A stretch of 39,045 bases of DNA from Ignavibacteriales bacterium (GTDB lineage: Bacteria > Bacteroidota > Ignavibacteria > Ignavibacteriales > Ignavibacteriaceae). The notes below the pieces were generated by a model, which saw only the letters and a program-made list of their open reading frames with translations, was not told the DNA's origin and ran no database searches. The DNA lies in NCBI GenBank assembly GCA_020061465.1, contig JAGUYG010000092.1, positions 1-39,045 of the forward strand, in the 5' to 3' direction. Shown one piece after another: positions 1 through 39,045 of this stretch (position 1 is its first letter; every line of letters begins with the position of its first letter). A program made the position numbers and the translations under genes.

Positions 1-12
1 ATGAAATAAGTG

Positions 13-97
13 AAAGTGACTTGAAATATTTTTTTCACTTGCCGTCAGCTTTAGCTGACGGATTAAAGAAAACTCTAATAAAAATTGGCTTTAGCCA
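13..97. repeat. Left REP-like hairpin cluster flanking the transposase
   Basis: Bases 42-61 form a 20-base hairpin, CCGTCAGCTTTAGCTGACGG, with core GCTTTAGC. A smaller hairpin with the same TT centre, TGGCTTTAGCCA, is at 86-97. Bases 13-61 recur at 758-806 with one mismatch (g41 versus a786), so the transposase gene lies between direct copies of a 49-bp block. A degenerate copy (ccgtctgctttagt) is at about 111-124. REP hairpins are the usual partners of RAYT-type transposases; that these are its substrates is inference. Confidence 0.75.
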
Positions 98-163
98 CAA
101 AAAAATCACACCGTCTGCTTTAGTAAACAAAAAAGTAAATAATAAAATTTGAGGAATAATAAA

Positions 164-598
164 ATGAGCTGGGTAAGCATCTGGGTTCATCTGGTTTTTA
201 CAACAAAAAATAGAGAGAAAATCCTTGTTAAAGAAATTAGAAATGAAGTCTTCCAGCACATAAAACAAAATGCTGATAAAAAGGGGATTTGGATCGATTC
301 CGTTAATGGGTTTATGGAACATGTACATTGCCTTCTTTCACTTAATAATGACCAATCGATTAGTCAAGTTACACAACTAATTAAAGGTGAATCATCTTTC
401 TGGATAAATAATAATAGACTGGTCAATGGTAAATTTAACTGGCAGGATGATTATTGGGCAGTAAGTGTTAGTGAGAGTCATCTTAAATCTGTTAGAAAAT
501 ATATTCACGAGCAGGAAGAACATCACAGAGTGATATCATTCGATGAGGAGATTGAGCGGTTTATGAAAAAGTATGGATGGGTATATGTTAAAGGTTAA
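164..598 (+). CDS. IS200-like / REP-associated tyrosine (Y1) transposase
   Basis: Small single-domain Y1 HUH transposase of the IS200/TnpA-like group, which cuts and rejoins single-stranded DNA at hairpins through a 5'-phosphotyrosine. The N-terminus (WVHLVFTTKNRE) is typical, the metal-binding HUH pair is His53-Val-His55 in MEHVHCLL, and the nucleophile is probably Tyr113 in RKYIHEQEEHH. The C-terminal SVSES...EEHH block is also family-typical. An in-frame TTG exists at 149, but the ATG at 164 has a GAGGA ribosome site 8 bases upstream and starts at the conserved MSWVSIWVHL, giving 144 residues, a full-length size. No TnpB partner is present. Flanking hairpins sharing the GCTTTAGC core suggest a domesticated RAYT rather than a classical insertion sequence. 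It appears intact. Confidence 0.88.
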   Translation: MSWVSIWVHLVFTTKNREKILVKEIRNEVFQHIKQNADKKGIWIDSVNGFMEHVHCLLSLNNDQSISQVTQLIKGESSFWINNNRLVNGKFNWQDDYWAVSVSESHLKSVRKYIHEQEEHHRVISFDEEIERFMKKYGWVYVKG

Positions 599-601
599 TA
601 C

Positions 602-741
602 GGGGCTAAAGCCCCTTTGTGTTTTGAGATTTATTGGTCCGTTCGCCCACCTTCGGTCGGTAAACTGAAGCGAACGGTAAGTGAGTAGCTGAAAAAATTT
701 TTCCACTTGCCGTCAGCTTTAGTTTACCTGCTAAAGGCAGG
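602..741. repeat. Downstream hairpins of the REP cluster
   Basis: Directly after the transposase stop is GGGGCTAAAGCCCC (602-615), the reverse orientation of the same GCTTTAGC core; with the following T-rich bases it may also end transcription. An 8-bp stem CCGTTCGC/GCGAACGG pairs 639-646 with 670-677. CCTGC-TAAAG-GCAGG is at 727-741, embedded in a broken copy of the left repeat (from about 706, cacttgccgtcagctttag). Confidence 0.65.
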
Positions 742-757
742 CTAGAGGAATAAGAGT

Positions 758-842
758 AAAGTGACTTGAAATATTTTTTTCACTTACCGTCAGCTTTAGC
801 TGACGGCAAGTGAAGCATCTCCCAAAGTTAAAGGCTTTAGCC
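758..842. repeat. Right direct copy of the 49-bp REP-like block
   Basis: Bases 758-806 repeat 13-61 with a single mismatch and include the perfect hairpin at 787-806. GGCTTTAGCC follows at 833-842, matching the order at the left end (large hairpin, then a small ggctttagcc hairpin). The repeated order on both sides implies duplication of a block or a bracketed mobile unit. Confidence 0.75.
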
Positions 843-879
843 ACAGAAAAATGAATGAGTCAATAATAATTAATATTCC

Positions 880-1857
880 TCACACCAACTTCTCAATCAG
901 TAATTTCATATCATCCGGCAATTCCGAATCAAATATCATCTCTTTTTTAGTATGCGGATGAATGAAGCCAAGTGTTTTTGCGTGAAGCGCCTGGCGGGGC
1001 ATTATTTCTAAAAGATTTTGTATGCCGCTTTTTATTTTCGGCAGATTCGAACCGGCATGAATTTGCCTTCCTCCATAAACCGGATCGCCAAAAACAGGGT
1101 GCCCCGCTGCCGATAAATGAACTCTTATCTGATGTGTCCTTCCGGTTTTCAGTGTTAATTTTAACAACGAAGCAAATTCATACTCCTGCAAAACTTCATA
1201 GAGCGTTAGTGCATGTTTCCCTTCAGTAGTGCTTGCGGTGAATTTTTTTCTATCTGATTTACTTCGGGTAATGTATGATGAAATTTCTCCGGTCTTCTCA
1301 CTAAAGAATCCCCATACTACAGCCCAATACTCTCTTTGAATAGTATGCTTTGAGAATTGTGCGGCAAGCATAGCGTGTGTAAAATCATCTTTTGCTACTA
1401 CGAGCAGCCCGCTCGTATCTTTATCAATCCGATGAACAATACCCGGTCTGCCCGGTTCATTTAAACCGCTAAGTTTTTTAGTGTGATAAAGAAGTGCATT
1501 TACGAGAGTTCCGGTGTAATTTGCATAAGCCGGATGAGCAACCATACCGGCAGGCTTATTAACTATTAATAAATATTCATCTTCATAAACAATGTCGAGT
1601 GATATTTCTTCCGGTTCTACATTTTCGGGTCGGGGAGTAATTGGCTGAACAGCTTCTACAATATCGCCGGGCTGGACTTGATAGCTTGCCCTTACCAATT
1701 TACCGTTGACTCTTACAAGCTGTGCTTCGATTAACTTTTGTACTTTAGAGCGTGTGGCGTTTTCGATAAGATTAGTTAAATAGAGATCAAGCCTCTCTTT
1801 CTTCTTACCATCCGGAACTTCAAAGCGGTAACTTTTCTCCTTTATTATCTTCGTCAT
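880..1857 (-). CDS. rluD: RluA-family 23S rRNA pseudouridine synthase (RluD-like)
   Basis: Isomerises uridines in 23S rRNA. RluD of E. coli modifies helix 69; the family match here does not prove the exact site. Residues about 20-75 form an S4 RNA-binding domain (ERLDLYLTNL, then KLIEAQLVRVNG), followed by the catalytic domain with GIVHRIDKDTSGLLVV, where Asp145 is the expected nucleophile, and later KTGRTHQIRVHLS. At 325 residues it is full length. The ATG at 1857 has a GAAAGG site upstream and lies inside the 3' end of lspA (38-base overlap), so the two are probably co-transcribed. The lspA-rluD order is a common housekeeping arrangement. RluC is the main alternative; an S4 domain and this neighbourhood favour RluD. 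Confidence 0.92.
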   Translation of the reverse strand: MTKIIKEKSYRFEVPDGKKKERLDLYLTNLIENATRSKVQKLIEAQLVRVNGKLVRASYQVQPGDIVEAVQPITPRPENVEPEEISLDIVYEDEYLLIVNKPAGMVAHPAYANYTGTLVNALLYHTKKLSGLNEPGRPGIVHRIDKDTSGLLVVAKDDFTHAMLAAQFSKHTIQREYWAVVWGFFSEKTGEISSYITRSKSDRKKFTASTTEGKHALTLYEVLQEYEFASLLKLTLKTGRTHQIRVHLSAAGHPVFGDPVYGGRQIHAGSNLPKIKSGIQNLLEIMPRQALHAKTLGFIHPHTKKEMIFDSELPDDMKLLIEKLV

Positions 1858-2539
1858 CGGAATTTCCTTTCAGAGTGGATTCATTTTCATCACTCTCATT
1901 CTTCTGAACGCCGTCAGGACTTTCATCACCTAGAACGGTATCGGCTTTGGCAGATGCGTTTAATTCTTCCGCATACAGCGGCTGTTTAGCCGGGATGTCC
2001 TCACGTTTATCGCGGTAGAAGAAGATTAATATTAATACTCCGATCGTAACAGCGGCATCTGCAAAGTTAAAAATGGGCCATCTATCATAGCTCCTTCCGA
2101 ATACGGTAATATCAAAGAAATCGAAGTCTAAAAAATCTACTACTTTACCGTAGAACAACGGCGCATAACCGTAAAATACTCCATAGAACATTCTATCTAT
2201 TAAATTACCAATTGCTCCGCCGAGTATGAAAGCAAGCGCAATGCGGAGACTTAATCGATGGTTTCTAATAAGAAACATATAAATAACAATCCCGACGCTG
2301 GCAATTAAAGAAAAAATTGATATCCATAACTTGAAGCCGTCGCCCGGATCAATACCGAATGCCATTCCCGGATTTTCAATAAAAGTTAGCCTAAATAAAT
2401 CGCCGATGATAGGTATGCGCTGTCCGTGATACATTCCCTCATAATTAATATTTAAAAAAGGAATGGAAAAACCTTTTACCAGCAGTTTAGATAACTGGTC
2501 GATTAAGACTACAATGATTGATACGAATAATACTTTCAA
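1820..2539 (-). CDS. lspA: Lipoprotein signal peptidase (signal peptidase II)
   Basis: Inner-membrane aspartyl protease that cleaves signal peptides from diacylglyceryl-modified prolipoproteins. Both catalytic motifs are present: GNLIDR with Asp115 and FNFADAA with Asp161; NPGMAFG near residues 56-62 is the conserved periplasmic segment. Four membrane helices fit residues about 1-20, 70-90, 98-118 and 155-175. At 239 residues it exceeds the usual 160-180 because of an acidic, probably disordered cytoplasmic tail from about 178. The start is TTG at 2539, one base after the stop of the upstream miniature paralogue, so translation is probably coupled. It overlaps rluD downstream. Confidence 0.95.
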   Translation of the reverse strand: MKVLFVSIIVVLIDQLSKLLVKGFSIPFLNINYEGMYHGQRIPIIGDLFRLTFIENPGMAFGIDPGDGFKLWISIFSLIASVGIVIYMFLIRNHRLSLRIALAFILGGAIGNLIDRMFYGVFYGYAPLFYGKVVDFLDFDFFDITVFGRSYDRWPIFNFADAAVTIGVLILIFFYRDKREDIPAKQPLYAEELNASAKADTVLGDESPDGVQKNESDENESTLKGNSDDEDNKGEKLPL

Positions 2540-2540
2540 G

Positions 2541-2810
2541 CTATTCCCGACTTTCTTCTAAAATATTTTCTGCTATCTGCGGCTGTACATCTTCACACGA
2601 AATTTGCTTCCGATATGATAAGATGAAAAACACTGTTCCAAGCGTAATGGCGGCATTTGCAATATTAAAAACATTAGCGACAAAAATTTTTTGACCTTGA
2701 AGCAGCCCCTGTTGTTGAAAATTTAAAAACGGAATTGAAAGCCCTTTTAAGGATAGCTTTGTTGCCTGGTCAATAAATGTAATGAGTACCGAAAAGATCA
2801 ATACCTTCAA
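2541..2810 (-). CDS. Miniature LspA-like protein lacking the catalytic core
   Basis: An 89-residue relative of the LspA encoded next to it. Residues 1-42 match the first 42 of LspA at 22 positions, including IDQ..KL..KG.SIPFLN. The sequence then jumps to FNIANAAITLGTVFFILSYR, aligned with FNFADAAVTIGVLILIFFYR of LspA. About 109 residues are missing, including helices 2 and 3 and GNxxDR, and the second catalytic Asp is Asn52, so peptidase activity is not expected. Two membrane helices should remain. It is not an obvious wreck: the frame is open, an AAGGA site precedes the TTG start, and the stop is one base before lspA. It could be a fixed deletion duplicate, a regulator or assembly partner of LspA, or a translation-coupling leader. 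Confidence 0.8.
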   Translation of the reverse strand: MKVLIFSVLITFIDQATKLSLKGLSIPFLNFQQQGLLQGQKIFVANVFNIANAAITLGTVFFILSYRKQISCEDVQPQIAENILEESRE

Positions 2811-2843
2811 TAATTATCCTTGAATTATAAATGTAAAAGAAAA

Positions 2844-3605
2844 TTATCTTTTTTCTTGCCGCTGTTTAATCGGTAGACAAAGCTGGCTGTGCGGAACGGC
2901 TTCCAATCTTGCTTTGGGAATAAGCGGACACGTTTCGCACAGATGCTGCGGTTCCTCTATGCATTCGATACAGATTCCGTATGTTCCGGAATCAATTCTT
3001 TTAAGAGCATCTTCCAAATAACCTAAAAACTTATTTTCGCGTTGAGCATACAGATAAGTTTTTTCGCGTTCCATCGCATCGGTTCCCTGCTCTGCCATGT
3101 GAAGAGAGTAGGGAGAATTTTCATTTATATATTCGCCTGTCGTAGGGTCGAGCATCTGATCTCTTAAATTTTGAAGCTGCTCAATTATTTCATCCCGTTT
3201 GTCGAGAATGATTTTCTTGAAGTGCTCGAGATCTTTTTGGTTATACTTTTTAATTTTCTCAAGAGCTTTAGCGCGTGCTTCGGCAGCACTCACAAAATCG
3301 ATTTCGGCTTCAATCCTTTCCTGCTTTTTTCCTTTTCTCCGGGGTTTTGTTACCGCAGCAATTTTAACGGCTTTTTCTTCAGCAATTTTTTTCTTTATTG
3401 TTTTTTTCTCGGCTTCTTTTTTAACTGGAATTGTCTTTTTTATATTTTCCTTTGCAGCAGTTTTCTTTGCCGCGGGTTTTGCTTTTACAGCCTTCTGGGG
3501 CAGCTTCTTTACAGCCGTTTTTTTAGCTGCAGCATTTTTGCTTTTGGCAGAAGAGCGAGCGGTCTTCTTTGAAGTTGTTTTTTTCGTTGTAATTTTCTTC
3601 GCCAT
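2844..3605 (-). CDS. DksA/TraR-type zinc-finger protein with Lys/Ala-rich N-terminal tail
   Basis: Residues about 100-253 are DksA-like: a coiled coil (about 120-205) with EQGTDAMERE near its tip, then YGICIECIEEPQHLCETCPLIP continuing to the RLEAVPHSQLC segment. DksA-family proteins enter the RNA polymerase secondary channel or act as sporulation-type zinc-finger proteins. The cysteines are Cys212, 215, 223, 226 and 243; the usual final CxxC is incomplete (CLPI), and an extra CETC pair sits in an insertion, so zinc may be bound by 212/215/223/226. Residues 1-95 are nearly all Lys, Ala and Thr, like histone H1-type bacterial proteins, and probably bind DNA or RNA. A strong AAGGAGG precedes the ATG. 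It lies between ileS and lspA, a common order in this phylum. Confidence 0.85.
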   Translation of the reverse strand: MAKKITTKKTTSKKTARSSAKSKNAAAKKTAVKKLPQKAVKAKPAAKKTAAKENIKKTIPVKKEAEKKTIKKKIAEEKAVKIAAVTKPRRKGKKQERIEAEIDFVSAAEARAKALEKIKKYNQKDLEHFKKIILDKRDEIIEQLQNLRDQMLDPTTGEYINENSPYSLHMAEQGTDAMEREKTYLYAQRENKFLGYLEDALKRIDSGTYGICIECIEEPQHLCETCPLIPKARLEAVPHSQLCLPIKQRQEKR

Positions 3606-3622
3606 CGTAGGGCCTCCTTATT

Positions 3623-6600
3623 TTAGGAATTTACCTTTTCTATTTGAATGGAGCAGTCAAATTCGCCAATCTTCCACTCCTGTTTGTCGGAACGATCCTT
3701 AGGAATAGTACCGTTATTTTTGTTCTCATTAATTAGTGATTCGGCTAATGTTTCGTTAGAAACATAATCGCTAAAAGCAGTAATAGCTTCAACAAGCTCC
3801 GGGCTGCCATTAAACGAAATTTTGATTCTGTCGGTTACTTCAAAACCGGCGTCCTTCCGCATGTTTTGTATTCTATTCACAAACTCTCTTGCCAATCCTT
3901 CGGCTACAAGTTCGGGAGTTAGTTCAGTATCAAGAGCAACCGTTACGCTTTCATCGCTTTCAACAACCCAGCCGGTAATTTCAGAGCTAATAATTTCTAC
4001 ATCTTCGGGTGTAATTGATAATTCTTCGCCTTCAATATTTATTACAACCGGTTTATCGGATTCCAAATCGGCTATTTCATTTTTACCGAATTTAGTAATA
4101 GCCGCGGCAGCTGTCTTAACTTTTTTCCCGAATTTTGGACCAATCGATTTAAAATTTGCTTTTGCGTTCTTATTCACGATTTCAGAATCGTCATGAAGCG
4201 GGATTAACTCTTTTATATTTACCTCATCTAAAATTACATCTTTCATCTTCTCTAATGCAATGCGTTTTGATTTATCAACCACTACCATAATCTTTTGAAG
4301 CGGCTGCCTTACTTTTAAATTGGATTTTGCGCGCATTGCCCGGGTCAAATAAACCACGCGCTGCGCAATGTCCATTTTTTCCTCAAGCTCTTTATCTATA
4401 TAAGAAATTTTTGGGAAATTTGTCAAGTGAACCGATTCGTGTTCTTCTCTTTTGGTTATCGAATTTAAATTTTGGTAAATCTCTTCGGCAACGAACGGAG
4501 CGAACGGTGAAGTTAGTTTAGCCACGGTTATTAAACAATCATACAACGTTTGGTAAGCCGAAATTTTGCTTAGATTCATCTCGGATTTCCAGAAGCGCCT
4601 CCGGCTCCGGCGTACATACCAATTCGAAAGGTGGTCAATCGTAAAATTAGAAACCGCTCTTGCCGCTTTTGTAACATCGTAGGCATCCATTAATTCTTCG
4701 TATTCAGCAACAAGTGAATTGAGCTTGGAAATAATCCATCTGTCAATCTCGGATCTTTTCTCATAAGGAAGCGGCTCTTCTTCGAACTTGAATTTATCAA
4801 TGTTTGCATATAACGCAAAGAATGAGTAGGTGTTAACCAGCGTTCCGAAAAATTTTCTTTGAACTTCGACCAAACCTTCTTCATCAAATAGAGTAGGACG
4901 CCATGGGGGACTGTTAGTTACCAAATACCATCTTGTTGTATCCGCTCCGTATTTATCAAAAAGCTCAAACGGATCGACGGTGTTGCCTCTCGATTTGGAC
5001 ATCTTCAATCCGTTTTTGTCAAGTATTAACTCATTTACAATAATGTTTTTGAAAGCAACATTGTCAAAAAGCATTGAGGCAATTGCATGTAAAGTATAGA
5101 ACCAGCCGCGTGTTTGATCTATTCCTTCGCAAATAAAGTCTGCCGGGAAAAATTTCTTTTCGAACAGCTCTTTGTTTTCGAATGGATAATGATATTGTGC
5201 AAACGGCATAGCCCCGGAATCAAACCAAACATCGATTAGTTCAGGTGTTCGTTTGTAAATTTTTCCGTTCTTCTCGAATAAAATTTTATCAACGAACGGT
5301 TTATGGAGATCGAGATCCTGGATATCTTTTACAGAAACTCTTTTACCGTTTTCTTCTATAAATCCTGCTTTCAATTCTTCTATACTTCCCACGGCAAACA
5401 TATCGCCGTCATCTGCAAGCCAAATTGGCAGCGGAGTTGCCCAAAATCTATCGCGTGAAAGTGCCCAATCTTTATTTTCTTCAAGCCAGTTGCCAAATCT
5501 TCCCGAACCGACTTCGGGCGGGCACCAGTTAATGGTTTTATTTAATTCTATCATTCTTTGAGCGATAGAAGTTGTACGGATAAACCACGATTCCCGCGCG
5601 TAATAAATTACGGGAACGTCTTCATGCCGCCAGCTAAAAGGATATGAGTGAACTATCGTCTCTTTCTTAAAGAGCTTCCCCTCTTCCTTTAACTTTTGGA
5701 TGATTCCTTTGTCAGCATCTTTAACAAATAGTCCTGCAAAATCTTTTATTTCATCGGTAAATAAACCACCTCGTGTAACGGGCTGAAGCATCGGCAAGTT
5801 GTACTTTTTCGAAAGTTCATAGTCATCCTGTCCGAAAGCAGGTGCAATATGAACAATACCCGATCCATCCTCGGTGCTTACAAACTCTGCCAATGTAACA
5901 TAGAATGCTTTTTTGTCGGGTTTTATGTACGGTAATAGCTGTTCATATTCGATACCGTCGAGGGTAGAACCTTTGAATTCATTACTAATTTCGTAATCAC
6001 CTTCAATTACAGGAAGCCGGGCTTTAGCAAGAATAATTTTCTTTCCGTTCCAATTAATCTTCACATAATCTACATTAGGTCCTACGGCAAGAGCAACGTT
6101 TGAAATTAGAGTCCATGGCGTTGTAGTCCAAACCAAAAAGTGTTCGTCTCGGTTTTTAATCTTAAACAACACATAAACCGAAGGGTCTTTAGTCTCACGG
6201 TAACCTAATGCTAATTCATGAGAAGAAAGAACTGTTTCCGATTTGGGATCTTGAGGAACTATTTTATAATCTTTATAAATAAGTCCTTTATCGAAAAAAG
6301 TTTTTAACGCCCACCAAACGGATTCGATGTATTCGTTTTTCAGGGTGATATACGGATTGTCAAGATCGATCCAATAACCCATACGGGTTGTCATTTTTTC
6401 CCACAAATCGAGGTAAGTAAAGACTGATTCGCGGCAGGCTTGGTTATATTTTTCAACCCCGAATTCTAAAACTTCGCTTTTGTGCTTGATGCCAAGTTTT
6501 TTTTCGACTTCAATTTCCACCGGCAGACCGTGTGTATCCCAGCCGGCTTTTCTTTCAACTCTAAATCCTTTTAAAGTTTTGTAGCGGCAAACTAAGTCCT

Positions 6601-6793
6601 TGAGAGTACGGGACATTACGTGATGAATACCCGGCTTGCCGTTGGCAGTGGGCGGTCCTTCATAAAAAGCGAAAGAATTATTTTCATCCCTCGTCGTAAT
6701 GCTTTTTTCAAAAATATTCTTCTCTTTCCAGAATTGTAATATTTTTTCTTCTATTTCAGGGTAGCTTATTTTTTCTAAATTTTGCTTGAACAT
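3623..6793 (-). CDS. ileS: Isoleucyl-tRNA synthetase, type 2
   Basis: Class I aminoacyl-tRNA synthetase charging tRNA-Ile, with an editing domain inserted in the Rossmann fold. The HIGH-type motif is GIHH at residues 55-58 (PTANGKPGIHHVMSRTLKD) and KMSKS is at 597-601. The CP1 editing domain contains LVWTTTPWTLISNVALAV. The 1056-residue length and the PTANGKPGIHH form mark the eukaryote-like IleS2 class rather than the roughly 940-residue IleS1 with a C-terminal zinc finger; IleS2 enzymes are known to be mupirocin-insensitive. It is the first gene after a 184-base gap and precedes the DksA-like gene by 17 bases. No strong ribosome site precedes the ATG. A 15-base palindrome lies 43 bases upstream. 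Confidence 0.97.
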   Translation of the reverse strand: MFKQNLEKISYPEIEEKILQFWKEKNIFEKSITTRDENNSFAFYEGPPTANGKPGIHHVMSRTLKDLVCRYKTLKGFRVERKAGWDTHGLPVEIEVEKKLGIKHKSEVLEFGVEKYNQACRESVFTYLDLWEKMTTRMGYWIDLDNPYITLKNEYIESVWWALKTFFDKGLIYKDYKIVPQDPKSETVLSSHELALGYRETKDPSVYVLFKIKNRDEHFLVWTTTPWTLISNVALAVGPNVDYVKINWNGKKIILAKARLPVIEGDYEISNEFKGSTLDGIEYEQLLPYIKPDKKAFYVTLAEFVSTEDGSGIVHIAPAFGQDDYELSKKYNLPMLQPVTRGGLFTDEIKDFAGLFVKDADKGIIQKLKEEGKLFKKETIVHSYPFSWRHEDVPVIYYARESWFIRTTSIAQRMIELNKTINWCPPEVGSGRFGNWLEENKDWALSRDRFWATPLPIWLADDGDMFAVGSIEELKAGFIEENGKRVSVKDIQDLDLHKPFVDKILFEKNGKIYKRTPELIDVWFDSGAMPFAQYHYPFENKELFEKKFFPADFICEGIDQTRGWFYTLHAIASMLFDNVAFKNIIVNELILDKNGLKMSKSRGNTVDPFELFDKYGADTTRWYLVTNSPPWRPTLFDEEGLVEVQRKFFGTLVNTYSFFALYANIDKFKFEEEPLPYEKRSEIDRWIISKLNSLVAEYEELMDAYDVTKAARAVSNFTIDHLSNWYVRRSRRRFWKSEMNLSKISAYQTLYDCLITVAKLTSPFAPFVAEEIYQNLNSITKREEHESVHLTNFPKISYIDKELEEKMDIAQRVVYLTRAMRAKSNLKVRQPLQKIMVVVDKSKRIALEKMKDVILDEVNIKELIPLHDDSEIVNKNAKANFKSIGPKFGKKVKTAAAAITKFGKNEIADLESDKPVVINIEGEELSITPEDVEIISSEITGWVVESDESVTVALDTELTPELVAEGLAREFVNRIQNMRKDAGFEVTDRIKISFNGSPELVEAITAFSDYVSNETLAESLINENKNNGTIPKDRSDKQEWKIGEFDCSIQIEKVNS

Positions 6794-6835
6794 TTTTTAC
6801 TCAATACATCTCAGTATGAATTTGTGATATAATCA

Positions 6836-6850
6836 GGAGAGAATCTCTCC
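6836..6850. other. Palindrome in the ileS leader
   Basis: GGAGAGAATCTCTCC, arms GGAGAG/CTCTCC around AAT (or ATT on the minus strand), 43 bases upstream of the ileS start. It could be an operator, a leader hairpin or a member of the small-hairpin repeats seen elsewhere in the window. No T-box features were seen around it. Confidence 0.4.
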
Positions 6851-6977
6851 TTGCTATAGATAAGCGTAACATTTTCGAACTTTCAGAATTTTAGACGCCA
6901 AATATAATAAAGAATACCGATTAGCGTGAACACCGAAAGTATTAATTTTCAATGAATTCAAGAGTTGCAGAGATGCC

Positions 6978-7595
6978 TTATCCAATCTCTTCATACTTTT
7001 TAATTAATTCCCGCTCAGCATGGATAAACTCTTTTAATTCTCTCTCAATTCTTTCTTTTTTTAGTATAATATTTTTTGCCGTCAGTTCGGCATCGTTGAT
7101 TATTTTCTGTGCTTTTAATTTTGCTTCTTTAATATCCAATTCGGCTTCTCTGTTTGCGTCTCTCATAGTTTTTTCATAGACCTGCAGCTTCTCTTTGCTT
7201 ACTAGCAAATCTTTTTGGAGTGAAAGTATTTCAACGACCGCCATACCGAAAAATGCCATTGAACCGAGAGTGATGTTACGTAAACTGTATAAAATTATAT
7301 TTTCGGTTAGAAGCTCGCTAGCTGCAAAATAATCTCTGAAGAATGAAATTAAAAAGATGCTGATTACGGTAGTTACAATTACCAAGGCAAATACAACTTT
7401 TCCGCCGAAATGCCAGCCAAGAGTTTTGTTTATGAACCATCCGCAAGCAAAGCATAAAACCGAAAGGACAAACCAAACCGCAAAATTGTTGTTGCCGAAG
7501 TCAAATAAATCGGTATTTAAAAAGTTGGATGCAATGATCAACAAACCAAGCAGCACAGGCACCAAATAATTTATTAAGAGTTTTAGCTTTTCCAT
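6978..7595 (-). CDS. Membrane protein with C-terminal coiled coil, function unknown
   Basis: 205 residues, not recognised as a named family. About four hydrophobic helices fill residues 5-25, 38-55, 65-88 and 105-125, followed by a long charged coiled coil from about 128 to the end (EAELDIKEAKLKAQKIINDAE and onward). The helical part resembles the stalks of membrane-anchored coiled-coil proteins such as ATP synthase b-like or DivIVA-partner proteins, but that is only composition. The ATG overlaps the purine nucleoside phosphorylase stop (TAATG), so it is translated from the same message. Two genes upstream is a DivIVA-domain coiled-coil protein, so a role in cell envelope or division is possible but unproven. 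Confidence 0.75.
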   Translation of the reverse strand: MEKLKLLINYLVPVLLGLLIIASNFLNTDLFDFGNNNFAVWFVLSVLCFACGWFINKTLGWHFGGKVVFALVIVTTVISIFLISFFRDYFAASELLTENIILYSLRNITLGSMAFFGMAVVEILSLQKDLLVSKEKLQVYEKTMRDANREAELDIKEAKLKAQKIINDAELTAKNIILKKERIERELKEFIHAERELIKKYEEIG

Positions 7596-8416
7596 TACAG
7601 CCTCTTTATTACTTCTTTCATTATTAGCGTCATTTTCGGTTCGGCTTTTACAGCCGTTTCAATTATTTCTTTAACATTTACAGGCTTTAGTGTGTCGGGG
7701 AAGCACTCGTCAGTAACTATGCTTATACCCAATACTTTCATACCCATGTGGTTGGCAACAATGTTTTCGGGAATGGTAGACATTCCTACAACATCGGCAC
7801 CGGTTTGCCTCAGAAATCTGTATTCAGCTTTTGTTTCCAGATTCGGTCCAGGGACGGCAACGTAAACGCCTTTTTGAACCTGAATTTTGTTTTCTAATGC
7901 TATCTCTTCGGCAAGCTTGATCAATTCCAAATTGTAAGGTTCGCTCATGTCGGGAAAGCGGGGACCTAAGTCGTCATGATTTTTTCCAATGAGAGGATTA
8001 TCGCCCAACAGATTTATATGGTCGACCATAAGCATTACATCGCCCCGCCGGAAAAGCGGATTCATACCGCCGCAGGCATTTGATACAAGCAAGGTATGAA
8101 CCCCTAAAAATTTCATTACTCGAACCGGGTAAGTAATTTGCTGCATCGAATAGCCTTCATAAAAATGAAAGCGTCCTTGCATTGCAACTACATCCTTACC
8201 GTTTATTTGACCGAATATCAATTTGCCCTTGTGCGATTCAGCAGTCGAAAGCGGGAAGTGGGGCAGATCAGAATAATCGATTTCATGTTCGATGGATATT
8301 TCGTTAACCAATCCCCCTAAACCGGTGCCTAAAATTATTCCGATAGGATAATCTTTACTGGTTTTTTGTTTAATTACTTCTAAGGTTTGATCTATTTTGT
8401 TCAGCAGGTCGGTCAT
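7595..8416 (-). CDS. punA: Purine nucleoside phosphorylase (inosine/guanosine type)
   Basis: Trimeric-type PNP that splits inosine, guanosine and deoxy forms with phosphate for purine salvage. Visible motifs are the phosphate loop GTGLG (30-34), TAESHKGKL with Ser61-His62, the MQGRFHFYEGY segment, LLVSNACGGMNP and VVGMSTIPEN. The 273-residue length is normal for the family. The ATG lies two bases after the DivIVA-like stop with no ribosome site of its own, so coupled translation is likely. MTAP is the main alternative within this family; the FHFYEGYSMQQITYP segment and overall length favour PNP. Confidence 0.93.
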   Translation of the reverse strand: MTDLLNKIDQTLEVIKQKTSKDYPIGIILGTGLGGLVNEISIEHEIDYSDLPHFPLSTAESHKGKLIFGQINGKDVVAMQGRFHFYEGYSMQQITYPVRVMKFLGVHTLLVSNACGGMNPLFRRGDVMLMVDHINLLGDNPLIGKNHDDLGPRFPDMSEPYNLELIKLAEEIALENKIQVQKGVYVAVPGPNLETKAEYRFLRQTGADVVGMSTIPENIVANHMGMKVLGISIVTDECFPDTLKPVNVKEIIETAVKAEPKMTLIMKEVIKRL

Positions 8417-8418
8417 TG

Positions 8419-8955
8419 TTATAATATTTTATTAATTATTTCATTTAAGTCGATATTAACCTTTTTTGCATCTTCATATTTTTTAGCCGGGGCGTCATCT
8501 TCAATCGACTCGGTTACCTTTATTTCAAGCAGGTGAGCTTGAGAATTTATAATAGATTTTAATTTAGCAACAATTAAGTCTCTTTCCTCGCGTAAGGTAA
8601 TAACAGCATTTCTTATTTCATTAGCGTTTTCCCTAGCTTTCTCTAGAATTTGAGAAGCTTTTATTTCGGTTTCCTTCAGCATCAGGCTTGTTTGTTTTTT
8701 TGTCGATTCGATTGCTTTGGAAGAGCTTTCCTGTGCTTTAAGCAGAGTGGATTGGAGATTCTTTTCAATCCTTTTGAATTCTGCTAATGAATTGTTTGCC
8801 TGTTCAAGGTCTTTTTTCAGAGAGTCGTTTTCTTTAAGGACAGATTCAAATTCATCGGCAAGTTTAGAAAGGAATGCCTGGACTTCTTCGGTATCGTATC
8901 CTCTAAATACTCTGCTGAACTCTTGTTTTTTTATTGATAACGGAGAAATTTTCAT
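8419..8955 (-). CDS. DivIVA-domain coiled-coil protein
   Basis: 178 residues. The N-terminus, LSIKKQEFSRVFRGYDTEEV through QAFLSKLADEFE, is a clear DivIVA lipid-binding motif (the family's F-x-x-x-x-R-G-Y-D-x-x-E-V-x-x-F). Residues about 35-145 form a coiled coil rich in Lys, Glu and Ser. DivIVA proteins sense curved membrane and recruit division, polarity or cell-wall partners in Gram-positives; Gram-negative homologues are less studied. It follows yggS by 15 bases, a pairing also familiar from Gram-positive division clusters (ylmE-divIVA), and precedes punA. Confidence 0.88.
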   Translation of the reverse strand: MKISPLSIKKQEFSRVFRGYDTEEVQAFLSKLADEFESVLKENDSLKKDLEQANNSLAEFKRIEKNLQSTLLKAQESSSKAIESTKKQTSLMLKETEIKASQILEKARENANEIRNAVITLREERDLIVAKLKSIINSQAHLLEIKVTESIEDDAPAKKYEDAKKVNIDLNEIINKIL

Positions 8956-8970
8956 ATTCCCTTCCAGTTT

Positions 8971-9657
8971 TTATTTATAATTTCTTTCGCCAAAAATTGC
9001 AAATCCGATTCTTAACATGGTTGCACCTTCCTCAATAGCTATTTCAAAATCGCTAGTCATTCCCATCGATAATTCTTTCAATATATTTTTTTGCGGGTCA
9101 AGTTCATCTTGTAAGATACGCAAATCGCTGAAACTTTTTCTAATCATGTTTTCGTCGTCGGTAAAAGGAGCCATGGTCATCAATCCGACAAGCTCCAAAT
9201 TCTCAGCATCTGTACAATAAGAAAAAAGCTCCTTAATTTCTTCTTTACCTGCTGCACCGGTTTTGGTTTCTTCATAGGAGGTTTTAATTTGAATAAGAAC
9301 TTTCTGGACTATACCTCTTTTAGCTGCCTGTTTATCTATTTCTTCGGCTAAATCTTTGGATATAACCGAATGAATATATTCGGCAGTTCGAACGGCATAT
9401 TTTACCTTGTTTTTTTGCAAGGTTCCGATGAAGTGCCAAATAACTCTTTCGCCAAGAGCTTCAAACTTCGCCAATAGTTCTTGTGCTCTGTTTTCACCAA
9501 AATCTTTAATGCCGCAGCGGATTGCCTCTTCTATTTCGGGTAGACCAAAATTTTTTGATACGGCAACCAGCTTAATTTCGTGCGGATCCCGTTTGCATTC
9601 TCTGCATTTATTCTCAATCCGACCTTTTAACCGCTTAAGATTTTCTGCTATGCTCAT
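8971..9657 (-). CDS. yggS: YggS/PLPBP-family pyridoxal phosphate homeostasis protein
   Basis: Single-domain PLP-binding TIM-barrel protein that buffers free PLP and affects amino-acid and vitamin B6 balance; it has no known catalytic activity. Lys35 in KLVAVSKNFG is the expected Schiff-base lysine. Other hallmarks are DFGENRAQELLAKF, VIWHFIGTLQKNKVK, LMTMAPFTDD and LSMGMTSDFEIAIEEGATMLRIG (C-terminal phosphate-binding part). The 228-residue length is standard. It starts at ATG 9657 and appears to head the minus-strand block, with the 259-base divergent gap to pta upstream. Confidence 0.95.
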   Translation of the reverse strand: MSIAENLKRLKGRIENKCRECKRDPHEIKLVAVSKNFGLPEIEEAIRCGIKDFGENRAQELLAKFEALGERVIWHFIGTLQKNKVKYAVRTAEYIHSVISKDLAEEIDKQAAKRGIVQKVLIQIKTSYEETKTGAAGKEEIKELFSYCTDAENLELVGLMTMAPFTDDENMIRKSFSDLRILQDELDPQKNILKELSMGMTSDFEIAIEEGATMLRIGFAIFGERNYK

Positions 9658-9840
9658 AATTTTAAGAGTGTGAATGTATCTTATTTCATATCAAAAATCA
9701 ACGTTATTCGCTTATGTTAAGGCAACTCTTGAGCAATTAATTTAGATAATTTTCTGTGCATTGAGAAGACTTAATGGTCTGAAGAATTATTCCAGGGCGC
9801 TTCATTTTTTTCTGAATTGAATAAGGGCTTGAATTAGTTT

Positions 9841-9884
9841 TATAATAGATTCTGAGGTTTTATTTGGGTATTTCACTAACTTTG
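9841..9884 (+). promoter_or_regulatory. Possible pta promoter
   Basis: In the 259-base divergent gap between yggS and pta (9658-9916), two candidates overlap. TAACTTTG at 9877-9884 fits the Bacteroidota -7 element TAnnTTTG and would start transcription about 25 bases before pta. TATAAT at 9841-9846 has TTGAAT 18 bases upstream (9817-9822), a sigma-70-like pair. The -33 TTTG for the first is not well placed. The rest of the gap shows nothing recognisable. Confidence 0.4.
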
Positions 9885-9916
9885 AGTGTCAAAATATTCA
9901 AAAATAGGGGTAAAAA

Positions 9917-10894
9917 ATGGAGTTAGAATTGTTAAATCAAATAAAAGAAAAAGCATCAAAAAGGAAAAAGACTATTGTTTTGCCCGAATCTCACGATGAG
10001 CGGGTTTTAAGAGCGGCTGAAAGCTTAACTAAACAAGGTTTAGCATCCATCATCACAATAGGCAATGAAGAAAAGATAAGAGCGGATGCAGAAAAATTAG
10101 GTGTAAACCTTAACGGTGTAAGGATAATCGATCCGGAAAAGTCAGACAAGCAAAGCGATTTCGCCAATATCTATTTCAATTTAAGGAAGAAGAAAGGGAT
10201 TACCATTGAAGAAGCACGGGAAACCGTTAAGCGCGATCTTTTCTTTGGCGCAATGATGGTAAGGGAAAATATGGCTGACGGAAGTGTAGCCGGTTCTACT
10301 GCTTCAACTGCTGACGTATTAAAAGCCGGGCTTCATTGCATCGGTATGCCGGAAGGAATTTCAATAGTATCGAGTTTCTTCTTAATGGTTTTTCCTGAAA
10401 AAACTTACAGCTTTGCCGATTGCGCGGTTGTACCAAATCCCGATGCTGCGCAGCTCGCCGATATAGCTATTTCAACTGCAGACAATCATAAAAAATTAAT
10501 CGGTGAAACACCATACATAGCGATGCTTTCATTCTCCACAAAAGGAAGCGCTCAGCATGAATCGATTGACAAGGTTATAGAAGCGATGAACATAGTAAAA
10601 GGAAAGCGCCCGGACCTAACAATTGACGGTGAACTCCAGTTTGATGCTGCGGTAATCGATTCAATCGGAAGAAAGAAAGCGCCTGGCAGTGAGGTTGCAG
10701 GCAGAGCAAATGTGCTCATTTTCCCGGACTTAAATTCCGGCAACATTGGTTATAAAATTGCACAGCGTTGGGGTAAAGCAGAGGCAATAGGACCGATGGT
10801 TCAGGGATTGAAGAAACCGTTTTTTGATCTCAGTCGTGGCTGCAGCGTTGATGATATTGTTAATACTGCATCAATTGCTGCTTTAATGAGTTAG
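9917..10894 (+). CDS. pta: Phosphate acetyltransferase (short form)
   Basis: Interconverts acetyl-CoA and acetyl phosphate, the first step of acetate formation by the Pta-AckA route. It is the catalytic PTA_PTB domain alone (325 residues), without the N-terminal DRTGG/BioD-like region of long Pta. Motifs seen are TIVLPESHDERVLRAAE at the start, GSVAGSTASTADVLKAGL, FADCAVVPNPDAAQLADIAI, MLSFSTKGSA, and PDLNSGNIGYKIAQRWG near the end. An AGGGG site sits 6 bases before the ATG. No ackA is in the window. EutD is the alternative name for the short form, but no eut genes are nearby. Confidence 0.93.
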   Translation: MELELLNQIKEKASKRKKTIVLPESHDERVLRAAESLTKQGLASIITIGNEEKIRADAEKLGVNLNGVRIIDPEKSDKQSDFANIYFNLRKKKGITIEEARETVKRDLFFGAMMVRENMADGSVAGSTASTADVLKAGLHCIGMPEGISIVSSFFLMVFPEKTYSFADCAVVPNPDAAQLADIAISTADNHKKLIGETPYIAMLSFSTKGSAQHESIDKVIEAMNIVKGKRPDLTIDGELQFDAAVIDSIGRKKAPGSEVAGRANVLIFPDLNSGNIGYKIAQRWGKAEAIGPMVQGLKKPFFDLSRGCSVDDIVNTASIAALMS

Positions 10895-11033
10895 ACCTTT
10901 GATTAGCTTATTAATGTGGTTTACAAGTGCGGTTCAAATAAACTTGAACTGTATTTTGAATTTAAACAGGTTTTTAACTATACCATCTTTAATCATCTAT
11001 CATTATATTTTACAGTAAAAAGAGGAGACTAAA

Positions 11034-12362
11034 TTGAACTTAACAGTTGTGGGCGCGGGATACGTAGGTTTAGTTACCGGAACTTGTTTTGCCGAAACAG
11101 GAAATAATGTAATCTGTGTAGATATTGACGAAAAAAAAGTAGAAAAGATGAAGCAAAGTACCGTGCCAATTTATGAACCCGGGCTCGAGGTTTTGTTCGA
11201 AAGAAATATTAAAAATAACCGCCTTTCATTTACAACAAATCTAAAAGAAGCTGTAAGAAAATCCGACATCGTTTTTTTGTGTCTGCCAACTCCACAGGAC
11301 GGAGACGGCAGCGCTGATTTAAAATTCGTCCTGGGTGTAGCTGAAGAATTAGGAAAGCAATTTAAAGCCGAACCCGATTTAGGTTTTAGGATAATCGTAA
11401 ATAAAAGTACTGTTCCGGTGGGAACCAGCGAAAAAGTTCGTGAGGTTGTAGGTAAACATGCGCCTGAGTTTAAATTCGATGTGGCATCCAATCCCGAATT
11501 TTTACGTGAAGGCGTGGCGGTAGAAGATTTCATGAAGCCGGAAAGAGTGGTAATCGGAACAAGCAATGAAAAGACAAAGGCAATCTTAGCCGAATTATAT
11601 GAGCCGTTTGTAAGGTCGGGTAATCCGATTCATTTTATGGACGAGCGATCGGCTGAGGTAACAAAGTATGCAGCCAATTGTTTTTTAGCTACAAAAATTT
11701 CTTTCATGAATGAAATTGCAAACCTTTGTGAATTAACAGGCGCGAATGTCGATAAAGTGAGAATCGGAATTGGGTCGGATTCAAGAATAGGTAAAAGATT
11801 TCTTTTCCCCGGTGTTGGATACGGCGGTTCTTGTTTTCCTAAAGATGTACATGCGTTAGTAAACACAGCAAGAGAAAATAATTATGACTTTAAAATATTG
11901 AACTCGGTTATTGAAGTGAACGAGCTGCAAAAGCAGCGCTTTGTTCAAAAAATTTTCAATTACCATAAAGGGAATATTTCAGGGCTGCATTTTGCCGTTT
12001 GGGGGCTTTCATTCAAACCGAATACAGACGATGTTAGGGATGCACCTTCAATTGAGATAATAAAAATGCTGCTCGAAGGAGGGGCATCCGTTACGGCATT
12101 TGATCCTGAAGCCATTAATCAAGCAAAACTTATTCTGAAAGACAAAATAAATTATGCCGGCAATTCTTATACGGCGTTGGAGAACGCAGATGCGCTCATA
12201 ATAGTTACGGAGTGGAATGAATTCCGAAACCCTGATTTTATGAAAATGAAATCGCTTCTTAAGTCGCCCGTTATCTTCGACGGACGGAATCTTTACGATT
12301 TGGAACGAATGCATGAAGTTAAGTTCATTTATCACTCTGTCGGTAGGGCAACAGTAAGATAA
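11034..12362 (+). CDS. ugd: UDP-glucose/UDP-sugar 6-dehydrogenase
   Basis: Two-step NAD-dependent oxidation of UDP-glucose to UDP-glucuronate, a precursor for surface polysaccharide. The N-terminal Rossmann motif is VVGAGYVGLVTG. STVPVGT and SNPEFLREGVA follow, and the catalytic cysteine is Cys267 in GVGYGGSCFPKD. The C-terminal domain carries WGLSFKPNTDDVRDAPS. The 442-residue length is full. The start is TTG at 11034: an AGGAG site lies about 7 bases upstream and the next residues are the usual NLTVVGAGYVG. The UpxY-like antiterminator 66 bases downstream supports a polysaccharide role, though no glycosyltransferases are in the window. UDP-ManNAc dehydrogenase is possible, but this motif set fits Ugd better. 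Confidence 0.93.
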   Translation: MNLTVVGAGYVGLVTGTCFAETGNNVICVDIDEKKVEKMKQSTVPIYEPGLEVLFERNIKNNRLSFTTNLKEAVRKSDIVFLCLPTPQDGDGSADLKFVLGVAEELGKQFKAEPDLGFRIIVNKSTVPVGTSEKVREVVGKHAPEFKFDVASNPEFLREGVAVEDFMKPERVVIGTSNEKTKAILAELYEPFVRSGNPIHFMDERSAEVTKYAANCFLATKISFMNEIANLCELTGANVDKVRIGIGSDSRIGKRFLFPGVGYGGSCFPKDVHALVNTARENNYDFKILNSVIEVNELQKQRFVQKIFNYHKGNISGLHFAVWGLSFKPNTDDVRDAPSIEIIKMLLEGGASVTAFDPEAINQAKLILKDKINYAGNSYTALENADALIIVTEWNEFRNPDFMKMKSLLKSPVIFDGRNLYDLERMHEVKFIYHSVGRATVR

Positions 12363-12428
12363 ATTGAAATTTGAATATAATTTTTATACATAACCACTTG
12401 TTATTAGGCAGAATTAGATTACGGTAAT

Positions 12429-12989
12429 ATGAATGCTGTAACCGACATTGCGGGATTATCGAACGAAGAGAAAGCCTGGTTTGCTCTCTACACAAGATCG
12501 CGGTGTGAATTTAAAGCCGCCGAGCAAATTAATTCGTTGGGGATTCACTTATATATGCCTACTGTTACACGTATAAGGCAATGGAGCGACAGGAAGAAAA
12601 AAATTACCGAACCTGTGCTAAGAGGTTACATTTTTATTTATGCAACCGAAAAAGAAAGAAGCGCATCATTAGAATTTTATTACGTTACCAGGTGTATATT
12701 CGACCAGGGAAAACCGGCAAAAATTCCTGCCTGGCAAATAGAGAATCTTGCAAATATGTTGAAAGAGAATCGCGACTTTTTCGTATATGAAGGAATTGTA
12801 CCGGGGGTTCATGTACGGATTAAGGATGGTCCTTTTGCAGGCGTTATTGGAACTGTTCAGGAAATGGAAAACGGCAAAACATTTGCGGTTTCGATTCACC
12901 TTCTTAATAGATCGGTAATTGCACATCTTCCAAAAGACAGTACATTTGAAGTTCTAAAAAATTTTGAACAATCTTTTAAGGATAGATAA
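12429..12989 (+). CDS. UpxY/NusG-like transcription antiterminator
   Basis: NusG paralogue of the UpxY/LoaP type. The N-terminal NGN domain (about 15-115) begins AWFALYTRSRCEFKAAEQIN and includes LYMPTVTRIRQWSDRKKKI and PVLRGYIFIY. A KOW motif at about 130-160 reads VRIKDGPFAGVIGTVQEM. In Bacteroides, UpxY proteins promote elongation through their own capsule operon. Here no polysaccharide operon follows: the next gene is a YhaM-like nuclease after a 282-base gap, so this copy looks like an orphan or acts elsewhere. It follows ugd by 66 bases on the same strand. No strong ribosome site precedes the ATG. Confidence 0.88.
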   Translation: MNAVTDIAGLSNEEKAWFALYTRSRCEFKAAEQINSLGIHLYMPTVTRIRQWSDRKKKITEPVLRGYIFIYATEKERSASLEFYYVTRCIFDQGKPAKIPAWQIENLANMLKENRDFFVYEGIVPGVHVRIKDGPFAGVIGTVQEMENGKTFAVSIHLLNRSVIAHLPKDSTFEVLKNFEQSFKDR

Positions 12990-13087
12990 TGGCAGTAATA
13001 TTTTTAAAGCGGTACAACTATCCTGACATTTGTTAAGAAATAAAGTGCTCTTTGTTTTTAAATCTCCGATAGATTTTTTTTCTGAGT

Positions 13088-13214
13088 GATCGAGATAGTG
13101 AAAAAACTCAAAATTGTAGTGCGAGATTTATCTCGCCCCTAACAATTCGAAATATTTTACAAGGCTTCGGTAACGAGATAAATCTCGTTCTACACTTTTT
13201 CAACTGTCTCGATC
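13088..13214. repeat. 127-bp palindromic MITE-like element
   Basis: The outer arms start GATCGAGATAGTGAAAAA and end CTTTTTCAACTGTCTCGATC, which are imperfect reverse complements. Inside, each arm carries its own small palindrome, GCGAGATTTATCTCGC at 13121-13136 and ACGAGATAAATCTCGT at about 13173-13188, themselves reverse complements, each next to a tgtag/ctaca tag. It fills most of the 282-base gap between the antiterminator and the YhaM-like gene. It has no coding capacity. It could be a MITE or a REP pair (BIME) moved by a Y1 transposase in trans. Confidence 0.7.
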
Positions 13215-13271
13215 CATTGGAAAGGCAATTGATTTTAAATAATTATTTCATTCTTAAAACATGAATGCTCA

Positions 13272-14267
13272 ATGCTTAATCAAGCTGAACTAAGTTCTCT
13301 GAAAAGGGGAGATAAAGTCGATCACTATTTATTGATCAGAAGAAGCGAGATTCGTCTTACAAAGAATAATAACGAATATCTTTCCCTCGAATTAGGCGAC
13401 AAATCTCAATCGGTTAATGCAAATGTATGGGAAAATTTTGAGAGCTATAAAACTTCATTTCTTCCCGGGGCAATTGTAAAGGTTAGAGGCACCATCGAGG
13501 ACTACCAGGGAACCGCACAGATAAAGGTGTCCGCTATACGCCCTCTTAATGTAAACGAAAAAATTACTGCTGCCGAATTCCTTCCCAAGTCAAAAAGAAA
13601 TCTTGCCGAAATGAAAAAAGAATTTTACTCGTACATAGAAAAAATTTCTAATCCACATTTGAATCTGCTGATGCAAAACATTTTTTATGAAGACAATTTT
13701 TTAAAATTTTCTTTAGCACCTGCGGCTAAGATGTGGCATCACGCTTACATACATGGACTACTGGAGCATACGCTAGAAATAATAAGAATATGCAATCTGA
13801 TGTGCGATATTCATCACGAACTAAACCGTGATCTTTTAATTTGTGGTGCAATAATGCACGACTTCGGCAAAGTTGAAGAGCTATCTTCCGATGTATCATT
13901 CGACTATACGGATAAGGGAAAATTAATAGGGCACATTGTAATTGCCGCAATGAAGATAGAGAACGAAGCCGCTAAAATTGAAGGTTTTCCGGATGAATTG
14001 AAAAATTGTTTAATACATCTGGTGCTAAGCCATCAGGGTAAGCTTGAATATGCATCGCCCGTTGTTCCAAAAACTTTAGAAGCAATAGCCCTTTACCATG
14101 CCGATGAGCTTAGCGCAAAAATAAACGCTTATAAGAACGCACTTGAAACCGAAATTAAAGGGGAAGGGAAATGGACGAAATATATCTCATTAGCTTCCAC
14201 CGATCTTTTCAAACATACTATTTCAAAGGAATTGGAAGATCAAATTAATAAATCATTATTCGATTGA
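13272..14267 (+). CDS. YhaM-like 3'-5' exoribonuclease (OB-fold + HD domain)
   Basis: 331 residues. Residues about 12-92 form an OB-fold nucleic-acid-binding domain (YLLIRRSEIRLTKNNNEYLS, then VRGTIEDYQGTAQIKV). Residues about 150-310 form an HD metal-dependent domain, with HHAYIHGLLEHT, His196-Asp197 in AIMHDFGKVEEL, HIVIAAM and HLVLSHQGKLEYASPVVP. This is the architecture of YhaM, the RNA 3'-exonuclease of Gram-positives, in which the HD domain is catalytic. The ATG at 13272 has no obvious ribosome site. It is followed at 10 bases by the TPR gene and then the sirtuin, so a three-gene operon is likely. Confidence 0.87.
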   Translation: MLNQAELSSLKRGDKVDHYLLIRRSEIRLTKNNNEYLSLELGDKSQSVNANVWENFESYKTSFLPGAIVKVRGTIEDYQGTAQIKVSAIRPLNVNEKITAAEFLPKSKRNLAEMKKEFYSYIEKISNPHLNLLMQNIFYEDNFLKFSLAPAAKMWHHAYIHGLLEHTLEIIRICNLMCDIHHELNRDLLICGAIMHDFGKVEELSSDVSFDYTDKGKLIGHIVIAAMKIENEAAKIEGFPDELKNCLIHLVLSHQGKLEYASPVVPKTLEAIALYHADELSAKINAYKNALETEIKGEGKWTKYISLASTDLFKHTISKELEDQINKSLFD

Positions 14268-14277
14268 AAGACAAAAC

Positions 14278-15069
14278 ATGAAATCATTTGCACAAAACCT
14301 GCTGATAATTTTATCGGCAATTTTTTTCGCATTTCCCTCACTAACAATAAATGCTCAGCCGTTAGATGAGCTGCTGAACAGAGGAGATCAATTCACAGAG
14401 GAATTTGATAATCAAAAAGCTCTGGATGTTTATCTGAAAGCAAATTCGCTTTATCCCGATAATTGGGAAGTATTATGGCGGATCAGCCGCGCTTATGTTG
14501 ATATTGCAGAGCATATGCCCACTAATACTTCCAAAGAGCAGGATGCTCAATTAGAGATTTATCAAAAGGCGTTTGATTTTGCAGATAAATCGGTAAAGCT
14601 TGCCCCTAATCAATCAATCACTTATCTGCGAAGAGCAATAGCCAATGGTAGAATTGCATTGTTCAAAGGTGTTTTCTCCGTTGCCGGAGTTGTAAATACG
14701 GTAAAAGCCGACTGTGAAAAAGCAATAGAACTTGGAAACGGCGGAAATTATTTCCAGGCTCTTGCTCATTATGTTCTCGGCAGAACCCATGCAAAGACAA
14801 GCGAGAAGTGGAAACCTGCCCGTGCGGTGTTAGGTTTGGGCTGGGCTGATATCGATATTGCTATTACCGAATACAAAAAAGCAATTCAACTTTATCCCGA
14901 TTTTAAAATGTTTTATCTTGATCTTGCACATGCATACATCAGAGAAGATGAATATGCAAAAGCAAAAGACATGCTGAATAAAACTATCTCCGCTCCCATT
15001 AAAGATGAAGATGATGAAGATCGTGATAAGGAAGCAAAGAAACTCCTAAGCGAAATAAAAAATAAGTAA
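14278..15069 (+). CDS. Exported tetratricopeptide-repeat protein
   Basis: 263 residues with an N-terminal signal peptide (hydrophobic core LLIILSAIFFAFPSLTI, likely cleavage after INAQ). The remainder is helical TPR repeats: LNRGDQFTEEFDNQKALDVY, NWEVLWRISRAYVDIAEH, a region after IYQKAFDFADKSVKLAPN, and AITEYKKAIQLYPDFKMFYL followed by AYIREDEYAKAKDML. Such periplasmic TPR proteins are protein-interaction modules; the partner cannot be told from sequence. Its stop is immediately followed by the sirtuin ATG (no intervening base), suggesting coupling. Confidence 0.82.
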   Translation: MKSFAQNLLIILSAIFFAFPSLTINAQPLDELLNRGDQFTEEFDNQKALDVYLKANSLYPDNWEVLWRISRAYVDIAEHMPTNTSKEQDAQLEIYQKAFDFADKSVKLAPNQSITYLRRAIANGRIALFKGVFSVAGVVNTVKADCEKAIELGNGGNYFQALAHYVLGRTHAKTSEKWKPARAVLGLGWADIDIAITEYKKAIQLYPDFKMFYLDLAHAYIREDEYAKAKDMLNKTISAPIKDEDDEDRDKEAKKLLSEIKNK

Positions 15070-15801
15070 ATGGAAATTAAGCAGGAGTTTGTTGACGGAT
15101 TACGAGAAGCGAAATCGGTAGTATTCTTTACAGGTGCAGGCATATCAGCCGAAAGCGGAATTCCCACCTTTAGAGGCAAAGACGGAATATGGAATAAGCT
15201 TAAACCCGAAGAGCTTGCCAACTTTAATGCATTTTTAAAAAACCCGCAATTAGTGTGGGAGTGGTATCAGCACCGCAAACAGATTGTGCATGAATCAAAA
15301 CCGAACAAAGGACATTTGGCAATTGCAGAAATGCAGGAGCTTTTACCGGAGGTTATAGTAGTTACTCAAAATATTGATAATCTGCATCGAAGAGCTGGCA
15401 GTAAAATTATTTATGAACTTCACGGAAATATTGAAAGAAATTATTGCAGCAAGTGCCGCACACCTTATACAAAAGAGATCAATTTAGATGAAGGTGTTCC
15501 CAAATGTTATTGCGGAGGGTTAATCAGACCTGACGTTGTATGGTTCGGGGAATATTTGCCGGAAGATGAATTCAATGAATCTGAAAAAGCGGCAAGAAGA
15601 TGTGATTATTTTTTTGTTGTCGGAACCTCGGCGGTAGTATTTCCTGCGGCATCGTTAGTATACACAGCTAGACAGGCAGGCGCATTCATTGTTGAAGTTA
15701 ATATCGAAGAAACCGAAGTAAGTCGATTTGCAGACATTTCTTTGTTCGGTCCAGCCGGTGAAGTTTTACCGGCAATGATAAGCAAAATTAAAGCTGAATA
15801 A
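15070..15801 (+). CDS. cobB: NAD-dependent protein deacylase, sirtuin
   Basis: Removes acyl groups from lysine using NAD+. The NAD motif is FFTGAGISAESGIPTFRG (19-36), followed by TQNIDNLH (99-106) and catalytic His118 in ELHGN. A zinc ribbon is formed by Cys126, Cys129, Cys146 and Cys148, the second pair as CYC rather than CxxC. WYQHR (65-69) has the Tyr-x-x-Arg pair (Tyr66, Arg69) of class III sirtuins (SIRT5/CobB), which favours succinyl or malonyl lysine as well as acetyl lysine. The 243-residue length is normal. It begins on the base after the TPR stop. Confidence 0.93.
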   Translation: MEIKQEFVDGLREAKSVVFFTGAGISAESGIPTFRGKDGIWNKLKPEELANFNAFLKNPQLVWEWYQHRKQIVHESKPNKGHLAIAEMQELLPEVIVVTQNIDNLHRRAGSKIIYELHGNIERNYCSKCRTPYTKEINLDEGVPKCYCGGLIRPDVVWFGEYLPEDEFNESEKAARRCDYFFVVGTSAVVFPAASLVYTARQAGAFIVEVNIEETEVSRFADISLFGPAGEVLPAMISKIKAE

Positions 15802-15803
15802 AA

Positions 15804-16259
15804 TCAAGCGGATTGTTTTTTTATTCCGATTAATTTACACATTCGCTGCAGCTCGGTTTGTTCTGCTTCTGTTAAAACGGAAAACTCCAAAGTAATTGCT
15901 TTTACATGATCCGGGAATATTTTTTCTATCAGATTCAATCCCCGTTCGGTAAGGTGTATAGTATAGAAGCGTCTGTCCTTTTGGGTTTTCTCACGTTTTA
16001 CAAGCTCTTGCTTTTCAAGGTTATCGATTACCATAGTAATGTTCCCGCCGCTTTTTAACAGTTTTGAACCAAGTTCCGTTTGACAAAGCGGACCCAAATG
16101 ATATAACGCTTCCAATACGCTAAACTGACTTCCGGTTAAACCGTTTTTTTGCAGCAGTGCATTAAGGCGTGCTGTAAGCGATTCAACTGCTCGAACTAAT
16201 TTGATGTAAGAATCGAGCGCCGTAACTTCTTGAATTGTACCTTTGTAGTGCGTAGCCAT
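15804..16259 (-). CDS. MarR-family transcriptional regulator
   Basis: 151-residue winged-helix repressor. The DNA-binding part is GLTGSQFSVLEALYHLGPLC, then the recognition-helix region SGGNITMVIDNLEKQELVKR and the wing KTQKDRRFYTIHLTERG. N- and C-terminal helices should give the MarR dimer. A palindrome TTATTAAT-N8-ATTAATAA at 16307-16330, 48-71 bases upstream of its start, is a plausible autoregulatory operator. chrA lies 257 bases upstream on the same strand, so the two need not share a promoter. The ligand cannot be predicted. Confidence 0.9.
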   Translation of the reverse strand: MATHYKGTIQEVTALDSYIKLVRAVESLTARLNALLQKNGLTGSQFSVLEALYHLGPLCQTELGSKLLKSGGNITMVIDNLEKQELVKREKTQKDRRFYTIHLTERGLNLIEKIFPDHVKAITLEFSVLTEAEQTELQRMCKLIGIKKQSA

Positions 16260-16306
16260 TTTAAATCATACCTTATTCAAAATACAACCTTAAACTAAAT
16301 GCGATA

Positions 16307-16330
16307 TTATTAATGTGCAAGTATTAATAA
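16307..16330. promoter_or_regulatory. Possible MarR operator
   Basis: Perfect inverted repeat of 8-base arms, TTATTAAT and ATTAATAA, separated by gtgcaagt. It sits 48 bases before the marR-like start in an otherwise gene-free 256-base gap. MarR proteins commonly bind AT-rich palindromes near their own promoter. AT-rich background makes chance occurrence possible. Confidence 0.4.
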
Positions 16331-16410
16331 AAAATAAAAGTTCTGCAATTCAAATGACAGTCCTCAGTCGGCAGTCTCCAGTGGCAAGTATGTAGTGTTC
16401 AGTTACACGC

Positions 16411-16461
16411 AACCCACCCACCCACCACCACCAACTCACCACCACCAACTCACCACTCACC
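16411..16461. repeat. CACC-rich simple tandem repeat
   Basis: A C/A-only tract. After acccacccaccc come two exact 14-base copies of CACCACCACCAACT (16423-16436, 16437-16450) and a partial copy CACCACTCACC. It lies in the gap between chrA and marR. The strand asymmetry (no T until the unit ends) fits slippage. Confidence 0.8.
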
Positions 16462-16515
16462 TTCCCCTTACTCAAGCTCTTTAAGAAACGAGTTATATTT
16501 TTTAGATGAGTTAGC

Positions 16516-17673
16516 TTAATAAATAAGATAACCAAGCACCGCACCGCCTAAAATAATGTAAGCCGGATTTATTTTTTTAATTGAAAAGAAAACTGCCGCA
16601 CTTAACAGCGCTATTAAAGTAGTCTGCATGTCCGCCAATACCTCATAACCTAACTTAATTGCAACAATTAACATAACGGCAACCGCACTTACGTTAACTG
16701 CATCCAAAAATTTGGAGAGTATATTCGATCTTCTTATACGCGGTATTAACGGATTTAAAATCAAAACAAAAACAAATGATGGAATTATTATACCGATAGT
16801 TGCAATCAATGCCCCGGTTATTCCTGCAATTTGATATCCGACAAAAGTTACCGACGAAAGAAATGGACCGGGTGTAAATTGTCCTACTGCAATGGCATCC
16901 AACAACTGCTGTCTGCTCAACCAGTTTAAACCCTGAACAAATTCTCCGTCGAAGTAAGCTACTAAAATATACCCGCCTCCGAACCAAACCGTACCGATCT
17001 TTAAGCATGTTAAAAATAATTTTGTAAGCGATACTTCAGATTTTTCGATAAAGTTAATTAGATGAGTAATACTGTATAATGCTAAAAATGCAACATGAGA
17101 TATTGAACCTAAAATATTTCTTCTCTCTGATAAGTAAATAAAAAAAGCGCCAAAAATCCCGCCGGCAAGAATTGAAAATATTTCACTTGCACCGAACAAA
17201 TTAAGCACGGCAACTGATAATGCGATTGAAATTAATTTCCATCTTTTATCTGTTGGAACAGAATCCCAAACAGCTTTTTGACCGAGTCTATAAACCGCAT
17301 TCAATATTATGATTATTACCGCAGGCTTAATACCGTAAAGAAACGGATATATTTCGGGAAGATTTCCGTAGCGAACATAAAAATAAGCAAGTACACCTGA
17401 GATGACTACAGCAGGCAGAATGAAACTAATTCCCGCTGCAACCAAACCCGGAAAGCCCGCACGATAATAGCCGCAGTGCAAAGCCATTTCGGTTGAATTT
17501 GGTCCGGGGATTAAATTTGTGGCGCCAACTAAATCTAAAAAATGCTGACGGCTCATCCATTTTCGTTTGGTTACCACTTCATCTTCAAACATTGCGATGT
17601 GTGCAGCCGGTCCTCCGAATGCAATTAAGCCCAGCTTTGAGAATAACAAAATAATTTCTTTCAGATCTTTCAA
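16516..17673 (-). CDS. chrA: Chromate/anion transporter ChrA (two-domain)
   Basis: 385-residue inner-membrane protein of the CHR family with two homologous halves. The first half has FGGPAAHIAMFEDEVV, then LIPGPNSTEMALHCGY; the second repeats these as WFGGGYILVAYFDGEFV and IAVGQFTPGPFLSSVTFVGY. About 10-12 hydrophobic helices are visible. Characterised members expel chromate, but many homologues have unknown anion substrates, and nothing nearby indicates chromium resistance. A MarR regulator lies downstream on the same strand. Confidence 0.9.
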   Translation of the reverse strand: MKDLKEIILLFSKLGLIAFGGPAAHIAMFEDEVVTKRKWMSRQHFLDLVGATNLIPGPNSTEMALHCGYYRAGFPGLVAAGISFILPAVVISGVLAYFYVRYGNLPEIYPFLYGIKPAVIIIILNAVYRLGQKAVWDSVPTDKRWKLISIALSVAVLNLFGASEIFSILAGGIFGAFFIYLSERRNILGSISHVAFLALYSITHLINFIEKSEVSLTKLFLTCLKIGTVWFGGGYILVAYFDGEFVQGLNWLSRQQLLDAIAVGQFTPGPFLSSVTFVGYQIAGITGALIATIGIIIPSFVFVLILNPLIPRIRRSNILSKFLDAVNVSAVAVMLIVAIKLGYEVLADMQTTLIALLSAAVFFSIKKINPAYIILGGAVLGYLIY

Positions 17674-17822
17674 TTATTGCCAAAAAATTTTATGAGGGAA
17701 ATTATTGGTGATACAATTTAATGCGCAAATAGGTTCATTCAAAAACAATACTTATCCTCATTTCTGAATATGAAAAAAATATATTAGTTAGATAGTTATT
17801 AAAATAATTGAACTCTATCCAA

Positions 17823-17845
17823 CCTTTCCCTTACAAAGGGAAAGG
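17823..17845. repeat. Small hairpin, 10-bp stem and 3-base loop (copy 1)
   Basis: CCTTTCCCTT-ACA-AAGGGAAAGG, followed by cttat. The same architecture (10 bp, 3-base loop, inner CTT/AAG, trailing ttat) with different stem bases recurs at 38921-38943 and 39017-39039. Confidence 0.75.
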
Positions 17846-17971
17846 CTTATTTGTGGTAATGACACAATATAATCCTTCTTGACATTTTATTGGCATATAA
17901 AAAATTAAGTGAATATTTGTACACCAGTTCTAACTTTTTGGTCAGCCTCGTTGTCCAAAGGACTCATTTGA

Positions 17972-18019
17972 GGGATGAGTTCTACTGTTTGTTTGTAGCT
18001 TTCTGCTCAGCTGTGTAAC
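17972..18019 (-). repeat. Dispersed repeat, short inverted copy
   Basis: Reads gggatgagttctact, gtttgtagcttt, ctgct and ctgtgtaac in order. The reverse complement of 38825-38918 contains the same blocks in the same order but with the 22-base unit (TCAGACTGATCCTTCGGAAAAG on its strand, twice) inserted between them. This copy lacks the units. Confidence 0.65.
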
Positions 18020-18280
18020 TCAAAATGACGAACAATTAATTCTTTACTATCTATTTAGCTTTTACACTAAGAAAGTATTTACACACCTCTTACACCTCCT
18101 TCAAAGATGTCGCTTTGAATAAGGAGAAGACAATACGCTACTGTGAAGCGTCATTTTTTTTGCTGGATGGTCTATTGTTATGCTGACAAGTAAAACAACG
18201 GAATTAAAATTAGTCATTGCGGGTAGAATCCAATTTCTTTAAATTACTATCGAACATTAACCTTTTTGAAAGGATCTACA

Positions 18281-19201
18281 ATGAAAATTATCTCGAATGC
18301 CGTCACACTCAACAAAGAATTTAGCCGTCTCTTAAAGAAATACAGCCATTACTGTTGGGCGGTAGCTTGGGCAGGCACTCCTACAAATATTTTTGACGAG
18401 CTTAAAGTAAATAATAAGAAGATTGAAAAATTTATTATTGGTCTTCATTTCTATCAAACCCACCCACAATTCATTAAAACATTTTCAAAAAACGAAAATG
18501 TAAAATATATTAAGCTAACTAATGGTACCTATCATCCCAAGGTATATTTGTTCTACAACTCAGAGAAAGAATGGGAGATACTATCTGGAAGTTATAATTT
18601 TACAGCCGAGGCATTTAGTAACAATTTAGAGTTCGGAATCTTATTTTCAAATACCGATGGAAATCAGAAGTTGTTTGATGAGACAATGGATTTTATAAAT
18701 AATTATTGGAAAGAAGGTTCTCAATTTAGCGAAGAAGAATTAATAAAATATCAAGAGAAATGGCATAAACACAAGGATACTAAAGCTAATCTCTCTGATA
18801 ATTTAGGTAATAAATTTGAACTGCTTACAGAACCTAAATCAGCTGGACATGGTTCAACTTTGCAACAATATTTAAAACAATTTAGAAATAATGAATTTAA
18901 ATCAATCTGGCTTAAACCAGGAAATGAAGCTAGAAATGCTGCTAAAATATTGAGAAATTTAGGTATAAAAGGGAAAATTTGGAAGGATTCAATTAAAATA
19001 GGAAATAAAACTTATATAGCAGGAGATTATGTTTACATGATGTGGGGCAGCACGAAAGATTTTGGCTTAAGAATCTCAAAAATTAAAATCCTTTCAATAA
19101 TAAATGGACAAGTAAAATTTAAACACTTAGATGAAAACGTTAATGACAAGCCGGAAATCCTCACGAGCATAAGATGGCTAAAATCATATTTGAATACTTA
19201 A
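18281..19201 (+). CDS. PLD-like (single HKD) protein, possible nuclease
   Basis: 306 residues. The N-terminal half is phospholipase D-like: His85-x-Lys87 in YHPKVYLFY and G103-S104-x-N106 in LSGSYNFTAEAF form one HKD half-site, the form used by dimeric PLD-type nucleases such as BfiI and Nuc; the Asp of HxKx4D is replaced (Tyr). Residues about 165-306 are an unassigned basic region (IWLKPGNEARNAAKILRN onwards) that could recognise DNA or a partner. A TTG 15 bases earlier (18266) is in frame, but the ATG at 18281 has AAAGGA 7 bases upstream. It is monocistronic and sits beside a repeat-rich gap, as defence or accessory genes often do. Its AT-rich, Lys/Asn-rich composition differs from the housekeeping genes. 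The target is unknown. Confidence 0.75.
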   Translation: MKIISNAVTLNKEFSRLLKKYSHYCWAVAWAGTPTNIFDELKVNNKKIEKFIIGLHFYQTHPQFIKTFSKNENVKYIKLTNGTYHPKVYLFYNSEKEWEILSGSYNFTAEAFSNNLEFGILFSNTDGNQKLFDETMDFINNYWKEGSQFSEEELIKYQEKWHKHKDTKANLSDNLGNKFELLTEPKSAGHGSTLQQYLKQFRNNEFKSIWLKPGNEARNAAKILRNLGIKGKIWKDSIKIGNKTYIAGDYVYMMWGSTKDFGLRISKIKILSIINGQVKFKHLDENVNDKPEILTSIRWLKSYLNT

Positions 19202-19387
19202 GCTAATCATTCTACTACTGTTAATTCGTTTCTACAACGAAAATGCATATATAGTATATTGCCCGCTGCGTATTGCTTATTCTTTATCCTCTGCTGTTTT
19301 AAAGTGTGCTGATTGTATATCAAATCTGAAATATTAAGAGGCAATCAAGTGCGTTATTACTTTCAATTATCGACCACTTCACCATCT

Positions 19388-21064
19388 TTAAAATCCGTAC
19401 CCCGCCTTCATCCCAATATCAATCTGATTAAACCCACCGAGCCGCTGACCGCTCGTTCCATATCTGCTCAATAAAAGATTATAATTTACAACCGGAGATA
19501 ATATTACGTCGCTTGTTATCGAAAAGTTTAATCCTGTGGATAACAATATAGCTGTTTTATAATCGTACCTCGGAGTTGCAAATGCGTATACCGGATTCAT
19601 TCTGACTATGCTTATTCCTCCTTGTATAAAAAGTGGTAAAAATGTTTCAATGGGGTGGTATCTGTATGATGAAGAAATTGCAAATGTTTCAACTTTTGAA
19701 TTTATGTATTCGAATCCATTACTCCTCACAAAATATTTTGTGGGATTATAAAAAATATTTGCAACAAGAGCATTTTGGCTGTTCATGTAAAAGCTTGCTT
19801 CAAGAAAATAATTAAAGCCGTCTTTAAATCCTTCAGTAAAACCGCTTTTTTGCACCTCGCTGAATTTACCGAGCCTAAAAGATCTTGATGCACCGGCAGA
19901 GAGAATTATATTTCCCGGTAAGGCATAATGAATATCTTGCCATTCTTTTTTCAGAAACAAATCTTCATTTACTTTAAGGGTAAATTGAACTGTTTCCCAT
20001 GGAAATTTCCAGGGCAGGTATCTTTGATATTGAACATTGTGCCATCTGCCTGCATAACCAGCAGTTACCTGAATACCTCTGAATTCAATACCGACACGTC
20101 CACCGTGTGTATAAAAATTGTTAAGATTCGATTTAATACCCACTGAAAAATTACCAAGATAAAATTCCTGTAAGAAAGAAAAGCCCGACCCCAGGTCAAT
20201 TGACTTCCAAATAAAAGCTATTCCTGAATTTACAGTTACATCATTAGGAAAATCTTTCCAATCGGTAAATAATGTTTCAAATGAGGAATTCGCTTCATAG
20301 TCCGAAGGGTCTCTTCGGTCAAATGGTTTTGTGAAAGCTAATTGAGCGGCAAGCGAAAAGAAATCATTCTCAATAGCTTGGTAGCCAATTCCTAAATTTA
20401 AATTTGATGGCGGTGGAGAGGTTTGACTGCTGAAAGAAGGTTCTGCAGCCATGGCAATTCCTTCTATATTAACTGCAGTTCCAAAATTGGTAAGTGAAAA
20501 TCCGATGTTTAATTTTTTATCAAGAAAATCCGGTATGTAATTCAATCCGGCGCTGAATAAAAATTTATCATAGTAACCTTTGCCGAAACTTGTCTTTGCA
20601 TACCTTATCTGTAATCCTGCCGAGAGTTCATCGGACAACCTATTAGCGTAAGCAATAGAAAAGCTTCTCTCGTACGAATCATATTTTTCACCCACCGGAT
20701 TTTCGGGACTTCTGACGTAAGTTTCTCCCCTATCCCAATTGTTGTATTCTACTCCAAAGCAACCAATCTCTTTCAATTTGAAATAAGCTGAAAAGCTGTT
20801 AATCGGAATATCTATTATCAATTGAAAGGGCTGATGAAAATATGAAACCTGCGGCTGATCTGTAAAAATCAGATTGACAGGATTAAATGTAAGCGCATCA
20901 TCTATCGTTCTGAAAGAAACTCCCTGTTCGCCCATGCCTAATGAAGAAATAGAGCGCGGGTAATTTAAGTAATACATTGCTTGAGTAGATTGTGAGTGAG
21001 CTGAATCGGATATGAAGAATATTATTCCAATTAGAAAAATACCTGCCCAATAGGAAGTATTCAT
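19388..21064 (-). CDS. PorV/PorQ-like outer-membrane beta-barrel protein
   Basis: 558 residues. A signal peptide spans about 1-24 (core AGIFLIGIIFFIS, cleavage near SAHS). The following YLNYPRSISSLGMGEQGVSF and DDALTFNPVNL match the start of mature PorV/PorQ-family proteins, whose barrel members serve type IX secretion or act as FadL-like channels. The rest alternates amphipathic strands (GLQIRYAKTSFGKGYYDKFL, GFSLTNFGTAVNIEG) and ends in GMKAGYGF with a terminal aromatic, as outer-membrane barrels do. It is monocistronic. A direct type IX role is not shown; no other por genes are present. Confidence 0.75.
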   Translation of the reverse strand: MNTSYWAGIFLIGIIFFISDSAHSQSTQAMYYLNYPRSISSLGMGEQGVSFRTIDDALTFNPVNLIFTDQPQVSYFHQPFQLIIDIPINSFSAYFKLKEIGCFGVEYNNWDRGETYVRSPENPVGEKYDSYERSFSIAYANRLSDELSAGLQIRYAKTSFGKGYYDKFLFSAGLNYIPDFLDKKLNIGFSLTNFGTAVNIEGIAMAAEPSFSSQTSPPPSNLNLGIGYQAIENDFFSLAAQLAFTKPFDRRDPSDYEANSSFETLFTDWKDFPNDVTVNSGIAFIWKSIDLGSGFSFLQEFYLGNFSVGIKSNLNNFYTHGGRVGIEFRGIQVTAGYAGRWHNVQYQRYLPWKFPWETVQFTLKVNEDLFLKKEWQDIHYALPGNIILSAGASRSFRLGKFSEVQKSGFTEGFKDGFNYFLEASFYMNSQNALVANIFYNPTKYFVRSNGFEYINSKVETFAISSSYRYHPIETFLPLFIQGGISIVRMNPVYAFATPRYDYKTAILLSTGLNFSITSDVILSPVVNYNLLLSRYGTSGQRLGGFNQIDIGMKAGYGF

Positions 21065-21257
21065 GATTTACCTTTCATGGGATAAACAATTTCGATGTTA
21101 TGCCGTTGAAATTAAATTATTTCTGCAAAGAGAACAATTTTTTTTCCTTTCGTTTAAATTTTTCCTTTACTACTTGAAACAAAAAAAATTCTTAGTTAAG
21201 TTGAATTAGTTCTTAAAATACCAGCATGATTTTTAGCATTCTATGAGGGGTACTTAA

Positions 21258-21875
21258 ATGTCAGAGGAAACCAAATCAAATAAATTCTCACGCCGGAAAT
21301 TTGTTAAAGGAATAGGCTCGTCCATCGCCGGTGGTTATATCCTCTCACCGGCAATTGCAAAGGCAGCAAAAAAAATCTCAAAAGAAGCAAAAGATTTTAG
21401 TGAAGGGAAAGTCCCGCTTTCCTTAAAAGTAAACGAAAGTGTGATAAACGTAATGATTGAACCGCGCACAACTTTGGCTGAACTTCTAAGGGATGAGCTA
21501 AAGCTTACAGGAACTAAAGTGGTTTGCAACCATGGTGAGTGCGGCGGCTGCACAGTGCTGCTAAATAATAAAGCGGTTTATTCATGTCATCTTTTAGCGC
21601 TTGATGCTGCCGGTAAGGATGTAACTACAATCGAAGGACTTTCTTCAAACGGTAAACTTCACAAAATTCAACAGGCTTTTGTTGATGAAGATGGATTGCA
21701 GTGCGGTTTTTGTACTCCGGGACAAGTAATGGCAGCGGCGGCACTTTTATATAAATACTCTAAACCGGATAAGCAGCAAATAATGAAAGAAATGTCAGGT
21801 AATCTTTGCAGGTGTGCAGCATATCCGAATATCATTAAATCCGTTTTATCGGCAGTCGAGAAATCAAACGGATAA
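21258..21875 (+). CDS. Tat-exported 2Fe-2S subunit of a molybdenum hydroxylase (PaoA-like)
   Basis: Small electron-transfer subunit of a three-subunit xanthine dehydrogenase-family enzyme. A twin-arginine signal (SRRKFVKG, Arg12-Arg13) predicts export of the folded complex to the periplasm, as in E. coli PaoA/YagT. The plant-type 2Fe-2S cluster uses Cys90, 95, 98 and 110 (CNHGECGGCTV), and the second uses Cys149, 152, 184 and 186 (CGFCTPGQ, CRC). All eight ligands are present. A GAGGGG site precedes the ATG. It is first in a seven-gene operon. The substrate is unknown: aromatic aldehydes for PaoABC, but xanthine-like or other N-heterocycles are possible. Confidence 0.93.
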   Translation: MSEETKSNKFSRRKFVKGIGSSIAGGYILSPAIAKAAKKISKEAKDFSEGKVPLSLKVNESVINVMIEPRTTLAELLRDELKLTGTKVVCNHGECGGCTVLLNNKAVYSCHLLALDAAGKDVTTIEGLSSNGKLHKIQQAFVDEDGLQCGFCTPGQVMAAAALLYKYSKPDKQQIMKEMSGNLCRCAAYPNIIKSVLSAVEKSNG

Positions 21876-21909
21876 TCAAACAATTTTGTTATAAAATTTC
21901 GAGGGAATT

Positions 21910-24213
21910 ATGACCCGGAAAATTGTAAAATCTAAATATCACTTTGAACCTGATTTAATTGAAACCATCGGAGAAGTTTCTATCGAGGAAATAAAACCAT
22001 GGGGTTCAAACGATGAATTAAAAATTATAGGGAAACCAACAAGCCGAATCGACGGTGCAGTAAAAGTTTCGGGTGAGGCTGTGTATACTTCGGATGTCAT
22101 TCTGCCGAATATGGTTTATGCTAAAATTCTTCGCTCGCCTCATCCAAATGCACAAATAAAAAATATTGATACTTCAGAGGCAGAACAGCTTGAAGGAGTT
22201 TTATATATTCTTACATACAAAAACGCACCAGAAATAGGATGGTATTATAATACAAGCTATTTATTCGACAAGCAGGTAAGATACCAGGGCGATGAAGTTG
22301 CCTGTGTTGCGGCTGAATCCGAAAAAATTGCTGAAGATGCTCTTCATCTAATAAAAGTAGAATACGAAAATCTTCCTTTCGTAACTGATGCAGTTGAAGC
22401 ATTGAAGGATAATTCGCCAAAGGTGCATGAATGGGGTAATCTGCCGAGAGGTAATCCGGATAAATATAAACGAGGAGATGTTGAGAAAGGTTTGAAAGAA
22501 GCCGATCTGGTAATTGAAGATACTTTTACAACCCAAGTAGTAGTTCACAATACAACTGAGCCGCATTGCAGTGTGGCAAAATGGGAAGGCAGCAAATTAA
22601 CTGTTTGGGATTCGACTCAAGCAATATTTAATGTAAGAGACAGCATTGCGGCAAGTTTACAAATACCGGCAAGCAGTGTAAGAGTTATTAAAAAATATAT
22701 GGGCGGCGGATTTGGAAGTAAGCTTGAAGCCGGAAAGTATTCGGTAATCGCAGCACTGATTTCCCGCAAGATTAAAAGACCGGTAAAAATAGTACTCGAT
22801 AGACGGGAAGAAAATCTTGCTGTTGGTAATCGACCGAATTCTATTCAAACATTAAAAGCAGGTGTGAAAAAAGATGGAACATTAACAGCTCTTTCTCATC
22901 ATTCCATCGGTTCGATAGGTGCATATCCCGACGGAGCCGGATGCTCATGGCCTCTTAGAACAATTTATAAATGCGAAAATGTGTCAACAGAAGAGTACAG
23001 TGTTTTTACTAATACGGGTAAATCGCGCGCATACAGAGCGCCCGGTCATGTTCAGGGAACATTTGGACTTGAATCGCTTATAGATATTGCTGCTGAAAAA
23101 ATCGGAATGGATCCGCTTGAATTTCGATTGAAGAATTATACCGATAAAGATCAGGTTTATAACATACCTTACACATCCAAAAAATTAAAAGATGCTTATG
23201 AAAAAGGCGCAAATGCCATTGGCTGGCATAGAAGAAATAAAGTCCCCGGTTCAAGTAACGGAATATTAAAACGAGGAATCGGAATGGCTACTCAGATCTG
23301 GTGGGGCGGCGGCGGTCCCCCCGCTTATGCAACATTGAAATTAAACCGCGACGGCAGTGTTAATGTAATGGCTGGAACTCAAGACTTGGGGACAGGCACC
23401 TATACATTTATCGCACAAGTTGCTTCTGAAGTTCTTCAATTACCGATTGAGAAAATAAGCATTACAATAGGTGATACCGAAACATGTCCTTACTGCGGTG
23501 CCAGCGGTGGAAGCACAACAGCAGCGTCAGTAGCACCGGCTGTTAGGGATGCCGCCGAACAGATGAAAGCTAAATTAATATCAGGTGCTGCTGCAATTCT
23601 TGAAACATCGGAGGAGAAATTAATTTATGCTGAAGGAATTATTTCCGTTAAAAATGATCCTTCAAAAAAAATCACTATTCACGAAATAATTTCAAAAATG
23701 AGAGAGCGTGTACTGGTAACAACCGGCGCCCGTTCTGCAAATCCTGAAGGCTATATGATTAATACATTCGGTGCGCAGTTTGCAGAAGTGGAGGTAGATA
23801 CATTTACAGGGAAAGTAAGGGTTATAAAAATTGTTGCCGCACACGACATCGGAAGAGTACTGAATCCAAAAACACTTGAGAATCAATTCCACGGCGGAAT
23901 AATTCAAGGATTAGGCTATGCATTGATGGAAGAAAGAAAAGTTGACTCAAACACCGGCAAGGTTCTTACCGCAAATTTATACTCATATCTAATTCCTACT
24001 ATAATGGATACGCCTGAAATTGAAGTTATCATAGTGAGTGAAGGAGATTCCATGATAAGCAGCGTTGGAGCAAAAGGCGTAGGTGAGCCGGCGATTATTC
24101 CAACTGCAGCCGCAATTGCACACGCAGTTTACAATGCAATTGGTGTGAGAATAAAAAGTCTTCCGATTACTCCGGATAAAGTTTTAAATGCATTAACTTT
24201 AATTAAAAGATGA
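21910..24213 (+). CDS. Molybdopterin-binding catalytic subunit (PaoC/XdhB-like)
   Basis: 767-residue large subunit of the xanthine dehydrogenase family. The domain opening is IGKPTSRIDGAVKVSGEAVY; cofactor contacts include MGGGFGSK, AGTQDLGTGTYT and GASGGSTTAAS. The base catalyst is Glu726 in GAKGVGEPAIIPTAA. It has no signal peptide and should be exported as a passenger of the Tat subunit. It is 34 bases after the FeS gene. The neighbouring mocA-like gene suggests the dinucleotide cofactor MCD, as in PaoABC. Substrate specificity cannot be read from the motifs. Confidence 0.93.
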   Translation: MTRKIVKSKYHFEPDLIETIGEVSIEEIKPWGSNDELKIIGKPTSRIDGAVKVSGEAVYTSDVILPNMVYAKILRSPHPNAQIKNIDTSEAEQLEGVLYILTYKNAPEIGWYYNTSYLFDKQVRYQGDEVACVAAESEKIAEDALHLIKVEYENLPFVTDAVEALKDNSPKVHEWGNLPRGNPDKYKRGDVEKGLKEADLVIEDTFTTQVVVHNTTEPHCSVAKWEGSKLTVWDSTQAIFNVRDSIAASLQIPASSVRVIKKYMGGGFGSKLEAGKYSVIAALISRKIKRPVKIVLDRREENLAVGNRPNSIQTLKAGVKKDGTLTALSHHSIGSIGAYPDGAGCSWPLRTIYKCENVSTEEYSVFTNTGKSRAYRAPGHVQGTFGLESLIDIAAEKIGMDPLEFRLKNYTDKDQVYNIPYTSKKLKDAYEKGANAIGWHRRNKVPGSSNGILKRGIGMATQIWWGGGGPPAYATLKLNRDGSVNVMAGTQDLGTGTYTFIAQVASEVLQLPIEKISITIGDTETCPYCGASGGSTTAASVAPAVRDAAEQMKAKLISGAAAILETSEEKLIYAEGIISVKNDPSKKITIHEIISKMRERVLVTTGARSANPEGYMINTFGAQFAEVEVDTFTGKVRVIKIVAAHDIGRVLNPKTLENQFHGGIIQGLGYALMEERKVDSNTGKVLTANLYSYLIPTIMDTPEIEVIIVSEGDSMISSVGAKGVGEPAIIPTAAAIAHAVYNAIGVRIKSLPITPDKVLNALTLIKR

Positions 24214-24245
24214 AATTAACAAAGAAAAAGTTTCAGGATTAAAAA

Positions 24246-25223
24246 ATGAAAAACTTTGAATATCTGCAACCGAAAAGTATTGCTGAAGCAGCCGGATACT
24301 TGAAAGCAGGCAATGGAACCTCTATCCCCTATTCCGGCGGTACGGATGCTCTGGTAATGATGAAAGATAATCTTATCTCACCTAAAAAAGTTGTGAATCT
24401 GAAATCGATACCAGGATTAAATTCTATAGATTATATTCGGGGAGAGGGATTAAAAATCGGTGCGCTTGTTACAATCTCAGATTTAGCTGAACACCCTGTC
24501 GTTAAAGATAAATTCAAAATTTTATCTGAAGCTGCCGAATCCATAGCATCGCCTCAATTAAGAAACGTTGGAACAGTTGGAGGCAATCTTTGCCAGCGTC
24601 CTCGCTGTGCATATTTCAGAGAAGATTTTGACTGTCTGCGAAAAGGCGGTAATGCATGCTACGCATTCGATGGAGAGAATAAATTGCACTGTATTATAGG
24701 CGGCAGCCTATGCTATATTGTTCATCCATCCGATTTAGCCACGGCACTGCTTGTACTGAATACAAAAATTTCAATTGCTTCGGGTGAAAAGATTAATGAA
24801 ATTCCGATAGCTGATTTTTTTGTTCTGCCGGATGAAGATTTTACCCGCGAGAATATTTTACAATCCGGTGAGATTGTAACTTCTATTTTTATTCCTGATC
24901 TGCCGGAAGGAACAAAAAGCAGCTACATCAAATTCAGAGAACGTGCAGTTTGGGATTTTGCCGTTGTAAGCGTCGGTGCAGTTATTCAAACCAGTGGCAG
25001 CGAAATTGTCTCAGGAAGAATAGCATTCGGCGGTGTTGCACCGATTCCATGGACTGAGAGCGTTGTAAATTCTAAATTAATTAACCGTACAATTGATGCG
25101 CACATTGCAGATGAAATAGCAGAATCGATTTTATCAAATGCCGATTCGCTGGAGATGAACGGATACAAAATTCCTCTTGCGAAAAATTTAACCAAAAGAA
25201 TCTTGACACAACTTTTAATGTAA
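24246..25223 (+). CDS. FAD subunit with extra iron-sulfur loop (PaoB-like)
   Basis: 325-residue FAD-binding subunit of the same enzyme, with the FAD contacts IPYSGGTDALVMMK and SPQLRNVGTVGGNLCQRPRC. It carries the insertion with six cysteines (Cys116, 121, 130, 138, 149, 156) that, in PaoB-type and 4-hydroxybenzoyl-CoA reductase subunits, holds an additional [4Fe-4S] cluster. The C-terminal CO-dehydrogenase-flavoprotein domain (SYIKFRERAVWDFAVVSVGA) is complete. The next gene starts on the base after its stop. Confidence 0.9.
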   Translation: MKNFEYLQPKSIAEAAGYLKAGNGTSIPYSGGTDALVMMKDNLISPKKVVNLKSIPGLNSIDYIRGEGLKIGALVTISDLAEHPVVKDKFKILSEAAESIASPQLRNVGTVGGNLCQRPRCAYFREDFDCLRKGGNACYAFDGENKLHCIIGGSLCYIVHPSDLATALLVLNTKISIASGEKINEIPIADFFVLPDEDFTRENILQSGEIVTSIFIPDLPEGTKSSYIKFRERAVWDFAVVSVGAVIQTSGSEIVSGRIAFGGVAPIPWTESVVNSKLINRTIDAHIADEIAESILSNADSLEMNGYKIPLAKNLTKRILTQLLM

Positions 25224-25838
25224 ATGCAAGTTAACGGATTAATAATTTGTGCCGGACGATCAAAGCGTTTAGGCGAATTAAAACCATTGTTGATTTATAA
25301 TGATCAACCGTTTGTGGTAAACATTATTTTCAAGTTAAGCCGTGTATGTAAAAAGATCGGAATAGTATTAGGACATGAGGCGGAAAAAATTCAATCAGTC
25401 ATCGAAACTTATTTTAAAATTCCAGCTCTTAATGATGTAAGGGAAAAATTAATTTTTATTACAAATAACGAATTTGATAAAGGCATGTTTACTTCACTTC
25501 AATGCGGAGTGAAAGAACTGATCGACTCTGAATGGCTGTTATATCATTTTGTGGATCAACCCGGCTTGCCGGAATCTTTCTATGAAGAATTTGTTTGTCA
25601 TATTGATGACGATCATAATTGGATTCAGCCTTCGCATAATAAACGCAACGGTCATCCGATATTATTCCACAATTCTTTTTTGAAGGAAATTATCTCAGCT
25701 TCCCCAGATAAATCGCTAAGGGATTTGGCATTATCAAACAGTGCTAAAATAAAATATTGGGAATGCAGCTATCCTCAGATATTTCAAGACATCGATACCA
25801 TAGAACAATATCAATCACTTATCAATCCTAAAACTTAA
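25224..25838 (+). CDS. MocA-like molybdenum cofactor cytidylyltransferase
   Basis: Nucleotidyltransferase of the MobA/MocA group, 204 residues. The CTP-binding start is LIICAGRSKRLGELKPLL, a slightly changed form of the LAAGxSxRxGxxK motif. FVDQPGLP is the MocA-type DQP metal site, and the later NGHPILFHN matches the GHP motif. MocA joins CMP to molybdopterin to make MCD, the cofactor of PaoABC and related hydroxylases, so its place directly after the FAD subunit fits. Its start touches the previous stop. A general NTP-transferase role cannot be excluded. Confidence 0.85.
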   Translation: MQVNGLIICAGRSKRLGELKPLLIYNDQPFVVNIIFKLSRVCKKIGIVLGHEAEKIQSVIETYFKIPALNDVREKLIFITNNEFDKGMFTSLQCGVKELIDSEWLLYHFVDQPGLPESFYEEFVCHIDDDHNWIQPSHNKRNGHPILFHNSFLKEIISASPDKSLRDLALSNSAKIKYWECSYPQIFQDIDTIEQYQSLINPKT

Positions 25839-25843
25839 CATTT

Positions 25844-26695
25844 ATGAGCATTCACGAAAAACTTTTTCAATTAGAAAAAAGCAATCATCCTTTTGTGTTA
25901 GCAACCATTGTAAATATTTCCGGCTCTGTTCCAGGTAAAATCGGATTTAAAATGATCACAGAGTCAAACGGTAAAACTACAGGAACCATAGGCGGCGGTG
26001 CTTTGGAAGTAAAAGTTAAAGAAGAATCATTAAAGCGGTTAACTTCGAATGAGAGCGGAACAAAAGAGTATTTGCTTTCTGATAAAGAATTTTATCCGGG
26101 AGATAACACTGAGGTCATTTGTATGAGCTGCAACGGAAAAGTCTGGATTTATTACGAAGTGCATGGAAGCTTACCTGCGGTTTATATCTTTGGAGGAGGA
26201 CATGTGGGGAATGCACTTCTTAAATTACTTGCCCCGCTCGGTTACCATAGAATATTAATAGATAACCGTGTTGAGTTTGCTTCATTCGAAAAAAATCCCG
26301 ATGCCTCTGAAATTATTAACGAAGATTATTTTAAATATGCAGGTGAATTCATACCGCTTCCAAATCCCTACTTTGTATTACTAACACAGGGCCATAAATT
26401 CGACTATGTTATTCTAAAAGCACTTTATGAAAGAAAAATAGATCACAAGTATATCGGCGTCATCTCTTCCAAATCCAAAGCTGCCGATATGATGACAAGA
26501 CTTCAGAATGAATTGGGAACCGGGATAGATACATCAAAATTGTTCATGCCGATAGGATTAAAATTAGGCGGAAATACGGCGGCAGAAATAGCGTTATGCA
26601 TTGCGGCAGAAATGCAATCGATTAGGTACGGCAAAGAAGAATACCTGCTTAAAGAAAATTACATATCTCTCAATCATCGAGTGGTCAACAAATGA
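25844..26695 (+). CDS. XdhC/CoxI-family cofactor insertion protein
   Basis: 283 residues. N-terminal XdhC_CoxI segment (VLATIVNISGSVPGKIGFKM, then TGTIGGGALE) and a C-terminal Rossmann domain with VYIFGGGHVGNALLKLL. XdhC proteins bind mature molybdenum cofactor, help sulfurate it and load it into xanthine dehydrogenase-family enzymes; PaoD has this role for PaoABC. The CMSCNGKVWIYYE region holds the conserved cysteine. It is 5 bases after the mocA-like gene and overlaps the next gene by 4 bases (ATGA). Confidence 0.9.
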   Translation: MSIHEKLFQLEKSNHPFVLATIVNISGSVPGKIGFKMITESNGKTTGTIGGGALEVKVKEESLKRLTSNESGTKEYLLSDKEFYPGDNTEVICMSCNGKVWIYYEVHGSLPAVYIFGGGHVGNALLKLLAPLGYHRILIDNRVEFASFEKNPDASEIINEDYFKYAGEFIPLPNPYFVLLTQGHKFDYVILKALYERKIDHKYIGVISSKSKAADMMTRLQNELGTGIDTSKLFMPIGLKLGGNTAAEIALCIAAEMQSIRYGKEEYLLKENYISLNHRVVNK

Positions 26696-27246
26696 AGCGA
26701 GCTTATTATTCAAGATTGTTAGTTTTGATTTGCACACTTGCGGCATTTGTATTTCTCTATGGCGATAAAAAAGCCGACACTCATAACTTTGAGGAAACAT
26801 CCGGAACTTTTGCAGCCGATAGTATTAGAATCTTCGCTTCAAACGAACCGATAGAATCAATTTTTCCCAATCAAAAAGGAAATTTAAAAGCTTATAGAAT
26901 CGTGATAGATACTATTTGGGTTGGTTTAGATTCGGATGAACCGGTCGAGCTATGCAAAGTTGTTATTGTTAAGAATGATACGATGGTATTGAGGGAATTA
27001 CATCCTTCCGATTTAGGCGCTGAAAGCTTTAATCCTGTGAAATGGCTAAACGAAGACGATTTATTATTGACTGATGTTGGCGCTTACGATGTTGCCGGAT
27101 TTTTATTGTACAGAGTTCAGGAAGATACTTTATACAATATTGATTATACCGTAGGATATGAATTGCTCATCTCCGATGTTAAACTGGGAAAGAAGATAAA
27201 GTTTATAAATGAAGGCAATACTATAATCGATTTCCACATTGAATAA
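26692..27246 (+). CDS. Exported protein of unknown function in the molybdenum operon
   Basis: 184 residues, not recognised. The N-terminus has a basic start (MKRAYYSR) and hydrophobic LLVLICTLAAFVFLYG, a signal peptide or anchor. The rest is acidic and beta-rich, with IDTIWVGLDSDEPVELCKVV, LHPSDLGAESFNPVKWLNED and a final GNTIIDFHIE. It overlaps xdhC through ATGA, so it is translated with the operon, yet it has no metal-binding motif. A periplasmic accessory role is possible; it may just be downstream cargo. Confidence 0.65.
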   Translation: MKRAYYSRLLVLICTLAAFVFLYGDKKADTHNFEETSGTFAADSIRIFASNEPIESIFPNQKGNLKAYRIVIDTIWVGLDSDEPVELCKVVIVKNDTMVLRELHPSDLGAESFNPVKWLNEDDLLLTDVGAYDVAGFLLYRVQEDTLYNIDYTVGYELLISDVKLGKKIKFINEGNTIIDFHIE

Positions 27247-27266
27247 ATAGCATTTAATTTACCATC

Positions 27267-27488
27267 ATGATAAAAACTTTGAAAAAAATAAAAAGAATTA
27301 TAATAGCTGTATTCGGTTTTTCAATTTTAGCTATTGGCTTAATGTTAATTTTTTTGCCGGGACCTGCTTTCATTATTATTCCGATGGGACTTGCCATTCT
27401 TGCAACCGAATTTATGTGGGCGAGAAATATATTGCACGTGGTTAAAGAGAAACTAAAAGGAAAACGACAAAGTACAAGGATTAAATAA
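27267..27488 (+). CDS. Small PGPGW-type transmembrane protein
   Basis: 73 residues. Two close hydrophobic helices (IIIAVFGFSILAIGLMLIFL and FIIIPMGLAILATEF) surround PGPAF, a variant of the PGPGW signature, followed by the typical W-A-R and a basic amphipathic tail (VVKEKLKGKRQSTRIK). Function of this family is unknown. It ends 57 bases before the tRNA promoter and is probably the last gene of the operon. Confidence 0.75.
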   Translation: MIKTLKKIKRIIIAVFGFSILAIGLMLIFLPGPAFIIIPMGLAILATEFMWARNILHVVKEKLKGKRQSTRIK

Positions 27489-27544
27489 CCGCGTGCAGAT
27501 TAAAACAATATTAAAACTTTATTAACGTTCACTAAATTCCAAAA

Positions 27545-27576
27545 TTTGACTGAAGACATAAAGATATTTACTTTTG
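27545..27576 (+). promoter_or_regulatory. Bacteroidota-type promoter for tRNA-Ala
   Basis: TTTG at 27545-27548 and TACTTTTG at 27569-27576, separated by 20 bases, match the -33 TTTG / -7 TAnnTTTG elements known in Bacteroidota. Transcription would begin around 27583, about 40 bases before the tRNA. The same bases can be read as sigma-70 TTGACT-N17-TACTTT. Confidence 0.6.
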
Positions 27577-27622
27577 CAATGGTTCTTAATTTTATTTAAC
27601 GATTTCTAATTTGAAATTCAAT

Positions 27623-27698
27623 GGGGCTATAGCTCAGCTGGGAGAGCGTCTGAATGGCATTCAGAAGGTCAGCGGTTCGATCCCGCTTAGCTCCACCA
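27623..27698 (+). tRNA. tRNA-Ala (anticodon GGC)
   Basis: Full cloverleaf. Acceptor GGGGCTA pairs with TAGCTCC; D arm GCTC-AGCTGGGA-GAGC; anticodon stem TCTGA/TCAGA around ATGGCAT with anticodon GGC (reads GCC and GCU); variable loop AGGTC; T arm AGCGG-TTCGATC-CCGCT. The 3' ACCA (including discriminator A) is encoded. It is the only intact tRNA seen in the window. Confidence 0.96.
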
Positions 27699-27730
27699 GG
27701 CTTCGTTTTTCGTTCACGAAAAAGGAAGCC
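27699..27730 (+). terminator. Hairpin immediately after tRNA-Ala
   Basis: Starting on the base after CCA: GGCTTC pairs with GAAGCC (27725-27730) and TTTTTCGT with ACGAAAAA (27716-27723), with one G-G mismatch and a two-base TC loop. It may stop or process the tRNA transcript, though the usual U-run is missing, so it may instead be the end structure of the following repeat. Confidence 0.45.
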
Positions 27731-27820
27731 TGCCACGGCGAAGTCCCGGAGGCTTTCGGGACGAAGCCGGGCAACAAAAGCTCACCAAACCCGTCGACGA
27801 AAAACTTCGCCCTGGCACGC
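27701..27820 (+). repeat. 120-bp direct repeat, copy A (next to tRNA-Ala)
   Basis: Begins CTTCGTTTTTCGTTCACGAA three bases after CCA and ends near CTGGCACGC. It matches 27888-28008 at almost every base. Its GC content is higher than the surrounding sequence. Both ends carry cttcgtttttcgt / gacgaaaaactt, giving imperfect inverted ends. Confidence 0.85.
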
Positions 27821-27887
27821 CAGAAAAGAGGAAAAGAAATCCAATAAGAAAGCCGAAAGACAATCGAATCATGTTCTGTAAAAACCA

Positions 27888-28008
27888 CTTCGTTTTTCGT
27901 TCACGAAAAAAAGAAGCCTGCCACGGCGAAGTCCCGGAGACTTTCGGGATGAAGCCGGGCAACAAAAGCTCACCAAACCTGTCGACGAAAAACTTTGTGC
28001 TGGCAAGC
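27888..28008 (+). repeat. 120-bp direct repeat, copy B
   Basis: Second copy, ending CTGGCAAGC. It differs by scattered point changes and small indels; one change makes an in-frame TGA (about 27948) in the frame that leads into the GIY-YIG remnant. The 67 bases between copies (27821-27887) are AT-rich spacer. Confidence 0.85.
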
Positions 28009-28051
28009 AGATCAAGAAAGAGTATTGAATTTATCATGTACCGTAATAACC

Positions 28052-28129
28052 GATATATATTACACCGGACAAACGGATAATTTGGAAAGAAGAATTCCGC
28101 AGCACAAGCACACGTGCTGTTTCATTTGA
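28052..28129 (+). pseudogene. GIY-YIG nuclease remnant
   Basis: One frame reads DIYYTGQTDNLERRI followed by PQHKHTCCFI and a stop. YYTGQTDNLERRI and the trailing QH...TCCF are the first half of a GIY-YIG domain (UvrC/UPF0213-like: YIG motif, conserved Arg). The N-terminal GIY strand and the whole second half are missing. The frame is open back into direct-repeat copy B, so the fragment and the repeats may be parts of one decayed element. Single-frame fragment, no start codon, certainly not functional. Confidence 0.65.
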
Positions 28130-28254
28130 GTTAATTCGTGAAAATTAGTGTTCATTCGTGGCTTAACTTCTTATCAATCAAAAAATTTAGAATCCGTCAA
28201 TAGCTTTTCCAAATTTCAAATTATCCGAAGTAAGTTATAAATTGTGCATCGTGA
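28130..28254. other. Short gap with a TTCGTG tandem motif
   Basis: Contains attcgtg at 28134-28140 and again at 28154-28160 around an attagtg variant, a short imperfect repeat. No other feature seen before the pfkB gene. Confidence 0.35.
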
Positions 28255-29160
28255 ATGTTAATTTATTATAAGATGAAATTATTAGTAATAGGTTATTCGG
28301 TAGTTGATAAAATTGAATCAATGGGTAAGGCAGAAGTCAAACCCGGCGGAATATTCTATACTGTTTTAGGATTGAATTCTCTCAAAGAAGATAAAGATTT
28401 CATTACTCTTATTACGGCATTCGATAAAAATAACCATCATCTTTTTGCGGATATTTATAATGACTGTGAAGTTATTCATTATTATTGTGTAGATAATTTG
28501 CCGGCGGTAAATTTGAAGATTTATGAAAATGCAGAGAGAGAAGAAGTTTATGAAAACATCAATGATCCCTTAAAGGTTGAAATAAATAATTATTCCAATT
28601 TCGATGGCATATTGATTAATATGATTACAGGATTTGACATTACGCTTGAAAGTCTTTACAAAATAAGAGAAAGTTTTAGTGGACCGATTTATGTCGATGT
28701 ACATACTATGACGAGAGGGTTAACTAATAGTATGAAACGCGAATTCCGGCAAATTGAAAACTTTAGCGAATGGGCTAAATGTATAGATATATTACAGGCA
28801 AATCATCTTGAAGCAAAAATGCTTTGCAATGAAAAAAGCGAATTAGATATCGCAAAAAAAGTTCTTGAATACGGCGTAAGAATTTTTATCATCACAAAAG
28901 AGCAATACGGCGCCAGAATTTATTTTAAGCAAAAGAATGAAATCGCTTCAATCTTTAAACCCGCTTTGCGTGTAGATGTGAAAAACAAGGTGGGATGCGG
29001 TGACATATTTGGGTCGGCATTTTTTTATATTTATGTCAAAGATAAAAACATAGTTGAAGCGCTTGATATTGCGATACAAGCAGCAGGTCTTGCAGCTTCA
29101 TACAATAGTATTGAGGAATATAAAAATTTGAGATACGATGTTTTCGCACGATATCATTAA
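28255..29160 (+). CDS. PfkB-family carbohydrate kinase
   Basis: Ribokinase-fold sugar or nucleoside kinase, 301 residues. The N-terminus LLVIGYSVVDKIE and GGIFYTVLGL are typical substrate-lobe strands. The C-terminal anion-hole motif is GCGDIFGSAF (247-256), with Asp250 as catalytic base (usual GAGD). The substrate is unclear; ribose, fructose, adenosine and heptose kinases share these motifs. ATG 28255 is the longest start; ATG 28273 (MKLLVIGYS) is equally good and better matches family N-termini. It overlaps rmlD by 23 bases, and rmlD overlaps the amylase gene, forming a tight three-gene operon. Confidence 0.85.
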   Translation: MLIYYKMKLLVIGYSVVDKIESMGKAEVKPGGIFYTVLGLNSLKEDKDFITLITAFDKNNHHLFADIYNDCEVIHYYCVDNLPAVNLKIYENAEREEVYENINDPLKVEINNYSNFDGILINMITGFDITLESLYKIRESFSGPIYVDVHTMTRGLTNSMKREFRQIENFSEWAKCIDILQANHLEAKMLCNEKSELDIAKKVLEYGVRIFIITKEQYGARIYFKQKNEIASIFKPALRVDVKNKVGCGDIFGSAFFYIYVKDKNIVEALDIAIQAAGLAASYNSIEEYKNLRYDVFARYH

Positions 29161-30049
29161 AAAAAGAATTCTGGTTTTTGGTGCAAACGGAATGCTTGGA
29201 CAAAGAACAATCGATTTTTATTCGAGGATGGAAAATGTACAAGTTCTCGGGTCTTCAGTTGAAGATGAACCCGTATATGATTATGCCGATTATGTGCAGT
29301 GCGATATAACTAAAAGAGACAACGTAAAAGATGTAGTTTTCGATTTCTATCCGGATTTTATAATCAATGCAGCAGCATTTACGAATGTCGATCAAAGCGA
29401 GATAGAAAGAGAAACCGCATGGAAAATTAATGTAAAAGGAGTTGAATATCTTGCCGAAGCATGCCGCGTGCTTGACGTACACTTAATTCATATTTCTACC
29501 GATTATATATTCGACGGTGCAAACGGACCCTATTCCGAAAAAGCAAAAGCGAATCCGCTTGGCTATTACGGCAGAACAAAATTAGCCAGCGAAAATGCAT
29601 TGAAAATTTCAGGTACCGTTCATACTATTTTACGCACAAATGTATTATACGGAATAGCAAACAGCCGTCCGGATTTTGTGCGGTGGGTTATAAATTCTTT
29701 GAAGAACGGTAAAGAGATAAAGATCGTTACCGATCAAATTAATAATCCTACATTTATAGACGATCTTGTTCAAGCAATAAATAAAATAATCGAATACGGA
29801 AAACAAGGAGTATATAATATCGGCGGGAGAGATTTTTTATCCCGTTTTGAATTTACAAACATCATAGCAGAGTATTTTGGTTTGAATAAAGAATTAATAA
29901 TTCCCATCAAAACAAGCGAACTAAAGCAATTGGCAAAGCGTCCGCTTAAATCGGGGTTAATTACTATCAAAGCCGAAACCGAATTAGGATACACACCCCA
30001 CTCAATAATGGAATCACTCGCAATAATGAAACATGAGCTTGTATTATGA
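29138..30049 (+). CDS. rfbD: dTDP-4-dehydrorhamnose reductase-like SDR (RmlD)
   Basis: Extended short-chain dehydrogenase, 303 residues. NAD(P) motif ILVFGANGMLGQRTIDFY; NAAAFTNVDQSE; ISTDYIFDGANGPYSEK with the catalytic Thr/Ser around residue 120; YYGRTKLASE holds the Tyr-x-x-x-Lys pair near 143-147. RmlD makes dTDP-L-rhamnose in the last step of the pathway. The rmlABC partners are absent here, so another deoxysugar reduction is possible. Start overlaps pfkB; stop overlaps the GH13 gene by 4 bases. Confidence 0.87.
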   Translation: MFSHDIIKKRILVFGANGMLGQRTIDFYSRMENVQVLGSSVEDEPVYDYADYVQCDITKRDNVKDVVFDFYPDFIINAAAFTNVDQSEIERETAWKINVKGVEYLAEACRVLDVHLIHISTDYIFDGANGPYSEKAKANPLGYYGRTKLASENALKISGTVHTILRTNVLYGIANSRPDFVRWVINSLKNGKEIKIVTDQINNPTFIDDLVQAINKIIEYGKQGVYNIGGRDFLSRFEFTNIIAEYFGLNKELIIPIKTSELKQLAKRPLKSGLITIKAETELGYTPHSIMESLAIMKHELVL

Positions 30050-31875
30050 AGAGTCATCGCGCAATTATTCTTCTAATTTATTTTTTAATTTTTTCAGCAG
30101 CGATATTTCCTCAACACAATATTCCGCAATGGGCAAAAGGAATTGTATGGTATCAGATTTTTCCCGAGAGGTTTGCAAATGGCGATGCTATAAACGATCC
30201 CTCTGTTGACAAAGTATTAATTAACAGCATTAAGAATTCTGAAGGTTGGACTGTACGGGAATGGACAAGCGATTGGTTTGCGCCCTCCGAATGGGAAAAG
30301 AAATTAGACGGTAATGTAAGAGATCACATGTACGAAAGAAGATATGGAGGCGACCTGCAAGGTATTATCGACAGACTTGATTACTTAGTTGAACTCGGAA
30401 TCCATGCAATATATTTAAACCCTGTTTTTGAAGCAGTCTCACTGCACAAGTATGACGGTTCAACTTTTCATCATATCGATGTGAATTTTGGTACGAACCC
30501 TGAAGGCGATAAAATTTTGATGCAGCAGGAAAATCCGTCCGACCCTTCAACCTGGATTTGGACTTCAGCCGATTCGCTCTTCTTAAAATTTCTTACTGAA
30601 GCTCACAATAGAGATATTAGAGTTGTAATTGACGGAGTATTTAATCACGTCGGAATTCAATTTTGGGCATTTCAGGATTTAGTTGAAAAAGGCGAGCAGT
30701 CGCAATACAAAGATTGGTTCATTGTAAATTCTTTCGACGATCCCAAAACAGACGAAAATGAGTTTGATTATAAAGGCTGGTGGAATATAAAATCGCTTCC
30801 TGAATTTAACAGAACCGAAAATGATCTTCATCCCGGACCTAAGCAATATGTTTTTCATGCGACTAAAAGATGGATGGACCCAAACAACGACGGCGATCAT
30901 TCAGATGGAATAGACGGCTGGCGGCTTGACGTTGCGAGAGATGTACCTTTAGGCTTCTGGAAGGATTGGAGCAGGCTGGTTAAGTCGATTAATTCGCAGT
31001 CAATAATTATCGGAGAATTGTGGGAACTCTCGCCCGATTTTATTTCGGCTAAAGGTCCGTTCGATGCACTGATGAACTACAACTTTGCTTTTGCAGTAAA
31101 TGATTTTTTTATAACCGATGAGAAACGTATAAAGGCATCGGAATTTATTGAGAGGCTGAAAGAAATAGATAAAAATTATCCCGAAGAAAATTTATTTATT
31201 CTTCAGAACCTCGTAAGCAGCCATGACACAGAAAGACTTTCATCAATGATTGCCAATCCTGACCGGCAATATGACCGCGACGGACATGAAGGAAATACAA
31301 CCTATGATCCTTCCAAGCCATCTGAAGCAGCGTATGAAAAGCAAAAATTAATCGCAGCTTTTCAGATGACATATAGAGGTGCGCCAATGATTTACTACGG
31401 CGATGAAGTCGGAATGTGGGGCGCCGATGATCCTCACTGCCGTAAACCGATGGTGTGGGATGAGATTGAATACGACAATGAGGTAATAACCGGGAAATCA
31501 GGATTTAAAAAAGGACACAGCGTTTATCGGGTTGATCAAAATAAGGATTTACTTTCCTTCTATAAAAAAATAATTTCTATTCGAAATAACAATGCGGAAT
31601 TAAAAACCGGCACGATAAGATTTCTCTACTCCAACGATAAAACAAACTCATTTGCATTTGAAAGAGCGATTGATGATAATAAGATCATCGCCGTATTCAA
31701 TTTAGGTGAAACTGAAGATAGATTCGAATTACCATTAGATTACAAAAAGATATCCTATAAAGAATTGCTCAGCGGTGAAGAAGGTTCTATTTCTACAGTT
31801 GAAAATGCCGGCATAAAATTTTCCGTTCACATTCCCGCAAACTCGTGCAAGCTGTATAAGATATATGCGAATTGA
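30046..31875 (+). CDS. Exported alpha-amylase-family (GH13) glycoside hydrolase
   Basis: 609 residues with signal peptide (IILLIYFLIFSAAIF). The fold opens GIVWYQIFPERFANGD. The four GH13 regions are DGVFNHVG (196-203), GWRLDVARDV with nucleophile Asp295, IIGELWE with acid/base Glu324, and VSSHDTERL with transition-state Asp394. The LYLNPVFEAVSLHKYDGSTF-like segment (about 124-145) and RRYGGDLQGI match neopullulanase/cyclomaltodextrinase-like enzymes, but a periplasmic alpha-amylase or maltogenic enzyme is equally allowed. A C-terminal beta domain follows. Translation is coupled to rmlD by ATGA. It would feed glucose or maltose units while the upstream kinase and reductase handle sugars. Confidence 0.92.
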   Translation: MKSHRAIILLIYFLIFSAAIFPQHNIPQWAKGIVWYQIFPERFANGDAINDPSVDKVLINSIKNSEGWTVREWTSDWFAPSEWEKKLDGNVRDHMYERRYGGDLQGIIDRLDYLVELGIHAIYLNPVFEAVSLHKYDGSTFHHIDVNFGTNPEGDKILMQQENPSDPSTWIWTSADSLFLKFLTEAHNRDIRVVIDGVFNHVGIQFWAFQDLVEKGEQSQYKDWFIVNSFDDPKTDENEFDYKGWWNIKSLPEFNRTENDLHPGPKQYVFHATKRWMDPNNDGDHSDGIDGWRLDVARDVPLGFWKDWSRLVKSINSQSIIIGELWELSPDFISAKGPFDALMNYNFAFAVNDFFITDEKRIKASEFIERLKEIDKNYPEENLFILQNLVSSHDTERLSSMIANPDRQYDRDGHEGNTTYDPSKPSEAAYEKQKLIAAFQMTYRGAPMIYYGDEVGMWGADDPHCRKPMVWDEIEYDNEVITGKSGFKKGHSVYRVDQNKDLLSFYKKIISIRNNNAELKTGTIRFLYSNDKTNSFAFERAIDDNKIIAVFNLGETEDRFELPLDYKKISYKELLSGEEGSISTVENAGIKFSVHIPANSCKLYKIYAN

Positions 31876-31905
31876 CCGGCAAAGGTAACATGAATCATAA
31901 TATTC

Positions 31906-31934
31906 TTGACATTTGATACTATATACAGTATCAT
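31906..31934 (+). promoter_or_regulatory. hicAB promoter with embedded operator
   Basis: Sigma-70-like TTGACA (31906-31911), 17-base spacer, TATCAT (31929-31934). Inside it is the inverted repeat GATACT-N6-AGTATC (31915-31932), which overlaps the spacer and -10. Toxin-antitoxin complexes normally repress at such sites. The start site would lie only about 10 bases before the toxin TTG, so the leader is very short. Confidence 0.7.
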
Positions 31935-31949
31935 AACGAAGCGAAAAAA

Positions 31950-32261
31950 TTGAATAAATCTAAAGCTATAGAGCAAGCTCGAATTTGGATTAATCAAAAA
32001 CCAATGCCTCAGGAGATCAATCCGGGTGCTGTTTGGAAAGTTTTGGGAGCAATCGGATTTGAATTAAAGGGAAAAAGCTCTGATCATACTACATTCAGAT
32101 GGTATCATAAAAATTTACTTAATGATGAGTTACACTTTAAATATGGACTCCTTTCTCTCTCTGTCGGTCATAAGAAAAATCAAAAAAGCGTTCTTAGAGT
32201 AGAAAGTGTTAAAAAACTAATTAATGCATTAAAATTGTATTTGGATTATGAAGAAAAATAA
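31950..32261 (+). CDS. hicA: HicA-like toxin
   Basis: 103 residues. The region VLGAIGFELKGKSSDHTTFR fits the HicA double-stranded RNA-binding-like fold, in which a GSH-type histidine (His46 here, SDH) is the mRNA interferase residue. HicA toxins are usually 60-80 residues; this is longer by an N-terminal 25 residues. The start is TTG at 31950, with only a weak purine stretch before it. It overlaps the antitoxin gene by 14 bases. Function is inferred from the neighbouring HicB and the operator. Confidence 0.72.
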   Translation: MNKSKAIEQARIWINQKPMPQEINPGAVWKVLGAIGFELKGKSSDHTTFRWYHKNLLNDELHFKYGLLSLSVGHKKNQKSVLRVESVKKLINALKLYLDYEEK

Positions 32262-32721
32262 ATCTTTGGAATACTACTTAGATCAACCATATAAAATTGA
32301 ACTTCATTATGAACCCGGCGATAATACATGGGTAGCAACCCATCCTGAACTTGGTCGTGGCAGTTGCTATGCTATTGGTGAAAGTAAGGATGAGGCTCTT
32401 AAACGTCTTGAAGAAGAGAGAAAATTTATTTTACAATATGCGCTAGATGAAGGTCATTCTATACCCGAACCAAAATTTGAAGAGGAAGAATTGCCAAGCG
32501 GACAATTTGTTGTACGACTGCCAAGGAGTCTTCACAAAAAGTTGAAAGATAAAGCTAAAGAAGAGGATGTAAGCCTTAATCAATACGTTGTGTCAATCAT
32601 ATCTGAATATATCGGGGCTAATCAAATTAAAAAGGTTTATCAACGTAGAACACCTCCTGTTCAAGCAGTAAGGGAAAAAAGTAGAAAATATAGCTCCCCC
32701 AAAAAACACGGCCAGAAATGA
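32248..32721 (+). CDS. hicB: HicB antitoxin with ribbon-helix-helix domain
   Basis: 157 residues. Residues about 14-70 are the HicB degenerate RNase-H-like fold (YKIELHYEPGDNTWVATHPE, then CYAIGESKDEALKRLEE). Residues about 88-125 are a ribbon-helix-helix DNA-binding segment (GQFVVRLPRSLHKKLKDKAK, then VSLNQYVVSIISEYIG), which should bind the GATACT palindrome in the promoter. A basic tail follows. The toxin-first order with overlap is the usual hicAB arrangement. It has a clear ATG start inside the toxin 3' end. Confidence 0.88.
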   Translation: MKKNKSLEYYLDQPYKIELHYEPGDNTWVATHPELGRGSCYAIGESKDEALKRLEEERKFILQYALDEGHSIPEPKFEEEELPSGQFVVRLPRSLHKKLKDKAKEEDVSLNQYVVSIISEYIGANQIKKVYQRRTPPVQAVREKSRKYSSPKKHGQK

Positions 32722-32893
32722 TTCAGAGGTTCTTCTTAAGTTAAAAGGAAACGTTAAACACCAAGTAAATCGGTCTTCTATGCTTTCGTAAAGTTCTGGG
32801 GGTATTATACTTAAAATTTTATTTACCGCACAATTAATTCCCCCCAACCTTTTTCAATTATTTTAGTCTAAACCATTAGAATTTTGAGGAATC

Positions 32894-33130
32894 ATGGCGC
32901 TTAGTGATGTCGATTTAATAATTAAAGCACAAAACGGTGAAGCTGCTGCCTTTGAAGAGCTTGTTTTTCGATATGATCGGCGTGTGTTGTCGATGGCATT
33001 AAAGTATGTCCAGGATACCGACGATGCGATGGATATTTAGCAGGAAGTTTTTATCAGAGTTTACCACAGTCTTAAGAACTTCAAATTTAAAAGCGAGTTT
33101 TCTACATGGCTTTATCGCATTACGACGAAT
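32894..33130 (+). pseudogene. Broken ECF sigma factor (N-terminal part)
   Basis: Begins ATG at 32894 after a TTGAGGA site. The frame reads MALSDVDLIIKAQNGEAAAF, EELVFRYDRRVLSMALKYVQ, DTDDAMDI, then a TAG at 33038-33040, then QEVFIRVYHSLKNFKFKSEF, STWLYRITTN. This is sigma region 2 of an ECF factor, where the stop replaces the residue in the DI-x-QEVF motif. After ITTN (near 33125) the similarity ends; regions 3/4 (promoter -35 recognition) are missing. Even with read-through the protein would lack region 4. Confidence 0.85.
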
Positions 33131-33149
33131 GTGTACTTTACTTTCATAT

Positions 33150-33381
33150 CCCACTCTGTAACGCAAGCGGTGATACAAAAATCTCAACAGGTGGAGGAAA
33201 TATTGAAATAGAAAACTGCAGCGGCTCGGTTACTGCAAGAAGCGGAAGCGGAAACATTTCATTATCGAAAGTATATGGAAGCGTAAATGCATCTACCAAT
33301 TGCGGCGATCTGAAAATTGGAATGATGTTTAAAAAAGCAGCGAAAGCCGTAATCGGAATCTATAAATTTAAATCTAAATGA
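33150..33381 (+). pseudogene. DUF4097-type C-terminal fragment
   Basis: In a different frame from the sigma fragment, the sequence reads CNASGDTKISTGGGNIEIEN, CSGSVTARSGSGNISLSKVY, GSVNASTNCGDLKIGMMFKK and stops at 33381. This is the Gly/Ser/Asn-rich beta-helix repeat of DUF4097 adhesin-like proteins, which commonly sit in ECF sigma/anti-sigma operons. A start at ATG 33106 would translate 91 residues, but that ATG lies in the sigma gene out of frame. The join near 33130-33160 therefore looks like a deletion that removed the sigma C-terminus, the anti-sigma gene and the DUF4097 N-terminus. Confidence 0.7.
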
Positions 33382-33540
33382 TCGTCTATCATTAGTTTTT
33401 GCCGGTTAACAAATTCAAATCGATTTACTTTAATTGTTTTTATAGAATTGCACCCGGAATAATAAATGAAAATTGTTTTCACCACCCTGTTGTTAAGAAT
33501 TGATCATTCGATAAAAGCTTAATAAGCAAAGGAAAAATAA

Positions 33541-36180
33541 ATGACAAAATTTTTATTGCTTGTTACAATCTTTTCGGCAAATTTATTCGGGAATGCCGAT
33601 GAAGAAAATTCAATAAAAAAATTGAAAGTGGAAGCTATTCGTACTTCATCTAATATTGTGATCGACGGGATTCTTAATGAAGAAATATGGCAAACAAAAA
33701 ACTTTGTTGAGAATTTTAAGCAGCGCGATCCAAATGAAGGTGCTGAGCCGACAGAAAAAACTAAAGTATACGTAGCTTTTGATGAAGAAGCGCTTTATGT
33801 AGGCGCCCGTATGTATGATTCCTCGCCCGATTCGATAATTGCAAGATTAACGCGTAAAGATGCTTTCGTAAATTCTGATTTGTTTGCAATTTTTATTGAT
33901 CCTTATAACGATAAAAGAAGCGGATACTACTTCGGCTTAAGTGCAGCCGGAACTCTTTTAGACGGAGTTCTTTATAATGACGATTGGGATGATGATTCAT
34001 GGGACGGCGTTTGGGAAGGAAGGGTCAACATTGATGATGAAGGATGGACTGTAGAAATGAAAATCCCTTTCTCGCAGTTGAAGTTTCATGAAAATAATTT
34101 GAATTCATGGGGAGTTAATTTCAGAAGAGATATAGCTCGTAAAAATGAAATAATTTATCTTGTTTATACCCCTAAAAAAGAAAGCGGTTTTGTTTCGCGT
34201 TTTGCCGAATTAACCGGAATTGAAAATATTAAAGCTGGCAGTCAAATTGAAATTCTTCCTTACATAACTACACGCGCTGAATATAAACGCAAAGAAATTG
34301 ACAATCCGTTCAGCAGCAAATCAAAATATATTCCCGGTTACGGTGCCGATTTGAAAATGGGAATCGGAACAAATCTTACTTTGAATGCAACCGTAAATCC
34401 TGACTTTGGTCAAGTTGAAATTGATCCTGCTGTAATCAATCTAAGCGATGTTGAAACTTTCTTTTCCGAAAAAAGACCTTTCTTTGTAGAAGGTTCTACA
34501 ATTTTCAATTTCGGTGTGGGCGGTGCAAGGAATTATTGGGGCTTCAATTGGCCCGGACCAGATTTGTTTTACAGCCGTCGAATTGGGAGAGCACCCCGAG
34601 GAAGCACGCCTGATAACGATTATTCAAATTATCCTGACGGAACTCACATTCTCGGTGCGGCAAAAATAACGGGAAAGGTGGGTGAGAATTGGAATATCGG
34701 AGCGATTCAAGCTTTAACATCGCGTGAATTTGCCGATATACAATTTAACAGGATTAAATCTGAAGCCGAAGTTGAACCATTAGCTTACTATGGTGTGTTG
34801 AGAGCACAAAAAGAAATTTCGGAAGGCTTTTATGGATTGGGCTTCATGTCAACAACCGCTTTGAGAAATTTTAAAGACGACAGACTGCGAAATGAATTTA
34901 ACAGCGTTTCATATTCACTGGGTTTGGATGGCTGGACTTTTCTCGATTCATCGCGAACCTGGGTAGTAACCGGCTGGATGGGAATGAGCCATATTCAAGG
35001 AAATGAAAATAGATTAATAAGCATTCAACGAAATTCTGCACATTATTTCCAAAGACCCGATGCAAAGAATTTTAAAGTGGATAGTTCGCTTACTTCATTA
35101 ACCGGATATGCCGGAAGATTTTATATAAATAAACAGAAAGGAAATGTCTTCTTTAATTCGGCATTTGGTTTTATCACTCCTGAATTTGATGTTAACGATC
35201 TGGGATTCTTATGGAGGTCGGATGTTATTAACTGGCATATCGGTGCCGGTTATCAATGGACTGAACCAACAGATTTCTATAGATATATCGAATTGGGCGG
35301 TGCGGTTTTTCAGAATTTCGATTTTGATTGGAACAGAACATGGGAAGGAATATTTCACTTCGGATATTTTCAGTTTACAAATTATTACAGCATAAATTGG
35401 AATGCTGCTTACAATCCGCAAACAGTTAATAACCGGAAAACACGCGGCGGTCCGTTAATGCTTAATACACCGGGCTATCAGTTTAATCTTTATCTAAGCA
35501 GCGATGATCGAAAAAATTTGGTGTTTAACTTAGGCGGATATACTTATCAATCAGAACATCAGCGCCGTTGGGAAATAAGTTCAGGAATAGAAATTAGACC
35601 TGCAGATAATTTTACATTTAGCATAAGTCCCTTCTATGCCCGTAACAACGACTATGCACAATATTTAACAACTGTTTCCGATGAGCTTGCAGCATTAACC
35701 TTCGGAAATCGTTACATCTTTGGCGAGTTGGATCAGAAAACATTCGGCGCAGGTATCAGAATGAATTGGACTTTTACTCCGCACTTAAGTTTACAGCTAT
35801 ATGTTCAGCCGCTAATTTCATCGGGTAAGTATACAGCCTTCAAAGAATTAGCTGTACCGAATACTCACACCTTTAATCGTTATGGTGAAGGAAATTCTTC
35901 TTTCGATAACGTAAACTATATTGCAGATCCCGATGGTGATGGTCCTGCAAACCCAATAGAAATTGAAAATCCGAATTTTAATTTCAAATCATTGCGCGGT
36001 AATGCAGTGCTTCGATGGGAATATCTGCCCGGCTCGGTATTATACTTTGTTTGGACTCAAACGAGATCCGATTTTGAAAATGTTGGCGATTTCCAATTCA
36101 CACACTCATTCGACAGACTGCTTGATGTTCATCCCGAAAATATTTTCATGATAAAACTTACATATTGGTTTAACCTCTAA
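33541..36180 (+). CDS. DUF5916 outer-membrane protein with CBM9-like N-terminal domain
   Basis: 879 residues. A signal peptide (about 1-19) is followed by a carbohydrate-binding module 9-like domain, about 33-215: IDGILNEEIWQTKNFVENF, EKTKVYVAFDEEALYVGARM, FAIFIDPYNDKRSGYYFGLS, WTVEMKIPFSQLKF. Then comes the DUF5916 barrel (LTLNATVNPDFGQVEIDPAV, FFSEKRPFFVEGSTIFNFG) ending in an aromatic (LTYWFNL), as outer-membrane proteins do. Proteins of this type are widespread in Bacteroidota; function is unknown, possibly binding or uptake of sugars or peptides. An AAAGGA site precedes the ATG, and a strong terminator ends the transcript. Confidence 0.88.
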   Translation: MTKFLLLVTIFSANLFGNADEENSIKKLKVEAIRTSSNIVIDGILNEEIWQTKNFVENFKQRDPNEGAEPTEKTKVYVAFDEEALYVGARMYDSSPDSIIARLTRKDAFVNSDLFAIFIDPYNDKRSGYYFGLSAAGTLLDGVLYNDDWDDDSWDGVWEGRVNIDDEGWTVEMKIPFSQLKFHENNLNSWGVNFRRDIARKNEIIYLVYTPKKESGFVSRFAELTGIENIKAGSQIEILPYITTRAEYKRKEIDNPFSSKSKYIPGYGADLKMGIGTNLTLNATVNPDFGQVEIDPAVINLSDVETFFSEKRPFFVEGSTIFNFGVGGARNYWGFNWPGPDLFYSRRIGRAPRGSTPDNDYSNYPDGTHILGAAKITGKVGENWNIGAIQALTSREFADIQFNRIKSEAEVEPLAYYGVLRAQKEISEGFYGLGFMSTTALRNFKDDRLRNEFNSVSYSLGLDGWTFLDSSRTWVVTGWMGMSHIQGNENRLISIQRNSAHYFQRPDAKNFKVDSSLTSLTGYAGRFYINKQKGNVFFNSAFGFITPEFDVNDLGFLWRSDVINWHIGAGYQWTEPTDFYRYIELGGAVFQNFDFDWNRTWEGIFHFGYFQFTNYYSINWNAAYNPQTVNNRKTRGGPLMLNTPGYQFNLYLSSDDRKNLVFNLGGYTYQSEHQRRWEISSGIEIRPADNFTFSISPFYARNNDYAQYLTTVSDELAALTFGNRYIFGELDQKTFGAGIRMNWTFTPHLSLQLYVQPLISSGKYTAFKELAVPNTHTFNRYGEGNSSFDNVNYIADPDGDGPANPIEIENPNFNFKSLRGNAVLRWEYLPGSVLYFVWTQTRSDFENVGDFQFTHSFDRLLDVHPENIFMIKLTYWFNL

Positions 36181-36210
36181 CATAACTCTTCTTCTTACAA
36201 TAATACCTCA

Positions 36211-36248
36211 AACGGAAGGGATAATAACCGCAGGCCCTTCCGTTTTTT
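36211..36248 (+). terminator. Rho-independent terminator after the DUF5916 gene
   Basis: Stem AACGGAAGGG pairs with CCCTTCCGTT (10 bp) around a 14-base loop, followed by six T including the stem end. It lies 30 bases after the stop and is the clearest terminator in the window. The following 195 bases to the peptidase gene hold no further obvious feature. Confidence 0.9.
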
Positions 36249-36443
36249 AATTTTAAAGCTTTTCTGGTGCAATTTAAAATGAGTATTCTTAATTTTATTT
36301 CGAGATAATTCATCAATTAAAAAATTAAAGAATATTTGTTGTTCATTCCAATTCTCAAATTGCCTATTCAGCCGGTATGTTTAGATAGCTTAAAGAGCAT
36401 AATGACATTCCTTCATCAATTAATTGAGTTAAAGAGGTTCAAA

Positions 36444-38612
36444 ATGAAATTTAACTTAATCAGACTAATCGTCTTAATTCTGATATTAAGCACTTCGAAT
36501 ATTATTTCTCAAAAAAAGAAATATACTTTAGAGGATATGTATTCCAATCCCTCGATATACGGACAATCGCTGAGAGGCGTGAAGTGGATTGAAGGAGGAG
36601 ATAAGTTTTCGTTTTTAAAATCGGAACAGGGTTTAAGAGTAAGCTCCATTTTTTCTTATGATGTAAAAACCGGAGAAGAAAATTTGTTAGTATCTGCAAC
36701 GGATTTAAAACTGCAAGAGGATGAAGAACCTTTAACAATAAGAAATTATGAATGGTCGCCCGATGAAAGATACATTTTATTTACCGGAACTCTACGAGCG
36801 CGTTCAGTAAAATCCAGCGGAACTTTTTATTTATATGATTTGAATAAGAAAAAGTTTTTTGTAATTGCCGAATCCGAAATGGAGCAGGTAAATACTTCAT
36901 TCTCCCCCAACGGAAAGAAACTTGCTTTCGTCAGAGGGAATAACTTATTTGTTACAGACATTGAAACAAAAATAGAAAAGCAGCTTACATTCGACGGAAG
37001 CGATGTGATTCTTAACGGACATTTCGATTGGGTTTATGAAGAAGAGTTTAAAATAATTGTTGGATATGATTGGTCACCGGATTCAAAGCATATTGCATTT
37101 TGGAGGTTAGATCAATCGAATGTTCCCGTAATGAAAATTGCCGTGTGGGATTCTGTTTACGATAGAATTGAAGAGATGAGATATCCTAAAGCGGGAATGA
37201 ATAATTCATTGGTTCAAATCGGGGTGGTAAATATTGATGGTGCAAAAACGACATGGATGGATATTGGTACCGAGACAGATATTTACATTCCTCGAATTAA
37301 ATTTACCAACGATGTCGATTTACTTTTCATTCAAAGAATGAACAGACTGCAAAACAAACTAGAATTACTCTCGGCTGACATCCGCAGTGGAAAGACAAAA
37401 ATAATTTTGACTGAAAATGACACTGCATGGGTAAGCGTGTTTGACGATCTTTACTTGTTAAACAACGAACAGCATTTCATCTGGTCTTCAGAACGGGATA
37501 ATTTTAAACATTTATATTTGTATGATTATTCAGGTAATCTTGTCAATCAAATAACGCAAGGGAATTGGGAAGTTGATAATCTAATTTTAGTCGATGAAGA
37601 GAGTAATGAACTTTATTATACTTCGAATGAAAGAGGAACGATCTACACCGATCTTTATTCGATAAAATTCGATGGTACCGGAAAACGTAGATTAACTTCC
37701 GAAGCGGGGAATCATTCTGCGGATTTTTCACCGAATGGTAGATTTTATATTGGCAGATATTCTAATGCTAATTTGCCTGCATCCACTTCCATTTATAACA
37801 ACGAAGGGGAAAAAATTAGAGATATATTTTTACCGAATACTTCTGTGTTTGACGAATACACTTTATCGGAAGTAGAATTTCTTACATTTACAACTTCGGA
37901 CGGTGTAGAGCTAAATGCGGCGATGATGGTACCCCCGGATTTTGACGAGACAAAAAAATATCCCGTTATTATTTATAATTACAGCGGACCGGGTTCTCAA
38001 ACTGTCATCGATATCTGGCGTCCTAGCCTATGGAATCAGGTAATGACAAATAACGGCTATATAATTTTTATGCTTGATAACCGCGGCACAGGCGGTCGCG
38101 GAAAAGATTTTAAAAATATCGTTTATAAAAATCTTGGGTATTGGGAAGTAAATGACTTGATTGAAGGAGTTAAGTATTTATCGACTTTACCTTATGTCGA
38201 TTCAGAAAGAATTGGAATTTGGGGTTCTAGTTATGGCGGTTACATCGCAGCTCTTGCAATTTTAAAAGGAGCGGATTATTTCAAAGCAGCAGTTGCAAGT
38301 GCATTAGTCTCACATTGGAAGTTCTATGACACAATTTATACAGAGAGATACATGCAAACTCCGCAATTGAATCCCGAAGGTTATGAAGACAGTTCACCTT
38401 TAAATTATGCGGATAAACTAAAAGGAAAATTATTAATTGTTCATGGAACATCAGATGATAATGTGCATTTTCAAAATACAGTGCAATTAGTTGATCAATT
38501 GATAAAACACAACAAGCAATTTCAAACGATGTTTTATCCTGGTAAAAGACACGGCGGATTCGGCAGGCATTTTATTCAGTTGATGACGGATTTCTTTTTG
38601 AATAATCTATAG
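36444..38612 (+). CDS. Dipeptidyl-peptidase IV-like serine peptidase (S9)
   Basis: 722 residues from ATG 36444, which has an AAAGAGG site 6 bases upstream and begins a signal peptide (MKFNLIRLIVLILILSTSN); the upstream ATG at 36336 would only add an unlikely 36-residue leader. Residues about 50-470 are the eight-bladed DPP-IV propeller (NYEWSPDERYILFTGTLRAR, LNGHFDWVYEEEF with the Glu-Glu motif that binds the substrate N-terminus). The C-terminal alpha/beta hydrolase domain carries Ser596 (WGSSYGGY), Asp671 (HGTSDDNVHF) and His703 (PGKRHGGFG). It should release N-terminal dipeptides, often X-Pro, in the periplasm. Monocistronic. Confidence 0.94.
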   Translation: MKFNLIRLIVLILILSTSNIISQKKKYTLEDMYSNPSIYGQSLRGVKWIEGGDKFSFLKSEQGLRVSSIFSYDVKTGEENLLVSATDLKLQEDEEPLTIRNYEWSPDERYILFTGTLRARSVKSSGTFYLYDLNKKKFFVIAESEMEQVNTSFSPNGKKLAFVRGNNLFVTDIETKIEKQLTFDGSDVILNGHFDWVYEEEFKIIVGYDWSPDSKHIAFWRLDQSNVPVMKIAVWDSVYDRIEEMRYPKAGMNNSLVQIGVVNIDGAKTTWMDIGTETDIYIPRIKFTNDVDLLFIQRMNRLQNKLELLSADIRSGKTKIILTENDTAWVSVFDDLYLLNNEQHFIWSSERDNFKHLYLYDYSGNLVNQITQGNWEVDNLILVDEESNELYYTSNERGTIYTDLYSIKFDGTGKRRLTSEAGNHSADFSPNGRFYIGRYSNANLPASTSIYNNEGEKIRDIFLPNTSVFDEYTLSEVEFLTFTTSDGVELNAAMMVPPDFDETKKYPVIIYNYSGPGSQTVIDIWRPSLWNQVMTNNGYIIFMLDNRGTGGRGKDFKNIVYKNLGYWEVNDLIEGVKYLSTLPYVDSERIGIWGSSYGGYIAALAILKGADYFKAAVASALVSHWKFYDTIYTERYMQTPQLNPEGYEDSSPLNYADKLKGKLLIVHGTSDDNVHFQNTVQLVDQLIKHNKQFQTMFYPGKRHGGFGRHFIQLMTDFFLNNL

Positions 38613-38723
38613 GATTAACAACGGCTGTTACGATCTGTAAGTCGCAGTTTTATAATAGGAAAGCAATGCACCGATAAAACAAAAGCTAATCGCTGAGTTG
38701 AAACTTATGCGACCTATCGGGAC

Positions 38724-38750
38724 GGAGGTTAGATTCCTCTCGGGGGTACA
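38724..38750 (+). other. tRNA T-arm-like fragment
   Basis: GGAGG-TTAGATT-CCTCT followed by CGGGGGT, A, CAA resembles the T arm, 3' acceptor and end of a tRNA with changes (T loop TTCGATT to TTAGATT; CCA to CAA). No 5' acceptor, D arm or anticodon arm pairs with it upstream. It could be a tRNA 3'-end fragment left by an integrated element, as seen at tRNA attachment sites. Confidence 0.35.
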
Positions 38751-38824
38751 ACTTTTTTTCGGAAAAATTTTCTTTTTGGATTCTTTCAGCTTGACTGGTG
38801 TATTTTCTATTATTTATGGGTTTT

Positions 38825-38918
38825 GTTACACAGAGTGCCACAGCGTAGCAGTCAGACTGATCCTTCGGAAAAGCTACAAACAATCAGACTGATCCTTCGG
38901 AAAAGTAGAACTCATCCC
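38825..38918 (+). repeat. Dispersed repeat with two 22-bp units
   Basis: TCAGACTGATCCTTCGGAAAAG-type units (22 bases) occur at 38852-38873 and 38884-38905. The surrounding blocks (gttacacag at 38825-38833, agctacaaac, agtagaactcatccc) match the reverse complement of 17972-18019, which lacks the units. Confidence 0.75.
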
Positions 38919-38920
38919 AA

Positions 38921-38943
38921 CCCTTCTCTTAAAAAGAGAAGGG
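38921..38943. repeat. Small hairpin, 10-bp stem and 3-base loop (copy 2)
   Basis: CCCTTCTCTT-AAA-AAGAGAAGGG, followed by cttat. Stem bases differ from copy 1 (17823-17845) but pair perfectly; loop length and flanking ctt/aag and cttat are the same. Confidence 0.75.
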
Positions 38944-39016
38944 CTTATTGGCAGAGATAACTTAACATTTAACATTCTGACAGAATTATAAATGTAAAGA
39001 CATAATTAGTAATAAG

Positions 39017-39039
39017 TCTCTCTCTTTGTAAGAGAGAGA
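39017..39039. repeat. Small hairpin, 10-bp stem and 3-base loop (copy 3)
   Basis: TCTCTCTCTT-TGT-AAGAGAGAGA, followed by ttat, at the window edge. The third stem of the same shape with yet another sequence. Confidence 0.7.
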
Positions 39040-39045
39040 TTATCC

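Follow-up and report, generated by a model that had tools for sequence, protein, structure and literature searches.

A miniature LspA-like frame ahead of lspA in an Ignavibacteriales genome appears to be an internally deleted first gene of a tandem lspA pair, with putative translational coupling to the second

Introduction

Tandem genes of lipoprotein signal peptidase are known from Myxococcus xanthus, where lspA1 and lspA2 have been proposed to serve housekeeping (review PMC8689077, citing Xiao and Wall 2014). They resemble the pairs of Ignavibacteria described below in that two lspA genes lie side by side, but they are part of an operon with lgt, and the passage of that review devoted to them mentions no deleted copy. 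In E. coli, a higher dosage of LspA is reported to give tolerance to an LspA inhibitor (PMC7482066), and, by analogy, such tolerance would be one possible benefit of a second lspA copy. The enzyme has been reported to be monomeric in nanodiscs (PMC5291076). In the open-licence literature, no mention of a deleted tandem lspA gene was found in titles and abstract openings, and no paper combining lspA, tandem and Ignavibacter was found.

The stretch of DNA analysed in the present study (the window) comprises the 39,045 nucleotides of contig JAGUYG010000092.1 of an Ignavibacteriales bacterium (assembly GCA_020061465.1). It contains a short LspA-like frame, hereinafter mini-LspA, placed directly ahead of an intact lspA gene.

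Structure of the mini-LspA locus

Mini-LspA (2541..2810, minus strand) is a frame of 89 amino acids with a TTG start and two possible membrane spans, lacking the catalytic Asp. A Shine-Dalgarno-like AAGGA can be read in the sequence at 2817..2821, six bases ahead of the TTG. Upstream, on the same strand, lie the gene of a DksA/TraR-like zinc-finger protein (2844..3605) and a frame of 1056 amino acids (3623..6793), which we take to be ileS; both stand in the order found in relatives. Downstream, base 2540 is the sole nucleotide separating the mini-LspA frame from that of lspA2 (1820..2539, minus strand, 239 amino acids), whose TTG lies one base past the mini-LspA stop, and the end of lspA2 is overlapped by the gene of an RluA-family pseudouridine synthase (880..1857, minus strand). 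By its motifs, lspA2 encodes an intact lipoprotein signal peptidase: it carries both Asp residues, ENPG, GNxxDR, VVDF and FNxAD, passes the Pfam cut-off and is matched by the solved LspA structures 5dir, 6ryo and 9emz. It is the one lspA match of the genome, where no second match was found elsewhere.

The alignment shows that mini-LspA lacks ENPG..FG, GNxxDR and VVDF, and that its homology to LspA resumes at the last helix, FNIANAA, so that the missing centre amounts to 109 residues compared with the window LspA (Asp14 to Phe157). Of the two catalytic aspartates of Peptidase A8 (GNxxDR and FNxAD), the first is absent and the second is replaced by Asn52, a position occupied by Asp in all other aligned rows reaching there. 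The first and last helices of the solved LspA structures have an equivalent sequence in mini-LspA, but the active site has not; a search of mini-LspA itself against solved structures found no LspA match. Pfam Peptidase_A8 (PF01252) gave 0.015 and 15.9 bits, below the cut-off of 25. The likeness to LspA nevertheless exceeds chance, because the NCBIfam lipoprotein signal peptidase models match at 1.3e-5 and 3.1e-4, although far below their cut-offs. Hydropathy peaks at residues about 3-21 and 47-65 suggest that the product is probably a two-helix protein. The first-pass annotation had described an 89-residue, LspA-derived protein that lacks the active site, keeps the terminal helices of LspA and stops one base before lspA, and this description proved accurate. 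Its count of 22 residues shared with the window LspA among the 42 N-terminal ones (52%) was reproduced as well. The codons differ widely, 9 of the 42 being identical, 13 synonymous and 20 nonsynonymous.

The same window carries an IS200-like (Y1) transposase frame (149-598, plus strand; Pfam 7e-26) flanked by CCGTCAGCTTTAGCTGACGG palindromes at 13-61 and 758-814. The 21-base form of the palindrome has three exact copies in the genome, one of them in the window. Frame and palindromes presumably represent a RAYT with REP-type repeats.

Tandem lspA genes in related genomes

The family set comprised 80 genomes including that of the window, 77 with an lspA match and three without. Besides that of the window, 76 family genomes have a match; the loci of all of them except G100, 75 in total, were compared, together with those of five genomes of the same order, of which G038, G042, G044 and G046 were chosen since an earlier search hinted at pairs. 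G040 (L143), the sixth genome read from the order, has a pair too but stands outside every count. The genome of the window is the sole representative of its genus among the genomes compared. Tandem full-length lspA genes occupy the slot in 26 of the 75 family loci and in four of the five order loci, a set in which four were chosen for pairs. The gene order in pair loci is ileS-dksA-lspA1-lspA2-rluD, mini-LspA occupying the lspA1 slot, and the order ileS, dksA, lspA, rluD was found in nearly all loci extending that far. A single lspA was found in 50 loci, six of them cut by contig ends (L082, L101, L114, L128, L134 and L135); the single lspA of L082 resembles a first copy.

All tandem copies are full length except the second copy of L136, which runs off its contig. 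The integrity of the active site was scored at 18 positions (DQ and K of IDQxxK, N and G of ENPG, FG, GNxxDR, VVDF and FNxAD). The first copies of the 30 relatives keep 17 of them, save for Ala in place of one Gly in three copies and Cys in place of one Phe in one; the eighteenth position, the residue after the last Asp, varies among first copies. Thus, where the window has a dead mini-protein, many relatives keep a complete protease gene.

When copies are labelled on the tree as being or not being the second member of a pair, five or more changes of label are required even if strongly supported branches alone are considered; first copies were therefore lost, or gained, more than once. A single origin of the first copies may still be accommodated by the tree. 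In the pair of L115 (G018), the first copy has the second-copy feature WPVFN and the second copy is long-branched, perhaps as a result of an inverted or independent duplication. In four genomes of genus g21 (L086, L087, L126 and L127), about 1 kb lies between dksA and lspA, and in L087 this extra DNA of about 1 kb holds a membrane-protein-like frame of 277 amino acids.

No other mini-LspA was found in the compared loci (75 of the family and five of the order), using a locus pipeline that did detect the one in the window. The same was true of the matches listed for 149 genomes of the class (own genome included, 139 with a match), where the smallest other lspA frame has 149 amino acids (G153). 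Among 80 named loci, many of them on the same contigs as those already compared, no lspA frame below 150 amino acids was found, 16 having two lspA genes and 64 one. A scan of genome contigs with mini-LspA gave 221 pattern matches, none from a relative, the genome of the window possibly not being among those covered. In G002 (L142), the lspA start at a contig end runs into unrelated sequence, giving an 80-residue frame that stands outside the mini count. Nor was a remnant of lspA1 found between dksA and a single lspA in the 40 gaps of at least 60 nt: the gap matches are runs into the first codons of lspA itself, which were included in the query gaps (a few start upstream of them by some codons), and weak matches in L087 and L127 (E about 0.03) lie inside a membrane-protein gene.

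Relationship of mini-LspA to lspA1

The features by which a deletion derivative of lspA1 can be recognised, namely a place downstream of dksA and ahead of lspA2 in the same orientation, the absence of a Pro before the last helix and a tail of the form EN-x-(L/I/F), were all found in mini-LspA. Counted from the Asp of DQ to the Phe of FN, 24 of the 30 first copies of relatives span 142 residues, five 143 and one 133; among 30 second copies the span is 143 in 29 and 137 in one. In mini-LspA it is 34, which places 108 codons as missing in comparison with the lspA1 of most relatives (142-residue span). The last helix of mini-LspA opens with ANVFN, without Pro, and 25 of the 30 first copies do likewise (NYVFN, SYVFN and similar), the first copies having the Pro before (V/I)FN being those of L115 and L138-L141. 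Trp-Pro or Phe-Pro precedes VFN in all 30 readable second copies, the window lspA2 included. The C-terminal tail of mini-LspA, QIAENILEESRE (2544..2579, minus strand), whose DNA lies just ahead of the lspA2 start, contains ENIL; EN-x-(L/I/F) occurs in 12 of 30 first-copy tails and in none of 30 second-copy tails.

The identity and profile comparison, from which L101 and the second copy of L136 were left out, gave 28.4 bits for the last helix of mini-LspA with the first-copy profile versus 18.0 with the other profile; the scores of the first helix were even (64.6 versus 63.2). Against kinship with lspA1, the best identities of mini-LspA are to single-copy LspA rows, at 36 of 64 positions. Alignment of mini-LspA with full-length copies misplaces its second helix; in the core alignment, which leaves out L134, L135 and L101, mini-LspA was dropped and then re-added by hand. 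The tree of 110 rows, which leaves out L134 and L135, placed mini-LspA beside the divergent second copy of L115 with negligible support (51/11). A second tree grouped it with the single-copy L118 (0.54), and the next larger group comprises 35 leaves (0.88), in which all 12 leaves among those listed are first copies.

Mini-LspA and the tandem lspA1-lspA2 pairs of Ignavibacteria have in common the slot, the orientation, the tight junction, the TTG start, the lspA1-type tail and the proline-free VFN. In the relatives, lspA1 is complete and has kept its active site, whereas mini-LspA is short of 108 codons and of the remaining Asp. We infer that lspA1, which stands first in the tandem, lost its middle in frame and that mini-LspA is its remnant.

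One candidate deletion junction lies at 2682..2690 (minus strand, codons Lys41-Ile42-Phe43), and the other a few codons further on, at Phe48-Asn49. Three of 30 first copies (L076, L078 and L081) have repeats of at least six bases that join both sides of the breakpoint at a spacing of 324 nt, and nine of 30 have them at 321 nt, the commonest spacing. For spacings of 280-365 nt the mean is 0.69 copies each, and the repeats are not regarded as a strong signal. A deletion of the lspA1 middle between short repeats is plausible; an event of 321 nt would require the loss of one more codon. A repeat of AGAATT 324 nt apart, seen in three of eight first copies tested, was rejected as the breakpoint on the full count of three versus nine of 30.

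Junction with lspA2 and putative translational coupling

In 31 pairs including the window, the second start lies at -4 relative to the first stop in seven, at +1 in 11, at +8 to +19 in nine and at +33 to +108 in four, the +1 class including L071 and L083, which have no usable start codon exactly at that place. Stop and start therefore overlap or nearly touch (-4 or +1) in 18 of the 31. None of five Shine-Dalgarno-like words scanned precedes the lspA2 start of the window; 22 of 31 second copies have one. The motif AATAAGGA, a likely ribosome-binding site of lspA2, lies inside the last codons of nine of 30 first copies, and thus the landing site of lspA2 would often fall within the end of lspA1. 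In these nine, AATAAGGA also spells part of first-copy tails such as ENYLAENKD, so that the likeness of the peptides may instead be conservation of the RNA. No fold hiding the lspA2 start was seen when the junction RNA was folded (z 1.24 and -0.07).

The start codons of lspA in the window and L062-L141 (109 copies, three contig-cut copies left out) are TTG in 81, GTG in 18 and ATG in four; in the other six, the homologous site offers no usable codon. The retention of a weak start codon throughout a family may keep LspA output low.

The following course of events can be proposed. An in-frame loss of 108 codons from lspA1 would have taken away the middle helices together with the active site, and the remaining mini-LspA would probably be a two-helix hairpin unable to cleave signal peptides. 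The cleavage would be performed by lspA2, as it is by the sole lspA of many relatives. The mini-LspA frame is probably still translated from its predicted good ribosome-binding site, and ribosomes finishing it may restart at the TTG of lspA2, a gene that appears to have a weak ribosome-binding site of its own. A loss keeping the frame and the end would maintain the supply of ribosomes to lspA2; a frameshift might not. The combination of a good site on mini-LspA with a stop beside a weakly preceded lspA2 would make the feeding of ribosomes into lspA2 its likeliest remaining role. With modest confidence, we favour the reading that mini-LspA is an lspA1 remnant left by an in-frame loss, and that its likeliest remaining effect is a putative translational coupling to lspA2.

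Divergence, age and alternative explanations

The protein distance between first and second copies is 0.36-0.67 in 29 other pairs and 0.50 for mini-LspA and lspA2 (the L136 pair and L101 being left out of the distance comparison). The ratio of first-copy to second-copy divergence is 1.64 for mini-LspA, the highest of 30 pairs (others 0.93-1.51), partly because the window lspA2 is slow; in absolute terms, the mean distance of mini-LspA (0.582) is fourth among first copies, and the end branches of the L141 and L111 first copies are longer than its own. In each part, two of 31 profile scores fall below that of mini-LspA, which ranks towards the bottom of the first copies. In the conserved-residue counts, which leave out L101 and the second copy of L136, mini-LspA has changed three of 14 positions conserved to at least 90% in other copies, namely the Asp and two Val residues of the last helix, and has kept all seven strongly conserved N-terminal positions. 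Among 30 intact first copies, 16 changed none of the 14, seven one, six two and one three. Mini-LspA is under relaxed constraint, not collapsed. A neutral simulation, started from its DNA with 7% indels per substitution assumed, gave probabilities of an open frame with at most three conserved losses of 0.52, 0.21, 0.04 and 0.008 at 0.02, 0.05, 0.1 and 0.15 substitutions per site; therefore, either the deletion is young or constraint acts on the frame.

These results bear on several proposals of the first-pass annotation. It had taken the codon differences as the sign of an old, maintained reading frame. The divergence is typical of intact lspA1/lspA2 pairs and belongs to the pair, and therefore does not date the deletion. 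The suggestion of a translation-coupling leader is borne out as regards placement, stop and start being one base apart, and nothing was found pointing to the other suggested role, that of a regulator or partner of LspA. Absence from all close relatives, or a full-length second LspA in them of which this copy is a recent deletion with dN/dS near 1, had been named as findings that would speak against an old mini gene. As regards presence and length, this is what was seen: a full-length second LspA occupies the slot in 30 loci, and no relative examined has a mini-LspA.

Recent neutral decay fits almost as well as a coupling leader. It assumes the same in-frame loss from lspA1 and therefore the identical anatomy, with a frame open only through youth and taking no part in the translation of lspA2. 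The simulated values at 0.05 and 0.1 substitutions per site make a young remnant quite possible, the raised relative divergence and the lost Asp suit it, and the 40 gaps between dksA and lspA with no remnant indicate that complete loss is common. On the other hand, the good ribosome-binding site, the intact frame, the one-base spacing and the weak lspA2 site would then be a coincidence, although the first three could be a legacy of the tandem pair. On balance, we consider a plain recent pseudogene a serious though somewhat unlikely explanation.

A maintained mini-protein, i.e. a two-helix derivative binding or regulating LspA or its substrates, would account for the open frame, the retention of the first and last helices and the unchanged N-terminal positions (seven of seven). 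But the retained residues are those inherited from lspA1, none of the other 29 first copies has diverged as far in relation to its partner, the protein occurs in only one genome among the loci compared and matches listed, and the monomeric state reported for LspA lends no support to a partner role, which makes this explanation improbable. It seems very doubtful that a full protease paralogue was turned through in-frame loss into a two-helix protein that is kept as a coupling leader or membrane partner tuning LspA2. That a full lspA1 lost its middle during contig building is scarcely credible, even in a draft genome of 122 contigs, since the number of missing bases is divisible by three, the flanking parts have themselves changed (Asp to Asn, higher relative divergence) and the genome has no other lspA match.

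Conclusions

Mini-LspA looks like ordinary gene loss, its frame possibly having stayed readable since lspA2 starts at its end. The analysis brings out a tandem lspA pair common in Ignavibacteria relatives, and mini-LspA appears to show such a protease pair during the loss of one copy, a loss that spares the shared translation start. If the coupling is true, the locus would be a simple natural example of why operon remnants can stay in frame.
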